DNA from: a virus
Strand: one strand, 5' to 3'
DNA length: 46,028 nucleotides
Virus record (IMG/VR): IMGVR_UViG_3300041955_000180
Span: 1 to 46,028 of that record
A model generated the notes under the pieces. The model ran no database searches, was not told the DNA's origin, and was given only the letters and a program-made list of their open reading frames with translations. The position numbers and the translations under genes are program-made. Positions 1 to 46,028 of this stretch are shown piece by piece. How positions within the stretch are numbered: position 1 is the first letter of the stretch; every line of letters starts with the position of its first letter.

Positions 1-263
1 TCAAAGCTGGCCGGGGGATCAAAGCTGGCCGGGGGATCGAAGCTGGCTGGGGGATCGAAGCTGGCTGGGGGATCGAAGCTGGCTCGGGGATCGAAGCTGG
101 CTGGGGGATCGCCTGCAAAAAGGCCATCAGCGTGAAATTGCGCATTTTTGCCGGGCTTTGCCTTTGGCGGCTGCCCACCGACGCCGAGATGATGATCACG
201 TGCCAAAAACTCGTGAGCGGGACGGTGTGCTTCGGAAATCTCATTGAAGGGGAAAAGGAATGA
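1..263 (+). CDS. Hexapeptide-repeat protein, C-terminal part (gene continues from 45601 across the circular junction)
   Basis: The frame that starts with codon 3-5 is open from the window edge to the TGA at 261-263. It begins inside an array of 18-bp units coding A-G-x-G-I-E/K and leaves it at about 113 into a unique tail with the segments LRIFAGLCLWRLPTD and LVSGTVCFGNL. Joined to 45601-46028 (121-bp overlap removed, resuming at 140) the frame is intact and gives 183 residues. The stop overlaps the next start as ATGA at 260-263. Hexapeptide repeats of this kind usually build a beta-solenoid. The tail resembles, from memory, a family of phage and prophage proteins of unknown role. The function is not known. 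Confidence 0.8.
   Translation, partial: KAGRGIKAGRGIEAGWGIEAGWGIEAGSGIEAGWGIACKKAISVKLRIFAGLCLWRLPTDAEMMITCQKLVSGTVCFGNLIEGEKE
6..113 (+). repeat. 18-bp tandem repeats, six units (left-edge copy of the array)
   Basis: Six in-frame 18-bp units of the form GCTGGCnnnGGGATCRAA encode A-G-x-G-I-E/K with x = R, R, W, W, S, W. The right-edge copy at the same register reads S, R, W, W, S, W. The unit at 6-23 therefore differs between the two contig ends (bases 12-13), which is expected if assembly ended inside a repeat or if the array varies between genomes. Confidence 0.9.
19..139 (+). repeat. Terminal redundancy, left copy (121 bp, identical to 45908-46028)
   Basis: Bases 19-139 match the last 121 bases of the window exactly. 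The gene crossing this segment is in frame only if the two copies are merged, so the simplest reading is a circular contig with an assembly overlap. A true direct terminal repeat of packaged DNA is less likely but not excluded. Confidence 0.9.
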
Positions 264-1081
264 ACACCGCGCCGATTTTTGAACAGTTACCGATGTCTCC
301 TTCGGTTGGCGAGGCTCCGACGGGAGGGTCAATTGACCTCGCCCACAAACGGCCGCTTCCCACGCTGATCGAGGCCGAAGAGTGGCTCCAGGAGCTCGTC
401 GACACCGCCGGCATCGCGACGCCCGAGCAGGAAGAAAAGCTGGGCCTGGTGATCCAAGAGGCACTCGCGGTCGCGCAGGACAAGCGGCAAGCCGTCGCTG
501 AAGCCATTCTGCATTTCGAGGAGCAGGCTGAGTTCGCGAAGAAGTACTCGAAGGACATCGCGGAGCGCGGCCGGCGGTTCGCGAAGATCGCGGAAGGCAT
601 CCGAACGTGGGTTCTGCGGTACATTGAACGGCTTCCCGTCGTCGACCACGGCCGGCGCGCGGGGCTTTTGCCCGTGCTGGAAGGCCACACGCTGAAGATG
701 AGCGCGAGAGCGATCGCGAACCAGGTCCAATATACGAGCCCAGGCTCAATCCCGCTGGAGTATCAGACGGCGACAGTTACCGTTCCCGCGATCACCTGGG
801 TGAAGATCATGCGCGCCGTCCGCTCGGTCGACGAATCGCTGCTGCCGGACAGCGCGGAAATGCCGGCGGTCACCTACGGCATCGACGGCGCGGCCGTGAA
901 GAAAGCGCTCGAGGACTGGTATCCGTTCCGGGACCAACCGTGCCCCGGGAAGTGCGTCGAGGGCAGGATGCCGGCTGGAACGCCATGCCCGAAATGCAAC
1001 GGCCGCGGGAAGATCCGGATGGAATCGCCCGTGCCTGGCGCGGAGCTGATCGTCGGACGGAACACCTTGCAGGTACGGTGA
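260..1081 (+). CDS. Siphovirus Gp157-like protein with C-terminal zinc-finger-like motif
   Basis: This is a 273-residue protein. Residues about 55-125 are a charged helical segment (EEKLGLVIQEAL, then DKRQAVAEAILHFEEQAEFAKK) typical of the Gp157 family found in early regions of many phages and linked to phage resistance in Streptococcus. The C-terminal part is not usual for that family: it carries CPGKC (about 228-232) and CPKCNGRG (about 243-250), a DnaJ-like zinc-binding pair. The start is preceded by GGGGAAAAGGA and overlaps the upstream stop (ATGA). The next gene starts at the stop codon (TGATG). The family assignment is from residue pattern only. The biochemical role is unknown. Confidence 0.65.
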   Translation: MNTAPIFEQLPMSPSVGEAPTGGSIDLAHKRPLPTLIEAEEWLQELVDTAGIATPEQEEKLGLVIQEALAVAQDKRQAVAEAILHFEEQAEFAKKYSKDIAERGRRFAKIAEGIRTWVLRYIERLPVVDHGRRAGLLPVLEGHTLKMSARAIANQVQYTSPGSIPLEYQTATVTVPAITWVKIMRAVRSVDESLLPDSAEMPAVTYGIDGAAVKKALEDWYPFRDQPCPGKCVEGRMPAGTPCPKCNGRGKIRMESPVPGAELIVGRNTLQVR

Positions 1082-1233
1082 TGTTTTGGGACTCGACAAG
1101 CTGCGGAATCTGCGGAGGGGAAGCCTTCTGCGGAATCATGTCGCTCGTTTATGAGTGCCGGGACTGTGGCGCTCGGTCTGTGGATTACCCTCCCGCCCAC
1201 TGGGCCGTCCAATGTGCGGAGGGTGCAGACTAG
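1081..1233 (+). CDS. Small zinc-ribbon protein
   Basis: This 50-residue protein starts at the ATG overlapping the upstream stop (TGATG). It has CGICGG near the N-terminus and CRDCG near residue 30, which together make a four-cysteine zinc-ribbon pattern. It is one of about eight small CxxC/CxxC proteins in this genome. A structural zinc and a role in nucleic-acid or protein binding are plausible, but no family is recognised. Confidence 0.6.
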   Translation: MFWDSTSCGICGGEAFCGIMSLVYECRDCGARSVDYPPAHWAVQCAEGAD

Positions 1234-1248
1234 GAAAAAGGAGAACCA

Positions 1249-1473
1249 ATGGAGCTGAAACCCCTGAAACACGCCCATAGCGGGAGCAACACGACGCACT
1301 TTGGCTACGATGAAGCGACGCGGACGTTGCGCGTGAAGTTTTCAAGCGGCAAGGTCGCGGAGTACGATAACGTGCCTCCGCAGCTGGCTGCGGGGCTTGA
1401 AAACGCGCCGAGCCACGGAAGCTTTTTCAACAAGCACATCAAGGGCGGCGCCTTCACGTGGAGGTACGTTTAG
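1249..1473 (+). CDS. KTSC domain protein
   Basis: This is a 74-residue protein that is essentially one KTSC domain. The visible hallmarks are S-N-T/GYDEATRTLRVKF, FSSGKVAEYDNVP and the terminal SHGSFFNKHIKG segment. KTSC domains are small alpha/beta modules named for a Lys-Thr-Ser-Cys signature in some members. They are often found alone in phages or fused to lysyl-tRNA synthetases, and their function is undefined. A good Shine-Dalgarno (AAGGAG) lies 6 bases before the ATG. The next gene starts 1 base after the stop. Confidence 0.8.
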   Translation: MELKPLKHAHSGSNTTHFGYDEATRTLRVKFSSGKVAEYDNVPPQLAAGLENAPSHGSFFNKHIKGGAFTWRYV

Positions 1474-1474
1474 C

Positions 1475-2098
1475 GTGGGGATTTTCAACACGGAAGTTCA
1501 GGCCGAGATCCTGAAATACGGGCAAATGGCCGCGGACAACATCGTCATCCGGGACAAGCTGAAAGCGCTGCCCGGATCGGGCGAGGACGGTTACCGCGGG
1601 ACGCTGCGGGTCATCGCTAGCGCGGCGTTGCGCATCCGGGAGTGCGCGGCGCGCCTGCTGGGCGAGTTCGAAGAGGAACCCGCGAACCCGCCGGCAGCGA
1701 GGCCATCGGCTGAGATACTCGTGGACCACGCGAACCGAATGGCGCGCAAGCCGCGGATGAAGCGGAAGCCATCGAAGCCGGATTTCGAAGGCCTCGACCG
1801 CCCGGTTCCGAAAAAGCGCGGTGCTCAAGTGGCGCGCCAGCCGGCGACCCATTTGCGTGAACGTCCGCGGGACGCGGGAGACCTTCCGGGAGCGAGCTGG
1901 CGGCAAAGGATTCTGGCGGAGCTTCGGCGGATGCCGCGATCGCCGATGGAGCTCGCGACGCAGCTCAGCGCCGTGGACAATATGGCCGTGATCTATACGG
2001 TGACGGGCCAGCTGAAGGCAGAAGGGTTAATCATGAAACTGGCCTCGGAGGAAGACGGAACCTCACGCTGGTGTATCACAGAGAAAGGAAAGGAATAG
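1475..2098 (+). CDS. Putative DNA-binding protein with C-terminal winged helix
   Basis: The protein is 207 residues from GTG at 1475. An upstream in-frame ATG at 1397 would overlap the KTSC gene and encodes a compositionally odd leader, so I prefer the GTG. An N-terminal helical region is followed by a basic, Arg/Lys/Pro-rich linker (about 80-145). The C-terminal 65 residues look like a winged helix: SWRQRILAELRRMPRSPMEL, a helix pair around LSAVDNMAVIYTVTGQL and a wing ending in WCITEKGKE. A transcriptional role is inferred from the fold only. It may regulate the early operon. Confidence 0.55.
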   Translation: MGIFNTEVQAEILKYGQMAADNIVIRDKLKALPGSGEDGYRGTLRVIASAALRIRECAARLLGEFEEEPANPPAARPSAEILVDHANRMARKPRMKRKPSKPDFEGLDRPVPKKRGAQVARQPATHLRERPRDAGDLPGASWRQRILAELRRMPRSPMELATQLSAVDNMAVIYTVTGQLKAEGLIMKLASEEDGTSRWCITEKGKE

Positions 2099-2099
2099 A

Positions 2100-2882
2100 A
2101 TGACCACACTGATCAAAGCGCAGCTATACAAGAACGAGCAGACGACCGGAAAAGTGCTCAAAAACAAGCTCTCTTTCGTGGCCCTGCTTACGCAGAAAGA
2201 AGCCGTCGAGCTCGGGGTGCCGTGGCTTGTTTTCGAGAAGGGAGGAGCCATCCGGGAGGGATTCACGAATATTGCGCTGCAGGCCCAGTTCATCGACGCG
2301 ACGCTCACGCATGACGTCGGCAAGATCAACAAATTGGAGCTGAACGGCGTAGAGGTTTCGCACTTCGCGGCAAAGCGGCTGGGCGACGGAAAGAAAAAGC
2401 CGAAAAAAGTGATGCTGGTTTTCAGCGCTTTCTACGACGGACCTCCCTTCCAGCTGCAAGAACACCTGCTCAAAGTCGGGAGGGGCGAGGGCGATCTTAT
2501 CATCAAGGCACCGGAACAGCTGCAAATTACCGAGGCCTCGGCTTCGGCCGTGGCGGTCCCGGACGACGACGGCCGCTTTCCGGGCATCAAGCCGATCACC
2601 GCCAAGAAGTTTGGAAAAGCCGCGGTCGCGCAACTCTTCGTTGTGGAGTCGAAGCAGGGATGGCACTGGGGGTTCCAGGCCCAGCTCGCGAAAGCCATCG
2701 AAGTCAACCCACTCCGGATCGAGAACGGGCCTTCCGAAAGCGAGGCGGCGGCGCTGCACATCGCGTCTCGAAAGCTCGCCGACTGGGCGCTGGGACACGG
2801 GCGGAAACTCCGAGGCGCGGAGAAACAAACGGCTGGCCTGATGATCGAATGGGCCGAGAAGATCGGAAACCCGCAGGCATGA
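2100..2882 (+). CDS. Conserved-looking early protein of unknown function (260 aa)
   Basis: The gene starts 1 base after the previous stop, with a strong purine-rich Shine-Dalgarno (AAAGGAAAGGA) in front. The sequence is soluble, with no membrane segment and no cysteine pair. It alternates strand-like and helical regions (for example KVMLVFSAFYDGPPF and a helical C-terminus after residue 185). I do not recognise the family. It sits in the early operon between a winged-helix gene and a ribbon-helix-helix gene and ends in an ATGA overlap with the latter. Confidence 0.6.
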   Translation: MTTLIKAQLYKNEQTTGKVLKNKLSFVALLTQKEAVELGVPWLVFEKGGAIREGFTNIALQAQFIDATLTHDVGKINKLELNGVEVSHFAAKRLGDGKKKPKKVMLVFSAFYDGPPFQLQEHLLKVGRGEGDLIIKAPEQLQITEASASAVAVPDDDGRFPGIKPITAKKFGKAAVAQLFVVESKQGWHWGFQAQLAKAIEVNPLRIENGPSESEAAALHIASRKLADWALGHGRKLRGAEKQTAGLMIEWAEKIGNPQA

Positions 2883-3055
2883 AGGAACGACGCACAGCCT
2901 CTATCATTTTCCGCGTAACACCGGAGGAGAAAGAGGCAATCGAAGAGGCCGCAGAGCTCGATCAGCGCTCCGTCGGGGATTTCGCACGAGTGGCGACGTT
3001 CGAGCGCATCGAAGATCAACACAGGAGCAAAGAACATGAGCCAGAAAAGAATTAA
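2879..3055 (+). CDS. Ribbon-helix-helix protein, DUF1778/TacA antitoxin-like
   Basis: This is a 58-residue protein. The segment RTASIIFRVTPEEKEAIEEA followed by AELDQRSVGDFARVATFERI matches the pattern of DUF1778/TacA-type ribbon-helix-helix antitoxins: a strand, then helices with the phrase sv.DF...A. Family members bind operator DNA as dimers and normally pair with a GNAT toxin encoded directly downstream. No such partner follows here. The only GNAT-like gene is 32 kb away in the virion module. It starts in an ATGA overlap and is more likely a small phage regulator. Confidence 0.6.
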   Translation: MKERRTASIIFRVTPEEKEAIEEAAELDQRSVGDFARVATFERIEDQHRSKEHEPEKN

Positions 3056-3287
3056 GCAGATGCGCGCACCAGCGGCGCAGGAGATGAAGCCGGTTGAGGT
3101 TCACGCGATCACGGCCGACCATGATGGCAAGACGCTCGTCGGCCTTCGCTTTAACCAGCCGTTGCAAGGCCTGATGATGACGCCAGAGTTCGCGCGCGAC
3201 GTCGCGCTCAGCCTTCTGGAGCGTGTGTCGATAGCGGAAGGCCGCACGCTGCCGGCGCCCCCGGCTGAGGCACCCTCGAATGGGTGA
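3036..3287 (+). CDS. Small hypothetical early protein (83 aa)
   Basis: The start is supported by AGGAG 8 bases upstream, inside the end of the previous gene (20-base overlap). The middle contains a beta-strand-like segment (TLVGLRFNQPLQGLMM), a helix (PEFARDVALSLLERV) and a Pro/Ala-rich tail. It overlaps the next gene by 8 bases. No family is recognised. Confidence 0.5.
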   Translation: MSQKRIKQMRAPAAQEMKPVEVHAITADHDGKTLVGLRFNQPLQGLMMTPEFARDVALSLLERVSIAEGRTLPAPPAEAPSNG

Positions 3288-4170
3288 CAAGACCGCGATC
3301 CAGTGGACGGACTCAACCTGGAATCCGGTGCGCGGGTGCTCGATGGCGAAGGGCTCGGAAGCCGGCGGCTGCCTGAACTGTTACGCGGCGCGCTATGCCG
3401 TGCGAGGCCTGCAGCGCGACTCTGCGGGCGAGCCTTTCGCGGTGATGCGCGAGTCTGGGCCGCGATGGACGGGCAAGGTCGAGCTCGTCGAGAAGATGCT
3501 TTTCCGTCCATTGAAATGGACAAAGCCGCGGCGCATCTTCGTCAATTCGCAGAGCGACCTATTCCACGAAGGTCTTGCCGATGAGGCGATTGACCGCGTG
3601 TTCGCGACGATGGCCCTATGCCCACAGCACACGTTTCAGGTGCTCACGAAAAGGCCTGAGCGGATGCTGGCCTTCATGAGCCGGGAGAACATCGTGCGCG
3701 GGCCGGGAATAAGAGGCGGCTGGAACCTTCCGAACGTGTGGCTCGGCGTCTCCGTGGAGGACGAGCCGACAGCCGACGCGCGAATCCCGCTCCTACTCAA
3801 AACGCCAGCCGCGAAGCGATTCGTAAGTTACGAGCCAGCGCTTAGGAGGATCGACTTCGAACCTTGGCTCGAGCCCTTCGATTGGGGCGACAGCGGCGAC
3901 CTGCGGCGGCTTGACTGGATCATCGTCGGCGGCGAGAGCGGGCCTGGCGCGCGGCCGTTCGACATCGCCTGGGCGCGGAACGTGATCGCGCAGTGCAAAG
4001 CCGCCGGCGTGGCGTGCTTCGTGAAGCAGCTCGGAGCCATGGCGATAGATCCGTTGTCAAAGTGTGCGATCGAGTGCGGTTGTGGCCTTCACTACGGCTT
4101 CCACGACAAAAAGGGCGGCAACTGGGCCGAATGGCCGGAAGATTTGCGCGTGCGGGAGTTTCCGGCATGA
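3280..4170 (+). CDS. Phage Gp37/Gp68 family protein (DUF5131)
   Basis: This 296-residue protein shows the classic features of the family: IQWTDSTWNPVRGC near the N-terminus, CLNCYA with Cys31 and Cys34, the phrase LTKRPERM, a central WLGVSVEDE, and the C-terminal VGGESGPGARPF and CFVKQLG blocks. The family is widespread in phages and has a TIM-barrel-like, radical-SAM-reminiscent layout with conserved cysteines (here Cys20, Cys31, Cys34), but no reaction is established. A C-terminal Cys cluster (KCAIECGCG) is additional. It overlaps the next gene by ATGA. Confidence 0.85.
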   Translation: MGDKTAIQWTDSTWNPVRGCSMAKGSEAGGCLNCYAARYAVRGLQRDSAGEPFAVMRESGPRWTGKVELVEKMLFRPLKWTKPRRIFVNSQSDLFHEGLADEAIDRVFATMALCPQHTFQVLTKRPERMLAFMSRENIVRGPGIRGGWNLPNVWLGVSVEDEPTADARIPLLLKTPAAKRFVSYEPALRRIDFEPWLEPFDWGDSGDLRRLDWIIVGGESGPGARPFDIAWARNVIAQCKAAGVACFVKQLGAMAIDPLSKCAIECGCGLHYGFHDKKGGNWAEWPEDLRVREFPA

Positions 4171-4586
4171 CTAGGAAAACGCGGAAGCCGATCACGGCCG
4201 ACGACCTGGTCAGCGAAGCGCAGCTCGAGCAAACCTGCACTGAATGGCTGCAACTTGACGGCTGGTACGCCTTAAAGACGGACCCAGTCTCCCGCCGGGA
4301 ATGGGGCAAGGGCTTCGGCGAAAAAGGCATGGCCGACCGTCAGTATCGGCGGCCGACGCCCCGTGATCCACGCCTTGCGTGGTTGCCTCCCTCGGCAGTG
4401 GCAGAGCTGCTGTGGATCGAATGGAAGAAGCTGAAGGGCAAGGCTGCCGCGCACCAACTGGAGTGGATCGAGGCGGAGAGAAGCCGCGGCTTCCTCGTCC
4501 TGCTTGCGGGCGTGGATTTCCCGGCAACGATTTCAGGCTTTCAGGCTTTCTATCGGGGCAGCAGTTTGATACGGCGGAGAATATGA
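4167..4586 (+). CDS. VRR-NUC domain nuclease (PD-(D/E)XK superfamily)
   Basis: The protein is 139 residues from the ATG at 4167. Upstream in-frame starts lie inside the DUF5131 gene and are rejected. Likely active-site residues are Glu21 in the first helix, Asp57 in GEKGMAD, and Glu85-x-Lys87 in LLWIEWKK. GKAAAHQLEWIEAERSRGF and VLL follow, the usual K..G....Q..w...l...G pattern. VRR-NUC proteins are stand-alone phage endonucleases that act on branched or structured DNA. A role in recombination or replication intermediates is inferred. Confidence 0.75.
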   Translation: MTRKTRKPITADDLVSEAQLEQTCTEWLQLDGWYALKTDPVSRREWGKGFGEKGMADRQYRRPTPRDPRLAWLPPSAVAELLWIEWKKLKGKAAAHQLEWIEAERSRGFLVLLAGVDFPATISGFQAFYRGSSLIRRRI

Positions 4587-4852
4587 GAAACGAAGACGAA
4601 ATCGAGGCGCGGTGCGAAGCGATCGCCCAGATGATCTTGGAGTCCCTCGACGCGGGACTTAAGCCCCCGCAATTTAGCTTGGGGCTGTTGGGAGCGCTCT
4701 CCTGGGTGCTTGGGGAGCCAAAGAGCGCGGATGCGCGTGCTGCGGACATTCGACGTGCGGCCACAAATACCGCGGCCTACTGTCTGGATCTCAGCAAAGC
4801 ATTGGAGGCCAGGAGGCTGAGGTTGAATGCCAGGCGGAGCTTAGCCAATTGA
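4583..4852 (+). CDS. Small helical hypothetical protein (89 aa)
   Basis: The start at 4583 is set by the ATGA overlap with the nuclease stop. A longer in-frame reading from 4379 would overlap the nuclease domain and is rejected. The protein is helical, with EDEIEARCEAIAQMILESLD near the N-terminus and a basic C-terminus (ALEARRLRLNARRSLAN). No family is recognised. It ends in a TTGA overlap with the next gene. Confidence 0.5.
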   Translation: MRNEDEIEARCEAIAQMILESLDAGLKPPQFSLGLLGALSWVLGEPKSADARAADIRRAATNTAAYCLDLSKALEARRLRLNARRSLAN

Positions 4853-5079
4853 CGCACTGCCCAACGTGCGGCCAGAGCATCGTGAAGGCCGCAAAACGTC
4901 GCTGCGCCGACTGCGGCAAGCCGATCGGTACCCGCCACAAGTATTTTTTCGGGGAAGACGGACGCGTCCGCCATCGGGTCTGCGAGAACCCAACGTCCTA
5001 CGCGCGGATGGACGGCGAGCAACCCAGTCTAATTGAGGAGGAACAGCCCGAGTGCGAAAAGTCATCGCCGAAGCCATAG
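4849..5079 (+). CDS. Small zinc-ribbon protein (TTG start)
   Basis: This is a 76-residue protein. CPTCG near residue 4 and CADCGKPIG near residue 20 form a tight zinc ribbon, followed by a FFGEDGRVRHRVC segment with a further Cys/His pair. The start codon is TTG, overlapping the upstream stop as TTGA. The acidic C-terminus overlaps the next gene. It is one of several small zinc proteins in this phage. The role is unknown. Confidence 0.55.
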   Translation: MTHCPTCGQSIVKAAKRRCADCGKPIGTRHKYFFGEDGRVRHRVCENPTSYARMDGEQPSLIEEEQPECEKSSPKP

Positions 5080-5285
5080 GCGCGGCGCCCACGCAGAGGA
5101 AGATCAAGCGGCCGGGAAGGCCGAAAGGCAGTAAGAATGGCGGCGACCCGCTGGCGCACTGCGGTGGCTTCGAACGCGTGCGGCTAACGCTCAGCCGCGA
5201 GGACGTTTTCGCGAGCTCCGGAAGCGGCGCGGAATCGCTTTCCCTCGGAAGACAGAGGACGGCGCGCAAATCGGGGCACTATTGA
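5052..5285 (+). CDS. Small basic protein with AT-hook motif
   Basis: This 77-residue protein starts with GTG, 28 bases inside the previous gene, preceded by GAGGAGGAAC. It carries KRPGRPKGSKN, a canonical AT-hook core (GRP flanked by basic residues) that binds the minor groove of AT-rich DNA, and is otherwise low in recognisable structure. It is the last gene before the AT-rich candidate origin at 5286-5551, so a role in organising or opening that region is an attractive guess. Confidence 0.5.
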   Translation: MRKVIAEAIGAAPTQRKIKRPGRPKGSKNGGDPLAHCGGFERVRLTLSREDVFASSGSGAESLSLGRQRTARKSGHY

Positions 5286-5551
5286 AATTCACAAGCTTAT
5301 GCACAGGGCTCCGAGCGCGCCCCACTTCGCAAGTCCTGGGGAATGATAAGTTTACTTATCGTTTTTCACAGCCGGTGGATAACTTCTCGATTTCGGCCTG
5401 TGGAAGGCTGTGGGAAACTCCCGGACCAACTGTTTTTGCAGGGTCTTCCACAGCGGGATGCACAGGAAACGCAACGCACAAGCCTCACGAGGTCAGCAGG
5501 ATCGATCGGTTTTCCACTTTTCCACAAAGCCTGTTATTCCTATAGGTTCAT
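5286..5551. other. Candidate replication origin: intergenic DnaA-box-like cluster
   Basis: This is a gene-free stretch of 266 bases in an otherwise packed genome. Sites close to the DnaA box TTATCCACA are TTATGCACA (5297-5305, + strand), TTATCCACC on the minus strand (5374-5382), and TTTTCCACA (5518-5526, +). Weaker 7/9 matches are at 5409-5417 (minus), 5444-5452, 5458-5464 (partial) and 5510-5518. An AT-rich block at 5341-5370 contains a perfect inverted repeat and could be an unwinding element. Overlapping open frames here (5282-5545, 5343-5585) have no SD-supported start and are shadows. Confidence 0.55.
5345..5360. promoter_or_regulatory. Perfect inverted repeat GATAAGT-TT-ACTTATC
   Basis: It has seven-base arms separated by two bases, in the AT-rich part of the candidate origin. 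It could be an operator or an initiator-binding site. It is not followed by a T-run, so it is not a terminator. Confidence 0.5.
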
Positions 5552-5857
5552 ATGTCTGTTAGATCTTCGAAGACGAAGAGAATAGCCGCGGCATTGCTTG
5601 AAAGACGTCGGCCCTTTGAATCGCGGACGCAGCGCGAAGTTCGGATCACGGTGGCCGTGCTCGCGATTGCCGGGCAACCACACGCGCCATTTCGGATCGT
5701 CTGGGTGATCCCGGGCGGTTTTCGCGTCCGAGCGTCCATGCACGAGCCCGAAGAGATCCTCAGCTGGCGGCAGGCCGAGGAGCTCGCATCCGCCCACGGA
5801 GAGCGCGCGGCCCTCCAGAGCTCGACGGAGTCAAAGAAAGGCAAATCCAAACGATGA
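5552..5857 (+). CDS. Hypothetical protein (101 aa)
   Basis: A very basic N-terminus (SVRSSKTKRIAAALLERRRPF) is followed by a strand-rich core (REVRITVAVLAIAGQPH, FRIVWVIPGGFRVRAS), a helix and a Lys/Ser-rich tail. The ATG follows TTATTCCTATAGGTTCAT, so it may be transcribed from the origin region. The gene ends in an ATGA overlap with the next one. No family is recognised. Confidence 0.5.
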   Translation: MSVRSSKTKRIAAALLERRRPFESRTQREVRITVAVLAIAGQPHAPFRIVWVIPGGFRVRASMHEPEEILSWRQAEELASAHGERAALQSSTESKKGKSKR

Positions 5858-6081
5858 ACACTTGGCCCACACAGAGCGGACTCGGGGTGTGTACCTGCGG
5901 GCATTTCAAGATGCACCACATCGAAGGCGAAGGAAGGTGTTCGAAGTGCGCAGCTCTGCGGAAGGCCGCAATCATCGCAAGAGCGACGAGCGTTCCACTT
6001 CCAGAGCTGTGCGCTCGCTTTCGAGAAGCCACTGATATTATCAGCGATCTTGACAAATCTTCAACAAGTCGCGCAGAATGA
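5854..6081 (+). CDS. Small zinc-ribbon protein
   Basis: This is a 75-residue protein. CTCGHFKMHHIEGEGRCSKC is a compact C-x-C-x(2)-H...C-x(2)-C zinc-binding stretch of a type common in phages. A helical C-terminus follows. It starts within the upstream stop (ATGA). Its last bases contain the promoter-like sequence described at 6032-6079. Confidence 0.55.
   Translation: MNTWPTQSGLGVCTCGHFKMHHIEGEGRCSKCAALRKAAIIARATSVPLPELCARFREATDIISDLDKSSTSRAE
6032..6079 (+). promoter_or_regulatory. Possible operator plus sigma-70-type promoter upstream of the packaging module
   Basis: CTGATA-T-TATCAG at 6032-6044 is a perfect inverted repeat with one central base. Five bases later comes a consensus -35 box, TTGACA at 6050-6055. 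The best -10 is weak (CAGAAT at 6074-6079, 18-base spacer). The site lies in the 3' end of the previous gene and would drive the terminase operon. The arrangement of palindrome next to -35 suggests regulated transcription. Confidence 0.35.
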
Positions 6082-6220
6082 ACAGGAACCGAGGTACACA
6101 CCAACGTCGTGTCGACAATACTTCCCGTCTATAAAGAGCTCGCCATCGAATCGTGGCCCATTGATCGGCCTCTCGACTACCCGAAGAACGGGCTTCGAGT
6201 TGCGGGAGGTTCAAGGGTAT

Positions 6221-6406
6221 ATGAGAATGGGCGCCAAGCCAGCGGACGACGAGGTTCCGGAGACTGTTGTATCCGTGCCCGAAACCGTGGTAAACAAGAC
6301 ACAGTCCGATGGCGAAGGCAAAGAAGTCAGGAAAGCAAAAACGGCAAGCGCGCGCACCCCGCGTCCGCCGAGAGCGACCAGGGCAGCCCCAGTTCAAACC
6401 GACTGA
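6221..6406 (+). CDS. Possible small protein overlapping terminase small subunit
   Basis: This 61-codon reading frame has an acidic first half (ADDEVPETVVSVPETVVNK) and a very basic, Pro-rich second half. A GGGAGG sequence lies 11 bases before the ATG. It overlaps the terminase small-subunit gene by 98 bases in another frame, which is more than usual here. It may be real or a leader peptide. The rest of 6082-6220 holds no gene I can support. Confidence 0.3.
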   Translation: MRMGAKPADDEVPETVVSVPETVVNKTQSDGEGKEVRKAKTASARTPRPPRATRAAPVQTD

Positions 6407-6761
6407 GGCTGATCGTAACACCGTGGCCAACATGGCCGCGTGCGGCATTCCTCAGGTCGAGATCGCCCGATGTCTCGGGGAAAAGGGCATCGACGCCAAG
6501 ACCCTGCGGAAGCACTTCGAGCAGGAGCTTGAGACGGCCAGCATCAAGGCCAACAGCGTCGTGGCCAACCGGCTTTACCTGGCGGCCGAGCGCGGGGAAC
6601 CGTGGGCGGTGTGTTTCTGGCTGAAGACCCGCGCGAAGTTCCGGGAGACAGATCCGCGACCAGGACAAACGGCGCCAGACGCGCCCAACATGCAGGGCGA
6701 TTTTACGTTCCACGAGCTTCTGACGACGTTCACGGAAGCAACCCGGAGGAAGGCGCCATGA
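6309..6761 (+). CDS. terS: Terminase small subunit (putative)
   Basis: The protein is 150 residues. A basic tail (residues 1-25) is followed by a helix-turn-helix (NTVANMAACGIPQVEIARCL) and a second helical segment (LRKHFEQELETASIKANSVV). The phrase LAAERGEPWAVCFWLKTRAKFRE follows, typical of phage small terminases whose C-terminal part contacts the large subunit. An in-frame stop at 6291 prevents an upstream start. Position directly before a coupled gene, a sigma-like gene and the large terminase supports the call. The small subunit recognises the packaging site and forms a ring on DNA. Confidence 0.7.
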   Translation: MAKAKKSGKQKRQARAPRVRRERPGQPQFKPTEADRNTVANMAACGIPQVEIARCLGEKGIDAKTLRKHFEQELETASIKANSVVANRLYLAAERGEPWAVCFWLKTRAKFRETDPRPGQTAPDAPNMQGDFTFHELLTTFTEATRRKAP

Positions 6762-6991
6762 GGCGCTGGTGGAAATGGGTCCGTCTCGGCTGGACGGGTA
6801 TCTTCGGCTACAAGACCGCGAGTGGAAACCGTGTGCGGCTTTACGCGGATGTCGACGGCGGCGTAATCATTGCGGCGTTTCGTGACGAACCGAGCTGGAA
6901 CGATCGACAAGAGCTGGGAAAATGGCTGACGGCGTCGCCATTTCCGGAAATCCGATACCGGGACATGAAGACGCAGCGGGTGTACGAATAG
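6758..6991 (+). CDS. Small hypothetical protein in packaging operon (77 aa)
   Basis: The start at 6758 forms an ATGA overlap with the small terminase stop. A Trp/Arg-rich N-terminus (MRRWWKWVRLGWTGIFGYK) is followed by a beta-rich core (NRVRLYADVDGGVIIAAF) and WNDRQELGKWL. The N-terminus is amphipathic rather than a true membrane segment. No family is recognised. Confidence 0.5.
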   Translation: MRRWWKWVRLGWTGIFGYKTASGNRVRLYADVDGGVIIAAFRDEPSWNDRQELGKWLTASPFPEIRYRDMKTQRVYE

Positions 6992-6994
6992 CGC

Positions 6995-7543
6995 ATGCTC
7001 TCGATTGAGGAACGCCAGCGCCTCTTCGAGGAGCACCTGGAATGGTCCAAGCTGGTCGCCCGGCGCGTCGCCTCGCAGCTCCCTCCGTCTTTCGCACCGG
7101 AGGATCTTGAACAGGAAGCGGCCCTCGAGCTGTGGCGCCAGCTCGACCGGTATGATCCGAAGCTGAACGATAACGTCCGCGGCTTCGCCTACCTGGCGGT
7201 CCGCGGTGCCTGCCTGATGAGCGTGCGGCGGAAGCATTACACCGAGGCGACCAATGAACCCCTAGGGACAAGCGTGCCGGCAACCTACAGCGATCCAGCC
7301 GACCAATACGAGAAACGGCTTGCGGATCAGCGGAACCGGAGGCGTGAGCTCGCGCAGCTGCGAGAAGTGGCGCGGCGCCTAGCCGGCTTTCCCACTCAGA
7401 TGCAGTTTTCGGCCTATGTGGTCCGGCGCGTTCATCTGGAATCGACAGCGATTCCCCAGCTGGCTGAGCTGACCGGCGTGCCGGCCGAAAAGCTACAGCG
7501 CGCGCTCGCTGCCGGCCTGCGGCTCTTGAAGAAAGGGCAATGA
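6995..7543 (+). CDS. Sigma-70 family-like protein
   Basis: This is a 182-residue protein. Residues about 18-80 match sigma region 2: VARRVASQLPPSFAPEDLEQ, then AALELWRQLDRYDP and FAYLAVRGACLMSVRRKHY. This resembles the FliA/ECF pattern that binds core RNA polymerase clamp helices and the -10 element. Residues about 138-180 resemble a region-4 helix-turn-helix (STAIPQLAELTGVPAEKLQR). Its location between the two terminase genes, with an ATGA overlap to the large subunit, is unusual. It could redirect host polymerase to phage promoters, or be a sigma-fold DNA-binding packaging factor. Confidence 0.6.
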   Translation: MLSIEERQRLFEEHLEWSKLVARRVASQLPPSFAPEDLEQEAALELWRQLDRYDPKLNDNVRGFAYLAVRGACLMSVRRKHYTEATNEPLGTSVPATYSDPADQYEKRLADQRNRRRELAQLREVARRLAGFPTQMQFSAYVVRRVHLESTAIPQLAELTGVPAEKLQRALAAGLRLLKKGQ

Positions 7544-9255
7544 GCGTCACCCTGAGCTACCGTCAGCAGCAGGACTTCCTGGACGCCGTCGCCGACGATG
7601 CGCGGTTTTGTCGGGAGGCTCTCCAGATTCGCGACGAATCCGGTCATCTGGTGAAAATGAACCCGCGGCCCGGACAGATCAAGCTGTTCAACACGATCCG
7701 GGAGCAACGGGAAAAGAACAAAGCGGTTCGCCTTGTGGTCTTGAAGACTCGGCGCTCGAACTTTACCGCGGGCGTGTGCGCCGCGATGTTCAAGAACGCG
7801 ATCACGTGGCCCGGGCGCAAGGGCCTTATCGTTGCCGACAATTACAAGCCTGCGGGACTCGAAGCGTTCGGCTATTTGCAGGCCTTCCAAGCCAACTACG
7901 TGCCGTTCACTGTGCATGGAAAGGCGCTGAAGCAGCCGGCGCTTGAACGCGACACCGACATGAACATGCGGTGGGAGTCGAAGGCCTCGCTCGAGGTCCT
8001 TTCCGCGGACAAGGGCGAGCTCCGCGGCGGCGGGCGGCAGGACGTGCTGTGCGATGAGGCGGCGTTCTGGCGCGATCCGGCGACGACGTTGACCGGGGTG
8101 CTGAATATGGTGCCCTCGGGGATGCCGGGGACCATGGTGATCGTGCAGAGCACCGCAAACGGCATCGGCGGCGAGTTCTACGATCTTTGCCAGAAAGCCA
8201 TGGATCCGTTGAATGAATCCGGCTGGCGCTTCCTGTTCTTTGGTTGGCTGGAGCACACGCCGTATCGAATCCCCGTGGACGATCCCGTCCGACTAATGGC
8301 GAGCCTCGACAAGGAAGAAAAGGTCCTGATGTCCGTGCATGGCGCGACGCTGGAGCAGCTCGCGTGGCGCCGGCTCAAGATTTCGACCGAGTGCCGTGGC
8401 CGCGTCGAGATCTTCCACCAGGAGTACCCGACGACGCCCCAGGAAGCGTTCCTGGCGTCCGGTCGCCCTCGATTCGACCATCCGGCGCTTTCGCGCATGG
8501 TGATCACGGCTGGCATCAGCGGAGAGATCGAGGTCGTCGAGGAGTTCCCGCGGCAAAAAACGCGCTTTCATCCCCGGGAGTTCGGCGCGTTGACGGTATG
8601 GAGAATGCCGGAAGCCGGGCGGCGTTACTGCGCCGGCGCCGATCCCTCGCACGGCATCGACGTTTCGCCGGACCGAAAGGGCATGGATCCGGATTATGCC
8701 GTGATGTGGGTGGAGGACTTCGACACTGGCGAGCAAGTAGCGATGCTACGCGATCGGCTGCGGCCGCACGCTTTCGCGGAGTACTCGGCGCTCTTGTGCC
8801 AATGGTACAACTGGGCCTATTTGTGCCCGGAAGCCAACGACCCGGGCTTCATCGATGCTCTCGTCCAGTTCTATCGCGTCGAGCTTCTGTTCAACCGAAG
8901 GCGGGATCCGACCGACCGCAGGAGTGCGCAGCCCGAAGAGATCGGATGGCAGACCACCGGCGAATCCCGGCTGTGGCTGGTCTCGGCCGTCGACGACGCG
9001 ATCCGCGAGGGCACCAGCATGATTCACTCAGCCGTCGCCCTCGACGAGCACTACAAGTTCGTTATCAAGCCAAACGGCAAAGCCGAAGCGCAAGCGGGCG
9101 GTCACGACGACACGGTTCTCGCGCACGCGTTTTGCAAAATGATGCGCAGGTACTACCCGCGGCACCCCGCTCCGTACGTCGACAACCGGCTGCCGAGCGG
9201 TCACCGTCCGGGGGTTGTAAGATACGGACAGCCGAGGAAAGACGACGATGACTGA
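7540..9255 (+). CDS. terL: Terminase large subunit
   Basis: This 571-residue packaging motor has an N-terminal ATPase. The Walker A-like segment is LKTRRSNFT (about 68-76), lacking the usual glycines. Walker B is VLCDE (169-173) and the coupling motif QSTANG (203-208), followed by GGEFYDL. EYPTTPQEAFLASGRPRF (295-312) is the typical linker. The C-terminal nuclease carries GADPSHGID (Asp368), CPEAND (Glu431) and GGHDD (Asp523/Asp524) as the acidic metal-binding residues. It translocates DNA into the prohead and cuts the concatemer. It is coupled to the upstream sigma-like gene. Confidence 0.95.
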   Translation: MSVTLSYRQQQDFLDAVADDARFCREALQIRDESGHLVKMNPRPGQIKLFNTIREQREKNKAVRLVVLKTRRSNFTAGVCAAMFKNAITWPGRKGLIVADNYKPAGLEAFGYLQAFQANYVPFTVHGKALKQPALERDTDMNMRWESKASLEVLSADKGELRGGGRQDVLCDEAAFWRDPATTLTGVLNMVPSGMPGTMVIVQSTANGIGGEFYDLCQKAMDPLNESGWRFLFFGWLEHTPYRIPVDDPVRLMASLDKEEKVLMSVHGATLEQLAWRRLKISTECRGRVEIFHQEYPTTPQEAFLASGRPRFDHPALSRMVITAGISGEIEVVEEFPRQKTRFHPREFGALTVWRMPEAGRRYCAGADPSHGIDVSPDRKGMDPDYAVMWVEDFDTGEQVAMLRDRLRPHAFAEYSALLCQWYNWAYLCPEANDPGFIDALVQFYRVELLFNRRRDPTDRRSAQPEEIGWQTTGESRLWLVSAVDDAIREGTSMIHSAVALDEHYKFVIKPNGKAEAQAGGHDDTVLAHAFCKMMRRYYPRHPAPYVDNRLPSGHRPGVVRYGQPRKDDDD

Positions 9256-9478
9256 GGGTCCAGGAATCTTGCGCGCGAAGTTCCTGAGGCCAGCCCACAA
9301 GCCAACTCCCGAGGAGCGGTCCGCGGCCACTCGCACGCCTGAAGGCAGGGCAATTCTTAAAGCGAGTGGAACCCCAAGACCCGCTAACTTACCGGCAGAT
9401 CGTCGTTTCGGAGACCGAATCGAACCGGCTGCGCGACGCGATTTGGCTGGACTTCCTGTCGGCCCAGTCGAACCATGA
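9248..9478 (+). CDS. Possible small protein between terminase and portal
   Basis: This 76-codon frame starts inside the terminase 3' end (8-base overlap). Its first 39 codons (TEGPGILRAKFLRPAHKPTP, then EERSAATRTPEGRAIL) look protein-like. The rest overlaps the portal frame if the portal starts at GTG 9366. It ends 1 base before ATG 9480, an alternative portal start, so the two gene models are linked: if this gene is real, the portal could begin at 9480. Confidence 0.35.
   Translation: MTEGPGILRAKFLRPAHKPTPEERSAATRTPEGRAILKASGTPRPANLPADRRFGDRIEPAARRDLAGLPVGPVEP
9348..9365 (+). promoter_or_regulatory. GGGCAATTC motif upstream of portal
   Basis: GGGCAATTC at 9348-9356 precedes GTG 9366 by 9 bases. 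The same 9-mer or a one-base variant occurs before at least five other starts that lack a Shine-Dalgarno. There is no SD before GTG 9366. Confidence 0.45.
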
Positions 9479-11606
9479 CATGCGGATGGAGCGCTTCGTC
9501 CGGTACTACCGGATGTGGCGCGGCCTAGCGACCAACAAGTACCCCGAGCAGCTGCAAGTTCCGATGATGAAGTGGGTGACGTTCGCGCACTGGTCGCGCA
9601 TTATGCAGGCCCTTCTGGGAGACGACGCCGAGATCATCGCGAAACCCTCCGGACCAGGCGCGGACGAGAAGATCGCGGCCAAGGTCGGCAAATACATGAC
9701 GTGGCGCCTGTTTGAATACATGCGCGGCGTTCCGAGCTTCGCCGCGTGGACCTTCCGGACGGTTCTCTTCGGTCGTGCGCATGCCTTTATGCCTTACGAG
9801 CAGGATTTCTTCTGGCAGCGGATGGACAAAAACGCCAAGACGATGGCGATGATCGCGAAGACGAAGGCCCGCTGGGAGGATGTCGGCCGCGGCAAGATCG
9901 ACGTCGAGCAGATCGTTTATGACGGCCCGAAACTGATCCCGCTCTGGCCCTCCGAGATCGTGCTCCCGGCGCAGGATGGCGCGAACTGTGTGGGCGATTT
10001 CGATTGGAAGATTCGCCGGCGCCGCATCACGCCGCAGGACCTGCTCGATGGCGAGAGCCGCGGGCTCTACCAGGGCGTGCGCGCGAACTGGGAGACAATC
10101 TACCGCGCCTCGCAATCCCGGCAGGAGCGCAATTACACCTGGGACTGGGAAAAGATCAGCGCCGACCAGGCGGAGGGCGTCAGTTACGCGAACGTGCTCG
10201 GAACCAGAAACAGCGTGGAATTGTGGGAATGGTACGGCAAATGGCGCTTTTTGAAGGGCAAGCAAGACGGCCGCGTGGAGAACATCGATCGCCGACAGTC
10301 ATCCGATTCCGAGATCGTCGTGAGCATCCTGCCTTTGCTCGGCAACCTGGTCGTCGGCATCCAGGACTTGCGCGACGCGTTCCCAACAATGCGCCGGCGC
10401 GATCCCTTCGTCGACCTGAGCCTGGTGAAGGACGGCTCGTACTGGGGCCCGGGCCTCGGCGAGATGATCGAACGTCTCCAGGATAAAAGCACCGCGAATT
10501 ACGCGCTGTTCGAGCGTGCCGGCAAGTTCAGCGTCGGGCCCGTGATCTTCTACCGGCCGAGTTCGGGATCTTTCAATCCGGACAAGTTCGTTTATGAGCC
10601 CGACACCGCCGTCGCGACGGAGGACCCGAAGGGGGTGAACGTCGTCAGCTTCAACGCCAACCTGGAGTTTTGCGAACAGAACGCGCAGGCGCTTCAGACG
10701 ATGGCCGAGAAGGTCTCGGGAGACAACGACCAGACGCTCGGGCAGTCAATCGATCGTCCGAACGCGCCGCGCACCGCGGCCGGCCAGGCGCTTCTCGCGC
10801 AGGGCGCGAACACCCGCATCGAGCTCGATTTCTCGGTGCTGCGCGACGATCTCAGCGTCATGCTCGAGCAGCTCTTCGAGCTGGACCGGGAGTTCAACGA
10901 CGGCGAGGTTTTCTTCCGGGTGACCGGCGATGACCCGCTCGATTTCGCCGAGGGCCCGAGCGGCTTTGCGAAGCTGATGCCGGAAGAACGCGAGCACGGT
11001 TTCGACTTCCAGCTGAAGTTCGCCACGACTGTTTGGTCAAAAGAGGCGAAAAAAGCGGAAACGTTGCAACTTTACGGGCTCGCGATGCAGAACCCGATTG
11101 TGCAGCAGAATCCGCGCGCGTTGTGGCTTCTGCTCGACAAGGTCTGGACGGCCATGGGAGTCGGCACGCTCGGCGAGATCATTCCATGCCCGCCCGATCC
11201 CGGTAACCCGCAGGACCCGAAAGACGAGTGGTCGGAGATCCTCAAGGGCGAGGACGTGCAGGTGCATCCGCTCGACGACGACGACGCCCACATGCTCGAT
11301 CATCGGAAACGCTACGATTACGAGTGCGACCAGCCGGCGGCGCGCCGAGATCCCCGGGCGGAAAAGGCCATTCTGGCTCATATCGTGGCGCACGAGCGGC
11401 AGAAACGGCACAAACAGGCGCTCGCGGCCATGGCTCAACAGGCAATCCAGCAGATTCAGGCGCAGCAGCAAAATGGACAGCAGCAGCCCGGGCAGCCGCC
11501 GGCGAGTGTTGGGCCCGCAGTGCTCCCGCCCAATCCGCTGAACCCTCCGGAGAATCCGAACGGTGCCGTCTCCACCCCGGCTGGCCCAGTAGGTGCGCCA
11601 CAATAA
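9366..11606 (+). CDS. Portal protein
   Basis: This is a 746-residue protein. Features typical of large podovirus-type portals are an N-terminal Y-Y-x-M-W region (VRYYRMWRGL), VTFAHWSRIMQALLGD, the crown-region phrase SYWGPGLGEMIERLQDKST, the NAPRTAAGQALLAQGAN loop (about 466-482), and a long helical C-terminus. HPLDDDDAHMLDHRKRYD with repeated His and Asp is followed by a Gln-rich and Pro-rich tail (about 685-746). It forms the dodecameric DNA channel at the capsid vertex. The start is GTG 9366 (helical leader kept) or ATG 9480. Confidence 0.88.
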   Translation: MEPQDPLTYRQIVVSETESNRLRDAIWLDFLSAQSNHDMRMERFVRYYRMWRGLATNKYPEQLQVPMMKWVTFAHWSRIMQALLGDDAEIIAKPSGPGADEKIAAKVGKYMTWRLFEYMRGVPSFAAWTFRTVLFGRAHAFMPYEQDFFWQRMDKNAKTMAMIAKTKARWEDVGRGKIDVEQIVYDGPKLIPLWPSEIVLPAQDGANCVGDFDWKIRRRRITPQDLLDGESRGLYQGVRANWETIYRASQSRQERNYTWDWEKISADQAEGVSYANVLGTRNSVELWEWYGKWRFLKGKQDGRVENIDRRQSSDSEIVVSILPLLGNLVVGIQDLRDAFPTMRRRDPFVDLSLVKDGSYWGPGLGEMIERLQDKSTANYALFERAGKFSVGPVIFYRPSSGSFNPDKFVYEPDTAVATEDPKGVNVVSFNANLEFCEQNAQALQTMAEKVSGDNDQTLGQSIDRPNAPRTAAGQALLAQGANTRIELDFSVLRDDLSVMLEQLFELDREFNDGEVFFRVTGDDPLDFAEGPSGFAKLMPEEREHGFDFQLKFATTVWSKEAKKAETLQLYGLAMQNPIVQQNPRALWLLLDKVWTAMGVGTLGEIIPCPPDPGNPQDPKDEWSEILKGEDVQVHPLDDDDAHMLDHRKRYDYECDQPAARRDPRAEKAILAHIVAHERQKRHKQALAAMAQQAIQQIQAQQQNGQQQPGQPPASVGPAVLPPNPLNPPENPNGAVSTPAGPVGAPQ

Positions 11607-11607
11607 T

Positions 11608-11865
11608 ATGGCGAAGATCGATCGACAAAACCGTTCGATGGACGCGCGCGACGCAGACTCGCTCGAAACTCTGCTCGACGGGCGCGGCTGGCAATTAACC
11701 TTCGGACGGTTGCAGCACGAAATCGGAGTCCAGGTGCAGGATTTGGAGCGACAGCACACCGAGCTTGAGACCGCGGCGATCCGCGGGATGTTAAAGGGCC
11801 TGCGTCTGGCGGCCGGTATGCCCGAGCTGCTCTACAAAGAGGCGACGAAAGGAAAACCAGCATGA
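11608..11865 (+). CDS. Small helical hypothetical protein (85 aa)
   Basis: It starts 1 base after the portal stop (an upstream GTG at 11593 overlapping the portal end is possible). It is helical, with TFGRLQHEIGVQVQDLERQH followed by ELETAAIRGMLKGLRLAAGM. Its position right after the portal suggests a virion or assembly factor. No family is recognised. It ends in an ATGA overlap. Confidence 0.5.
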   Translation: MAKIDRQNRSMDARDADSLETLLDGRGWQLTFGRLQHEIGVQVQDLERQHTELETAAIRGMLKGLRLAAGMPELLYKEATKGKPA

Positions 11866-12071
11866 CGAACGCGCACCCGGGTTTCAAGGCGGTCCAGAGC
11901 AAGATCGAACGCGAAGGATACTCGGCCAAGGTTGCTGGCGCCATCCTGGCGAAGAAGACGCGCGAGGCCTCGCCTGCGGCGAAAAAAGCGAACCCGCGGC
12001 TCAAGCGCGTGGCTGGGGCGAAGCCGAAGTCGGCCTCGCTCGGCTCGAACCTGATGAAGGGCCATGCCTAA
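11862..12071 (+). CDS. Small basic protein ending in a GSNLMKG motif (69 aa)
   Basis: HPGFKAVQSKIEREGYSAKV at the N-terminus is a common opening of small phage proteins near portals. A Lys/Ala-rich linker follows and the C-terminus is SLGSNLMKGHA. The last 10 residues match those of the next gene (TLGANLMKGGK). ATG overlaps the upstream stop. It may be a virion-packaged or scaffold-associated peptide. Confidence 0.55.
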   Translation: MTNAHPGFKAVQSKIEREGYSAKVAGAILAKKTREASPAAKKANPRLKRVAGAKPKSASLGSNLMKGHA

Positions 12072-12273
12072 GTTCCTCGAGGACGATCTGAAGGCGGAGT
12101 ACGGCAACAACAGCGACGCCATCTACGGCACGCTGAACAAAATCGGCGCGATGCACGGAAACAAGGAAACGGCCAAAGGCCGCGAGATGCAGGCGAAACA
12201 CGATCGCGACAAGGCCCGCAAGAAGACCAGGTCGTCGACGCTCGGCGCGAATTTGATGAAAGGCGGCAAATAG
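12064..12273 (+). CDS. Small basic protein ending in a GANLMKGG motif (69 aa)
   Basis: This 69-residue protein overlaps the previous gene by 8 bases. FLEDDLKAEYGNNSDAIYGTL is followed by a Lys/Arg/Glu-rich helix and the tail TLGANLMKGGK, shared with the neighbouring gene. The N-terminal parts differ, so only the C-terminal tag is conserved. The role is unknown. Confidence 0.55.
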   Translation: MPKFLEDDLKAEYGNNSDAIYGTLNKIGAMHGNKETAKGREMQAKHDRDKARKKTRSSTLGANLMKGGK

Positions 12274-12274
12274 C

Positions 12275-12553
12275 ATGCGAGGAACCGGACCCAGTCTGAG
12301 GATCGAGAAGGCATCGAACGGCGGCCATACGATGACGCTGCACCCGGCCGATAAACCGGCAAAGAAGGGCGGCATGGAGATCGGACGCTACGAGCCGCCT
12401 GAGACTCGGGTTTACGGTCCCGGCGATCACGAGAAGATGATCGGAGACGCGCGCGCCCACCTGGGCATCACGAAGCCCAAGCTCGGAACCATGCCGAAGG
12501 CAGTGGGACTCGCGAAGAACATGGCAGCTGCCGGATCCACCGTTCGGTCGTAG
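12275..12553 (+). CDS. Small hypothetical protein (92 aa)
   Basis: It starts 1 base after the previous stop. It contains GGHTMTLHPADKPAKKGGME, EPPETRVYGPGDHEKMIGD and a C-terminal GLAKNMAAAG that is a weak variant of the neighbouring NLMKG tags. It is likely part of the same small-protein cluster between portal and head genes. No family is recognised. Confidence 0.5.
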   Translation: MRGTGPSLRIEKASNGGHTMTLHPADKPAKKGGMEIGRYEPPETRVYGPGDHEKMIGDARAHLGITKPKLGTMPKAVGLAKNMAAAGSTVRS

Positions 12554-12556
12554 GCG

Positions 12557-12820
12557 ATGCCCAGCTTGCTCGATTTCATCTTCGGGAGCGGCGCCCTTAA
12601 GCAAGCTGCGGCGCAGGGCGGAACGCCACCGGTGACAGCGACGCCGTCGCAACCCGCGGGCATCGACGTTTCGAAGCTCGCGCAGCAGCAAGCCGACCAG
12701 GCACTCAAAAAAAAGAAGCCTCCCGTGCTCGCGACGCCCCCGGCAGCCCCCGCACTTCCGGCGCTTCCTGCGAGACCAGCCGGCACAATGCAAAAGAACC
12801 TGATGGGCGGCGGCCAGTGA
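12557..12820 (+). CDS. Small Ala/Pro-rich protein ending in KNLMGGG (87 aa)
   Basis: The N-terminus (PSLLDFIFGSGALKQAA) is amphipathic. The middle is a low-complexity Ala/Pro linker and the C-terminus is TMQKNLMGGGQ, the fourth instance of the N-L-M-x-G-type tag in consecutive genes. The stop overlaps the GTG start of the next gene (GTGA). Confidence 0.5.
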   Translation: MPSLLDFIFGSGALKQAAAQGGTPPVTATPSQPAGIDVSKLAQQQADQALKKKKPPVLATPPAAPALPALPARPAGTMQKNLMGGGQ

Positions 12821-13020
12821 AAGGCTACAAACGAGGCCCGGAACGGATGCGGTGTGACGCTTGCCCAGCGCGCAATCGAACGGTCCAGCGTGGCCGCGGC
12901 GCGGATGGGAACCTCTACGATCTTTGTTCGAAGTGCCGCGAGGCCTGCGCGCGGCTTGACGCTGGAGCAGTCCAGCCAGTACCGCGACCGCTTGACAGAT
13001 CCGCGCCTGTCGGCGTATGA
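12817..13020 (+). CDS. Small zinc-finger-like protein (67 aa, GTG start)
   Basis: CDACPARNRT near residue 13 and CSKCREAC near residue 36 give a CxxC...CxxC pattern. This decides in favour of this frame over the overlapping frame 12854-13111. The last 10 codons contain the promoter at 12992-13021. The start overlaps the upstream stop as GTGA. Function unknown. Confidence 0.5.
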   Translation: MKGYKRGPERMRCDACPARNRTVQRGRGADGNLYDLCSKCREACARLDAGAVQPVPRPLDRSAPVGV

Positions 13021-13021
13021 T
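12992..13021 (+). promoter_or_regulatory. Sigma-70-type promoter (TTGACA - 18 - TATGAT)
   Basis: The -35 is a perfect consensus (12992-12997) and the -10 matches 5 of 6 (13016-13021), with an 18-base spacer. This is the best promoter match I see in the window. It points into the head gene cluster, giving a leader of about 235 bases before the gene at 13264, and would boost capsid gene expression through the host housekeeping sigma factor. Confidence 0.6.
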
Positions 13022-13103
13022 CTGACCCAAGGAAAGAGACGTCAGAATTGGAGCGCGGAACGTCCGTGGAACGCATCAAAAGGGCGGGACATCTTGGGAA
13101 AAG

Positions 13104-13232
13104 ATGAGTAACACGAACTTCGATCGCTGGTTCCGCGGAAGGTCCGCCACCATTCCGCCATCGCGCTTCATCCGTTCTATCCTCGAAAGCCTTAGCAACT
13201 GCCACCCGCTCGGCGGAGATCAGAAGCCTTAG
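13104..13232 (+). CDS. Possible leader peptide (42 aa) in the long 5' leader
   Basis: GGGAAAAG lies just before the ATG. The peptide begins SNTNFDRWFRGRSATIPPSR and ends NCHPLGGDQKP. It fills part of the otherwise gene-free stretch 13021-13263 between the promoter and the first head gene. No family is recognised and it may not be translated. Confidence 0.3.
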   Translation: MSNTNFDRWFRGRSATIPPSRFIRSILESLSNCHPLGGDQKP

Positions 13233-13235
13233 CAA
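13187..13235. repeat. 12-bp direct repeat AAGCCTTAGCAA in the leader
   Basis: Perfect copies lie at 13187-13198 and 13224-13235, 37 bases apart. The pair is bracketed by CCTCGA (13181-13186) and TCGAGG (13236-13241), which could close a stem. It sits 23 bases upstream of the first head gene, so it could be a leader RNA element or protein-binding site. Confidence 0.4.
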
Positions 13236-13263
13236 TCGAGGTCCACACCCGAAAGGAAAACAC

Positions 13264-14043
13264 ATGACGCCAACCGCGATGGACAGCACCGGGACGAACC
13301 TGTTCCCGAATTTCATCACGCGCGACGACTGCCGACGGGCGGCCCCGCCCTTCGAGACCACAATCGCCGATCCGACTTACCCCACGAAAACCTGGGCCGA
13401 TCCGAATCCGCCCGCGCCAGACGCCAATGGAAACGTTTTCTATTATCGGCTGCCGGTTCCGGGCGAAGCTGCCGAGCTCATCCCGTTTCCCGTGCCGGCG
13501 AAATGGGCGCCTCTGTACAATCTTCCCGGCCGTCCGCAGTTCCCGGCATACACACCGGCGGCGACGCAGGCCTTCATCAGCTCGCCGTCGTCCTCGGTCC
13601 AGGAGCCGATGAACCCGGAAACTTTGAGCACGTATGCGCAAGCCGTCGAGCTACTCGCGGAGCTTAGCTCGCAATTCGGGATCACCGGGCAGATCGTCGA
13701 GCAGACCGTTCCGGTTCCCGGCGGCGCTGGGAATGGTCAGTACAACTACCCTCCGGGCGAAGACCGTCGCGTGTTCGTGATCCAGCCGGCGGCAACGGCC
13801 AACAATCCATCGCCCCTGCCGATCAACGTCGGTTTGATGCTGGTGGAGATGTACGGCCAGGGCATCGGGGCTCCCGGGAGCTGGGTCGTGAACGGCCAGG
13901 GATACGCGTGGTCGCCCGCTCAGATCAACCAGAGCACGGCAAACGGAACGGTTCCGTTGCCCGCGAAACCGGTGCCTCCGGGCGAAACCATCCTGCAGAA
14001 TATGTTCGGCCAGGCGGTGTATGCCAAGGTTTCGACGCAGTAG
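13264..14043 (+). CDS. Putative virion protein (259 aa)
   Basis: It starts after GAAAGGAAAACAC (good SD). The protein is Pro- and aromatic-rich, with short strand-forming segments (FPNFITRDDCRRAAPPFETT, GNVFYYRLPVPGEAAELIPF, DRRVFVIQPAATANN, PINVGLMLVEMYGQ) and no membrane segment. As the first gene of the head cluster it is probably a minor capsid or decoration-type protein, but I recognise no family. Confidence 0.5.
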   Translation: MTPTAMDSTGTNLFPNFITRDDCRRAAPPFETTIADPTYPTKTWADPNPPAPDANGNVFYYRLPVPGEAAELIPFPVPAKWAPLYNLPGRPQFPAYTPAATQAFISSPSSSVQEPMNPETLSTYAQAVELLAELSSQFGITGQIVEQTVPVPGGAGNGQYNYPPGEDRRVFVIQPAATANNPSPLPINVGLMLVEMYGQGIGAPGSWVVNGQGYAWSPAQINQSTANGTVPLPAKPVPPGETILQNMFGQAVYAKVSTQ

Positions 14044-14539
14044 CTTCGCCATCCTGCTTTTCTGCTGGTCGTTTCAATTCCTTTCCGGCCAGCAGCCAGC
14101 CGCGGCGCCGTCTCCCTCACCCGGAGCGGCGGCCGCGGTAACCCCCGCGGCGACGTGGCTCCCAAAATTCATCTTCACCGGCGGCGGAGGCTTCACCTCG
14201 CCAAACGGCAAGTTCGCGTATTACAGCGAATCGACCTACGTCGGGTCTGGCACCTATTCGACCTTCGCGCAGGAGTACACGATCATCAACGGTCAGGTCC
14301 AATCCGCCACGCTCGCCGGCGTGACGAAACCGCTCTATCAGTTTGGCCAGATCACCGTCGGACTCACCGGGCTCGGAGGCGGTTCGGTCTCAACGAGCGG
14401 TTCCACCGCGGCCGTGGCGAGCGGGCAGGTGTTCGTTGACATACGCATCAAGAAAACGGCGTGGGGCGCCACGCTGACCGGCACCAAAAACAGCACCGGC
14501 GGCTGGAAATTCACTTTGGCCCCGCGGTGGGCCCAATGA
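14021..14539 (+). CDS. Secreted protein with signal peptide, unknown function (172 aa)
   Basis: The N-terminus is a Sec-type signal: basic start, hydrophobic core (SFAILLFCWSFQFLSG) and a likely cleavage near GQQ-PAAAP. An Ala/Pro linker and a glycine-rich, beta-rich domain follow (FIFTGGGGFTSPNGKFAYYS, QVFVDIRIKKTAWGATL). An exported, envelope-located role such as altering the host surface is possible. It overlaps the previous gene by 23 bases and the next by ATGA. Confidence 0.55.
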   Translation: MPRFRRSSFAILLFCWSFQFLSGQQPAAAPSPSPGAAAAVTPAATWLPKFIFTGGGGFTSPNGKFAYYSESTYVGSGTYSTFAQEYTIINGQVQSATLAGVTKPLYQFGQITVGLTGLGGGSVSTSGSTAAVASGQVFVDIRIKKTAWGATLTGTKNSTGGWKFTLAPRWAQ

Positions 14540-14694
14540 TCCAGGCCCTGGTTGTGCGCAACCCGGCAGCATTCTCGCTCGCGATCGGGATCGGCCTCAC
14601 CGTCGTCGTCGTTGCCCTCGTGGTCATCGCGTGGGTGGGACTTAGCCGCGTCATGGCAGAGGCCTTGGACAGATCGGACGACGAAGAGCTCTGA
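14536..14694 (+). CDS. Small single-span membrane protein (52 aa)
   Basis: It starts at the ATGA overlap; an upstream reading from 14461 is rejected. One long transmembrane segment (FSLAIGIGLTVVVVALVVIA) is followed by a short acidic tail (LDRSDDEEL). Size and layout fit small phage membrane proteins such as holin-like or exclusion proteins, but the role is not determinable. Confidence 0.5.
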   Translation: MIQALVVRNPAAFSLAIGIGLTVVVVALVVIAWVGLSRVMAEALDRSDDEEL

Positions 14695-14698
14695 CGGC

Positions 14699-14714
14699 GG
14701 GCAATTAGACGAGC
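14699..14714 (+). promoter_or_regulatory. GGGCAATTA motif upstream of zinc-finger gene
   Basis: GGGCAATTA at 14699-14707, one base different from the recurrent GGGCAATTC, lies 7 bases before ATG 14715. No Shine-Dalgarno is present. Confidence 0.4.
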
Positions 14715-15068
14715 ATGGACGCGCCTGCTATCATCGTCGGCCGGCAGTGCCGATACTGCCGGAAGTGGTATCCGAAGGGCGACTTCGTTCTGTTCGGGCC
14801 CGGTCTCGAACGCTGCCCGAAGTGCCAGGAGCGGCATCTTATCGCGCTTGACGCCCTCGCCGGGAACCCTCCGAAAGAGTGCGCCTTCTGCCACATCACC
14901 TTCGAGAAGCTGTCCGATAAGCACCCGGGCGAGCGCGTGCCGATGGTGGTCCACATGATCGACGGGACCTACATGCTGGCCTGCCAGGTCTGCGATATCA
15001 AGATCACCGAGCTGACCCGGCATCTCTTCAAGGGCACGATGTTTGGAAAGGCGCGTGGAATTGCCTGA
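14715..15068 (+). CDS. Multi-zinc-ribbon protein (117 aa)
   Basis: Four CxxC pairs are visible: CRYC, CPKC, CAFC and CQVC, so two zinc ribbons are likely. QCRYCRKWYPKGDF and ERCPKCQERH form the first, and KECAFCHITFEKL with LACQVCDIKITE the second. It lies among head genes, but zinc ribbons like these are more often regulators. It overlaps the next start. Confidence 0.55.
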   Translation: MDAPAIIVGRQCRYCRKWYPKGDFVLFGPGLERCPKCQERHLIALDALAGNPPKECAFCHITFEKLSDKHPGERVPMVVHMIDGTYMLACQVCDIKITELTRHLFKGTMFGKARGIA

Positions 15069-15261
15069 ACCGAAAACCCCCGAGGATCTCGCGGCTCATT
15101 GGCTCGCGATGTATCAGCGCGAACTGGAACTGAACGGCTGCCTTCGGGACCAACTGCAAACTTTCCAGTGGGAAGTGTTCTATGCCCGGAAGGAACTGGC
15201 TCGACTCAGGCGCCTGGCTACGCGCGCTGGCTTGAAGTGGAAGAAACCCGCGGCAATATAA
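15055..15261 (+). CDS. Small helical hypothetical protein (68 aa)
   Basis: GTG 15055 is preceded by GGAAAGG at good spacing; TTG at 15043 is an alternative adding four residues. It is a mostly helical protein (EDLAAHWLAMYQRELELNGC, WEVFYARKELARLRRLATRA) and very basic at the end. Position just before the scaffold gene suggests an assembly role, unproven. Confidence 0.5.
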   Translation: MELPEPKTPEDLAAHWLAMYQRELELNGCLRDQLQTFQWEVFYARKELARLRRLATRAGLKWKKPAAI

Positions 15262-15267
15262 AGCCGT

Positions 15268-16155
15268 ATGCACCCCACCGAAGGCGCGGTGGTCGTTCTC
15301 GACCCGGGCGCCCCAGTAGAGATTGGACGGGAAGTTCCCGCAGCTCCCGCGACGCCTGCGAAAGTGGCGCCCACTCCTGAACAGACACGGATCGCCGAGC
15401 TCGAAGCGAGCCTTCGCGAACAGCGCGAGGCGGCGCAGTTCTGGGCAAACCGGGCCCGCGGCGGTCAGCCGGCGCCGGTCGACGACGCGGCGATCGACGA
15501 TGAACCGGCCGAACCGGTCCTCGAGGTCGCGAATCCTCCCGCCGGCGAATCGACCGACGATTTCCTGACGGACCTGAACGCGGCCGGCCTCGAAGCGCTC
15601 AAGAAAAGAGGCGTAATCACCGGCGAGCAGCTGGCCGTCGCGCTTCAGAACCTTGAAACGCGCATTCGTGGCGAATACGCCATGGATGTGCAGGCGCGCC
15701 AGTTCGACAGCCGCCTGAGCGCGGAGTTTCCGGAGCTGATCGAAGCGAACGCCCGCGTCGACGCCGGGCAGCCGGCAAACTCCCCATTGTTCGAGAAGAC
15801 GGCGGCCAACTATCGCGCGCTGATGCAGGACGCGCCCGGTGTGAAGCATAACAGCGCGGCCGGACGGAGCCTGATGCTCGCGGCGGCGCGCATGGCGAAG
15901 ACGCAACTGGAGGCCGCAGCCGTGGACACGAACGTCGATCCCGCACCGGGCACGAATCGCCGTGACCGCGTGGAAGGACAACCCGGTCGCGGGCGAGCTC
16001 GCGCCGGCGGCGCCGATACCCAGCTCGATGCGCCTCCGGAGATCGGGGAAACGTCGCGCGCGATCATCGCGAATCTTCAGCGCTTCGGCGTTACGGAGGC
16101 GCGGTTCAAAGAGTTCCAGGGATCGCCGTTTGAGAGGAGAAACGGCCGTGGCTAA
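15268..16155 (+). CDS. Putative capsid scaffolding protein
   Basis: The protein is 295 residues and rich in Ala, Glu and Arg. It has an N-terminal Pro/Ala linker, a coiled-coil segment (RIAELEASLREQREAAQFW), an acidic disordered stretch (VDDAAIDDEPAEPVLE), helical middle blocks and a short basic C-terminus (FKEFQGSPFERRNGRG). This composition, and the place between portal and major capsid genes, are typical of phage scaffolds, whose basic tail binds the capsid protein. The start ATG is preceded by GGCAATATAAAG rather than a Shine-Dalgarno. It overlaps the next gene by 8 bases. Confidence 0.6.
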   Translation: MHPTEGAVVVLDPGAPVEIGREVPAAPATPAKVAPTPEQTRIAELEASLREQREAAQFWANRARGGQPAPVDDAAIDDEPAEPVLEVANPPAGESTDDFLTDLNAAGLEALKKRGVITGEQLAVALQNLETRIRGEYAMDVQARQFDSRLSAEFPELIEANARVDAGQPANSPLFEKTAANYRALMQDAPGVKHNSAAGRSLMLAAARMAKTQLEAAAVDTNVDPAPGTNRRDRVEGQPGRGRARAGGADTQLDAPPEIGETSRAIIANLQRFGVTEARFKEFQGSPFERRNGRG

Positions 16156-16957
16156 CCCTAACCCGACCGAAGTTTTGCAAGCCGCGGCGGCTCCGGAGAA
16201 TTTCGGCGCGCGGATGGCGGCCAAAAAAAAGGCCGCGATCGCAAAGGCGCCCATGTCGCAGGGCGTCGGCGAGTCCAAGCGTTTCGGAGGGGATTATAAT
16301 CCTCCTCTCGCCGAGGGCGAAGTCGACTGGGACAAATTGACCCTGAACGGCCAGCCGATTCCCCCGGAGATCCGCACCAAACTCCTCTATCACTACACAG
16401 ACCAGGCGATCGCTCAGCGCATGGAGAACCAGCCGGCGGTGCAGTTCACCCGGCACGAAGAGGACAAGCAGATCTTCGACAAGTTCGAAGACGGACTGAA
16501 AGCGAACGTCGAGCCGTGGGAAGGCGGCGTGGACCCGCTGATCGAGACGAAAAAGGCGCACGAGCAGCCCGGCACGCGATACCGGTATCTCTCCCAGGCG
16601 AAGGTCGATCGCGACGGATGGCGCGGCTGGGAGCCAGTCAAGGTCATGGTCAAAGGCGTCGAGACGATTGTGAAGCTTGGCAACATGATGCTCGGAAAGA
16701 TGAGCGAGGATCGGGCCATCAAGCGCGACAAATTCTTCCAATCGAGGGCCAAAGAGCAGATGGTCGATGCGCAGGATCGCGTCGCCGAGCTGCGCGACCA
16801 GGTCATCAGCGAAAAGAACATGCGCGACATTAAGCGCCGGCGCCGCGTCGACGAGCACGAAGGCTTTCAGACCGTGCACGGAGACTCGCGCGAAACCGAC
16901 GATCCGGATTTCATGCGCGAAGAAGTCCCGCGGGTCGGCGGCTTCGAAAACTCATAA
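16148..16957 (+). CDS. Putative structural or assembly protein (269 aa, GTG start)
   Basis: GTG 16148 has a strong GAGGAG 8 bases upstream. A Lys/Ala-rich N-terminus (GARMAAKKKAAIAKAP) is followed by VDWDKLTLNGQPIPPEI, a compact middle domain (RYRYLSQAKVDRDGWRGW, VKVMVKGVETIVKLGNMMLG) and a charged coiled-coil C-terminus (VDAQDRVAELRDQVISEKN). The phrases TRYRYLSQ and VKLGNMML are seen in phage proteins encoded before decoration proteins. I cannot name a function. Confidence 0.5.
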   Translation: MANPNPTEVLQAAAAPENFGARMAAKKKAAIAKAPMSQGVGESKRFGGDYNPPLAEGEVDWDKLTLNGQPIPPEIRTKLLYHYTDQAIAQRMENQPAVQFTRHEEDKQIFDKFEDGLKANVEPWEGGVDPLIETKKAHEQPGTRYRYLSQAKVDRDGWRGWEPVKVMVKGVETIVKLGNMMLGKMSEDRAIKRDKFFQSRAKEQMVDAQDRVAELRDQVISEKNMRDIKRRRRVDEHEGFQTVHGDSRETDDPDFMREEVPRVGGFENS

Positions 16958-17089
16958 AAGGCCCGGCAATATAGAGTCAGAAACGCGGTTCACAGGTGAG
17001 AGCGACTCTCCCAGGCGAACCGGACGGCGCGGAACCCCACCGAGCTACGCAAACCACAAACAGGTTTTTAGCTCGAGGAGGGTTCCGAA

Positions 17090-17638
17090 ATGGCGAACGT
17101 CAACAATCCCTACGGCCTGCGCCCGCTGATGCGGACGACCAACGGCGGCAACCCGAACATCTTCGGGTACACGAAGGCCTCGGGCTACGGCTATCCGATC
17201 TATAAGTGGGACCCGGTCACGCAACTCGCCGGCGTCCTGAACGGACCCGCCAGCGGCCTCACGGCCGGAACGACTTACCTGATCGGAGTGGCGCTTGCGT
17301 TCTCGCTCGCCTCGACGGCTGCGACCATCCTCGTGATGGACGACCCGGGGGCCCTCTTCGATATCCAGGGCGACGGGTCGGGCTCGGGCTCGAACGTCAT
17401 CGCGGCCGCCACCATGGGCTACAACGCGAACCTGAACTACACGGGCACGGCCGGCGCCGGCGTGACGCGCGATAACTCTGGCGTGCAGCTCACGGAATCG
17501 ACGATCGCCGTGACCAGTACGCTCGATGTCCGCATCCTGCGTCTGCACAACGATCCGACGAACGCCTATGGTGTGTATGGGCGCGTCGAGATCACGATCA
17601 ACAAGCACTTGAACAGCAAGGCGGTCACGGCGACCTAA
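17090..17638 (+). CDS. Putative capsid decoration or stabilisation protein
   Basis: This 182-residue protein has a strong GAGGAGGG Shine-Dalgarno. The opening ANVNNPYGLRPLMRTTNGG is characteristic of small head proteins encoded just before the major capsid gene. The rest is glycine-rich and beta-rich, with FDIQGDGSGSGSN and VDVRILRLHNDPTN-like strands. It probably trims or cements the capsid shell. A 132-base gap upstream (16958-17089) holds a small stem (GAGAG-CGA-CTCTC, 16998-17010) but no gene. Confidence 0.65.
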   Translation: MANVNNPYGLRPLMRTTNGGNPNIFGYTKASGYGYPIYKWDPVTQLAGVLNGPASGLTAGTTYLIGVALAFSLASTAATILVMDDPGALFDIQGDGSGSGSNVIAAATMGYNANLNYTGTAGAGVTRDNSGVQLTESTIAVTSTLDVRILRLHNDPTNAYGVYGRVEITINKHLNSKAVTAT

Positions 17639-17639
17639 A

Positions 17640-17653
17640 CCGCGCGAACGCGG
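17640..17653 (+). other. Small RNA hairpin CCGCG-CGAA-CGCGG before the capsid gene
   Basis: It has a perfect five-base stem with a CGAA loop in the 50-base gap before the major capsid gene. It lacks a T-run, so it is not a classical terminator. It could stabilise or set a processed 5' end of capsid mRNA. Confidence 0.35.
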
Positions 17654-17688
17654 CAGCGAACGGGAAAGAGTCAGAGGAGGATTTCGAA

Positions 17689-18609
17689 ATGGAAGTCACG
17701 GGCAATTTCAGCGACTTTTACGGCACTTCGATGCTGCCGGCGCTCCGCGCCATCGTCGACGACGGCTACAAGCAGTACACGCCGCAGTTCACGAGCATCT
17801 TCAACATCCTGTCTTCGAGCCGCTCGCTCGAACAGTTCACCCAGGTCTCTGGCGTGGGCCGTTTCTCGCAGCTGAACGAAGGCGAGGCCGTGCGGCGCGA
17901 CATGGCCGTCCAGGGCTTCAAGAGCTCGTTTACCCACTCCCGCTGGGGCCTCTCCGTTCCCGTCACGATCGACATGGTCGAGGACGACAAGTGGGATCTG
18001 ATCGGGAAGCTGCACCGCGATCTTGGCTGGTCCTGCTCGGAAACCCAGGAGCTCGACGCCGTGTCGACCTTCAATAACGCATTCTCCGGATCGTACAACG
18101 GCCCGGACGGCGTGCCGCTCTGCTCGGCCTCGCATCCGCTTTACAAGGCGGGCGGCGTGCAGAGCAACATCCTCTCGGTCGCGGCGGATCTCGACATGAT
18201 CCCGCTCCAGCTGGCGCTCACGGCGTTCAGCCTGATGAAGCGGGCCTCGGGCGAATACATCCACGCCGTCGCCCGGAACCTGATCATCCACCCGTCGAAC
18301 ATGTGGCTCGCCCACGCGCTGACCAAGTCGACGGACGACCCGACCACCGCAGATCGCTCGGTGAACCCGCTGGCCGCGGCGCCCGACGGCATTCCCAAGC
18401 CCTTCGCGTGGCGCTATCTCACGGACGTGGACAGCTGGTTTATCACGAGCGAACCGGCGCGGACGGGCCTCGTGTGGTTCTGGCGTAAGCGCCAGTATTC
18501 GAAGTCCTGGACGGACGACGAGACCGAAGTCGGGGTGACGGCCATGCGCTACAAGAAGTCGCACGGCTGGAACGACTACATCGGCGTCTACGGCACGCCC
18601 GGCGCCTAG
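17689..18609 (+). CDS. Major capsid protein (Mu gpT / HK97-fold type)
   Basis: This is a 306-residue protein. Hallmarks are an N-terminal FYGTSMLPALRAIVDDGYKQ, a long central strand/helix region (SRWGLSVPVTIDMVEDDKWD), the signature DGVPLCSASHPLY (about 140-152), NLIIHPSNMW in the A-domain and WFWRKRQYSKSW near the C-terminus. The Cys-Ser-Ala-x-His-Pro phrase is highly characteristic of gpT-like capsid proteins with the HK97 fold. SD AGGAGG precedes the ATG. It forms the icosahedral shell and follows a decoration gene, as in related phages. Confidence 0.9.
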   Translation: MEVTGNFSDFYGTSMLPALRAIVDDGYKQYTPQFTSIFNILSSSRSLEQFTQVSGVGRFSQLNEGEAVRRDMAVQGFKSSFTHSRWGLSVPVTIDMVEDDKWDLIGKLHRDLGWSCSETQELDAVSTFNNAFSGSYNGPDGVPLCSASHPLYKAGGVQSNILSVAADLDMIPLQLALTAFSLMKRASGEYIHAVARNLIIHPSNMWLAHALTKSTDDPTTADRSVNPLAAAPDGIPKPFAWRYLTDVDSWFITSEPARTGLVWFWRKRQYSKSWTDDETEVGVTAMRYKKSHGWNDYIGVYGTPGA

Positions 18610-18639
18610 GCCGCAAACTTCGACAGGAGGTTTTCTCTC

Positions 18640-19620
18640 ATGAATGACGGTGTCAGCCATTTCAACTCGGTGCAGTCCGGTGGCGTTCCTGTCCTCGGGA
18701 TGCTCACTCAGGGGACTTCGTGGTTCGTGCGTCCCGGGACCGGCTCGGACAATAACAGCGGCAGGTCCCCGCAGCAGGCCCTTCAGACCCTGGCGACCGC
18801 TCTATCAATGGCGCAGGCCAACCAGAACGACGTCATCTACCTGATGGCCGAGTCGGACACGCCGGGTGGCACCACGGACTATCAAAGGGCGACGACCGGC
18901 CTTCTTTGGAACAAGGATCTGGTCCACCTGATCGGCGTGAACGCTGGCTCCAAATTTTCGCCCCGCTCTCGCGTGGCTCTTGCTTCCACTTTCGCGAGCG
19001 CATCGCCCCTGATCACGGTTTCGGCGAACGGCTGCCTGTTCAAGGGCGTCGAGTTTTTTGCGGGCGTGCCCTCCACGGCGCCCCTCGGCTGTATGTTGGT
19101 CACGGGCGAACGCAATCACTTCCAGGGCTGTCACATCGCCGGTTTCGGCCACGCCGACATGGACATTGCTGGTGGTTACGACATCTCGCTCGCAGGAGCC
19201 CAGGAGAACTTCTTCGAGGACTGCATCATCGGAATTGACACGATCACGCGCTCCGCGCAGGTCAACGCCAATATTTACACCTCGGTCAATGGGATCAAGG
19301 CGACCCGCAACATTTTCCGTGAGTGCGAGATGCGCATGTATGCCGGACACGCGACCAATCCACAGTTCTTGCGCTCGCCCACGGGCACGGTCGACAGATC
19401 GCTTGAGTTTGACGACTGTCTCTTCCTGAACGCCGTCGGCTCCGGGGCCACGTCGCTGACCGAGGCGATGACCGTCGTCGACGCCAACACCGTTGTCCTC
19501 CGCGGCGCCAAGTGCGGATTTGTCGGGGCAGGCAAGTGGAATGCGTCCGGATCGATCCTGATCATGGTGACGAATACCATCGCGGCGAGCACTTCCGGCT
19601 ACGGCGAGTACGTCACCTAA
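18640..19620 (+). CDS. Parallel beta-helix virion protein next to the capsid gene
   Basis: The protein is 326 residues. WFVRPGTGSDNNSGRSPQQA and LMAESDTPGG near the N-terminus are followed by a ladder of short strands with repeated N/C/G turns (CLFKGVEFFAGVP, NHFQGCHIAGFGHADMDIAG, NFFEDCIIGIDTIT, NIFRECEMRMYAG, LEFDDCLFLNAVG). This is the pattern of a pectin-lyase-like right-handed beta-helix. SD AGGAGG is strong, like that of the capsid gene. It is likely an abundant head-decorating or head-fibre protein rather than a tailspike, judging by position. Confidence 0.65.
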   Translation: MNDGVSHFNSVQSGGVPVLGMLTQGTSWFVRPGTGSDNNSGRSPQQALQTLATALSMAQANQNDVIYLMAESDTPGGTTDYQRATTGLLWNKDLVHLIGVNAGSKFSPRSRVALASTFASASPLITVSANGCLFKGVEFFAGVPSTAPLGCMLVTGERNHFQGCHIAGFGHADMDIAGGYDISLAGAQENFFEDCIIGIDTITRSAQVNANIYTSVNGIKATRNIFRECEMRMYAGHATNPQFLRSPTGTVDRSLEFDDCLFLNAVGSGATSLTEAMTVVDANTVVLRGAKCGFVGAGKWNASGSILIMVTNTIAASTSGYGEYVT

Positions 19621-19635
19621 AAAACGAGGACCTGA

Positions 19636-20025
19636 ATGGGTTACCCAGTATCGACCGCGAACGCGAACTTCGCCTACAACGCGGTCCAATCGAACATCCT
19701 CAGCACGGGGGGAGGATTCCTCGCCGGTCTCATCATTCCTTCGACCTGGACTACGGCGTCGATCGCGCTGTTCGGTTCGGTCGATGGCGTGAACTTCTTC
19801 CAGGTCTACGATTCCGCCGGCAACGCCGTTACCATCACTGCGGGCGCATCGACCATGGTCATGATCGGCGACGAGACCAAGATTCCGACGGAAGTTCTGA
19901 AGGCCATGCTGTACTTCAAACTTCAATCCGGCGCGACCGGCTCGACCGTCGAGCAGGCGGCGTCGGGAGGCCTGGACGTGATTTGCATTCTGGTTAAGAG
20001 CCCGCTGCCCGGCTCGGTCCACTAA
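19636..20025 (+). CDS. Putative head-associated beta-rich protein (129 aa)
   Basis: It is preceded by CGAGGACCTGA. It opens with AYNAVQSNILSTGGGFLAGL and contains STWTTASIALFGSVDGVNFF, a beta-sandwich-like pattern seen in small phage decoration proteins, and ends with an ILVKSPLPGS segment. It follows the beta-helix gene by 15 bases and may be its structural partner. Confidence 0.5.
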   Translation: MGYPVSTANANFAYNAVQSNILSTGGGFLAGLIIPSTWTTASIALFGSVDGVNFFQVYDSAGNAVTITAGASTMVMIGDETKIPTEVLKAMLYFKLQSGATGSTVEQAASGGLDVICILVKSPLPGSVH

Positions 20026-20331
20026 ATGAGACAGCTACGCAATCCGTGGCTTATTGTCCCGCTCATTCTCGCGGGCAACATTTTGCTGACGTGCTTTCAC
20101 CTGTGGCTTTCTGGGGAGCTAAAAAGCTGGGCACAGCTCCCCGACGCGCTGAACCACGCGTCCTTTTCAGCGACGATGACGACGATCGGCTGGATTTTCT
20201 TTCGCAGTCCTTGGGCCGCCCAGATCATCGAGATTATGGGCGAGCAAAAGAGCACGGGCCCAGCGGGCGAAACCGTCCAAAGCACAAAGGTCACGCTCTC
20301 GAATGAGCCGCCGGCGGGAGGCAATTCCTAG
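20026..20331 (+). CDS. Two-span membrane protein, possible holin
   Basis: The protein is 101 residues with two hydrophobic segments, PWLIVPLILAGNILLTCFHL (about 7-26) and FSATMTTIGWIFF (about 47-60), and a polar C-terminus. It begins at the base after the previous stop. Two-span small membrane proteins in late operons are often holins, but the endolysin gene is 7 kb downstream, so the call is tentative. Confidence 0.45.
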   Translation: MRQLRNPWLIVPLILAGNILLTCFHLWLSGELKSWAQLPDALNHASFSATMTTIGWIFFRSPWAAQIIEIMGEQKSTGPAGETVQSTKVTLSNEPPAGGNS

Positions 20332-20333
20332 TT
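20319..20333 (+). promoter_or_regulatory. AGGCAATTC motif, 6 bases before ATG
   Basis: AGGCAATTC at 20319-20327 is followed by CTAGTT and ATG 20334. It is the same spacing as at 23323, 27659 and 35225. Confidence 0.5.
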
Positions 20334-20768
20334 ATGGCTGGAATGCCCGCAACGTTCGCGAACGACATCCTGCAGCTGATCTTCAACGCGCAGGCGATCG
20401 CGAACATCGCCGACAACGCCGGATCGAGCCCGCTCACGAACCTGTACGTCGCACTGCACACCGCCGATCCTTCGAGCGGCAACCAGGAGACGAGCGAGGC
20501 GACCTACACGGGCTACGGACGCGTCGCCGTCGCGCGCACCTCTTCCGGGTGGACGGTGAGTTCGAACGAAGCCGAAAACGCCGTGGCGGTCACTTTCCCG
20601 GCCTGCACGGGCGGTACGAATACGATCACCTATTTTTCGATCGGCACGAAGACGACCGGCAACACGGGCCTTTTGCTCTACGTGGGTGAGCTGACGGCCT
20701 CGCTCGCGGTCTCGAACGGCATCACGCCGCAGGCTGCCATCAACGCCTTGACGGTCACGCAGGCCTAG
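20334..20768 (+). CDS. Phage structural protein with LYVALHTADP signature
   Basis: This is a 144-residue protein. The phrases NLYVALHTADPSSGNQETSE, TGYGRVAVARTSSGW and FPACTGGTNTITYFSIG belong to a widespread family of small phage virion proteins annotated variously as tail-fibre-related or structural. The fold is predicted beta-rich and self-associating. It lies downstream of the head cluster and upstream of fibre-like genes. Confidence 0.6.
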   Translation: MAGMPATFANDILQLIFNAQAIANIADNAGSSPLTNLYVALHTADPSSGNQETSEATYTGYGRVAVARTSSGWTVSSNEAENAVAVTFPACTGGTNTITYFSIGTKTTGNTGLLLYVGELTASLAVSNGITPQAAINALTVTQA

Positions 20769-20783
20769 GCGTAAACTGCGGCA

Positions 20784-20972
20784 ATGACGCGCAGCCAAGC
20801 CAAAGAGAAGCTCAAAGAAATCATTCCGACGATTCCCGCAACGCACTCGATGGATGCGGCGATCGACATCATCCTGCTCGCGCTCGACGGCGCCCTCGCC
20901 TTCGAACAGGAGCTTGCGCAGTTCTCGGGAACGGCTCACGCCGTCGCGAGGGTCCGGCAATCCTCGGAGTAG
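20784..20972 (+). CDS. Small helical hypothetical protein (62 aa)
   Basis: It is a helical, soluble protein (AKEKLKEIIPTIPATHSMDA and ALDGALAFEQELAQF). TAAACT lies 6 bases before the ATG, a -10-like placement for a leaderless transcript, and no Shine-Dalgarno is evident. No family is recognised. Confidence 0.45.
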   Translation: MTRSQAKEKLKEIIPTIPATHSMDAAIDIILLALDGALAFEQELAQFSGTAHAVARVRQSSE

Positions 20973-20984
20973 GAGCAAAAACGC

Positions 20985-22559
20985 ATGCGCAAGTGTTTTT
21001 CGGCCGCGGGCCTTCTCGGCTTCGCGGCGATCGCCATTCTTGTCGGTCTGCACGCCCAGAATCCCAACACCGCGGCTTTTCCGTCGGCCGTCGCGACCGA
21101 TAGCAATCTATTCGTCGCGACCAACCTCGGAACGACGACGCTGAACGGCAACATCACGAACAGCCAGACCACCGTCGTGGTGACCAGCGCGAGCGCGCTG
21201 GGCGTCGCGCCCATCATCATGGCGATCGGCACCGAGCTGATTCACTGCACGAGCCTCTCTACAAACACGTACTCGGGATGCACGCGGGGAGCGGAGAGCA
21301 CCACGGCCGCCTCCGCGTCGAGCGGCGCGACCGTGACGAACGTCATCACCGCCTGGCACCATAACCAGATAGCGGCCGAAGTCAAGGCCATCGAAACCGA
21401 GCTGACGACGGTCGGCTGCGGCATCGTGGGTGCCTCGAGCGCGCTTTCCGCCTCGGGCACCTGTGTAACGATCTCGAACGCCGGGACGACGGGCACCACG
21501 CAGTACACGCTGACCAAGCTGACGGGCGCGCCGTCCACGGCCGTGATCGCGGCGACGACCGATATCACCAACATCATCGGAATCACCGACTCGGGCGCGG
21601 GCACGAGCGGCTCGGCCGTCATCAAGGAAAGCGGGCAAGAGTCCTGCGTTTTCGACAGCAGCACCGTTGCCGGCGATTACGTGGGGATCAGCAGCACGAC
21701 GGCCGGGGACTGCCACGATATCGGGGCCTTGGGGAACTACCAGGGCCAAGTGATCGGGCGCGTGCTCTCGACGAATGGGAGCGGCGGGACTTATACGGTG
21801 GACCTGAGCCTCAAAATCACGATGAGCGGCGCGGGCACGATTCAGTATGGAGCGATCGCGAGTCTGCCATCTTCCTCGACAGTTGCAGGAAATGAGTACA
21901 TCTGCACAGATTCTCCCTATCACTTCGTTTGGACGGGAAGCGCTTGGCAGCCTTACGTCTTCGGCTATAAGGTCACGCAGCCTGTTCTCGCGAACTTCAC
22001 CCAGACCGAGGTCAGCATCTCCACGTTCGACACGACGCACGGCGGGATTCTCTGGTCCGTCACATCGGGTGGAGGATCGGCGAATACCCAGCAGGTGCTA
22101 TCGTTCGGCAATGGCGGCCTGGTCGGCTCGGGCGCCTATTATGTAGACGCGGCATTCACCGTCGATATCTCGGGCGGCAACGGCGGACTGGGCGTCGGCA
22201 TCACGCCAGCGACTCCGTCGGGCAGCTCCGCGATCGCATTCGCGGATTACGGTTCGGTTGGATCTGGTTATCAGGTCTCGACGGTGACGTGCACGGCGCT
22301 TTCCAACTGCGCGGGCAGCAACGTCGTGGCTTGGATCGGCGTCAATGAGCTGGCCTCTCCGCTGATCTGGACCAGAATCTACGACGATGGATCGGCCACC
22401 CGTTATTACTACTACTCGACGAACGGCTACATGTGGAGGCTCATCACGTCAACCTCCCGGACTTCCGTCGTTTCGTCCCCGGGAAGTGCGGTGTTTATCG
22501 TGACGAACTACAACGCGTCCCTCGTCATTCACCTGCTGCACTTCTCGGTCCACAGCTAA
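20985..22559 (+). CDS. Large beta-rich fibre-like protein with N-terminal signal-like segment
   Basis: The protein is 524 residues. Residues 1-25 look like a Sec signal (basic start, GLLGFAAIAILVGLHAQ). The rest is Ser/Thr/Gly-rich with many short strands. It contains FVATNLGTTTLNGNITNSQT and GTELIHCTSLSTNTYSGCTR, a module common in phage tail fibres, and a C-terminal receptor-binding-like domain (DGSATRYYYYSTNGYMWRL). Good SD GGAG. A signal peptide on a virion protein is unusual; it may instead be a membrane-anchored or exported surface protein. Confidence 0.5.
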   Translation: MRKCFSAAGLLGFAAIAILVGLHAQNPNTAAFPSAVATDSNLFVATNLGTTTLNGNITNSQTTVVVTSASALGVAPIIMAIGTELIHCTSLSTNTYSGCTRGAESTTAASASSGATVTNVITAWHHNQIAAEVKAIETELTTVGCGIVGASSALSASGTCVTISNAGTTGTTQYTLTKLTGAPSTAVIAATTDITNIIGITDSGAGTSGSAVIKESGQESCVFDSSTVAGDYVGISSTTAGDCHDIGALGNYQGQVIGRVLSTNGSGGTYTVDLSLKITMSGAGTIQYGAIASLPSSSTVAGNEYICTDSPYHFVWTGSAWQPYVFGYKVTQPVLANFTQTEVSISTFDTTHGGILWSVTSGGGSANTQQVLSFGNGGLVGSGAYYVDAAFTVDISGGNGGLGVGITPATPSGSSAIAFADYGSVGSGYQVSTVTCTALSNCAGSNVVAWIGVNELASPLIWTRIYDDGSATRYYYYSTNGYMWRLITSTSRTSVVSSPGSAVFIVTNYNASLVIHLLHFSVHS

Positions 22560-22569
22560 GGAAAACAAA

Positions 22570-23322
22570 ATGGCGACGTGGGGCACACCGAAGTGGGGGC
22601 AGACCGGGTGGGATATGCCGGCGGCCTCGGGTGCGTTCTCTGGGTCCGTCAGTTCCACGGCCACGGTCGCCGGTGCGCTGACAGGCGCTGGTGCGCTCGC
22701 CGGCGCCGTTAGCTCCACGGCCACGGTCGCCGGTGCGCTGACAGGCGCCGGGGCGCTCGCCGGTGCTCTCAGCTCCCTGGCTGCCGTTTCCGGTACGTTC
22801 ACGGGCGCAGGCGCGCTTGCTGGCGCCGTTTCCTCGGCCGCGACGGTGTCAGGGACCTTTACGGCGACCGGGGCTTTGGCGGGCGCTGTAAGCTCGGCAG
22901 CGACCGTTTCCGGGACGTTCACCGGCGCGGCAGTCCTGGCCGGCGCCGTTTCATCGACCGCGACGGTCTCGGGAACGCTGACGGGAACCGGCGCGCTGGC
23001 CGGGGCGGTTTCGTCGAGCGCAACGGTGAGTGGGACGTTCATCGGTATCCAAAACCTTGCTTTCACCGGGGCCTGTTCCTCTGTTGCGACGGTGTCCGGA
23101 ACCCTTATTGGGATACAAATCAAGCAGTTCGCCGGAAGCTGCGTATCGACCGCGCTGGTTTTCGGACTCTTCACACAGGCCCGTTTTCCGTCGCCCTTTA
23201 CGCCGGCTACCTTCAGCGGGACGCCGCGGCCATTTGATCCGTTCAGCACGGCAGGAACGCCGCAAGCCTTCGCGCCGGCATCCGTCTCTGGAGCGCCGGG
23301 CATTTTCAAGCCAAACCTTTGA
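22570..23322 (+). CDS. Repeat protein with seven 20-residue units
   Basis: This is a 250-residue protein. After ATWGTPKWGQTGWDMPA come seven exact-length 20-residue repeats (residues 21-160) of the type GALAGAVSSTATVSGTFTGA, then two degenerate copies and a Pro/Phe-rich tail (TPATFSGTPRPFDPF). The regular Ala/Val/Thr/Gly spacing suggests stacked beta-strands, perhaps a fibre shaft. It sits between a fibre-like and an adaptor-like gene. No named family is recognised. Confidence 0.5.
   Translation: MATWGTPKWGQTGWDMPAASGAFSGSVSSTATVAGALTGAGALAGAVSSTATVAGALTGAGALAGALSSLAAVSGTFTGAGALAGAVSSAATVSGTFTATGALAGAVSSAATVSGTFTGAAVLAGAVSSTATVSGTLTGTGALAGAVSSSATVSGTFIGIQNLAFTGACSSVATVSGTLIGIQIKQFAGSCVSTALVFGLFTQARFPSPFTPATFSGTPRPFDPFSTAGTPQAFAPASVSGAPGIFKPNL
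22630..23049 (+). repeat. 60-bp tandem coding repeats (seven units)
   Basis: Seven units of 60 bases encode the 20-residue repeats. The first two share a 35-base identical block (within 22655-22689 and 22715-22749), a sign of recent duplication, while later units have diverged at the DNA level but kept the protein pattern. Confidence 0.75.
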
Positions 23323-23337
23323 GGGCAATTCTAAGAC
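23323..23337 (+). promoter_or_regulatory. GGGCAATTC motif, 6 bases before GTG
   Basis: GGGCAATTC at 23323-23331 is followed by TAAGAC and GTG 23338. No Shine-Dalgarno is present. Confidence 0.5.
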
Positions 23338-24546
23338 GTGATCGCCCAATCCTACGGCCAGCTCCGGATGCTGCTTTCGAAAGCGGCGCCCGGGATCGAC
23401 CTGGAGCTCGTCGACAATTGGATTCAGACGCGCTACACGGAGCGCGTGCTGTCCGCGATCCCCTGGAAGCGCTCGGAGAACGTCAGCGTGCTGCAATCGC
23501 CCGCCAGCGTCAATTCCGGCACAGTCACGGTGAACCAGGGCTCGAACGCAATCACTGGCGTAGGAACGGCATGGACCGCGGCGCTGACCGGGCTCATGAT
23601 CCGGATCGGCTGCGGTCCCGAGTATTATCAATTCACGTACGCGAGCGCAACGACCGGCACGCTCGATCGAAATTATGAGGGTTCCACGGGCGCAATCCTC
23701 ACCAGCTCGATCGGCGCCGCGGGAACGGGCTACGCGCTCGGCGATCAGTTCACGGTATCGGGTGGAGTTTCGCCTGCGGTCGGAACCGTCACCGGAATCG
23801 GCGCCGGCGGCTCCGTCACCGCCTATCAGTTTCTCGACACGAACGCGGGATCCGGTTATTCGCCCGCGAACGGCGTCGCCACGTCCAGCCCGGGAGCTGG
23901 GAGCGGTTTCACCGTAAATATTCTTACGGTGGCGCCGGGCACCGGGCTCTCCTACCGCATCGACCAGGCCGTATTCCTACTGCCCTCGAACGCGCGCATC
24001 CTCAACGGCGTTTACCCGATGCACAACCGGGATCGAGGCCTTGAGCTGATTTCCCCCGCAGAGCTGAACCGGCGCGCGCCCCAACGGCTTGAGTACGGGA
24101 CGCCACGGTGGGCGGCTCACAGCTGGGACAACGCGACGACCCAGATGCAGGTCGAGCTCTTCCCAATCCCGTCGAGCCCGAATTACGGCGGAAACACCAT
24201 TTCGCACGTCGTCGATTACGTCTACGATCCCGCGCCCCTGACGAGCGCGACGGCGACGAGCCTGCTCGCCTGGATGTCGAATGGCGCGATGTTCAACGGC
24301 GTCATGGCCGACATCGCTATGTTTCGGGCCACGCTTCCGAAAAGCTCGGATCTTTTCCTGCCGGACGGCCTCGCGATCGCGCAGTCCTACGAGGCCATGT
24401 TCACCGACTATTTAGACACCATGGGCAAAATCAACGCCGGCCAGCGCGGACAGGTCAATCTGCGGCTTTCCGACGAGTTCAGCGGGAACGGCGGATCCGG
24501 GTATCCCTTCCGTCGAGGCCCGCGGCACGAAGGCTGGCCAGGATGA
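23338..24546 (+). CDS. Head-tail adaptor-like protein with inserted beta modules (402 aa, GTG start)
   Basis: Both ends match the phage adaptor pattern: QSYGQLRMLLSKAAPGIDLE and WKRSENVSVL at the start, and ELNRRAPQRLEYGTPRWAAH, MQVELFPIPSSPNYG and AQSYEAMFTDYL at the end. Between them (about 58-200) is an insertion: a beta-barrel-like module (GTVTVNQGSNAITGVGTAW) and a Gly-rich module of the GTGYALGDQFTVSGG / GSGYSPANG kind, both typical of tail fibres. It would connect the portal to the tail. Two shorter paralogues follow at 24721 and 27674. Confidence 0.6.
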   Translation: MIAQSYGQLRMLLSKAAPGIDLELVDNWIQTRYTERVLSAIPWKRSENVSVLQSPASVNSGTVTVNQGSNAITGVGTAWTAALTGLMIRIGCGPEYYQFTYASATTGTLDRNYEGSTGAILTSSIGAAGTGYALGDQFTVSGGVSPAVGTVTGIGAGGSVTAYQFLDTNAGSGYSPANGVATSSPGAGSGFTVNILTVAPGTGLSYRIDQAVFLLPSNARILNGVYPMHNRDRGLELISPAELNRRAPQRLEYGTPRWAAHSWDNATTQMQVELFPIPSSPNYGGNTISHVVDYVYDPAPLTSATATSLLAWMSNGAMFNGVMADIAMFRATLPKSSDLFLPDGLAIAQSYEAMFTDYLDTMGKINAGQRGQVNLRLSDEFSGNGGSGYPFRRGPRHEGWPG

Positions 24547-24704
24547 GCCACGAAATGCGACAACGCACGCGCTACGATCTCCGCGGCTACCGATTTCCGG
24601 AAGACAAGTGCGACTGCGGTATGTGCGAGCGCAATCCTGCCTTTATGGAGATTCTGGTGCGCTTGGGAGCCGATCTGCTCGTCTTCAAACTGGGTCTCAA
24701 TTGA
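24543..24704 (+). CDS. Small protein with CDCGMC motif (53 aa)
   Basis: It starts at an ATGA overlap with the adaptor gene (an upstream in-frame reading from 24108 is rejected). CDCGMCERNPAF is a short Cys cluster, followed by a hydrophobic C-terminal helix (AFMEILVRLGADLLVFKLG). No family is recognised. Confidence 0.45.
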   Translation: MSHEMRQRTRYDLRGYRFPEDKCDCGMCERNPAFMEILVRLGADLLVFKLGLN

Positions 24705-24720
24705 GGGAGAAAAACCGGAA

Positions 24721-25422
24721 GTGAATATCGGCGACATGACCGATCGCGCTCTCGAACGTCTCGGCGACGCCGTGGGCGGGCAGTCGTCTTATTACGACCC
24801 GACCGAGGTGGGCCGCGCGCTGAACTGCCTGCAAAACCTCTTCGCTTTTCTGACGCTGTGCTTTGAGACCACCGCGACGTTCTCGCTTCTCACGAACGGG
24901 ACCGCAAGCTACAACATGCTGGCCACCTACCCGGATTGGATTCTTCCGCTCCGGATACGTCTTCATGGAGGGGCGAAGCTTAAAACGAGCCGGCTGAACG
25001 ACCTCGCGGCGCTTGACCAATCGTGGCGGGCCGCAGCCGGAACGCCCCAGCGGTACAGCTCGAACGGCTTCGATTTCCTCAGCTTCTACAAGCAGCCGAC
25101 GACGTCCACTTCGGTAGACATCACCTACGCCCAGACGCCGGCGCAGCTTCCGAGCCCGGTCCTCTCGCCGAGCACCACGCCGTCGATCCCGGTCGAGTAT
25201 CACCAGGCGCTCATCGATGGGGCAATTCCTCTACTGAGGGCCAAGGAAGGCGGCGATGAGTGGCAGAAGACGCTGCCCGGCTGGGATCGTTATATGGCCG
25301 CAGTCAACAAAATGGCGACTTACGTTCGAAACCGCAACATCGAGCAGGGCTATGACCGGATGCCTCCGGAGCTCGTTCGGTTCGACATGAGCGGGCTCAC
25401 GAACCAGGTGGCGAATGGATAG
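24721..25422 (+). CDS. Head-tail adaptor-like protein (233 aa, GTG start)
   Basis: NIGDMTDRALERLGDAVGGQ and a helical bundle lead into the family core: YPDWILPLRIRLHGGAKLKT, DQSWRAAAGTPQRYSSNGFD and PSTTPSIPVEYHQALIDGAI. This resembles T7 gatekeeper/gp6-type adaptors that sit below the portal. SD GGGAG lies upstream of the GTG. It is coupled to the small gene at 25415. Confidence 0.6.
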   Translation: MNIGDMTDRALERLGDAVGGQSSYYDPTEVGRALNCLQNLFAFLTLCFETTATFSLLTNGTASYNMLATYPDWILPLRIRLHGGAKLKTSRLNDLAALDQSWRAAAGTPQRYSSNGFDFLSFYKQPTTSTSVDITYAQTPAQLPSPVLSPSTTPSIPVEYHQALIDGAIPLLRAKEGGDEWQKTLPGWDRYMAAVNKMATYVRNRNIEQGYDRMPPELVRFDMSGLTNQVANG

Positions 25423-25585
25423 ACCGTTCGAGGTGCCTTACGTGAAACCCGACGACTCGCTTTATCTCGCGTATGTGACGGAGATCGAGACGGCGATCGA
25501 ACACGGGCTCACTGCGGCGCGGGCGATCCAGGCGATCGTGAAGCGCGGCGGAAGACTGAAACAGGTGACCAATGGCGTTTACTAG
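25415..25585 (+). CDS. Short hypothetical protein bridging adaptor and fibre genes (56 aa)
   Basis: ATG 25415 lies 8 bases inside the adaptor gene end, and the stop at 25585 lies 14 bases into the next gene. It is a compact helical protein: DRPFEVPYVKPDDSLYLAYV then TAIEHGLTAARAIQAIVKRG. It fills exactly the gap between neighbours, which is the main support for it being real. No family is recognised. Confidence 0.5.
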   Translation: MDRPFEVPYVKPDDSLYLAYVTEIETAIEHGLTAARAIQAIVKRGGRLKQVTNGVY

Positions 25586-26789
25586 CGTAGCGATTACCCC
25601 CGGATCCGGCGCCGCCATCTGCGTCGACGCCGTCAGCGGTCTGGATGTTCAGGTGGTCAAGCTCGACTTCGGCGCGAGCGGAGCCAGTTCGCCGGCCGTT
25701 GCCGACGGCTCGGGGAACCTCCAGGTCAACCTAGCGGCCATCACGAGCGGCTTTCTCGTTCCCGTCACGGCCACGGCGGCCAATTTCAAGGTCGACGCCT
25801 CGGGCGTCACTGTGCCGATTTCGGCGGCCAGCGCTATTCCGGTCTCAGCGGCCAATACGGCGCCGGTCGCGGTCCGCATTTCGAGCGGATCGGCGTGGGT
25901 CGATACGATCCCGGTCACCGGGACGGTCGCGGCGACTCAAAGCGGCGCGTGGGCCGCGAAAATTACGGATGGAACGAACAACGTCCACCTGACGAATCCG
26001 GGCTCGGGCAACTACGCGCTCGACGTGAACGTCGTCAGCTCCGTCGCGATCGGCGGCACGGCCGCGGACGACGGCGCAACGTTCACCGCGGGAGCCACCC
26101 CGTTGACTCCGATCGGCGGTGTGTACAACGATTCTGTCGGTGCCGTGACCTCGGGAGATGTCGGGGCGGCGCGCATCACGGCAAACCGAGGCCTGCACGC
26201 AAACCCGCGCAACGCCTCGGGCGCCGAGATCGGAACCGCGGCATCCCCGCTCTACGTTTCGCCGGCGACGAGCCCGAACACGCAGCCGGTCTCGGGAACG
26301 GTTACCGCAAACCAGGGCACGGCATCGGGCTCTGCGAGCTGGGCCGTCAACGTAAAACAGATTGGCGGCGCGGCCGTCGCCGTCGTCGGAACGGGCATTC
26401 AGCAGGTCAGCATCACGGATTCGAGCGGAAACGCCCTGAGCGACGCCAATCCGCTCTTTACAGCGCCGAGCGCGAAGGCCAGAACGCGCGTGACCAAGTC
26501 GGTGTCGCTTTCGACCGGCACGGCCGTGGCGGCCTGGACGCCAACTTCCGGCAAAGCGTTTTACATCACGAAAGCCGTGATCGTCATCAGCGTGAGCGAC
26601 ACGCTCGCGATTTTCGATAGCACGAATGCTGCGGCCAATCTCCTCTCGAACGGCACGATGCCAACCGGTTTCTTCACGCTTGACTTTGAGGCGATGCCGT
26701 GGGCTTCCGCGGCCGTCAACAACGTGCTAAAGTACACCGCAGGCAGCTCGCTTGTCGGCGTGTTGACCCTTCACGGTTTCGAGGAGTAA
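25572..26789 (+). CDS. Putative beta-rich virion (fibre or head-fibre) protein (405 aa)
   Basis: It is Ala/Ser/Thr/Val/Gly-rich with repeated short strands (VPVTATAANFKVDASGVTV, IPVTGTVAATQSGAW, QPVSGTVTANQGTASG, IQQVSITDSSGNALSDANPL). A C-terminal globular domain contains KARTRVTKSVSLSTGTAVAA and FYITKAVIVISVSDTLAIF. The composition is typical of phage fibre shafts with a terminal knob. It overlaps the previous gene by 14 bases. Confidence 0.5.
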   Translation: MAFTSVAITPGSGAAICVDAVSGLDVQVVKLDFGASGASSPAVADGSGNLQVNLAAITSGFLVPVTATAANFKVDASGVTVPISAASAIPVSAANTAPVAVRISSGSAWVDTIPVTGTVAATQSGAWAAKITDGTNNVHLTNPGSGNYALDVNVVSSVAIGGTAADDGATFTAGATPLTPIGGVYNDSVGAVTSGDVGAARITANRGLHANPRNASGAEIGTAASPLYVSPATSPNTQPVSGTVTANQGTASGSASWAVNVKQIGGAAVAVVGTGIQQVSITDSSGNALSDANPLFTAPSAKARTRVTKSVSLSTGTAVAAWTPTSGKAFYITKAVIVISVSDTLAIFDSTNAAANLLSNGTMPTGFFTLDFEAMPWASAAVNNVLKYTAGSSLVGVLTLHGFEE

Positions 26790-26791
26790 AC

Positions 26792-26974
26792 ATGGGCCTG
26801 GAAAACACATTGGCGGGAGCTGGCGAGAAGATCGTCGACGAGGCCTCGGTCGACCTCGGAAAACTGGTCGCCGAGCTGCCGGCTGAGGCTAAACCGGTCA
26901 TCGATTATTTCATGGCGAGCCTGCGGCAGCTGGCCGTCGGCCGGACCATCACTTTCACGATCACGATCAAGTAA
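26792..26974 (+). CDS. Small hypothetical protein before endolysin (60 aa)
   Basis: SD GAGGAG is 5 bases before ATG 26792. The peptide is helical (LENTLAGAGEKIVDEASVDL and PAEAKPVIDYFMASLRQLA) with a C-terminal strand (GRTITFTITIK). Its stop overlaps the endolysin start as TAATG, so the two are co-translated. It may assist lysis, but nothing in the sequence proves this. Confidence 0.5.
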   Translation: MGLENTLAGAGEKIVDEASVDLGKLVAELPAEAKPVIDYFMASLRQLAVGRTITFTITIK

Positions 26975-27387
26975 TGGAATCGGAGCACTTTAAGGACGCG
27001 GAACTCGCGTGCCATCACTGCGGCGTGAATCTCTGCCAGCAGGAGCTGCTCGACGCCCTTGAAGCGCTGCGAGTCGCGATCGGGAAACCAATTCTGGTGG
27101 ACGACGCCTACCGCTGCGCGGTGCACAACGCCGAAGTCGGAGGAGCGCCGCATTCCGAGCACTTGCAGGGCATCGCGGCCGACATCCGCGTCGAAGGAAT
27201 GACGGCCGCAGAGCTAGAAGCGGTCGCGCGCCAGATCCCTGCATTCCGCGGAATCGGGCGTTCCGACCAGCCGCCATATCTGCACGTTGACACGCGCGCG
27301 ATCGCGGCCGAATGGTGCTACACGTCGACGGGCACCGTCATCGCGTATTACGCCCCTGGCGACCAGTCCGCCGGCGTAGTAGCCTAG
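26974..27387 (+). CDS. Endolysin, zinc D-Ala-D-Ala carboxypeptidase-like (peptidase M15)
   Basis: This 137-residue protein is a complete M15-family domain. SEHFKDAELACHHCG at the N-terminus, DDAYRCAVHNAEVGGAPHSE, then HLQGIAADIRV and PYLHVDTR carry the predicted zinc ligands His63, Asp70 and His104. Relatives cleave peptide cross-links in peptidoglycan and act as phage endolysins. It has no signal peptide, so it needs a holin to reach the wall. It is coupled to the small upstream gene. Confidence 0.85.
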   Translation: MESEHFKDAELACHHCGVNLCQQELLDALEALRVAIGKPILVDDAYRCAVHNAEVGGAPHSEHLQGIAADIRVEGMTAAELEAVARQIPAFRGIGRSDQPPYLHVDTRAIAAEWCYTSTGTVIAYYAPGDQSAGVVA

Positions 27388-27391
27388 CGCC

Positions 27392-27610
27392 ATGGATCAG
27401 AAACCCAGCATTGGACGGATCGTTCACTTTGTCGAGGAAAACGGCGCGCACTCGGCGGCGATTGTCACGGGCGTGCAGGGTGACGTGATCGTGGGATTGC
27501 TCACGGCACCCTTCCGGGACAGCCCGATGTCCATATCGCATCCCGCCGGATTCACGCACGATGAAAGCGGCCAGACTCCTGCAACGTGGCATTGGCCCGA
27601 GCGTGAATAA
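27392..27610 (+). CDS. Small conserved phage protein with SH3-like barrel pattern (72 aa)
   Basis: PSIGRIVHFVEENGAHSAAI, VTGVQGDVIVGLLTA and the terminal TWHWPERE match a small family often found near phage lysis or tail genes. The strand pattern suggests a small beta-barrel. TAGCCT lies 6 bases before ATG 27392 and there is no SD, another possible leaderless start. The function is unknown. Confidence 0.55.
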   Translation: MDQKPSIGRIVHFVEENGAHSAAIVTGVQGDVIVGLLTAPFRDSPMSISHPAGFTHDESGQTPATWHWPERE

Positions 27611-27658
27611 AAGTGAATAGGCTCTGTCCCTGCCATACCTGTCGATACCGGCGCGGCT

Positions 27659-27673
27659 GGGCAATTCATCAGC
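27659..27673 (+). promoter_or_regulatory. GGGCAATTC motif, 6 bases before GTG
   Basis: GGGCAATTC at 27659-27667 is followed by ATCAGC and GTG 27674. A 57-codon frame from GTG 27613 to 27786 (with CPCHTC) crosses it, but it overlaps the adaptor gene by more than 100 bases and is not accepted. Confidence 0.5.
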
Positions 27674-28333
27674 GTGGGATTGCTCCTGCTGTTCCCGTCC
27701 TCGCTCGGCCCGGCAAACACGGGCGTAAACCTCCAGGCGCTTCTCGGGGAGCTATGGGCGCCGCTAAACGCGACCGGCCCAATTGACGCCGTGTTCTGGA
27801 GCGCCACGGACCTTCTGCAATGGTTCGACGAGGCTAAGAATCGCCTGGCGCGCACCTGCGGAGTTTTCGTCCGATACGATACAACGACCGAAACCGTCAG
27901 CGACCAGGGTCCCTATTCGCTGCCTGCCGACCACGCTTCGACCCTCCAGGTAGATCTCGCGGGAGCCGTGCTGCGGCCGCGGACGATTCAGCAGCTCGAA
28001 GCGCTGGACGATTCCTGGCCGAGCGCAACGGGAACGCCCGCGGCTTTCATTCAAGCTGTAGACGGCGATCCCGAGCTCACCCTCTACCCCGCGCCGACTG
28101 CGGCGAGTCAAGCCGTCGGAATCGTGGAACACTCGATTCCCGCGGCGGTGCAGCTCTCTAACGCCCTTTTGAGCGTCCCGATCCCCGTGCGCGAATACTT
28201 CCGGTTTTATGCGCTCGGCGAGGCGCGCGCGAAAGAATCGAAGTCCCAGATGCAGGAGACGGCGCAGTGGTTCAAGGGCCTCACTGGGATGCTGGAACAG
28301 GCCATTACCGGGTACTACGGAGGCGCCGAGTGA
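27674..28333 (+). CDS. Head-tail adaptor-like protein, third paralogue (219 aa, GTG start)
   Basis: FWSATDLLQWFDEAKNRLAR and FVRYDTTTETVSDQGPYSLP are followed by the shared core LDDSWPSATGTPAAFIQA, DGDPELTLYPAPTAASQA and IPVREYFRFYALGEARAKES. The D-x-W...GTP...L.LYP.P pattern is the same as in the genes at 23338 and 24721. It is probably a tail-entry adaptor ring or a second adaptor layer below the portal, directly before the nozzle-like gene. The next gene overlaps as TGATG. Confidence 0.6.
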   Translation: MGLLLLFPSSLGPANTGVNLQALLGELWAPLNATGPIDAVFWSATDLLQWFDEAKNRLARTCGVFVRYDTTTETVSDQGPYSLPADHASTLQVDLAGAVLRPRTIQQLEALDDSWPSATGTPAAFIQAVDGDPELTLYPAPTAASQAVGIVEHSIPAAVQLSNALLSVPIPVREYFRFYALGEARAKESKSQMQETAQWFKGLTGMLEQAITGYYGGAE

Positions 28334-28557
28334 TGGATCCGGAAGTGTGCGCGGACTGCGGTCGGGACCTCTCGTCGGCTAACGTGCCGGCGGGGGAATG
28401 TGTGATTTTTTGCACCTGCGAAGTGACTCCGTGCCGTAGGCGGCTGTGCGGAAAGTGCTCGCGCGAGTCGGAAATGCTGAATGGCCGCGTGATCTGCCAC
28501 GTTCATGTCGAGGAGTTAAGGGACGCCCTCACAGCCGAGGAGGACACGCTTGGCTAG
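28333..28557 (+). CDS. Small Cys-rich zinc-finger-like protein (74 aa)
   Basis: It starts in a TGATG overlap. It has eight cysteines plus histidines: CADCGRDL, CVIFCTCEVTPC, CGKCSRES and CHVHVEEL. The pattern suggests two zinc sites, like a B-box or cross-brace finger. It overlaps the TTG start of the large tail gene by 8 bases. The role is unknown. Confidence 0.55.
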   Translation: MDPEVCADCGRDLSSANVPAGECVIFCTCEVTPCRRRLCGKCSRESEMLNGRVICHVHVEELRDALTAEEDTLG

Positions 28558-31500
28558 CCAAACCGACAGCCAGCGCGTAATTTCCGGCGGTCTCGACCTG
28601 ATGAGCCCGGCCGACAAGATGTCGCCCACCGCGGCGCGCCAACTTGAGAACTTCCGGATCGACCAGGTGAACCAACTGCGCAGCCGGCGAGGCCTCGGCC
28701 CTCCGCAGTCGATGGGCTCGGGGAACTTCCACACGATCGCGCTTTATCCGAGCGCCGACGCAATCTTCGGAATCGGCACGGAGATCTTTGTCGGAACCGG
28801 CCAAGCGATCAGCATCCAAGCTCCCGGGACGCCGGACGGCCAGAAACTCGGCGTGGCCATGTATCTCGGGTCCGCCTACATCATGAATCAGGGTGTCCAA
28901 CTGCGCCTTGACGGCACGAACGGCTGGCCATGGGGGGTTCAGCCGCCGGCCTCCGCACCCACCGTCACGCCCGTGACACCCTCCACCGTCCTGCTTGAAA
29001 ACTTCGACGGTAGCGATGCGCTCGAAACCGTGACGACGATGGTCACTGGCGCCGCAGCCGTGGCCTGCATGACCGCAAGCGCGCCCGTCGTCGACACCAC
29101 CAACGGTGCGACAGCGTCCTTTGATAGCGTCAACTATCAGAACGCGCCAGCCTCGCTGAATATTGCAGTCACGCAGCCTTGCACCGCCGTCGTCGACGTG
29201 GGCGCCGGTGCCATGAGCCTCGACACCACGACCGACGGAGGCGCGAACGATTCAGACCAGTTCTCTTTCTGGCTCAAGTGCTCCGATCCTACGCAGATCA
29301 CGAGCATGACGGTGACGCTTTTTAACGCGCCGGTCGGCGGCCAGCAGGGTCTCAGCGTTCAGTGTTTCTTCGAATCCGGATCCGCATGGGATCCAGCTAA
29401 GATTCTGAACCAGGCGCCGAACAGTTGGACCCAGGTTTTTATCAGGCGGACGCTGAATGTCGATTTCTTTCAGACGCAGATAGCCCAAGCCATGCGGCGC
29501 CCGTCCGGGACCAAGCTCGACTCGCTTGCCGGCGCCGGCTTGACGCCCACCAACAGCCCGGTCGCGGATCTTACGGCCCAGCTGACGCAACTCCTTCAGA
29601 ATCCGGCCTTCTTGGTGATCGCCCAGCAAAACCCGCAGATCCTCGGGATTAACAACACGCCCGTCGTCGCGGCAAACGCCACGAACTTCGATTGGACCGC
29701 CGTCGTGGACATTCAGATTTCCGTCGTGTTCGGCGGCGCCGAGACAATCAACATCAACCAGCTGCAAGTCGCGAATCCGGCGCAGAACGCGGCATCGCTC
29801 AGCGGTTCGGGCCAATACTACGTTTCTTTCGTAGACGAAGCCGGCCATGATGGCTTGCCTTGCCTCGAACCTTCCGCGCTGGTCACCTTGAACAATCAGG
29901 CGGCACAGCTCACCGATATCCCGGTCTCTCCACAGGCCAACATTGTCGAGCGCAATATTTGGCGCATCGGCTTCGGAATCTCCTCGCCGTTGCTTGTGGG
30001 AGTGATCCAGGACAACACCACGACCGAATGGCTCGATCCGACGACCAACGACGAGGCCATGGGCGACGCGGTTTACATGCCGACGAACCGGACGCCTCCG
30101 CCGGCCGCCTTCGGCGTCATCGGCCCGTTCTTCGGCAAGCTGGTGTGTTTCAACACCAAAGACCATCCGATGCGGTTCTTTTGGACGCCGGCGGGAACTC
30201 CATGGTGTTTCTACGGTTCGGACGATCCCGACATCGGCGACTGGGAAGACTGCGGATCGGGAGCGGACGAGCTCCTAGCTGCCACGAATCACAAGACCAT
30301 CCTGGTCCTTTATGCCCGGCACAGCATTTGGCGCGTGCCCGGAGACCCGGCGGCTGTTGACGCGATCCAGACCAACGCAAACGTCGGTATCGTGGGACCT
30401 GCGGCAGTCTGCAACGGAGGCGCCGTTGACTATTTCGTAGGGCCCGAGGGCGTCTACGTTTTCAATCTGGACCAGGAAACCAAGATCTCGGGCGCCATTG
30501 ACGGCATCTTCAAGGGCGACTATGTCCTGCTCGATTCCGGAACTACCATCCCTCCGATCGAGCCCACAGCGATCGGGACCATTTGCATCGAGCTCGCAAA
30601 CGAACGGCTGCGCGTTTCTTATCCGGAGTTTGGAAACAAGACGCCGAACGTCGTCCTGATCTACAACACGGTGACCGGCCAGTGGGCCCAGGAGCGCTAC
30701 GGCGCGGTCGGTTTCAGTGCACTCGCCTATTGGGGTGCTGGACTGCCCATGACGGCCGGTTCTCCGGGCGGAAATTGGTACGCCCTTGAAAGCGAAGAGA
30801 GTGACAACGGAACGGCGATCGCCGTCAGATGGCAAACGGCGAGCTTTGACGAAGGGCTGCCCGGGTTCTACAAGTGGTATTCGGATCTCGAAGTCGAGGC
30901 GTGGCTCGCCGGCATCCTCACGCCTGTAACGCTGACTCTTACCGCGATTTTCGACGATGGCAAGACGGTCTATACCGTGGGCACGTTCACGGTCACGCAA
31001 TCGACCAAACAGAAATTTAGCTTCCGGCTGCCAGAGAATCCAAACGTCCCGATCCCTGCCGGCGGTTCGGACTATGGCTGGCGCGCGCTGAACATCGCGG
31101 TACGCATCACGGGCAACGTCGTGGGCGAGCTGGTCATCGGCGGCCTCTACATCCATGCGTATCCAGAGGAACGGCTCGCGCACACGTTCGACAGCGGGCC
31201 CACGAACTTCGGGCTCGCGGAAAAGGTCAAGCAAGTCGATTATCTGGAGTTTTACCAGACGGGCACCGGACAGCAGCTGCAGCGCACGCTCGCGAGCGAC
31301 TTGCCCGGTCGCGTTCTGACGATTCGAGACCAAGCGAATATGACGGCGCCGAACGGTCGCGGAGACGTACGTTTCCGGCTGGCGTCGATCGTTGAGGGCA
31401 GGAACTTCCGGCTGACCGTGAACGACGCCGCTAGCGGCCTGCCCTTCCAGCTTCACCAGGCCCGGGCCCGCATGAGGCCCGTCGGGGAATATATCGATGG

Positions 31501-32329
31501 CACCAACAATGAGTATTTCGAATCACCGGAGTTTAGCGTTGCACCTGGGCGCGTGGGGGAGATTAAGGATTTCCTACTTGACTACGACGTCTCGGGCACC
31601 GGCGGAATGCTTCAGCTCTATAGCGATCTGCCGGGCTCGGCGTTCGCCGTTCGGAGATCTCTCCCGATTCCTTATCAAACGACTCGTGCGCCGTATGTTT
31701 TCCCCTTCGAAAATTTCGGCAACCAGGCCGACGATTTTCTGCCCGTGGGCCAGCTCTTTAAGGTTCGGCTGTATCCTCCCGCCGGCGGTATCCTGCGGCT
31801 TCACGGCCGCGCGCAATTTCGCGGGCGGCTGATCGGGACCTACTTCAACGGCGCGAATGGAGAAGTTTTCCAAACGCAACCCGTCGAGCTGTTCGGCGGC
31901 ATGGGACTCGCACGCGAAATCCGATGCACCATGACCGCCGGCGGCCCGATGGTCCTCACGATCGCGACGGAGATTCCAGGCCTCAATCTGGCACCTTATC
32001 CACCCCTCCAGGTGACTCTGAACCCGACGTCGACGAGCGCCGGGCGCGTTCCGATTTCCGTCCGTCTTCCCGGGAACACGAAGGGCATCCTCTGGCGTTT
32101 CACGCTCTCGGGCCCGTACATCTGCCGGCTGTTCGAACTGAAAGTACTCGGCCGACGCACACAGCCTCCTGCGAGCGGATGGGACTGGGCGCCCGTTCCT
32201 CTCGATCCAACGCCGGACGAGTGGCAGCCGATCGCGATGCCGTGCGGACAGACGCCCGAGCAGTTCACCTGGGTCGACGTTGCGGTCGATCCCGTCCTTC
32301 CTCCGCCTCAGCGCGTAGCCGAGGTCTGA
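28550..32329 (+). CDS. Very large tail (nozzle-like) structural protein (1259 aa, TTG start)
   Basis: TTG 28550 has a strong GAGGAGG. The opening SQTDSQRVISGGLDLMSPAD and RQLENFRIDQVNQLRSRRGL is the usual start of tail tubular B/nozzle-like proteins. A beta-propeller-like middle follows (FGKLVCFNTKDHPMRFFWTP, LYARHSIWRVPGDPAAVDAI, GPEGVYVFNLDQETKISG). The C-terminal half is beta-sandwich-like, with two similar blocks (GRGDVRFRLASIVEGRNFRL; GRAQFRGRLIGTYFNGANGE). It follows an adaptor gene, as in podoviruses. The family link is by layout and phrase, not by search. Confidence 0.6.
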   Translation: MASQTDSQRVISGGLDLMSPADKMSPTAARQLENFRIDQVNQLRSRRGLGPPQSMGSGNFHTIALYPSADAIFGIGTEIFVGTGQAISIQAPGTPDGQKLGVAMYLGSAYIMNQGVQLRLDGTNGWPWGVQPPASAPTVTPVTPSTVLLENFDGSDALETVTTMVTGAAAVACMTASAPVVDTTNGATASFDSVNYQNAPASLNIAVTQPCTAVVDVGAGAMSLDTTTDGGANDSDQFSFWLKCSDPTQITSMTVTLFNAPVGGQQGLSVQCFFESGSAWDPAKILNQAPNSWTQVFIRRTLNVDFFQTQIAQAMRRPSGTKLDSLAGAGLTPTNSPVADLTAQLTQLLQNPAFLVIAQQNPQILGINNTPVVAANATNFDWTAVVDIQISVVFGGAETININQLQVANPAQNAASLSGSGQYYVSFVDEAGHDGLPCLEPSALVTLNNQAAQLTDIPVSPQANIVERNIWRIGFGISSPLLVGVIQDNTTTEWLDPTTNDEAMGDAVYMPTNRTPPPAAFGVIGPFFGKLVCFNTKDHPMRFFWTPAGTPWCFYGSDDPDIGDWEDCGSGADELLAATNHKTILVLYARHSIWRVPGDPAAVDAIQTNANVGIVGPAAVCNGGAVDYFVGPEGVYVFNLDQETKISGAIDGIFKGDYVLLDSGTTIPPIEPTAIGTICIELANERLRVSYPEFGNKTPNVVLIYNTVTGQWAQERYGAVGFSALAYWGAGLPMTAGSPGGNWYALESEESDNGTAIAVRWQTASFDEGLPGFYKWYSDLEVEAWLAGILTPVTLTLTAIFDDGKTVYTVGTFTVTQSTKQKFSFRLPENPNVPIPAGGSDYGWRALNIAVRITGNVVGELVIGGLYIHAYPEERLAHTFDSGPTNFGLAEKVKQVDYLEFYQTGTGQQLQRTLASDLPGRVLTIRDQANMTAPNGRGDVRFRLASIVEGRNFRLTVNDAASGLPFQLHQARARMRPVGEYIDGTNNEYFESPEFSVAPGRVGEIKDFLLDYDVSGTGGMLQLYSDLPGSAFAVRRSLPIPYQTTRAPYVFPFENFGNQADDFLPVGQLFKVRLYPPAGGILRLHGRAQFRGRLIGTYFNGANGEVFQTQPVELFGGMGLAREIRCTMTAGGPMVLTIATEIPGLNLAPYPPLQVTLNPTSTSAGRVPISVRLPGNTKGILWRFTLSGPYICRLFELKVLGRRTQPPASGWDWAPVPLDPTPDEWQPIAMPCGQTPEQFTWVDVAVDPVLPPPQRVAEV

Positions 32330-32330
32330 C

Positions 32331-32354
32331 GTATTGAATTAAATACATCAATAA
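32331..32354 (+). promoter_or_regulatory. AT-rich spacer with imperfect palindrome before the fibre gene
   Basis: GTATTGAATTAAATAC (32331-32346) is an imperfect palindrome in a GC-rich genome. It lies 8 bases before ATG 32355, with no Shine-Dalgarno in between. It could be a promoter -10 region or operator for the fibre genes. Confidence 0.35.
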
Positions 32355-33782
32355 ATGGCAAATCCTCCAGCCCCAACGGAACTTCCCTCGAGCGGCATCG
32401 GCACCGTCGCGCAGCTCGTCACCGCGGTGAACGATCGATTGCGTACCATCGTCAGCTGGGTAACGGGCGGCTACGTGGGGAATCCCGCGACTTCTCAGGT
32501 CGATCTTGCCCAGAATCAGATCATCAACCTGGCCGACCCGGTCAACCCACAGGACGCCGTCAACCTTCGGACGCTGAAGCGAATCCAACCGAGTGCAATC
32601 GCAGCGCCCTCGGCACCAACCTCCGTCGCGCCCGGTTCTATCAGCTTCCGGCTCGTCTACCGCGGCTTCGCCGAGCTCTCGATCGAGGATGTCGTCGTGG
32701 CGGCGCCGGCGACGCTCGATGGCATAGACTTCCTCGCCTTTGCGGTCGACGAAACCGACACGGCCCTGGCCGGGCTGATCGGCGTGAATCTCGATGCGCA
32801 CGCAGAGACCGATCCGATCAATATCGTGAATAGCAACGGGCTGGTCGGCGGCATCGCAACGGGTCCCATGGGGCGGCTGGGCCGATCCGTCCAAGTCGGC
32901 GATTACCTGATGATCGATGCGGAGATTGTCCGGATCGTGGCTGTCGGTACGTCCAGCTTCACCATCAAGCGGCGCTCAGGCGTGGCGCCCTCGACTGCGG
33001 CCCAGCTCGGAAGCACGCTCGCGGCACATGGAGCTGGGGCGTCCTGGTACAAGCTGTTCCCGTATCCGTTCACGCAAGAGGCTAAGCCTCAGACATTTGG
33101 ACTGCCCATGAGCGTTGTCCCCTATGGCGCCACTAAGGCCCAGGCGACGGGCGGAGCGCCTCCGCGGTGGACCCTCGCGGCGCCCAATCTCTGCGTCGTG
33201 GCGATCGTCGCCCTGGCTCGGTCCGGCTCTCTCGCCTGCCCGCCCACCATCGTCAACTATTCGGCCAGTCGGACGCCCGTGGTGGGCATTCTGAAATTCG
33301 CCAATTCGCCGGGGGTCCGAACGTTCAGCGGGGCGGCTTACCAGCTTGGATGCTCGGGCACGCTTACCGCCGGCCAGTTCGCCGACTTCCTGGTCCGGGT
33401 CCAAGCGTGGCATTCGATCCGGAACGTCTGGGCCTATGTGATGACCGCGACGTCGCCCTCGGCGAATCCCCTGCGCGCTTACCTGCTTTATTACGATCCG
33501 AGCCGAACGTTCGGCGGAATCGTCCAGCAGTTCAACTTTCCACAAGGCGGCGTGATTTCCGACGCGACGCCACCAGACGGTCAGCAGATGCCCTTCGGTC
33601 CGGGCCTCCAGGTGTGGCCGCCGAGCGGATTTGCACAGATTCCGATGGCGAACGGACGTGCGGTCTGGCCTTTCACGGGCGGCGGATCTCCCATTCAGCT
33701 CGCTATGGACGGATGGTTTGACATCGTGATCGACCAGGCGGACGGCGCGAGTGCGAACCTTCTGGGCGTCGTCCAGGTATGA
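32355..33782 (+). CDS. Tail fibre protein (475 aa)
   Basis: The N-terminal phrase VDLAQNQIINLADPVNPQDA followed by VNLRTLK is a common junction in tail fibres (NLADP-N-P-x-DA), which links the attachment helix to the shaft. The remainder is beta-rich, with a middle module (VGDYLMIDAEIVRIVAVGTS, also typical of fibres) and a C-terminal domain for binding. It overlaps the next gene by ATGA, so fibre and propeller proteins are made together. Confidence 0.65.
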   Translation: MANPPAPTELPSSGIGTVAQLVTAVNDRLRTIVSWVTGGYVGNPATSQVDLAQNQIINLADPVNPQDAVNLRTLKRIQPSAIAAPSAPTSVAPGSISFRLVYRGFAELSIEDVVVAAPATLDGIDFLAFAVDETDTALAGLIGVNLDAHAETDPINIVNSNGLVGGIATGPMGRLGRSVQVGDYLMIDAEIVRIVAVGTSSFTIKRRSGVAPSTAAQLGSTLAAHGAGASWYKLFPYPFTQEAKPQTFGLPMSVVPYGATKAQATGGAPPRWTLAAPNLCVVAIVALARSGSLACPPTIVNYSASRTPVVGILKFANSPGVRTFSGAAYQLGCSGTLTAGQFADFLVRVQAWHSIRNVWAYVMTATSPSANPLRAYLLYYDPSRTFGGIVQQFNFPQGGVISDATPPDGQQMPFGPGLQVWPPSGFAQIPMANGRAVWPFTGGGSPIQLAMDGWFDIVIDQADGASANLLGVVQV

Positions 33783-35011
33783 GCTTTCCAGCCACAGTTC
33801 TCCAGGGGAACTTCCCGTATTTCAGCCCGATCGGCCCGTTTGAATACCAGCGAACGGGCGGAGCGACGGACCGCTACGGCGTGGCTTTCGAGTACGCTCC
33901 GGGCCCGACATACGGCCTGGCGGTAGTGAAATCTACGGATGGCGGGAACACCTGGGCTGTTATGGACGCCGCAGACGCGCCTGCGGCAACCGATGGCAAC
34001 GCAGGAGCCGGACCGATTTTCCCACTTTCGGTCGCGCAGTCCACCGTCGACGGCGCCCTTTGGATAACCTATGCGACGACGGGGAACGTCCCGGCGATGG
34101 TGCGCTACGATCCGGATGCCGACGAGTGGGGCACGCCCGTGATCGGAACCGCGCCGGACAACTGGGCTGCGGAAGCGGCCGCCCTGAGCCTGTTCAGCTG
34201 CTACAACCCGGCTAGCAATTTCATCGTCGTCGTCACCCAGGCGATCTTGACGGGCGATGGCTATCCGCAGTGGGGTGTCGCGATTTTCGACATTTCTGGG
34301 AATAACTGGGGTGCGTGGACGGCCATGGGTGCGCCGAGCTCCGACAATACAATCACGCCCAGCGCGATCGCGCTAGGATTGAACGGCCTCGTCCATGCCC
34401 TTGCGAGCGTCCAGAACAACGACGTGGATGGTTCGGTGGATGTTTATCAGCAGGCCATCAAGCAGGACGGCACCCTCGGCACCTTCGCTATTGTTCCTTC
34501 GACTCATTTTTCGGGCGATGGATACGTGCAGAACACGATCGACGTGTACGCGGCGTCTGGTGCCGGGCACGTGTGGATCGCCGCAACCGCTAACGATGCC
34601 ACGAACGATGGAATGAGCGTTCAGGCAGGCAGCGGAATTTCGGCCGATCCGATCGACTTCAGCCTCGATCTCTATGAAATGGGCGGAGCGATCGACGGCC
34701 ACGGCCAGGTCGCACTCTGCGCCGCGAACGCCGCGACCATATGGGCGGCATTTTTCGGAACCTCGGATGACTACATCGCGTACTGGGAACAGGCTTTCGC
34801 CGGCGGCGCAGTTCTTATGGTTGTCATCGGCGATACGACGACCGTTTATCTTTACGACCAAAACGGAACCGGCTTCGGGTCGATCAACACTCTTTCGGAC
34901 GCCGTCAGCGGGCCGCCGATCGCGCTCAATGCCTTCTATGTGCCCTATGTGGCCAAGTCCCGCCAAATCTTTCCGCAGTACATGAAGCGGTTCACCCAGG
35001 TAGGAAATTAA
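33779..35011 (+). CDS. Sialidase-like beta-propeller protein (possible receptor-binding or glycan-active)
   Basis: The protein is 410 residues with an Asp-box at residues about 52-59 (STDGGNTW) and propeller-like blades (YGLAVVKSTDGGNTWAVMD, ALWITYATTGNVPAMVRYD, GYPQWGVAIFDISGNNWGAW, GLVHALASVQNNDVDGS). Asp-box propellers bind or cleave surface glycans. Catalytic residues cannot be assigned here, so binding is the safer claim. No signal peptide. It is coupled to the fibre gene, which supports a host-recognition role. Confidence 0.55.
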   Translation: MSFPATVLQGNFPYFSPIGPFEYQRTGGATDRYGVAFEYAPGPTYGLAVVKSTDGGNTWAVMDAADAPAATDGNAGAGPIFPLSVAQSTVDGALWITYATTGNVPAMVRYDPDADEWGTPVIGTAPDNWAAEAAALSLFSCYNPASNFIVVVTQAILTGDGYPQWGVAIFDISGNNWGAWTAMGAPSSDNTITPSAIALGLNGLVHALASVQNNDVDGSVDVYQQAIKQDGTLGTFAIVPSTHFSGDGYVQNTIDVYAASGAGHVWIAATANDATNDGMSVQAGSGISADPIDFSLDLYEMGGAIDGHGQVALCAANAATIWAAFFGTSDDYIAYWEQAFAGGAVLMVVIGDTTTVYLYDQNGTGFGSINTLSDAVSGPPIALNAFYVPYVAKSRQIFPQYMKRFTQVGN

Positions 35012-35239
35012 GAGGCCTGCCACCGTGTCCGCCTTCCGAGCGGATGGGCGTCGCGTCCAGGCCTCAGTTCGTGAACCGATACAAAAGTATCACAAACGAA
35101 GCGCCGAGACAACCGCGCGGAAAAAAGGGCCCTGTGATCTCGCTGTCACCCAGGTTAGCGGGTTTGGATTTGACAGCGTGCCTCAGGACCCCAAGTCCTA
35201 CAGGCTCGTGTGCAAGAATAACACGGGCAATTCCTAAGT
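35012..35239 (+). promoter_or_regulatory. Intergenic region with inverted repeat and GGGCAATTC motif
   Basis: This stretch of 228 bases holds no gene I trust. A 70-codon frame (GTG 35025 to 35237) is possible but hydrophilic and unsupported. It contains GATAC-AAAA-GTATC (35078-35091) and ends with GGGCAATTC (35225-35233) plus CTAAGT immediately before GTG 35240. It probably holds the control signals for the ejection-protein operon. Confidence 0.45.
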
Positions 35240-36010
35240 GTGCGACCTCCGCGGAACGTGAGCTTGGCCACGCCCTTTCCGGCCTTCGATGTACCCCGGA
35301 TCTGGGGATGGATTCAGCCGTTTCGCGGGCGGTTCTTCGATGACTGGACCGGGCGGTCCATGGATGAGTTTGTGGACGAATGGTTCGAGGCAGAGCAACG
35401 CGCTCGCCTCTCGTTTGCGGTTTACCGCGACGGCCAGCTGGGGGGGGTGATCGTTTCTGCGCCGGTGAATCCGATCGTGTGGGACGTGCACTTCGTTTTC
35501 AAGAAGGAGTTTTGGGGACTGGACACGACGCTGCCGGCGTTATTCACGGCGGGCGAGACGATTTTCGGAAACAGCGACATCCGGAAATTGTCGTCGGTGG
35601 CTTTCAAAGACAACGACAGCCTGGCGCGCATCGTTCAGGACCTCGGAGCGGTCCGGGAGTCCGTCAAAAAGGGCCACGTGCTCAGAGACGGAAAGCCCGT
35701 GGACCTCGTAGAATTTGGTTTGACCAGGGAGGCTTTTTATGTCGCTAGGGATCGGTGGCGGATCGCAATCGCAGAACACCAGCCAGAACGTGCTCTCGAG
35801 CGGAAGCACGTCGAAGACGCTCACGCCGTTCCAGACGGCGCTGCAAAGCCCGTTGTTCACCATGGTGTCGAACATGATCTCGAACCCCATGGCGACGGTC
35901 GCGCCCCTCGTCGCGCAGGCGAAAAACAACATCACGAGCTCGTTCAGCGGGGCAGCCAACGCCCTGCGGCAGAAGTTCATGGGGACGACGGCCGGCGGCG
36001 CCTCGGGTAA
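35240..36010 (+). CDS. GNAT acetyltransferase-like virion-associated protein (T7 gp13-like layout)
   Basis: The 256-residue frame starts at GTG 35240. Residues 45-165 follow a GNAT plan: ARLSFAVYRDGQLGGVIVSA, WDVHFVFKKEFWGLDTTLPA, LSSVAFKDNDSLARIVQDLG and GHVLRDGKPVDLVEFGLTRE. GNAT-type proteins encoded beside ejection proteins occur in T7-like phages (gp13). The last 90 residues overlap the next gene in another frame and are His/Arg-rich without pattern, so the true functional end may be near 35750. It could be a lost stop, a sequence error or a genuine overlap. Confidence 0.6.
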   Translation: MRPPRNVSLATPFPAFDVPRIWGWIQPFRGRFFDDWTGRSMDEFVDEWFEAEQRARLSFAVYRDGQLGGVIVSAPVNPIVWDVHFVFKKEFWGLDTTLPALFTAGETIFGNSDIRKLSSVAFKDNDSLARIVQDLGAVRESVKKGHVLRDGKPVDLVEFGLTREAFYVARDRWRIAIAEHQPERALERKHVEDAHAVPDGAAKPVVHHGVEHDLEPHGDGRAPRRAGEKQHHELVQRGSQRPAAEVHGDDGRRRLG

Positions 36011-36275
36011 ATACGGAACCGGCACCCTGGAAAATCAGATCGCGCAGCAGGGCGATCTTTCGAACGCCGATGTCCAGGGCGCGGCGACGGGAAGTCAGGT
36101 CCAGCAAAACGCCCTGAGCCTCGGCAGCAATCTCCTCGGACAGAACTTCGGATCGACGACGACAGGCTCGGAAAACACCACGAAATCGGTGACTGGCACC
36201 GGGCTGAATAGCAGCGTCGGCACGGGCGGCGCTGGCGGAAGCAGTCTCGGATCCAGTCTACTAGGTCTGTTATAA
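35739..36275 (+). CDS. Putative internal virion protein, small (178 aa)
   Basis: SD GAGG lies before ATG 35739, within the GNAT frame. It is a Gly/Ser/Gln/Asn-rich protein with helical blocks (PLFTMVSNMISNPMATVAPL, GAANALRQKFMGTTAGGASG) and a terminal Ser/Gly run (GGAGGSSLGSSLLGLL). Low-complexity proteins of this kind precede the large ejection proteins in podoviruses. Codon pattern and SD make it more trustworthy than the overlapping GNAT tail. Confidence 0.6.
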   Translation: MSLGIGGGSQSQNTSQNVLSSGSTSKTLTPFQTALQSPLFTMVSNMISNPMATVAPLVAQAKNNITSSFSGAANALRQKFMGTTAGGASGKYGTGTLENQIAQQGDLSNADVQGAATGSQVQQNALSLGSNLLGQNFGSTTTGSENTTKSVTGTGLNSSVGTGGAGGSSLGSSLLGLL

Positions 36276-36287
36276 AGCAGGAGGATC

Positions 36288-38324
36288 ATGGGAAGCCCCG
36301 CCGTCGACCTTTCGAGCTTGTTTCAGAATATGGCCGGAACCGGCAACGCTGCGCCGCAGGTCAGCGCGTCGCAACCGTCCGTGCCCTCTACCGCTGCTCC
36401 CAGCGGCGGCGGCCTCGGAGCTGCGCTGATGAATCACATCCGCAACTATGCGGACATGGCGACCGGAAAATCGGAGCGCAACCAGCGGCTCTCTGCTGCC
36501 AAACAGAACCAGGATATTCAGGAACAGCAGTTCCAGCGCGAGCAGCAGCAGGCCGAGATGGACTTGCACGAGCATTTGATGTCGATCGGCGCGCGCCCTG
36601 TCGTGAACGGCATGGCGAAAGACGAAACGACACTGCCGGAATATCTGCAAGGCCTCGGGCTGCCGGCGAGCAACGGCGCGCCCACGGGATTTGATGGCGG
36701 CGGAAGCCCCACCGCTCCCGCGGGTCCCTCCATCCCGCAGACGGTTTCGATTGTCCGGCCGGCGGACAAATCGCGCCTCGTTTCGTTCAAGGACTCGACC
36801 GGCCAGCAGGCCCAATACGAGCTTCCGACTCCCGAGGAACAGATCTCGCGCCAGGTCAAGCTGCGGCAGCCGGTCATCAACCAGGAGAACGCCGCGGCGG
36901 GAGCCAAAGCAGCCGCCGTCTCGCAAGGCACGGAGCAAGGCGGCCAAGCCGGTCTCGCGGCATCGCGGCAGCAATATGGCGTCGAAGTTCCCCAAGGGTC
37001 GGGCGTCGCGAGTGGCATGAAGGTTCTGCCGACCGAGCTGCCCGGAATCGTCCAGGGTTCGATCATCGCGCAGGAGGCCGGCAGCAACATCCGAAAGGCG
37101 CAGCTCGCGGCCGCGTCTCAGGTGCTCGGAGCCGCGACGAGCCCGCTGGCCTACCGCTCAGCGTACCGGAATCTGTCGCCCGATCTGCAGCAGTATTTCG
37201 ATGCGCCCGAGGCCTTTGACAAGATCCAGAGCCCGACCCGGGCGCGGATGTTGAACATGACACCGCAGGATCAGCAGAAAACCTCGCTGATGATGAGCAT
37301 GGGACCCGAGGAGTGGAACGCCACGGTCGACCAGGTCGCACCGCCGGTGGGCGATAGCGCGGCTCTCAACGCCAGAACGAAGACGCTGGTGAACACGGCG
37401 GCGCGCCGCGGCGATTGGGAAGGGGCTGAGAGAGCGATCAAGGACGCGGCCGATCAGCTTGGGCGCACGGAAACGGCGGTGCGTTCGGCGAAGGCGACGG
37501 AGCCGATCAAGATCAATCTAGCGGCCGGCGAGGCCGCGGCGCGTGCGCCTGTCGTGTCGGACGCTGGCATGGCTATGATGGCCGAGGCAGCGCTTGCGGG
37601 AAATCCTCCCAGTTCGCGGAACCCCGTGCTGTACGCGAGGGTCATGGACGCTGCGGCGAAACTCGCGCAGTCGCGCGGAATGAACGCCCAGGCGGCGGTG
37701 CTCGCTACCACTGCGGCGAAGGCTAACAGGACGGCCTTCAATCAGGTTACCGAGCAGTACGCCAAACTGAAGCCATTCGGCGAAATGGCCGAAAGAAACT
37801 CGGACCTACTCGAACAGCGGATCGCCGACGTTTCGGATCTCGGCGCGCCTGTGCTGAATACGCCCCTTCGTAACTTGCAAGCTAATTTCGCCGGCAATCC
37901 GAAGGTCGCGGCCTTCCGAGCGGCGCTGCTACCTGTGCAGGCGGACTTCGCGAGGATTCTCAACAGTCCGACGGCCGCTGGCGCCTTGACGGACCAGGCG
38001 CGAAATGAGATGCAGGCGGCCCTCGGCGACGGCGCTACTCCGCAGATGATTCACGCAGCACTGAACGTCTACCGGCAAGATTGGCGCAACCGCAAAGAGA
38101 CCTTTGAGGCGCAGCTGAAGGACCTCCAGGGAGGAACCGTGGTCACGGGACCGGCAGGAACCGGCGCCGGTGGAACGGCGCAACCTCCCGCGGCCGCTCC
38201 CGCGGTCGCCGGCGCAAACTTACCCCCACCGCACATGTTCAACGGTCACACGATCGTGCCCGATCCGGCCACAAAGCGATGGGTCTACCAGGACGGCCCC
38301 GACAAGGGCAAACCGGCGGAGTAA
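36288..38324 (+). CDS. Putative ejected internal virion protein (678 aa)
   Basis: SD AGGAGG precedes ATG. The protein is Ala/Gln-rich and largely helical: an N-terminal Pro/Ser linker, coiled-coil stretch SAAKQNQDIQEQQFQREQQQ (about 66-85), helical repeats in the middle (QLAAASQVLGAATSPLAYRS, EWNATVDQVAPPVGD) and a C-terminal Pro/Ala linker with VPDPATKRWVYQDGPDKGKP. No membrane segment or enzyme motif is visible. Size, composition and neighbours fit a podovirus core or ejection protein that extends the tail channel. Confidence 0.55.
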   Translation: MGSPAVDLSSLFQNMAGTGNAAPQVSASQPSVPSTAAPSGGGLGAALMNHIRNYADMATGKSERNQRLSAAKQNQDIQEQQFQREQQQAEMDLHEHLMSIGARPVVNGMAKDETTLPEYLQGLGLPASNGAPTGFDGGGSPTAPAGPSIPQTVSIVRPADKSRLVSFKDSTGQQAQYELPTPEEQISRQVKLRQPVINQENAAAGAKAAAVSQGTEQGGQAGLAASRQQYGVEVPQGSGVASGMKVLPTELPGIVQGSIIAQEAGSNIRKAQLAAASQVLGAATSPLAYRSAYRNLSPDLQQYFDAPEAFDKIQSPTRARMLNMTPQDQQKTSLMMSMGPEEWNATVDQVAPPVGDSAALNARTKTLVNTAARRGDWEGAERAIKDAADQLGRTETAVRSAKATEPIKINLAAGEAAARAPVVSDAGMAMMAEAALAGNPPSSRNPVLYARVMDAAAKLAQSRGMNAQAAVLATTAAKANRTAFNQVTEQYAKLKPFGEMAERNSDLLEQRIADVSDLGAPVLNTPLRNLQANFAGNPKVAAFRAALLPVQADFARILNSPTAAGALTDQARNEMQAALGDGATPQMIHAALNVYRQDWRNRKETFEAQLKDLQGGTVVTGPAGTGAGGTAQPPAAAPAVAGANLPPPHMFNGHTIVPDPATKRWVYQDGPDKGKPAE

Positions 38325-41069
38325 ATGCCAGATCAATTTCCAGCTCCGCCGGCCGGCGCGACGCCCGTTCCGGCGGCCGCGGATTTCCCTCCGCCTCCGG
38401 ACGGTTCGACGCCTGTGAGCCAGGACGGGCCGTTCATGCGCTTTTTTAAGAGCGCGGCCGCAGCGCTTCCGCATCCGATTGACGCCGTTAAGGAATGGTG
38501 GAACAAACCCGCAGAGTACGGTAAAGCGGCGGACGCGATGCACGTTCTCAGCCAGCTCCACGAACGCGCCGCGGCGATGGCCGAGAACAAGGGCAAACCC
38601 GTTAATCAGTGGGCCCACCCTCCAGTCACACCCGAGGAGCAGGCCATCATCGAAAAAGGCATGACCGCCAATCTGGCAACGGCGGACGACACGACGGGGA
38701 TGATGGGCCCGGCGCTTCTCGCCGGCGGACAGGCTCAAAAGGGCGACATCGCGGGAGCGGCAGGAACGCTCGTGGGGGGATATGGGGCGCCGGCGGCCGC
38801 GGGAGCTCTCGCGGATCCCTATGTCCGTGCAACTGCCGCGGACGCCGTCAAGACCGGGGCCAGGGCAACGGCCGCGGGAGTCAAAGCCGCGGCGCCCGAC
38901 GTCGGTGTAGGCGCAGCGAAGGTCGCGGGCGGGTACGCGGTCGCGCGGATTCCCGTTCCCGGAGTCAATCCCCTGTTCGAGGCCGTCGCTGGAGGCCCGA
39001 TCGTCGCCGGCGGCGTCAAGCAGATGGGTAGAGGCCTCGTCAAGGGCTTCGGCGCTTTGAAACAGTCGCTGGCCGACACCAGGGCGGCGACTTCGACCAG
39101 AATGGCCGGACCTGTGGCCGCGATGCCAGAAGCGGCGACGGCCGCGACCACAGCAGCTCAACCCGAGCCCATCGAGCCGACCGGTCAGATCCAGAAGCCC
39201 TCGAGCGCTGTTCCGGAGCCGCCGGCCGCAGGACCTGTCTCGGCGATGCCTGCGGCGTTCCCGCCTCCGCCTAAAGGCGCGGTTCCCGTGCCAGAAACGG
39301 CGGCCACGCCCTCGCCGGTACTTCCGACATCTGAAGGTAGCATCGCGCTCCGGGAAGGGCCTAGCGTCGCTCCCAGCGCCGACACAGAGACCGGAAATGT
39401 AACCCCGGCGGCAAATCTTAACCCCTCGGTTAAAATTCAACCGAGCGCGTCAGCTCCCGAGGCTGTCCCGGCGGAGCATCCGGCGGCCGAATATTTCCGG
39501 CGCGGCCTGCCCGCTCCGATGGCAGCCTACGTCAAAGATCAGACCGTCGCCGGCTACCTCAAGGATTTGGGAATTAATGACGATATTTGGGAAAAAGTCT
39601 CGGACGCGCAGCGCGATAAGTGGGTTCGCGATGCGACGAAGAAGCCGCGGGCCGGCCAGAATCCCGAACGAATCGGCGACATTTCCAAGATGCTGCGCGC
39701 GGACCCTCCGGAGCCAGGGACGCTGACGCCAGAGACCGAGGCGGAAATTTTACGCTTTCACCAGAACCAGACCGGCCTGGGGTTTGAAGCTCCGAAAAAT
39801 AGTGCTACACTACCGTCGGATGGAGCTGCGCAACCCAGCCAAGGAACGCAAGGACCGGGAGCAGGCGGACAAGGTCCGCCGGTTCAAGGGGCGCCTGGCC
39901 CAGGCGGCGGAGCAGGCCCGGCTTCGACTTCTGTCGTCATCCCAGGCGGCTCACCCGACATCCCCGTCCGCTACGCCGTCCGTGAACTGAGCGACATCCA
40001 AACGTCCCACAATGGGCTCACGTTTCAGCCCAACGCAAAGTATAGTCTCGTAAACGACAGAGACTACACGGTCCAGGACAACCAGGCCAAAGTCATCAAT
40101 GGCGCCCAGAACTTCAATCCGCGCCTGCACATCACCGACAATCCCGACGCCACGAATGGTCCGCCGATTGTCGATTCCCAAGGAAACGCCATAGGCGGCA
40201 ACGGCCGCGGGATGATGTTGCAGCGCGTTTATTCGTCGAACCCGAAGGCGGCCGCGGCTTATCGGGCGATGCTCGAAGAGAAGGCCCCTCAATTCGGAAT
40301 CGACCCGGCTGCGGTCAAAGCCATGAAGCAGCCCGTCCTGGTACGGGAGGTCGCGGACGCGGATCTTGCCAACTCCCAGAACGCGATCACGGACCTGAAC
40401 AAGACCGGGACGGCAGCGCTTCGGCCGGTGGAGCGAGCGATCGCGGACTCGAGGAGGGTCTCGCAGGGAACGCTCGATCACGTCGCGGCGCAGCTCGACG
40501 CCATCGGTCCGAATGCGACGCTAAACCAGGCGCTTAGCGGGAAAACGGGCGCTGGAATCCTCGGCAAGCTGATCGACGACGGCGTCATCACGCCACAGGA
40601 GCGCGCGGGCCTCGCGTCGGGCGATAACCTCACGGCCGCGGGTAAGAATCGGATCTCGCAGCTGCTCCTCGGCCGATTCTTCGCCGATCCCGCGCAGCTC
40701 GAGCGGATTCCGGCACCGATCGTCGGCAAGCTGGAACGGATCGCCGCGCCCCTTGCGCGGGTAGAAAGCTCGGCCGACTGGTCCCTCACGCCCAAGATCC
40801 AAGGCGCCCTTAGTCTGATCGAAGAGGCTGCGGTCCGCGGGAGCAGGAATCTTACGGACGTCGTCAAGCAAAGCGGCCTCTTTGGCGAGCAGAAATACAC
40901 GCCCGAGATTGTCGAGTTCGCAAAAAAACTCCAGAGAATGCCGGCGGCTAAGCTCCGCGCGGCTGTCACGCAATACGCGCAGGACGCGCGGTTCGCAAGC
41001 GCTGGGGAGGGCCTTTTCGGAGGAGGGCCCACGCCGGCCGATTCGTTCAATCAGGCATTCGGCAAATGA
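38325..41069 (+). CDS. Large putative ejection protein with ParB-superfamily (DdrB-like) domain (914 aa)
   Basis: It starts at the base after the previous stop. Residues 1-290 contain Pro-rich linkers and Ala/Gly-rich amphipathic stretches (GMMGPALLAGGQAQKGDIAG). Residues about 300-400 are a disordered Pro/Ala linker. After a helical block and another Gly/Pro linker, residues about 545-680 match a ParB/DdrB-like domain: DIPVRYAVRELSDIQTSHNG, GGNGRG (Asn626-Gly-Arg628) and QPVLVREV near 669. These occur in phage and plasmid proteins. The helical C-terminus has no helix-turn-helix typical of ParB. A parS-like site follows the stop codon. Confidence 0.6.
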   Translation: MPDQFPAPPAGATPVPAAADFPPPPDGSTPVSQDGPFMRFFKSAAAALPHPIDAVKEWWNKPAEYGKAADAMHVLSQLHERAAAMAENKGKPVNQWAHPPVTPEEQAIIEKGMTANLATADDTTGMMGPALLAGGQAQKGDIAGAAGTLVGGYGAPAAAGALADPYVRATAADAVKTGARATAAGVKAAAPDVGVGAAKVAGGYAVARIPVPGVNPLFEAVAGGPIVAGGVKQMGRGLVKGFGALKQSLADTRAATSTRMAGPVAAMPEAATAATTAAQPEPIEPTGQIQKPSSAVPEPPAAGPVSAMPAAFPPPPKGAVPVPETAATPSPVLPTSEGSIALREGPSVAPSADTETGNVTPAANLNPSVKIQPSASAPEAVPAEHPAAEYFRRGLPAPMAAYVKDQTVAGYLKDLGINDDIWEKVSDAQRDKWVRDATKKPRAGQNPERIGDISKMLRADPPEPGTLTPETEAEILRFHQNQTGLGFEAPKNSATLPSDGAAQPSQGTQGPGAGGQGPPVQGAPGPGGGAGPASTSVVIPGGSPDIPVRYAVRELSDIQTSHNGLTFQPNAKYSLVNDRDYTVQDNQAKVINGAQNFNPRLHITDNPDATNGPPIVDSQGNAIGGNGRGMMLQRVYSSNPKAAAAYRAMLEEKAPQFGIDPAAVKAMKQPVLVREVADADLANSQNAITDLNKTGTAALRPVERAIADSRRVSQGTLDHVAAQLDAIGPNATLNQALSGKTGAGILGKLIDDGVITPQERAGLASGDNLTAAGKNRISQLLLGRFFADPAQLERIPAPIVGKLERIAAPLARVESSADWSLTPKIQGALSLIEEAAVRGSRNLTDVVKQSGLFGEQKYTPEIVEFAKKLQRMPAAKLRAAVTQYAQDARFASAGEGLFGGGPTPADSFNQAFGK

Positions 41070-41075
41070 TTCTTT

Positions 41076-41091
41076 CGTTTCACGTGAAACA
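41076..41091. promoter_or_regulatory. parS: parS-like partition site
   Basis: CGTTTCACGTGAAACA matches the bacterial chromosomal parS consensus TGTTTCACGTGAAACA at 15 of 16 positions. The inner 14 bases (41077-41090) are a perfect palindrome. ParB binds such sites through a helix-turn-helix and spreads with CTP. The stem is not followed by a T-run, and its sequence is exactly that of the widely conserved centromere-like element, so a terminator is unlikely. Confidence 0.75.
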
Positions 41092-41098
41092 GCATCGT

Positions 41099-41109
41099 GG
41101 CAATCTAGA
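41099..41109 (+). promoter_or_regulatory. GGCAATCTAGA, variant of the recurrent motif
   Basis: It lies 8 bases after the parS-like site and 15 bases before ATG 41125, and resembles GGGCAATTC/GGCAATATAGA elements elsewhere in the genome. Confidence 0.3.
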
Positions 41110-41154
41110 CACAGAAGGGCGGCTATGAGCCCCACAGCAGGAGAATTTGATCTC

Positions 41155-41466
41155 ATGACACGGACGCAGTTCCGCGCAGCACTCGTCGGTTTTGGCGCCC
41201 GGATTCTTTTCATTGCGATCTGCTTCGGCGTAGTGGGAGGAGGCATCGAAGGCCTGATGTCTCAGACCTTTAACGTGCCGGAACGAGTGCGCGCCCTGGA
41301 GGTAGAAAACGAAGCCGATCACATGGTGCTCGAAATGATTAACAACCGGGTAGATTCGCTCGCGTCGGAGGTTTCCCAGCTCCACGGCATCGGGATCGGT
41401 GTAGGCGGCGCGCTCGGTATTCTGCAGATCGTCAGCTTGGTCGCGGCTCGCAAAGCGAGGCCATGA
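41155..41466 (+). CDS. Membrane protein with coiled coil, holin-like (103 aa)
   Basis: ATG 41155 has AGGAG at 41139-41143. ATG 41125 is an alternative adding ten residues. It has a hydrophobic segment (GARILFIAICFGVVGGGIEG), a coiled coil (ERVRALEVENEADHMVLEMI, NNRVDSLASEVSQL) and a second hydrophobic segment (GIGIGVGGALGILQIVSLVA), ending ARKARP. The coiled coil followed by a membrane span resembles XhlA-type lysis accessory proteins. A lysis role is plausible but unproven. Confidence 0.5.
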   Translation: MTRTQFRAALVGFGARILFIAICFGVVGGGIEGLMSQTFNVPERVRALEVENEADHMVLEMINNRVDSLASEVSQLHGIGIGVGGALGILQIVSLVAARKARP

Positions 41467-41648
41467 AAGCGGAGTATTTGGTCCACGGGACCCAGGTGGC
41501 CGCAGAGGCGACGCCTGCGCCTGCGCCCTTGACGATCGGTGGTAAACTGACTGCGATGCAGCTTGCTGCGCTCGACGCCGTGCTCGCCCTTTCGACGAAG
41601 GTGCGCACCCAAGCCGAAATCCTGTCCGAAAATTTAAAGGAGAAATAA
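41463..41648 (+). CDS. Small hypothetical protein (61 aa)
   Basis: It starts at an ATGA overlap with the membrane protein. KAEYLVHGTQVAAEATPAPA is followed by a helix (MQLAALDAVLALSTKVRTQA). The last bases carry the Shine-Dalgarno for the next gene. No family is recognised. Confidence 0.45.
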   Translation: MKAEYLVHGTQVAAEATPAPAPLTIGGKLTAMQLAALDAVLALSTKVRTQAEILSENLKEK

Positions 41649-41650
41649 CG

Positions 41651-41950
41651 ATGTCCACCCCCGCAGACGCGGTCCAAAATTTCGCCGCAGCGGAGCAAGC
41701 CAACTTGACCGCCATCGGCAAGAGCCTCACGGCGATCAGCACCGGAATCACGGCGCTCGATACGCTCATCCAGCAATTACAGGCCTCAATCGCGGCCGGC
41801 ACGTCGACGCTGAGTGCTGCCGATCAGGCGACGCTAACGGCCCTGACTGCGGCGTCCTCGGCCCTGGTGACGCAAGCAGCGGCCATCAATACCACCGCAC
41901 CGAGCTCGGTTCCCGTGGCGCCCGCTCCGCCGGCGGCGCCCGCAGGCTAA
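41651..41950 (+). CDS. Small Ala/Thr-rich coiled-coil protein (99 aa)
   Basis: SD AAGGAG lies before ATG 41651. There are heptad-like helices (NFAAAEQANLTAIGKSLTAI, STGITALDTLIQQLQASIAA) and a Pro/Ala tail. Proteins of this shape are common next to phage lysis genes and carry no enzymatic motif. Confidence 0.5.
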   Translation: MSTPADAVQNFAAAEQANLTAIGKSLTAISTGITALDTLIQQLQASIAAGTSTLSAADQATLTALTAASSALVTQAAAINTTAPSSVPVAPAPPAAPAG

Positions 41951-41960
41951 GTCGGGCCTT

Positions 41961-42377
41961 ATGCGGCTCGCACTATTGGCGCTGGCTCTCGCGTTTGGGA
42001 CCGGCGCCAACGCCCAGACCATCACCGACTATCCGACGGCGCCCACGGTCAAAACGCTGACCGTCGGAACACTGTCCTGCACGATCTGGAGCCAGAGCCC
42101 GAGTCCAGCCTTCGTTCAGGTTGCCTGCTGCAACACGACGTGTGCGGGTGTCTATTCCGGCCCGCTGGTGCTCAACACGATCTATGACGTGACGCTTTCC
42201 GACGTCTTCGGGGGGATCGAGATTCCCGGAGTGGGCGCGGCGATTTGGATGTTCTCTCCGACCACCACTCCCTCAGGCATAAACTACCAGATTTCAGTCC
42301 AGGCACTGACCGGTCCAGCGACGAATCCGCCGATTTCGCCGGCGACGGGGGAGCCCATCGAGACCGGCACGTTTTGA
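41961..42377 (+). CDS. Secreted protein with signal peptide and Cys motif (138 aa)
   Basis: RLALLALALAFGTGANAQ is a textbook Sec signal with a likely cut after ANA or NAQ. The mature part is beta-rich (TDYPTAPTVKTLTVGTLSCT, VYSGPLVLNTIYDVTLSDVF) with CCNTTC. The Cys pairs could form disulphides in the periplasm. The role is unknown. It is the last gene before the control region at 42378-42727. Confidence 0.6.
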   Translation: MRLALLALALAFGTGANAQTITDYPTAPTVKTLTVGTLSCTIWSQSPSPAFVQVACCNTTCAGVYSGPLVLNTIYDVTLSDVFGGIEIPGVGAAIWMFSPTTTPSGINYQISVQALTGPATNPPISPATGEPIETGTF

Positions 42378-42727
42378 CATAAACCCCACGACGAGGCGGC
42401 AGGGACGTAACGGGGTCAATATCGAGACGCGTCCCGAAGCTCGAACGGCCACCGAACAGCTGGAGGACGCTGAGGCCTTGACAATCGCGGATCAGGTGCT
42501 TCTCGACGGCGCGTGGAAACATCCAGCCGGTCCGCCTAGCTCCTCCCGTTGCGCGCACTTCTCGTCGCGATGGGTTTGAGCACCAAAGTACCTCAACCGG
42601 AAAAGTCCTTTTCATCCCGGCCAGTCTCGCACATCCCCGCAAAATTCGCATGGCCCATCGGTACTACGGTACTTTCTAAGGCGATTTGGGCGGCACGGAA
42701 TCCCGTATTCGATTGTATACTCCAAGC
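42378..42727 (+). promoter_or_regulatory. Regulatory gap before the early operon
   Basis: This is 350 bases without a gene I can support. The signals seen are GAAAAG-TC-CTTTTC (42600-42613, perfect inverted repeat), AAAGTACC (42585-42592) against GGTACTTT (42668-42675), a direct repeat GGTACT at 42660 and 42668, and a -10-like TATACT at 42716-42721. The -10 is only 6 bases before ATG 42728, so the transcript may be leaderless. No clear -35 box is found. This is the likely control point of the early/accessory operon. No T-run terminator is evident. Confidence 0.5.
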
Positions 42728-43000
42728 ATGAAGAAGGTGACATTCAACCGGGTCCAGAACGGGGTTTTCGAAATCCTGGTCGACGGCGTAAAGAACGAGC
42801 GCTGGGAGATCGTCAACGGCTGCGCTGGTCTGAGCGGCAGAGATACGCCGAACATCTACGTTCTCTGTAAGGACGACCTGCCCACGAAGATCCAGGGCAG
42901 TCTTCAGATGTGCAAGAAAGCGGCGGTTCAAATTCTGAGCCGCCTGGAACCGACCCAACGGAAATGGAATCCGGCAGGCGGAATAACGCAGGGGTTATGA
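42728..43000 (+). CDS. First gene of the early operon, hypothetical (90 aa)
   Basis: It has a strand/helix mix (KKVTFNRVQNGVFEILVDGV, DTPNIYVLCKDDLPTKIQGS) with a helix near the C-terminus (QMCKKAAVQILSRLEP). ATG 42728 is preferred because a -10-like box lies just upstream and an upstream start at 42686 has no support. The stop overlaps the next start (ATGA). Confidence 0.5.
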   Translation: MKKVTFNRVQNGVFEILVDGVKNERWEIVNGCAGLSGRDTPNIYVLCKDDLPTKIQGSLQMCKKAAVQILSRLEPTQRKWNPAGGITQGL

Positions 43001-43302
43001 CCATGAAAAACCAAATCATCACTTTCCTCGCGGCCGCTGGGTGGACCGATAACCCGCACCTGGGAGACCGGAGCGAAACATGGATGCTTTCGCCTGATGA
43101 ACAGTGGGAAGTCATCGCCTGGGAAGATGGCCGATGGTCGCTGTCGGAGCGCGATGCGGCAAACCCGGACGAATGGAATTACATCGCGGGCAGCCCGATT
43201 CATGCGTTCGAGGCTTACATGCTGAACCATGGCGTCGTTGACCCAGAGAGGGCGGTCGTCGCGGAGCACATCGCGCTCGGCTATGAGGATCTCCTGATAT
43301 GA
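42997..43302 (+). CDS. Hypothetical early protein (101 aa)
   Basis: It starts at an ATGA overlap (a second ATG lies two codons on). It contains IITFLAAAGWTDNPHLGDRS, WEVIAWEDGRWSLSERDAAN and a helical C-terminus (PERAVVAEHIALGYEDLLI). No family is recognised. It is coupled to the following gene by ATGA. Confidence 0.5.
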   Translation: MTMKNQIITFLAAAGWTDNPHLGDRSETWMLSPDEQWEVIAWEDGRWSLSERDAANPDEWNYIAGSPIHAFEAYMLNHGVVDPERAVVAEHIALGYEDLLI

Positions 43303-43487
43303 AAGCCACCGTCCTGTTTCAAGCGGCGGTGATTATTCAGCGCGCCGAAAACGGCCTCGGACGGTGCCTTTCGCGTGGCGAACGGTCCGACCTGATTCTC
43401 GACAATATGGCCGACGTTCCGGGCGTCGAAGAGGCGCACGCCATCGTGGACGAACTCCGCGACTGGGAAGACAAGGCCGAGGCCTAG
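43299..43487 (+). CDS. Small hypothetical early protein (62 aa)
   Basis: A helical start (KATVLFQAAVIIQRAENGLG) is followed by SRGERSDLILDNMADVPGVE and an acidic end (ELRDWEDKAEA). ATGA start overlap. No family is recognised. Confidence 0.45.
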   Translation: MKATVLFQAAVIIQRAENGLGRCLSRGERSDLILDNMADVPGVEEAHAIVDELRDWEDKAEA

Positions 43488-43522
43488 AACTTTTTCAATT
43501 GACTACGAAAGGATTACATTGT

Positions 43523-43999
43523 ATGCTCTCAAATTCAGTGACAACCGAGTGCGACATCTGCGGGCGCGATCCTTATCCGCTCAGTTATCCGAAACCGCCC
43601 CTGCATAAAGTCAGGGCCGGCCTTCTCGCCTGTTCCGTCTGCAAGTGCATTCTCGAACAGCTCCAGGCAGCCGTCGGTCCCGTCGCCAGAATGCACGCCG
43701 GCGCCGAGGTTTTTAACTCGTTCAACCACGACCGCGCCGACGCGATCCTCCGCGAGGCCAACTTCCACGACAGCGAGATCGACGACGCTTATGCGCAGGC
43801 GAAGCGCATCCAGACTGCCGCCTCTGGCTTCTGGAACAGCGCGAGTCTTCCCGGCGTCGTGCGTGACAACCTGGAACGCGCTGGCCACACTCCGGAAGAG
43901 GTTTCCTCGGCATTTGAGCTGTACTCGCGGGACCGCGCGAAGCTCTCGGCGCGGATCGCGACTTACGGCGCGCCGGAATACGGGACGGTGCGGTCATGA
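43523..43999 (+). CDS. Zinc-ribbon protein with long helical tail (158 aa)
   Basis: CDICGRDPYPL and CSVCKC in the first 45 residues form a zinc ribbon. The remaining region is helical (FNHDRADAILREANFHDSEI, DDAYAQAKRIQTAASGFW) with a HTPEEVSSAFELYSRDRAK segment. ATG 43523 has AAAGGA 12 bases upstream; the in-frame extension to 43364 overlaps the previous gene and is rejected. Function unknown. Confidence 0.5.
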   Translation: MLSNSVTTECDICGRDPYPLSYPKPPLHKVRAGLLACSVCKCILEQLQAAVGPVARMHAGAEVFNSFNHDRADAILREANFHDSEIDDAYAQAKRIQTAASGFWNSASLPGVVRDNLERAGHTPEEVSSAFELYSRDRAKLSARIATYGAPEYGTVRS

Positions 44000-44184
44000 T
44001 GGAAAGCTTGATCCCCTGGCAGGCGTGGGTGTTCCTGGTGGCGTTTGCGGCCGCAGTCGTGGCTCTGACATGGTATCTGCGAAAGATGGACCGGGAGCGC
44101 GAGCGCGAGGCGGAACGCCGGCGGCTAAAAGAGAGCGCGCAGCGCGCGTACGAAATGAATAAGGAATACCGATGGAACGGCTAG
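43996..44184 (+). CDS. Small single-span membrane protein (62 aa)
   Basis: An N-terminal transmembrane segment (WQAWVFLVAFAAAVVALTWY) is followed by a highly charged tail (LRKMDREREREAERRRLKES). The layout is that of i-spanin-like or small accessory membrane proteins, but no cysteine or partner is visible. The start is in an ATGA overlap. Confidence 0.5.
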   Translation: MMESLIPWQAWVFLVAFAAAVVALTWYLRKMDREREREAERRRLKESAQRAYEMNKEYRWNG

Positions 44185-44561
44185 ATCCTCCCCACATTCC
44201 GAACGCAGTCGCCCGCATTCCGGGTCCCAAGCGCAAAAGGGCGCCGCGGCACGCGATCACCCGGATGGTCGAAGTCGTCCGGTCCTTCTCGTTCAAGCTG
44301 AACGTCGGAAACTATGAGAGCCGCGACTTCTTTTGCTCCGAGAAGGCCGTGTGTCCGCTCGACAAGGCGGAAGAAGTTTCGGTCGCGCTCTATCAGTTTT
44401 GCAAGCGGCAAGTGCTTCGCGACGTGCGCGAATACGATGCCGAGCGGAAGGCGATCCTCGCCGGCGAGCTCCCACGGCCGGCGGTTCACCCAGTCGCAGC
44501 CACGAACGCCCGGGCGTTTGAACAGTACCAGGCCAAAAACGGGCAGGAGGTCGCGAAGTAA
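44172..44561 (+). CDS. Hypothetical early protein upstream of SSB-like gene (129 aa)
   Basis: It is a basic protein (PGPKRKRAPRHAITRMVEVV) with a beta-rich middle (SFSFKLNVGNYESRDFFCSE) and a helix (DKAEEVSVALYQFCKRQVLR). The stop abuts the next start (44562). I recall similar FSFKLNLGNYE phrases in phage proteins of unknown function. A nucleic-acid role is possible from basicity and neighbours. Confidence 0.5.
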   Translation: MERLDPPHIPNAVARIPGPKRKRAPRHAITRMVEVVRSFSFKLNVGNYESRDFFCSEKAVCPLDKAEEVSVALYQFCKRQVLRDVREYDAERKAILAGELPRPAVHPVAATNARAFEQYQAKNGQEVAK

Positions 44562-45260
44562 ATGGCACTCACGAGGCGATCAGAGAATCAAGCTGTCTTC
44601 CTCGAAGCAAAGCACTATTGCCTGTGGCGCGCGCTGAAAACGCAGGTGCCGGGCTGCGAAGTGGTCGAGGCCAACAATCCGCGGACTGGCGCGACCGTCA
44701 AGAAGTTTGGCTATCGGTACGACACGGTTGCGGGCATCGCGACGAAGCTCCTGAAGTACGACACCGAGCGGAAATATTCGCAGCGCTACTTCGGTTTCAA
44801 GCTACATCTGGTAGACGGTGCCGAGACCTACGTGATCGACATGCCCTACCACAGCCAACTCTTGCGCCGTTTCCTGCGCGTGGCCCGGGCCGTGGACTGG
44901 TCGAAGCCGCTCTCGATTACGGTTTTCAAGGGTAAGAAAAACGCTGGCGAAGTCGAGCCTACGGGTGTCTGGTTTCAGCAGCAAGGCCAAACGGTCAAGC
45001 CATATTACACGCGCGAACAGCCGCACGGAATGCCCGAGGCTACGCACGATTCAATTGAGGATCAGTGGGATTTCAAGGCCCAGCACCGCTGGTTGGTTGA
45101 GCGGCTCATCACGGAGACGATACCAGACATAGAGACGGCTGCGCGGAAAGTTGCCCCTCCGATTGAGCCGCATACCGAAGAGGAACGGGGGCAGGAACCA
45201 CCCGAGGACGAAGGTCCGCCAAACACGTGGGAAGCCGACAATTCGGACGTGCCCTTCTGA
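44562..45260 (+). CDS. Possible single-stranded DNA-binding protein (232 aa)
   Basis: The core contains strands and aromatic residues (GYRYDTVAGIATKLLKYDTE, RYFGFKLHLVDGAETYVIDM, SITVFKGKKNAGEVEPTGVW), consistent with an OB-like fold, though the match is not firm. The tail is acidic and Pro-rich (EEERGQEPPEDEGPPNTWE) and ends DNSDVPF, the same kind of acidic tip (D-D-x-(I/V)-P-F) by which bacterial SSB recruits replication and repair proteins. It sits among early genes with an HNH-like nuclease downstream (TGATG overlap). An SSB is inferred mainly from the tip. Confidence 0.5.
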   Translation: MALTRRSENQAVFLEAKHYCLWRALKTQVPGCEVVEANNPRTGATVKKFGYRYDTVAGIATKLLKYDTERKYSQRYFGFKLHLVDGAETYVIDMPYHSQLLRRFLRVARAVDWSKPLSITVFKGKKNAGEVEPTGVWFQQQGQTVKPYYTREQPHGMPEATHDSIEDQWDFKAQHRWLVERLITETIPDIETAARKVAPPIEPHTEEERGQEPPEDEGPPNTWEADNSDVPF

Positions 45261-45604
45261 TGCGCAGCGCCACACGAAAGAAAACCGGGAAGGACCCGCA
45301 GTTTTTGGAGTGGCTGCGCACTCAGCCGTGCGCGTGTTGCCGGCTTCTCGGTGTGGCGGCAATGGAGGGCCACAGGGCCACGGAGCATCGACAGCTTTCG
45401 GCCACGGAAGCGGCGCACGTGGCTGACCGCGGGCTCTCGCAGAAGTGCCCGGACCGGGAAGCGATCCCGCTCTGCGCCGAACACCACCGGCTCGACACGT
45501 TTTCGGCGCACCGAATGGGCAAGAAGTTCTGGGCCCACTACGGCGTCGATAAAAAGCAGCTGATCGAACGGCTCAATCGTGGATATGAGGAGGAAACTTC
45601 GTGA
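45260..45604 (+). CDS. HNH-like (DUF968-type) nuclease (114 aa)
   Basis: CACC (Cys24, Cys26, Cys27) and LCAEHH (Cys72, His75, His76) are the likely zinc ligands. EAAHVADRGLSQKCPDREAI holds the DAAH-like histidine (His53) and a downstream FSAHRMGKKFWAHYGVD segment completes the pattern. It resembles small phage HNH/DUF968 or NinG-type endonucleases that act on recombination or packaging intermediates. ATG 45260 overlaps the SSB-like stop (TGATG); a longer reading from 45227 is rejected. The stop overlaps the GTG of the next gene. Confidence 0.6.
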   Translation: MRSATRKKTGKDPQFLEWLRTQPCACCRLLGVAAMEGHRATEHRQLSATEAAHVADRGLSQKCPDREAIPLCAEHHRLDTFSAHRMGKKFWAHYGVDKKQLIERLNRGYEEETS

Positions 45605-46028
45605 ATTGTCTTAAAATCGACAAAAGCAAGATCGACGGCCAAGGCTTCTATGTAGGGATCGAGTTCGACGCTGCAGCTGAATTTGATGGCAGCGTGGAGA
45701 TACTGGAAGGTCTCGGGACCCTCCGCTTCAAGGGATCGTTGCGCGCCACGGGCCAAATAGTCGCCAAAGCTGGCTCGGGGATCGAAGCTGGCTTGGGGAT
45801 CGAAGCTGGCTTGGGGATCGAAGCTGGCGAGGGGATCAAAGCTGGCTCGGGGATCGAAGCTGGCTTGGGGATCAAAGCTGGCGAGGGGATCAAAGCTGGC
45901 TCGGGGATCAAAGCTGGCCGGGGGATCGAAGCTGGCTGGGGGATCGAAGCTGGCTGGGGGATCGAAGCTGGCTCGGGGATCGAAGCTGGCTGGGGGATCG
46001 CCTGCAAAAAGGCCATCAGCGTGAAATT
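45601..46028 (+). CDS. Hexapeptide-repeat protein, N-terminal part (continues at 140-263)
   Basis: GTG 45601 overlaps the nuclease stop (GTGA). Residues 1-55 form a strand-rich head (NCLKIDKSKIDGQGFYVGIE, SVEILEGLGTLRFKGS). From 45769 on there are 13 units of A-G-x-G-I-E/K, with x = S, L, L, E, S, L, E, S, R, W, W, S, W. The reading frame runs through the contig end, so the gene is complete only on the circular map. Repeats of period six fit a parallel beta-helix. The true unit number is uncertain because the array is at the assembly break. Confidence 0.8.
   Translation, partial: MNCLKIDKSKIDGQGFYVGIEFDAAAEFDGSVEILEGLGTLRFKGSLRATGQIVAKAGSGIEAGLGIEAGLGIEAGEGIKAGSGIEAGLGIKAGEGIKAGSGIKAGRGIEAGWGIEAGWGIEAGSGIEAGWGIACKKAISVK
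45769..46002 (+). repeat. 18-bp tandem coding repeats, 13 units
   Basis: There are thirteen consecutive in-frame 18-bp units (234 bases). Variation is almost confined to the codon for x and the E/K codon, giving a highly constrained, recombination-prone array at the contig end. Confidence 0.9.
45908..46028 (+). repeat. Terminal redundancy, right copy (identical to 19-139)
   Basis: There is an exact 121-base match to bases 19-139. One more unit upstream matches with two differences (see the left copy). This supports circular closure of the contig. Confidence 0.9.

Follow-up and report, generated by a model that had tools for sequence, protein, structure and literature searches.

Introduction

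It is commonly assumed that a tailed phage supplies an initiator or helicase loader of its own. In bacteria, the general DnaA box is TTWTNCACA and the box of cyanobacterial oriCs is TTTTCCACA (PMC4674748), and iteron replicons commonly use a Rep protein together with DnaA (PMC4980987). The origins of mycobacterial extrachromosomal prophages are RepA or RNA-based, the non-RepA type using a non-coding RNA and adjoining parABS, and DnaA is unmentioned in the main text of the paper that describes them (PMC7157519). In Pseudomonas phage PseuGes_254, which has DNA polymerase A and primase genes of its own, the origin is a prediction, placed in AT-rich DNA with predicted DnaA boxes (PMC11512268).

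The locus considered here is a gap of 266 bp (positions 5286 to 5551) in the 46,028-base genome of a soil-type phage (IMG/VR record IMGVR_UViG_3300041955_000180), the whole of which is referred to as the window. The gap resembles a bacterial oriC in that several TTWTNCACA-class boxes, the cyanobacterial box TTTTCCACA among them (PMC4674748), are found within about 250 bp with low-stability DNA at one end. Unlike oriC, it is part of a phage genome, has recombination and terminase genes, not dnaA/dnaN, as neighbors, has no significant DnaA-trio, and lies away from the GC-skew minimum. Lambda O-type and iteron origins, in which an initiator gene carries internal repeats and DnaA boxes, have their likeness in the same slot of three other phages (G005, G015 and L115), with box-like sites in the slots of G005 and G015. 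In contrast, no HTH_36 match was obtained in the window or in the phages G003, G023 and L125, and the gap of the window has no iterons. The presence or absence of an initiator gene among related phages is shared with the mycobacterial prophages, and PseuGes_254 likewise combines predicted DnaA boxes with AT-rich DNA. What appears to be new is not the box cluster itself, but a cluster that stands as the only visible phage initiation element in a slot where initiators are exchanged; such use was not described in the literature searched, a search that left many journals outside.

Results

The window and the gap

The first and last bases of the record, about 139 at each end, are nearly identical. 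Because these ends overlap in a repeat with one frame through the junction, the genome was taken to be circular or permuted. The repeat is an 18-bp tandem repeat (45605-46028 plus 1-258) encoding six-residue AGSGIE repeats in an ORF that spans the record junction, and repeat genes resembling this ORF occur in G015 (oriented 38646-39791) and at the end of L125. Another contig is 99.97% identical to the window across 18.8 kb, the region of the gap included, and therefore adds no independent evidence. No close isolate phage or plasmid was found for the window, and a host search of 84,980 species genomes yielded no related prophage nearer than 31% in TerL.

The gap separates ORF 5052-5285 from ORF 5552-5857 and has a GC content of 51%, compared to about 62% for the genome. 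Two ORFs (5282-5545 and 5343-5585) are open through it. Coding potential was nevertheless rejected and the gap was treated as non-coding, because the lengths of most indels relative to the corresponding gap of G003 are not divisible by three, and stops occur in every forward frame of G003. A search of Rfam gave no match. The earlier note placed a gene for an AT-hook protein directly before the gap; ORF 5052-5285 (+) does contain the AT-hook-like motif KRPGRPKGSKN, on which the name is based, while it has no match in Pfam or PHROG and no homologue in the relatives. The small ORF after the gap (5552-5857, +) is weakly similar to the ORF that follows the gap of G003 (BLASTP, E=2e-4).

The slot that contains the gap is marked upstream by a VRR-NUC-like gene (4167-4586, +; endonuclease or Holliday resolvase-like), which matches PHROG 93 and 5702 and was named by sequence reading with no Pfam match; VRR-NUC homologues adjoin the slot in other phages too. 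Its downstream border is the terminase small subunit gene (6309-6761, +; PHROG 309, 5e-6), and the terminase large subunit gene, identified by tblastn to annotated TerL, is found at 7540-9255 (+). A sigma-70 region 2 protein is encoded between the two terminase genes (6995-7543), a place that is kept in L003, G005 and G015.

DnaA boxes in the gap

TTWTNCACA, from which the host's own box may differ, has three exact matches in the 46-kb window, and all are in the gap: the predicted DnaA boxes TTATGCACA (5297-5305, +), TTTTTCACA (5362-5370, +) and TTTTCCACA (5518-5526, +). When TTATCCACA was used as reference, the sites at 5297 and 5518 and the predicted box TTATCCACC (5374-5382, -) had one mismatch, so that three of the six one-mismatch sites of the window lie within the gap. 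Two mismatches were found at 5362, in the weak boxes TTTCCCACA (5409-5417, -) and TCTTCCACA (5444-5452, +), and in the box TTTTCCACT (5510-5518, +), which overlaps the box at 5518 by one base. A further motif match, the weak box CCTTCCACA (5399-5407, -), has the core TTCCACA. The GGATAAC core of the box at 5374, TCCACAGC of the box at 5444 and GTTTTCCAC of the box at 5510 are kept in G003.

The density of sites was compared with that in the best 266 bp of each of 150 first-order Markov genomes of the same dinucleotide make-up. The best segments contained approximately one site with one mismatch and 2.7 sites with two, compared to 3 and 7 in the gap, respectively, and none of the 150 genomes reached 3 sites (at most one mismatch) or 7 sites (at most two mismatches). 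In a permuted-word control, 0.17% of the words made by reordering the same letters matched the density of the gap, and the top family of a de novo 8-mer search of the gap included TTTTCCAC. These findings show that DnaA-box-like sites are clustered above chance, as in an oriC-type origin, and bear out the cluster of three near-consensus and several weaker sites to which the earlier note had drawn attention.

Replication genes, duplex stability and GC skew

The window yielded neither an initiator nor a helicase or polymerase when its main ORFs were searched against Pfam and PHROG and all six frames were searched for DnaB_C, DNA_pol_A and HTH_36, in agreement with what had been concluded from reading the sequence. 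The initiator gene that characterizes lambda O-type and iteron origins was also missing, with neither HTH_36 nor any initiator family in the window, and the gap has no iterons (at least three long direct repeats), only pairs of 8-10 nt being found in the gap region. As an initiator, a helicase and a polymerase all went undetected, we infer that the phage must use the host replisome. The genes that are present include nuclease-like genes, a Gp157/Mu Gam-like gene in the early module (260-1081, +; weak Pfam and PHROG matches, homologues in G015 and G017), and an SSB-like gene (44562-45260, +), which was named from its C-terminal motif with the acidic tip DNSDVPF, has no Pfam or PHROG match and has a 59% homologue in G017.

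Nearest-neighbor energies placed the least stable 100-bp window of the genome at 5484-5583, on the 3' side of the last boxes, where it is a candidate unwinding element. The least stable 250-bp window starts at 5335 and overlaps the 3' side of the cluster. Low-stability DNA, as expected of an unwinding element, is thus present beside the boxes, and in G003 and G023 top-ranked unstable segments are also located beside the last box. A DnaA-trio after the last box was convincing by eye, but did not reach statistical significance in the four loci (P 0.14-0.82).

A GC-skew minimum at the origin is usual for chromosomes but not strictly defining for phages, and in small phages with long co-directed modules the skew need not mark the origin. 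The minimum had been expected near 5.4 kb, but the detrended minimum of the window was found at 43,893, formally the outcome that the earlier note had named as refuting its proposal. In G003 the minimum fell at 40.7 kb, and in G023 it preceded the cluster by 5 kb. With minima 5-12 kb upstream of the cluster in these three circular phages, GC skew neither locates nor supports the gap.

A homologous gap in the same packaging lineage

Relatives with a TerL identity of 37-56% were found by TerL, portal and capsid scans. In G003, a circular contig of L008 (47.9 kb, 127-bp end repeat, TerL 54% identical to that of the window), a gap of 261 bp follows a VRR-NUC homologue and precedes the small ORF that resembles 5552-5857. 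This slot is the densest box-like window of the 47.9 kb (five sites with at most two mismatches, one of which overlaps a parS-like palindrome; genome-wide P 0.007), and exact TTWTNCACA does not occur in G003. In an unbiased 8-mer search of both gaps, TTTTCCAC was at the top count, with six sites each. The gaps align colinearly over approximately 160 window bases (5377-5537) with a score of 47, compared to at most 36 for 722 other G003 windows and at most 39 for shuffles. Identity was 76% at box sites and 64% in the remaining gap, a trend (P=0.09) that was not significant and was not taken as support. Conservation of the cluster in related contigs, which had been proposed as a check, was therefore found in G003, where the gap is alignable, in the same place, and holds the densest cluster of that genome.

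Initiator-like genes in the same slot

The gene order in G005 (1478-like, 2100-like, DUF5131, record end, VRR-NUC, a wHTH gene at 2900-3535, TerS, sigma-like, TerL) is that of the window with the wHTH gene replacing the gap. This gene matches PHROG families of replication initiation, O-like and DnaD-like proteins, and contains ATGTCGGGT three times in tandem and four box-like sites. The slot of G015 and G016 is occupied by a similar wHTH initiator-like gene, in which are found repeats of the ACTTCCGGGCTGA type, TTTTCCACA, and the 30-mer that melts most easily in the whole genome. Box-like sites are thus present in the slot genes of both G005 and G015.

In the more distant L115, the slot contains a wHTH initiator-like ORF (2913-4079) with six 21-nt iteron-like repeats, AAAGGGTGATATC, and a ParB-like ORF (4318-6072) follows it.

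Clusters in other packaging lineages

When the VRR-NUC family, the nuclease of the early module, was used as query, phages were found that share it but whose terminases are not recognizably related to that of the window. In L121 (contig G023, circular, 39.4 kb, 117-bp end repeat), all four copies of TTTTCCACA in the genome are within 166 bp; they precede TerS and follow the VRR-NUC start by 0.8-0.9 kb. In L125 (contig G027), the slot contains four copies of TTTTCCACA and one of TTTTGCACA within about 220 bp. Approximately 0.1 exact TTTTCCACA per record is expected by chance. All six pairwise alignments among the gaps of the window, G003, G023 and L125 scored above their shuffles; the weakest pair, G003 and L125, scored 41 compared to a shuffle maximum of 36, and reached the same 41 in the reverse-complement orientation.

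Among 22 slot-bearing records, four carry a bare cluster, and none of these matched HTH_36, compared to 12 of the remaining 18 (Fisher P=0.029); in L125, a record of 4.1 kb, the absence covers the slot only. The positions derived for the HTH_36 match in G031, G032, G033 and G034 place it about 0.5-0.7 kb downstream from where VRR-NUC starts. About a third of the 22 records have neither cluster nor HTH_36, so that the slot rule is not complete. A TTTTCCAC cluster in G017 was rejected as an origin and left out of the count; it consists mostly of the two halves of a parS palindrome.

Discussion

The best-supported reading, which we consider probable, is that the gap is a phage replication origin that works by direct recruitment of host DnaA. 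It is favored by the clusters that other phages have in this slot and by the initiator genes that replace the cluster in relatives. The proposal of such an origin in the earlier note gains from both, but fails its GC-skew test and leaned on an inverted repeat, described below, that is not conserved in G003. Other points that weigh against the reading are boxes only slightly more conserved than the remaining gap, the want of a significant DnaA-trio, the lack of exact TTWTNCACA in G003, where one of five sites overlaps a parS-like palindrome, and the slot-bearing records with neither cluster nor HTH_36. Host DnaA would bind the TTWTNCACA and TTTTCCAC boxes and melt the AT-rich DNA on the 3' side of the cluster, after which it would load the host helicase and replisome, making an initiator, helicase and polymerase of its own unnecessary for the phage. 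The origin slot would be bordered by the VRR-NUC-like gene on one side and the terminase genes on the other; in it, sister phages have an initiator gene with embedded repeats. The gap is thus best read as a phage origin that recruits DnaA and occupies a slot open to exchange, and the comparison of these sequences suggests that some phages start DNA copying by borrowing the initiator protein of the host.

Alternatively, the origin may depend on an unrecognized phage initiator, for example one of the small early proteins encoded by 1478-2098, 4849-5079 and the AT-hook ORF; host DnaA would then have an auxiliary role, as it does in iteron plasmids and P1. No family was matched by several of the early ORFs, and a Rep protein acting with DnaA is common in iteron replicons (PMC4980987); however, the gap lacks iterons, and the AT-hook ORF and its small neighbors have no homologues in relatives, which leaves this explanation rather unlikely. 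The protein encoded at 1478-2098 was rejected as the hidden initiator: its homologue in G005 occurs beside that phage's own initiator-like gene, indicating that it is not a replacement. It is also unlikely that the gap is a regulatory region, in which a late-operon promoter and repeated operators are bound by a host or phage factor with a DnaA-box-like site. Its position where early and late genes meet, ahead of 5552 and the terminase genes, its inverted repeat at 5345-5360, and the sigma-70 region 2 protein encoded between the terminase genes would all suit regulation. Nevertheless, a search for a sigma-70-like promoter found none, the box-like sites of G005 and G015 are inside initiator-like coding sequence beside repeats, and perfect TTTTCCACA arrays occur in two other phages.

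DnaA is also a transcription regulator, and the same box evidence would fit a cluster that perturbs host replication by titrating DnaA, or that times phage genes, and is not an origin. Since this leaves unexplained both the initiator genes in the same slot of relatives and the low duplex stability, it is judged quite improbable. The gap is about 0.76 kb upstream of the TerS gene and might be a packaging (cos/pac) site, but the cluster recurs beside the unrelated terminases of L121 and L125, contrary to expectation for a site specific to one terminase, and this reading has very little likelihood.

If the gap is an origin that recruits host DnaA, a slot switching between an initiator gene and a bare cluster would show passage between self-directed and host-directed replication, and replication of the phage would be tied to the host cell cycle. 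The 266 bp are a small testable sequence, and the related phages with perfect TTTTCCACA arrays offer a hint of what the host's DnaA box is, which may aid host assignment.

Inverted repeat and parS-like sites

The perfect 16-base inverted repeat reported in the gap is present at 5345-5360, though in the form GATAAGT-TT-ACTTATC, with arms of 7 bp and a spacer of 2 bp. It is a possible operator, and was discarded as a conserved element because it has no counterpart in the gap of G003, the one homologous gap checked.

A parS-like palindrome, CGTTTCACGTGAAACA, with the exact core GTTTCACGTGAAAC, is located at 41076-41091 of the window, right after the stop of ORF 38325-41069; neither ParB, sought in all six frames, nor ParA gave a match in the window. 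G017 contains an exact TGTTCCACGTGGAACA (oriented 3982), and G023 contains CGTTCCACGTGGAACG with an exact core (oriented 2364), both with no ParB match. Use of the host ParB by these three phages is possible. It is conceivable, though doubtful, that this soil-type lineage is mini-chromosome-like, combining an initiator-free DnaA origin with parS sites on which the host ParB could act in the window, G023 and G017, and with slot origins that exchange DnaA-box and initiator forms. G003 has a ParB-like gene (raw 260-778, minus) with no ParA match, and a one-mismatch parS-like site (oriented 4900) within its box-cluster gap. ORF 38325-41069, in the late region of the window, encodes a 914-aa protein with a ddrB-like domain of the ParB superfamily at residues 545-676 (Pfam PF18763, 1e-21).
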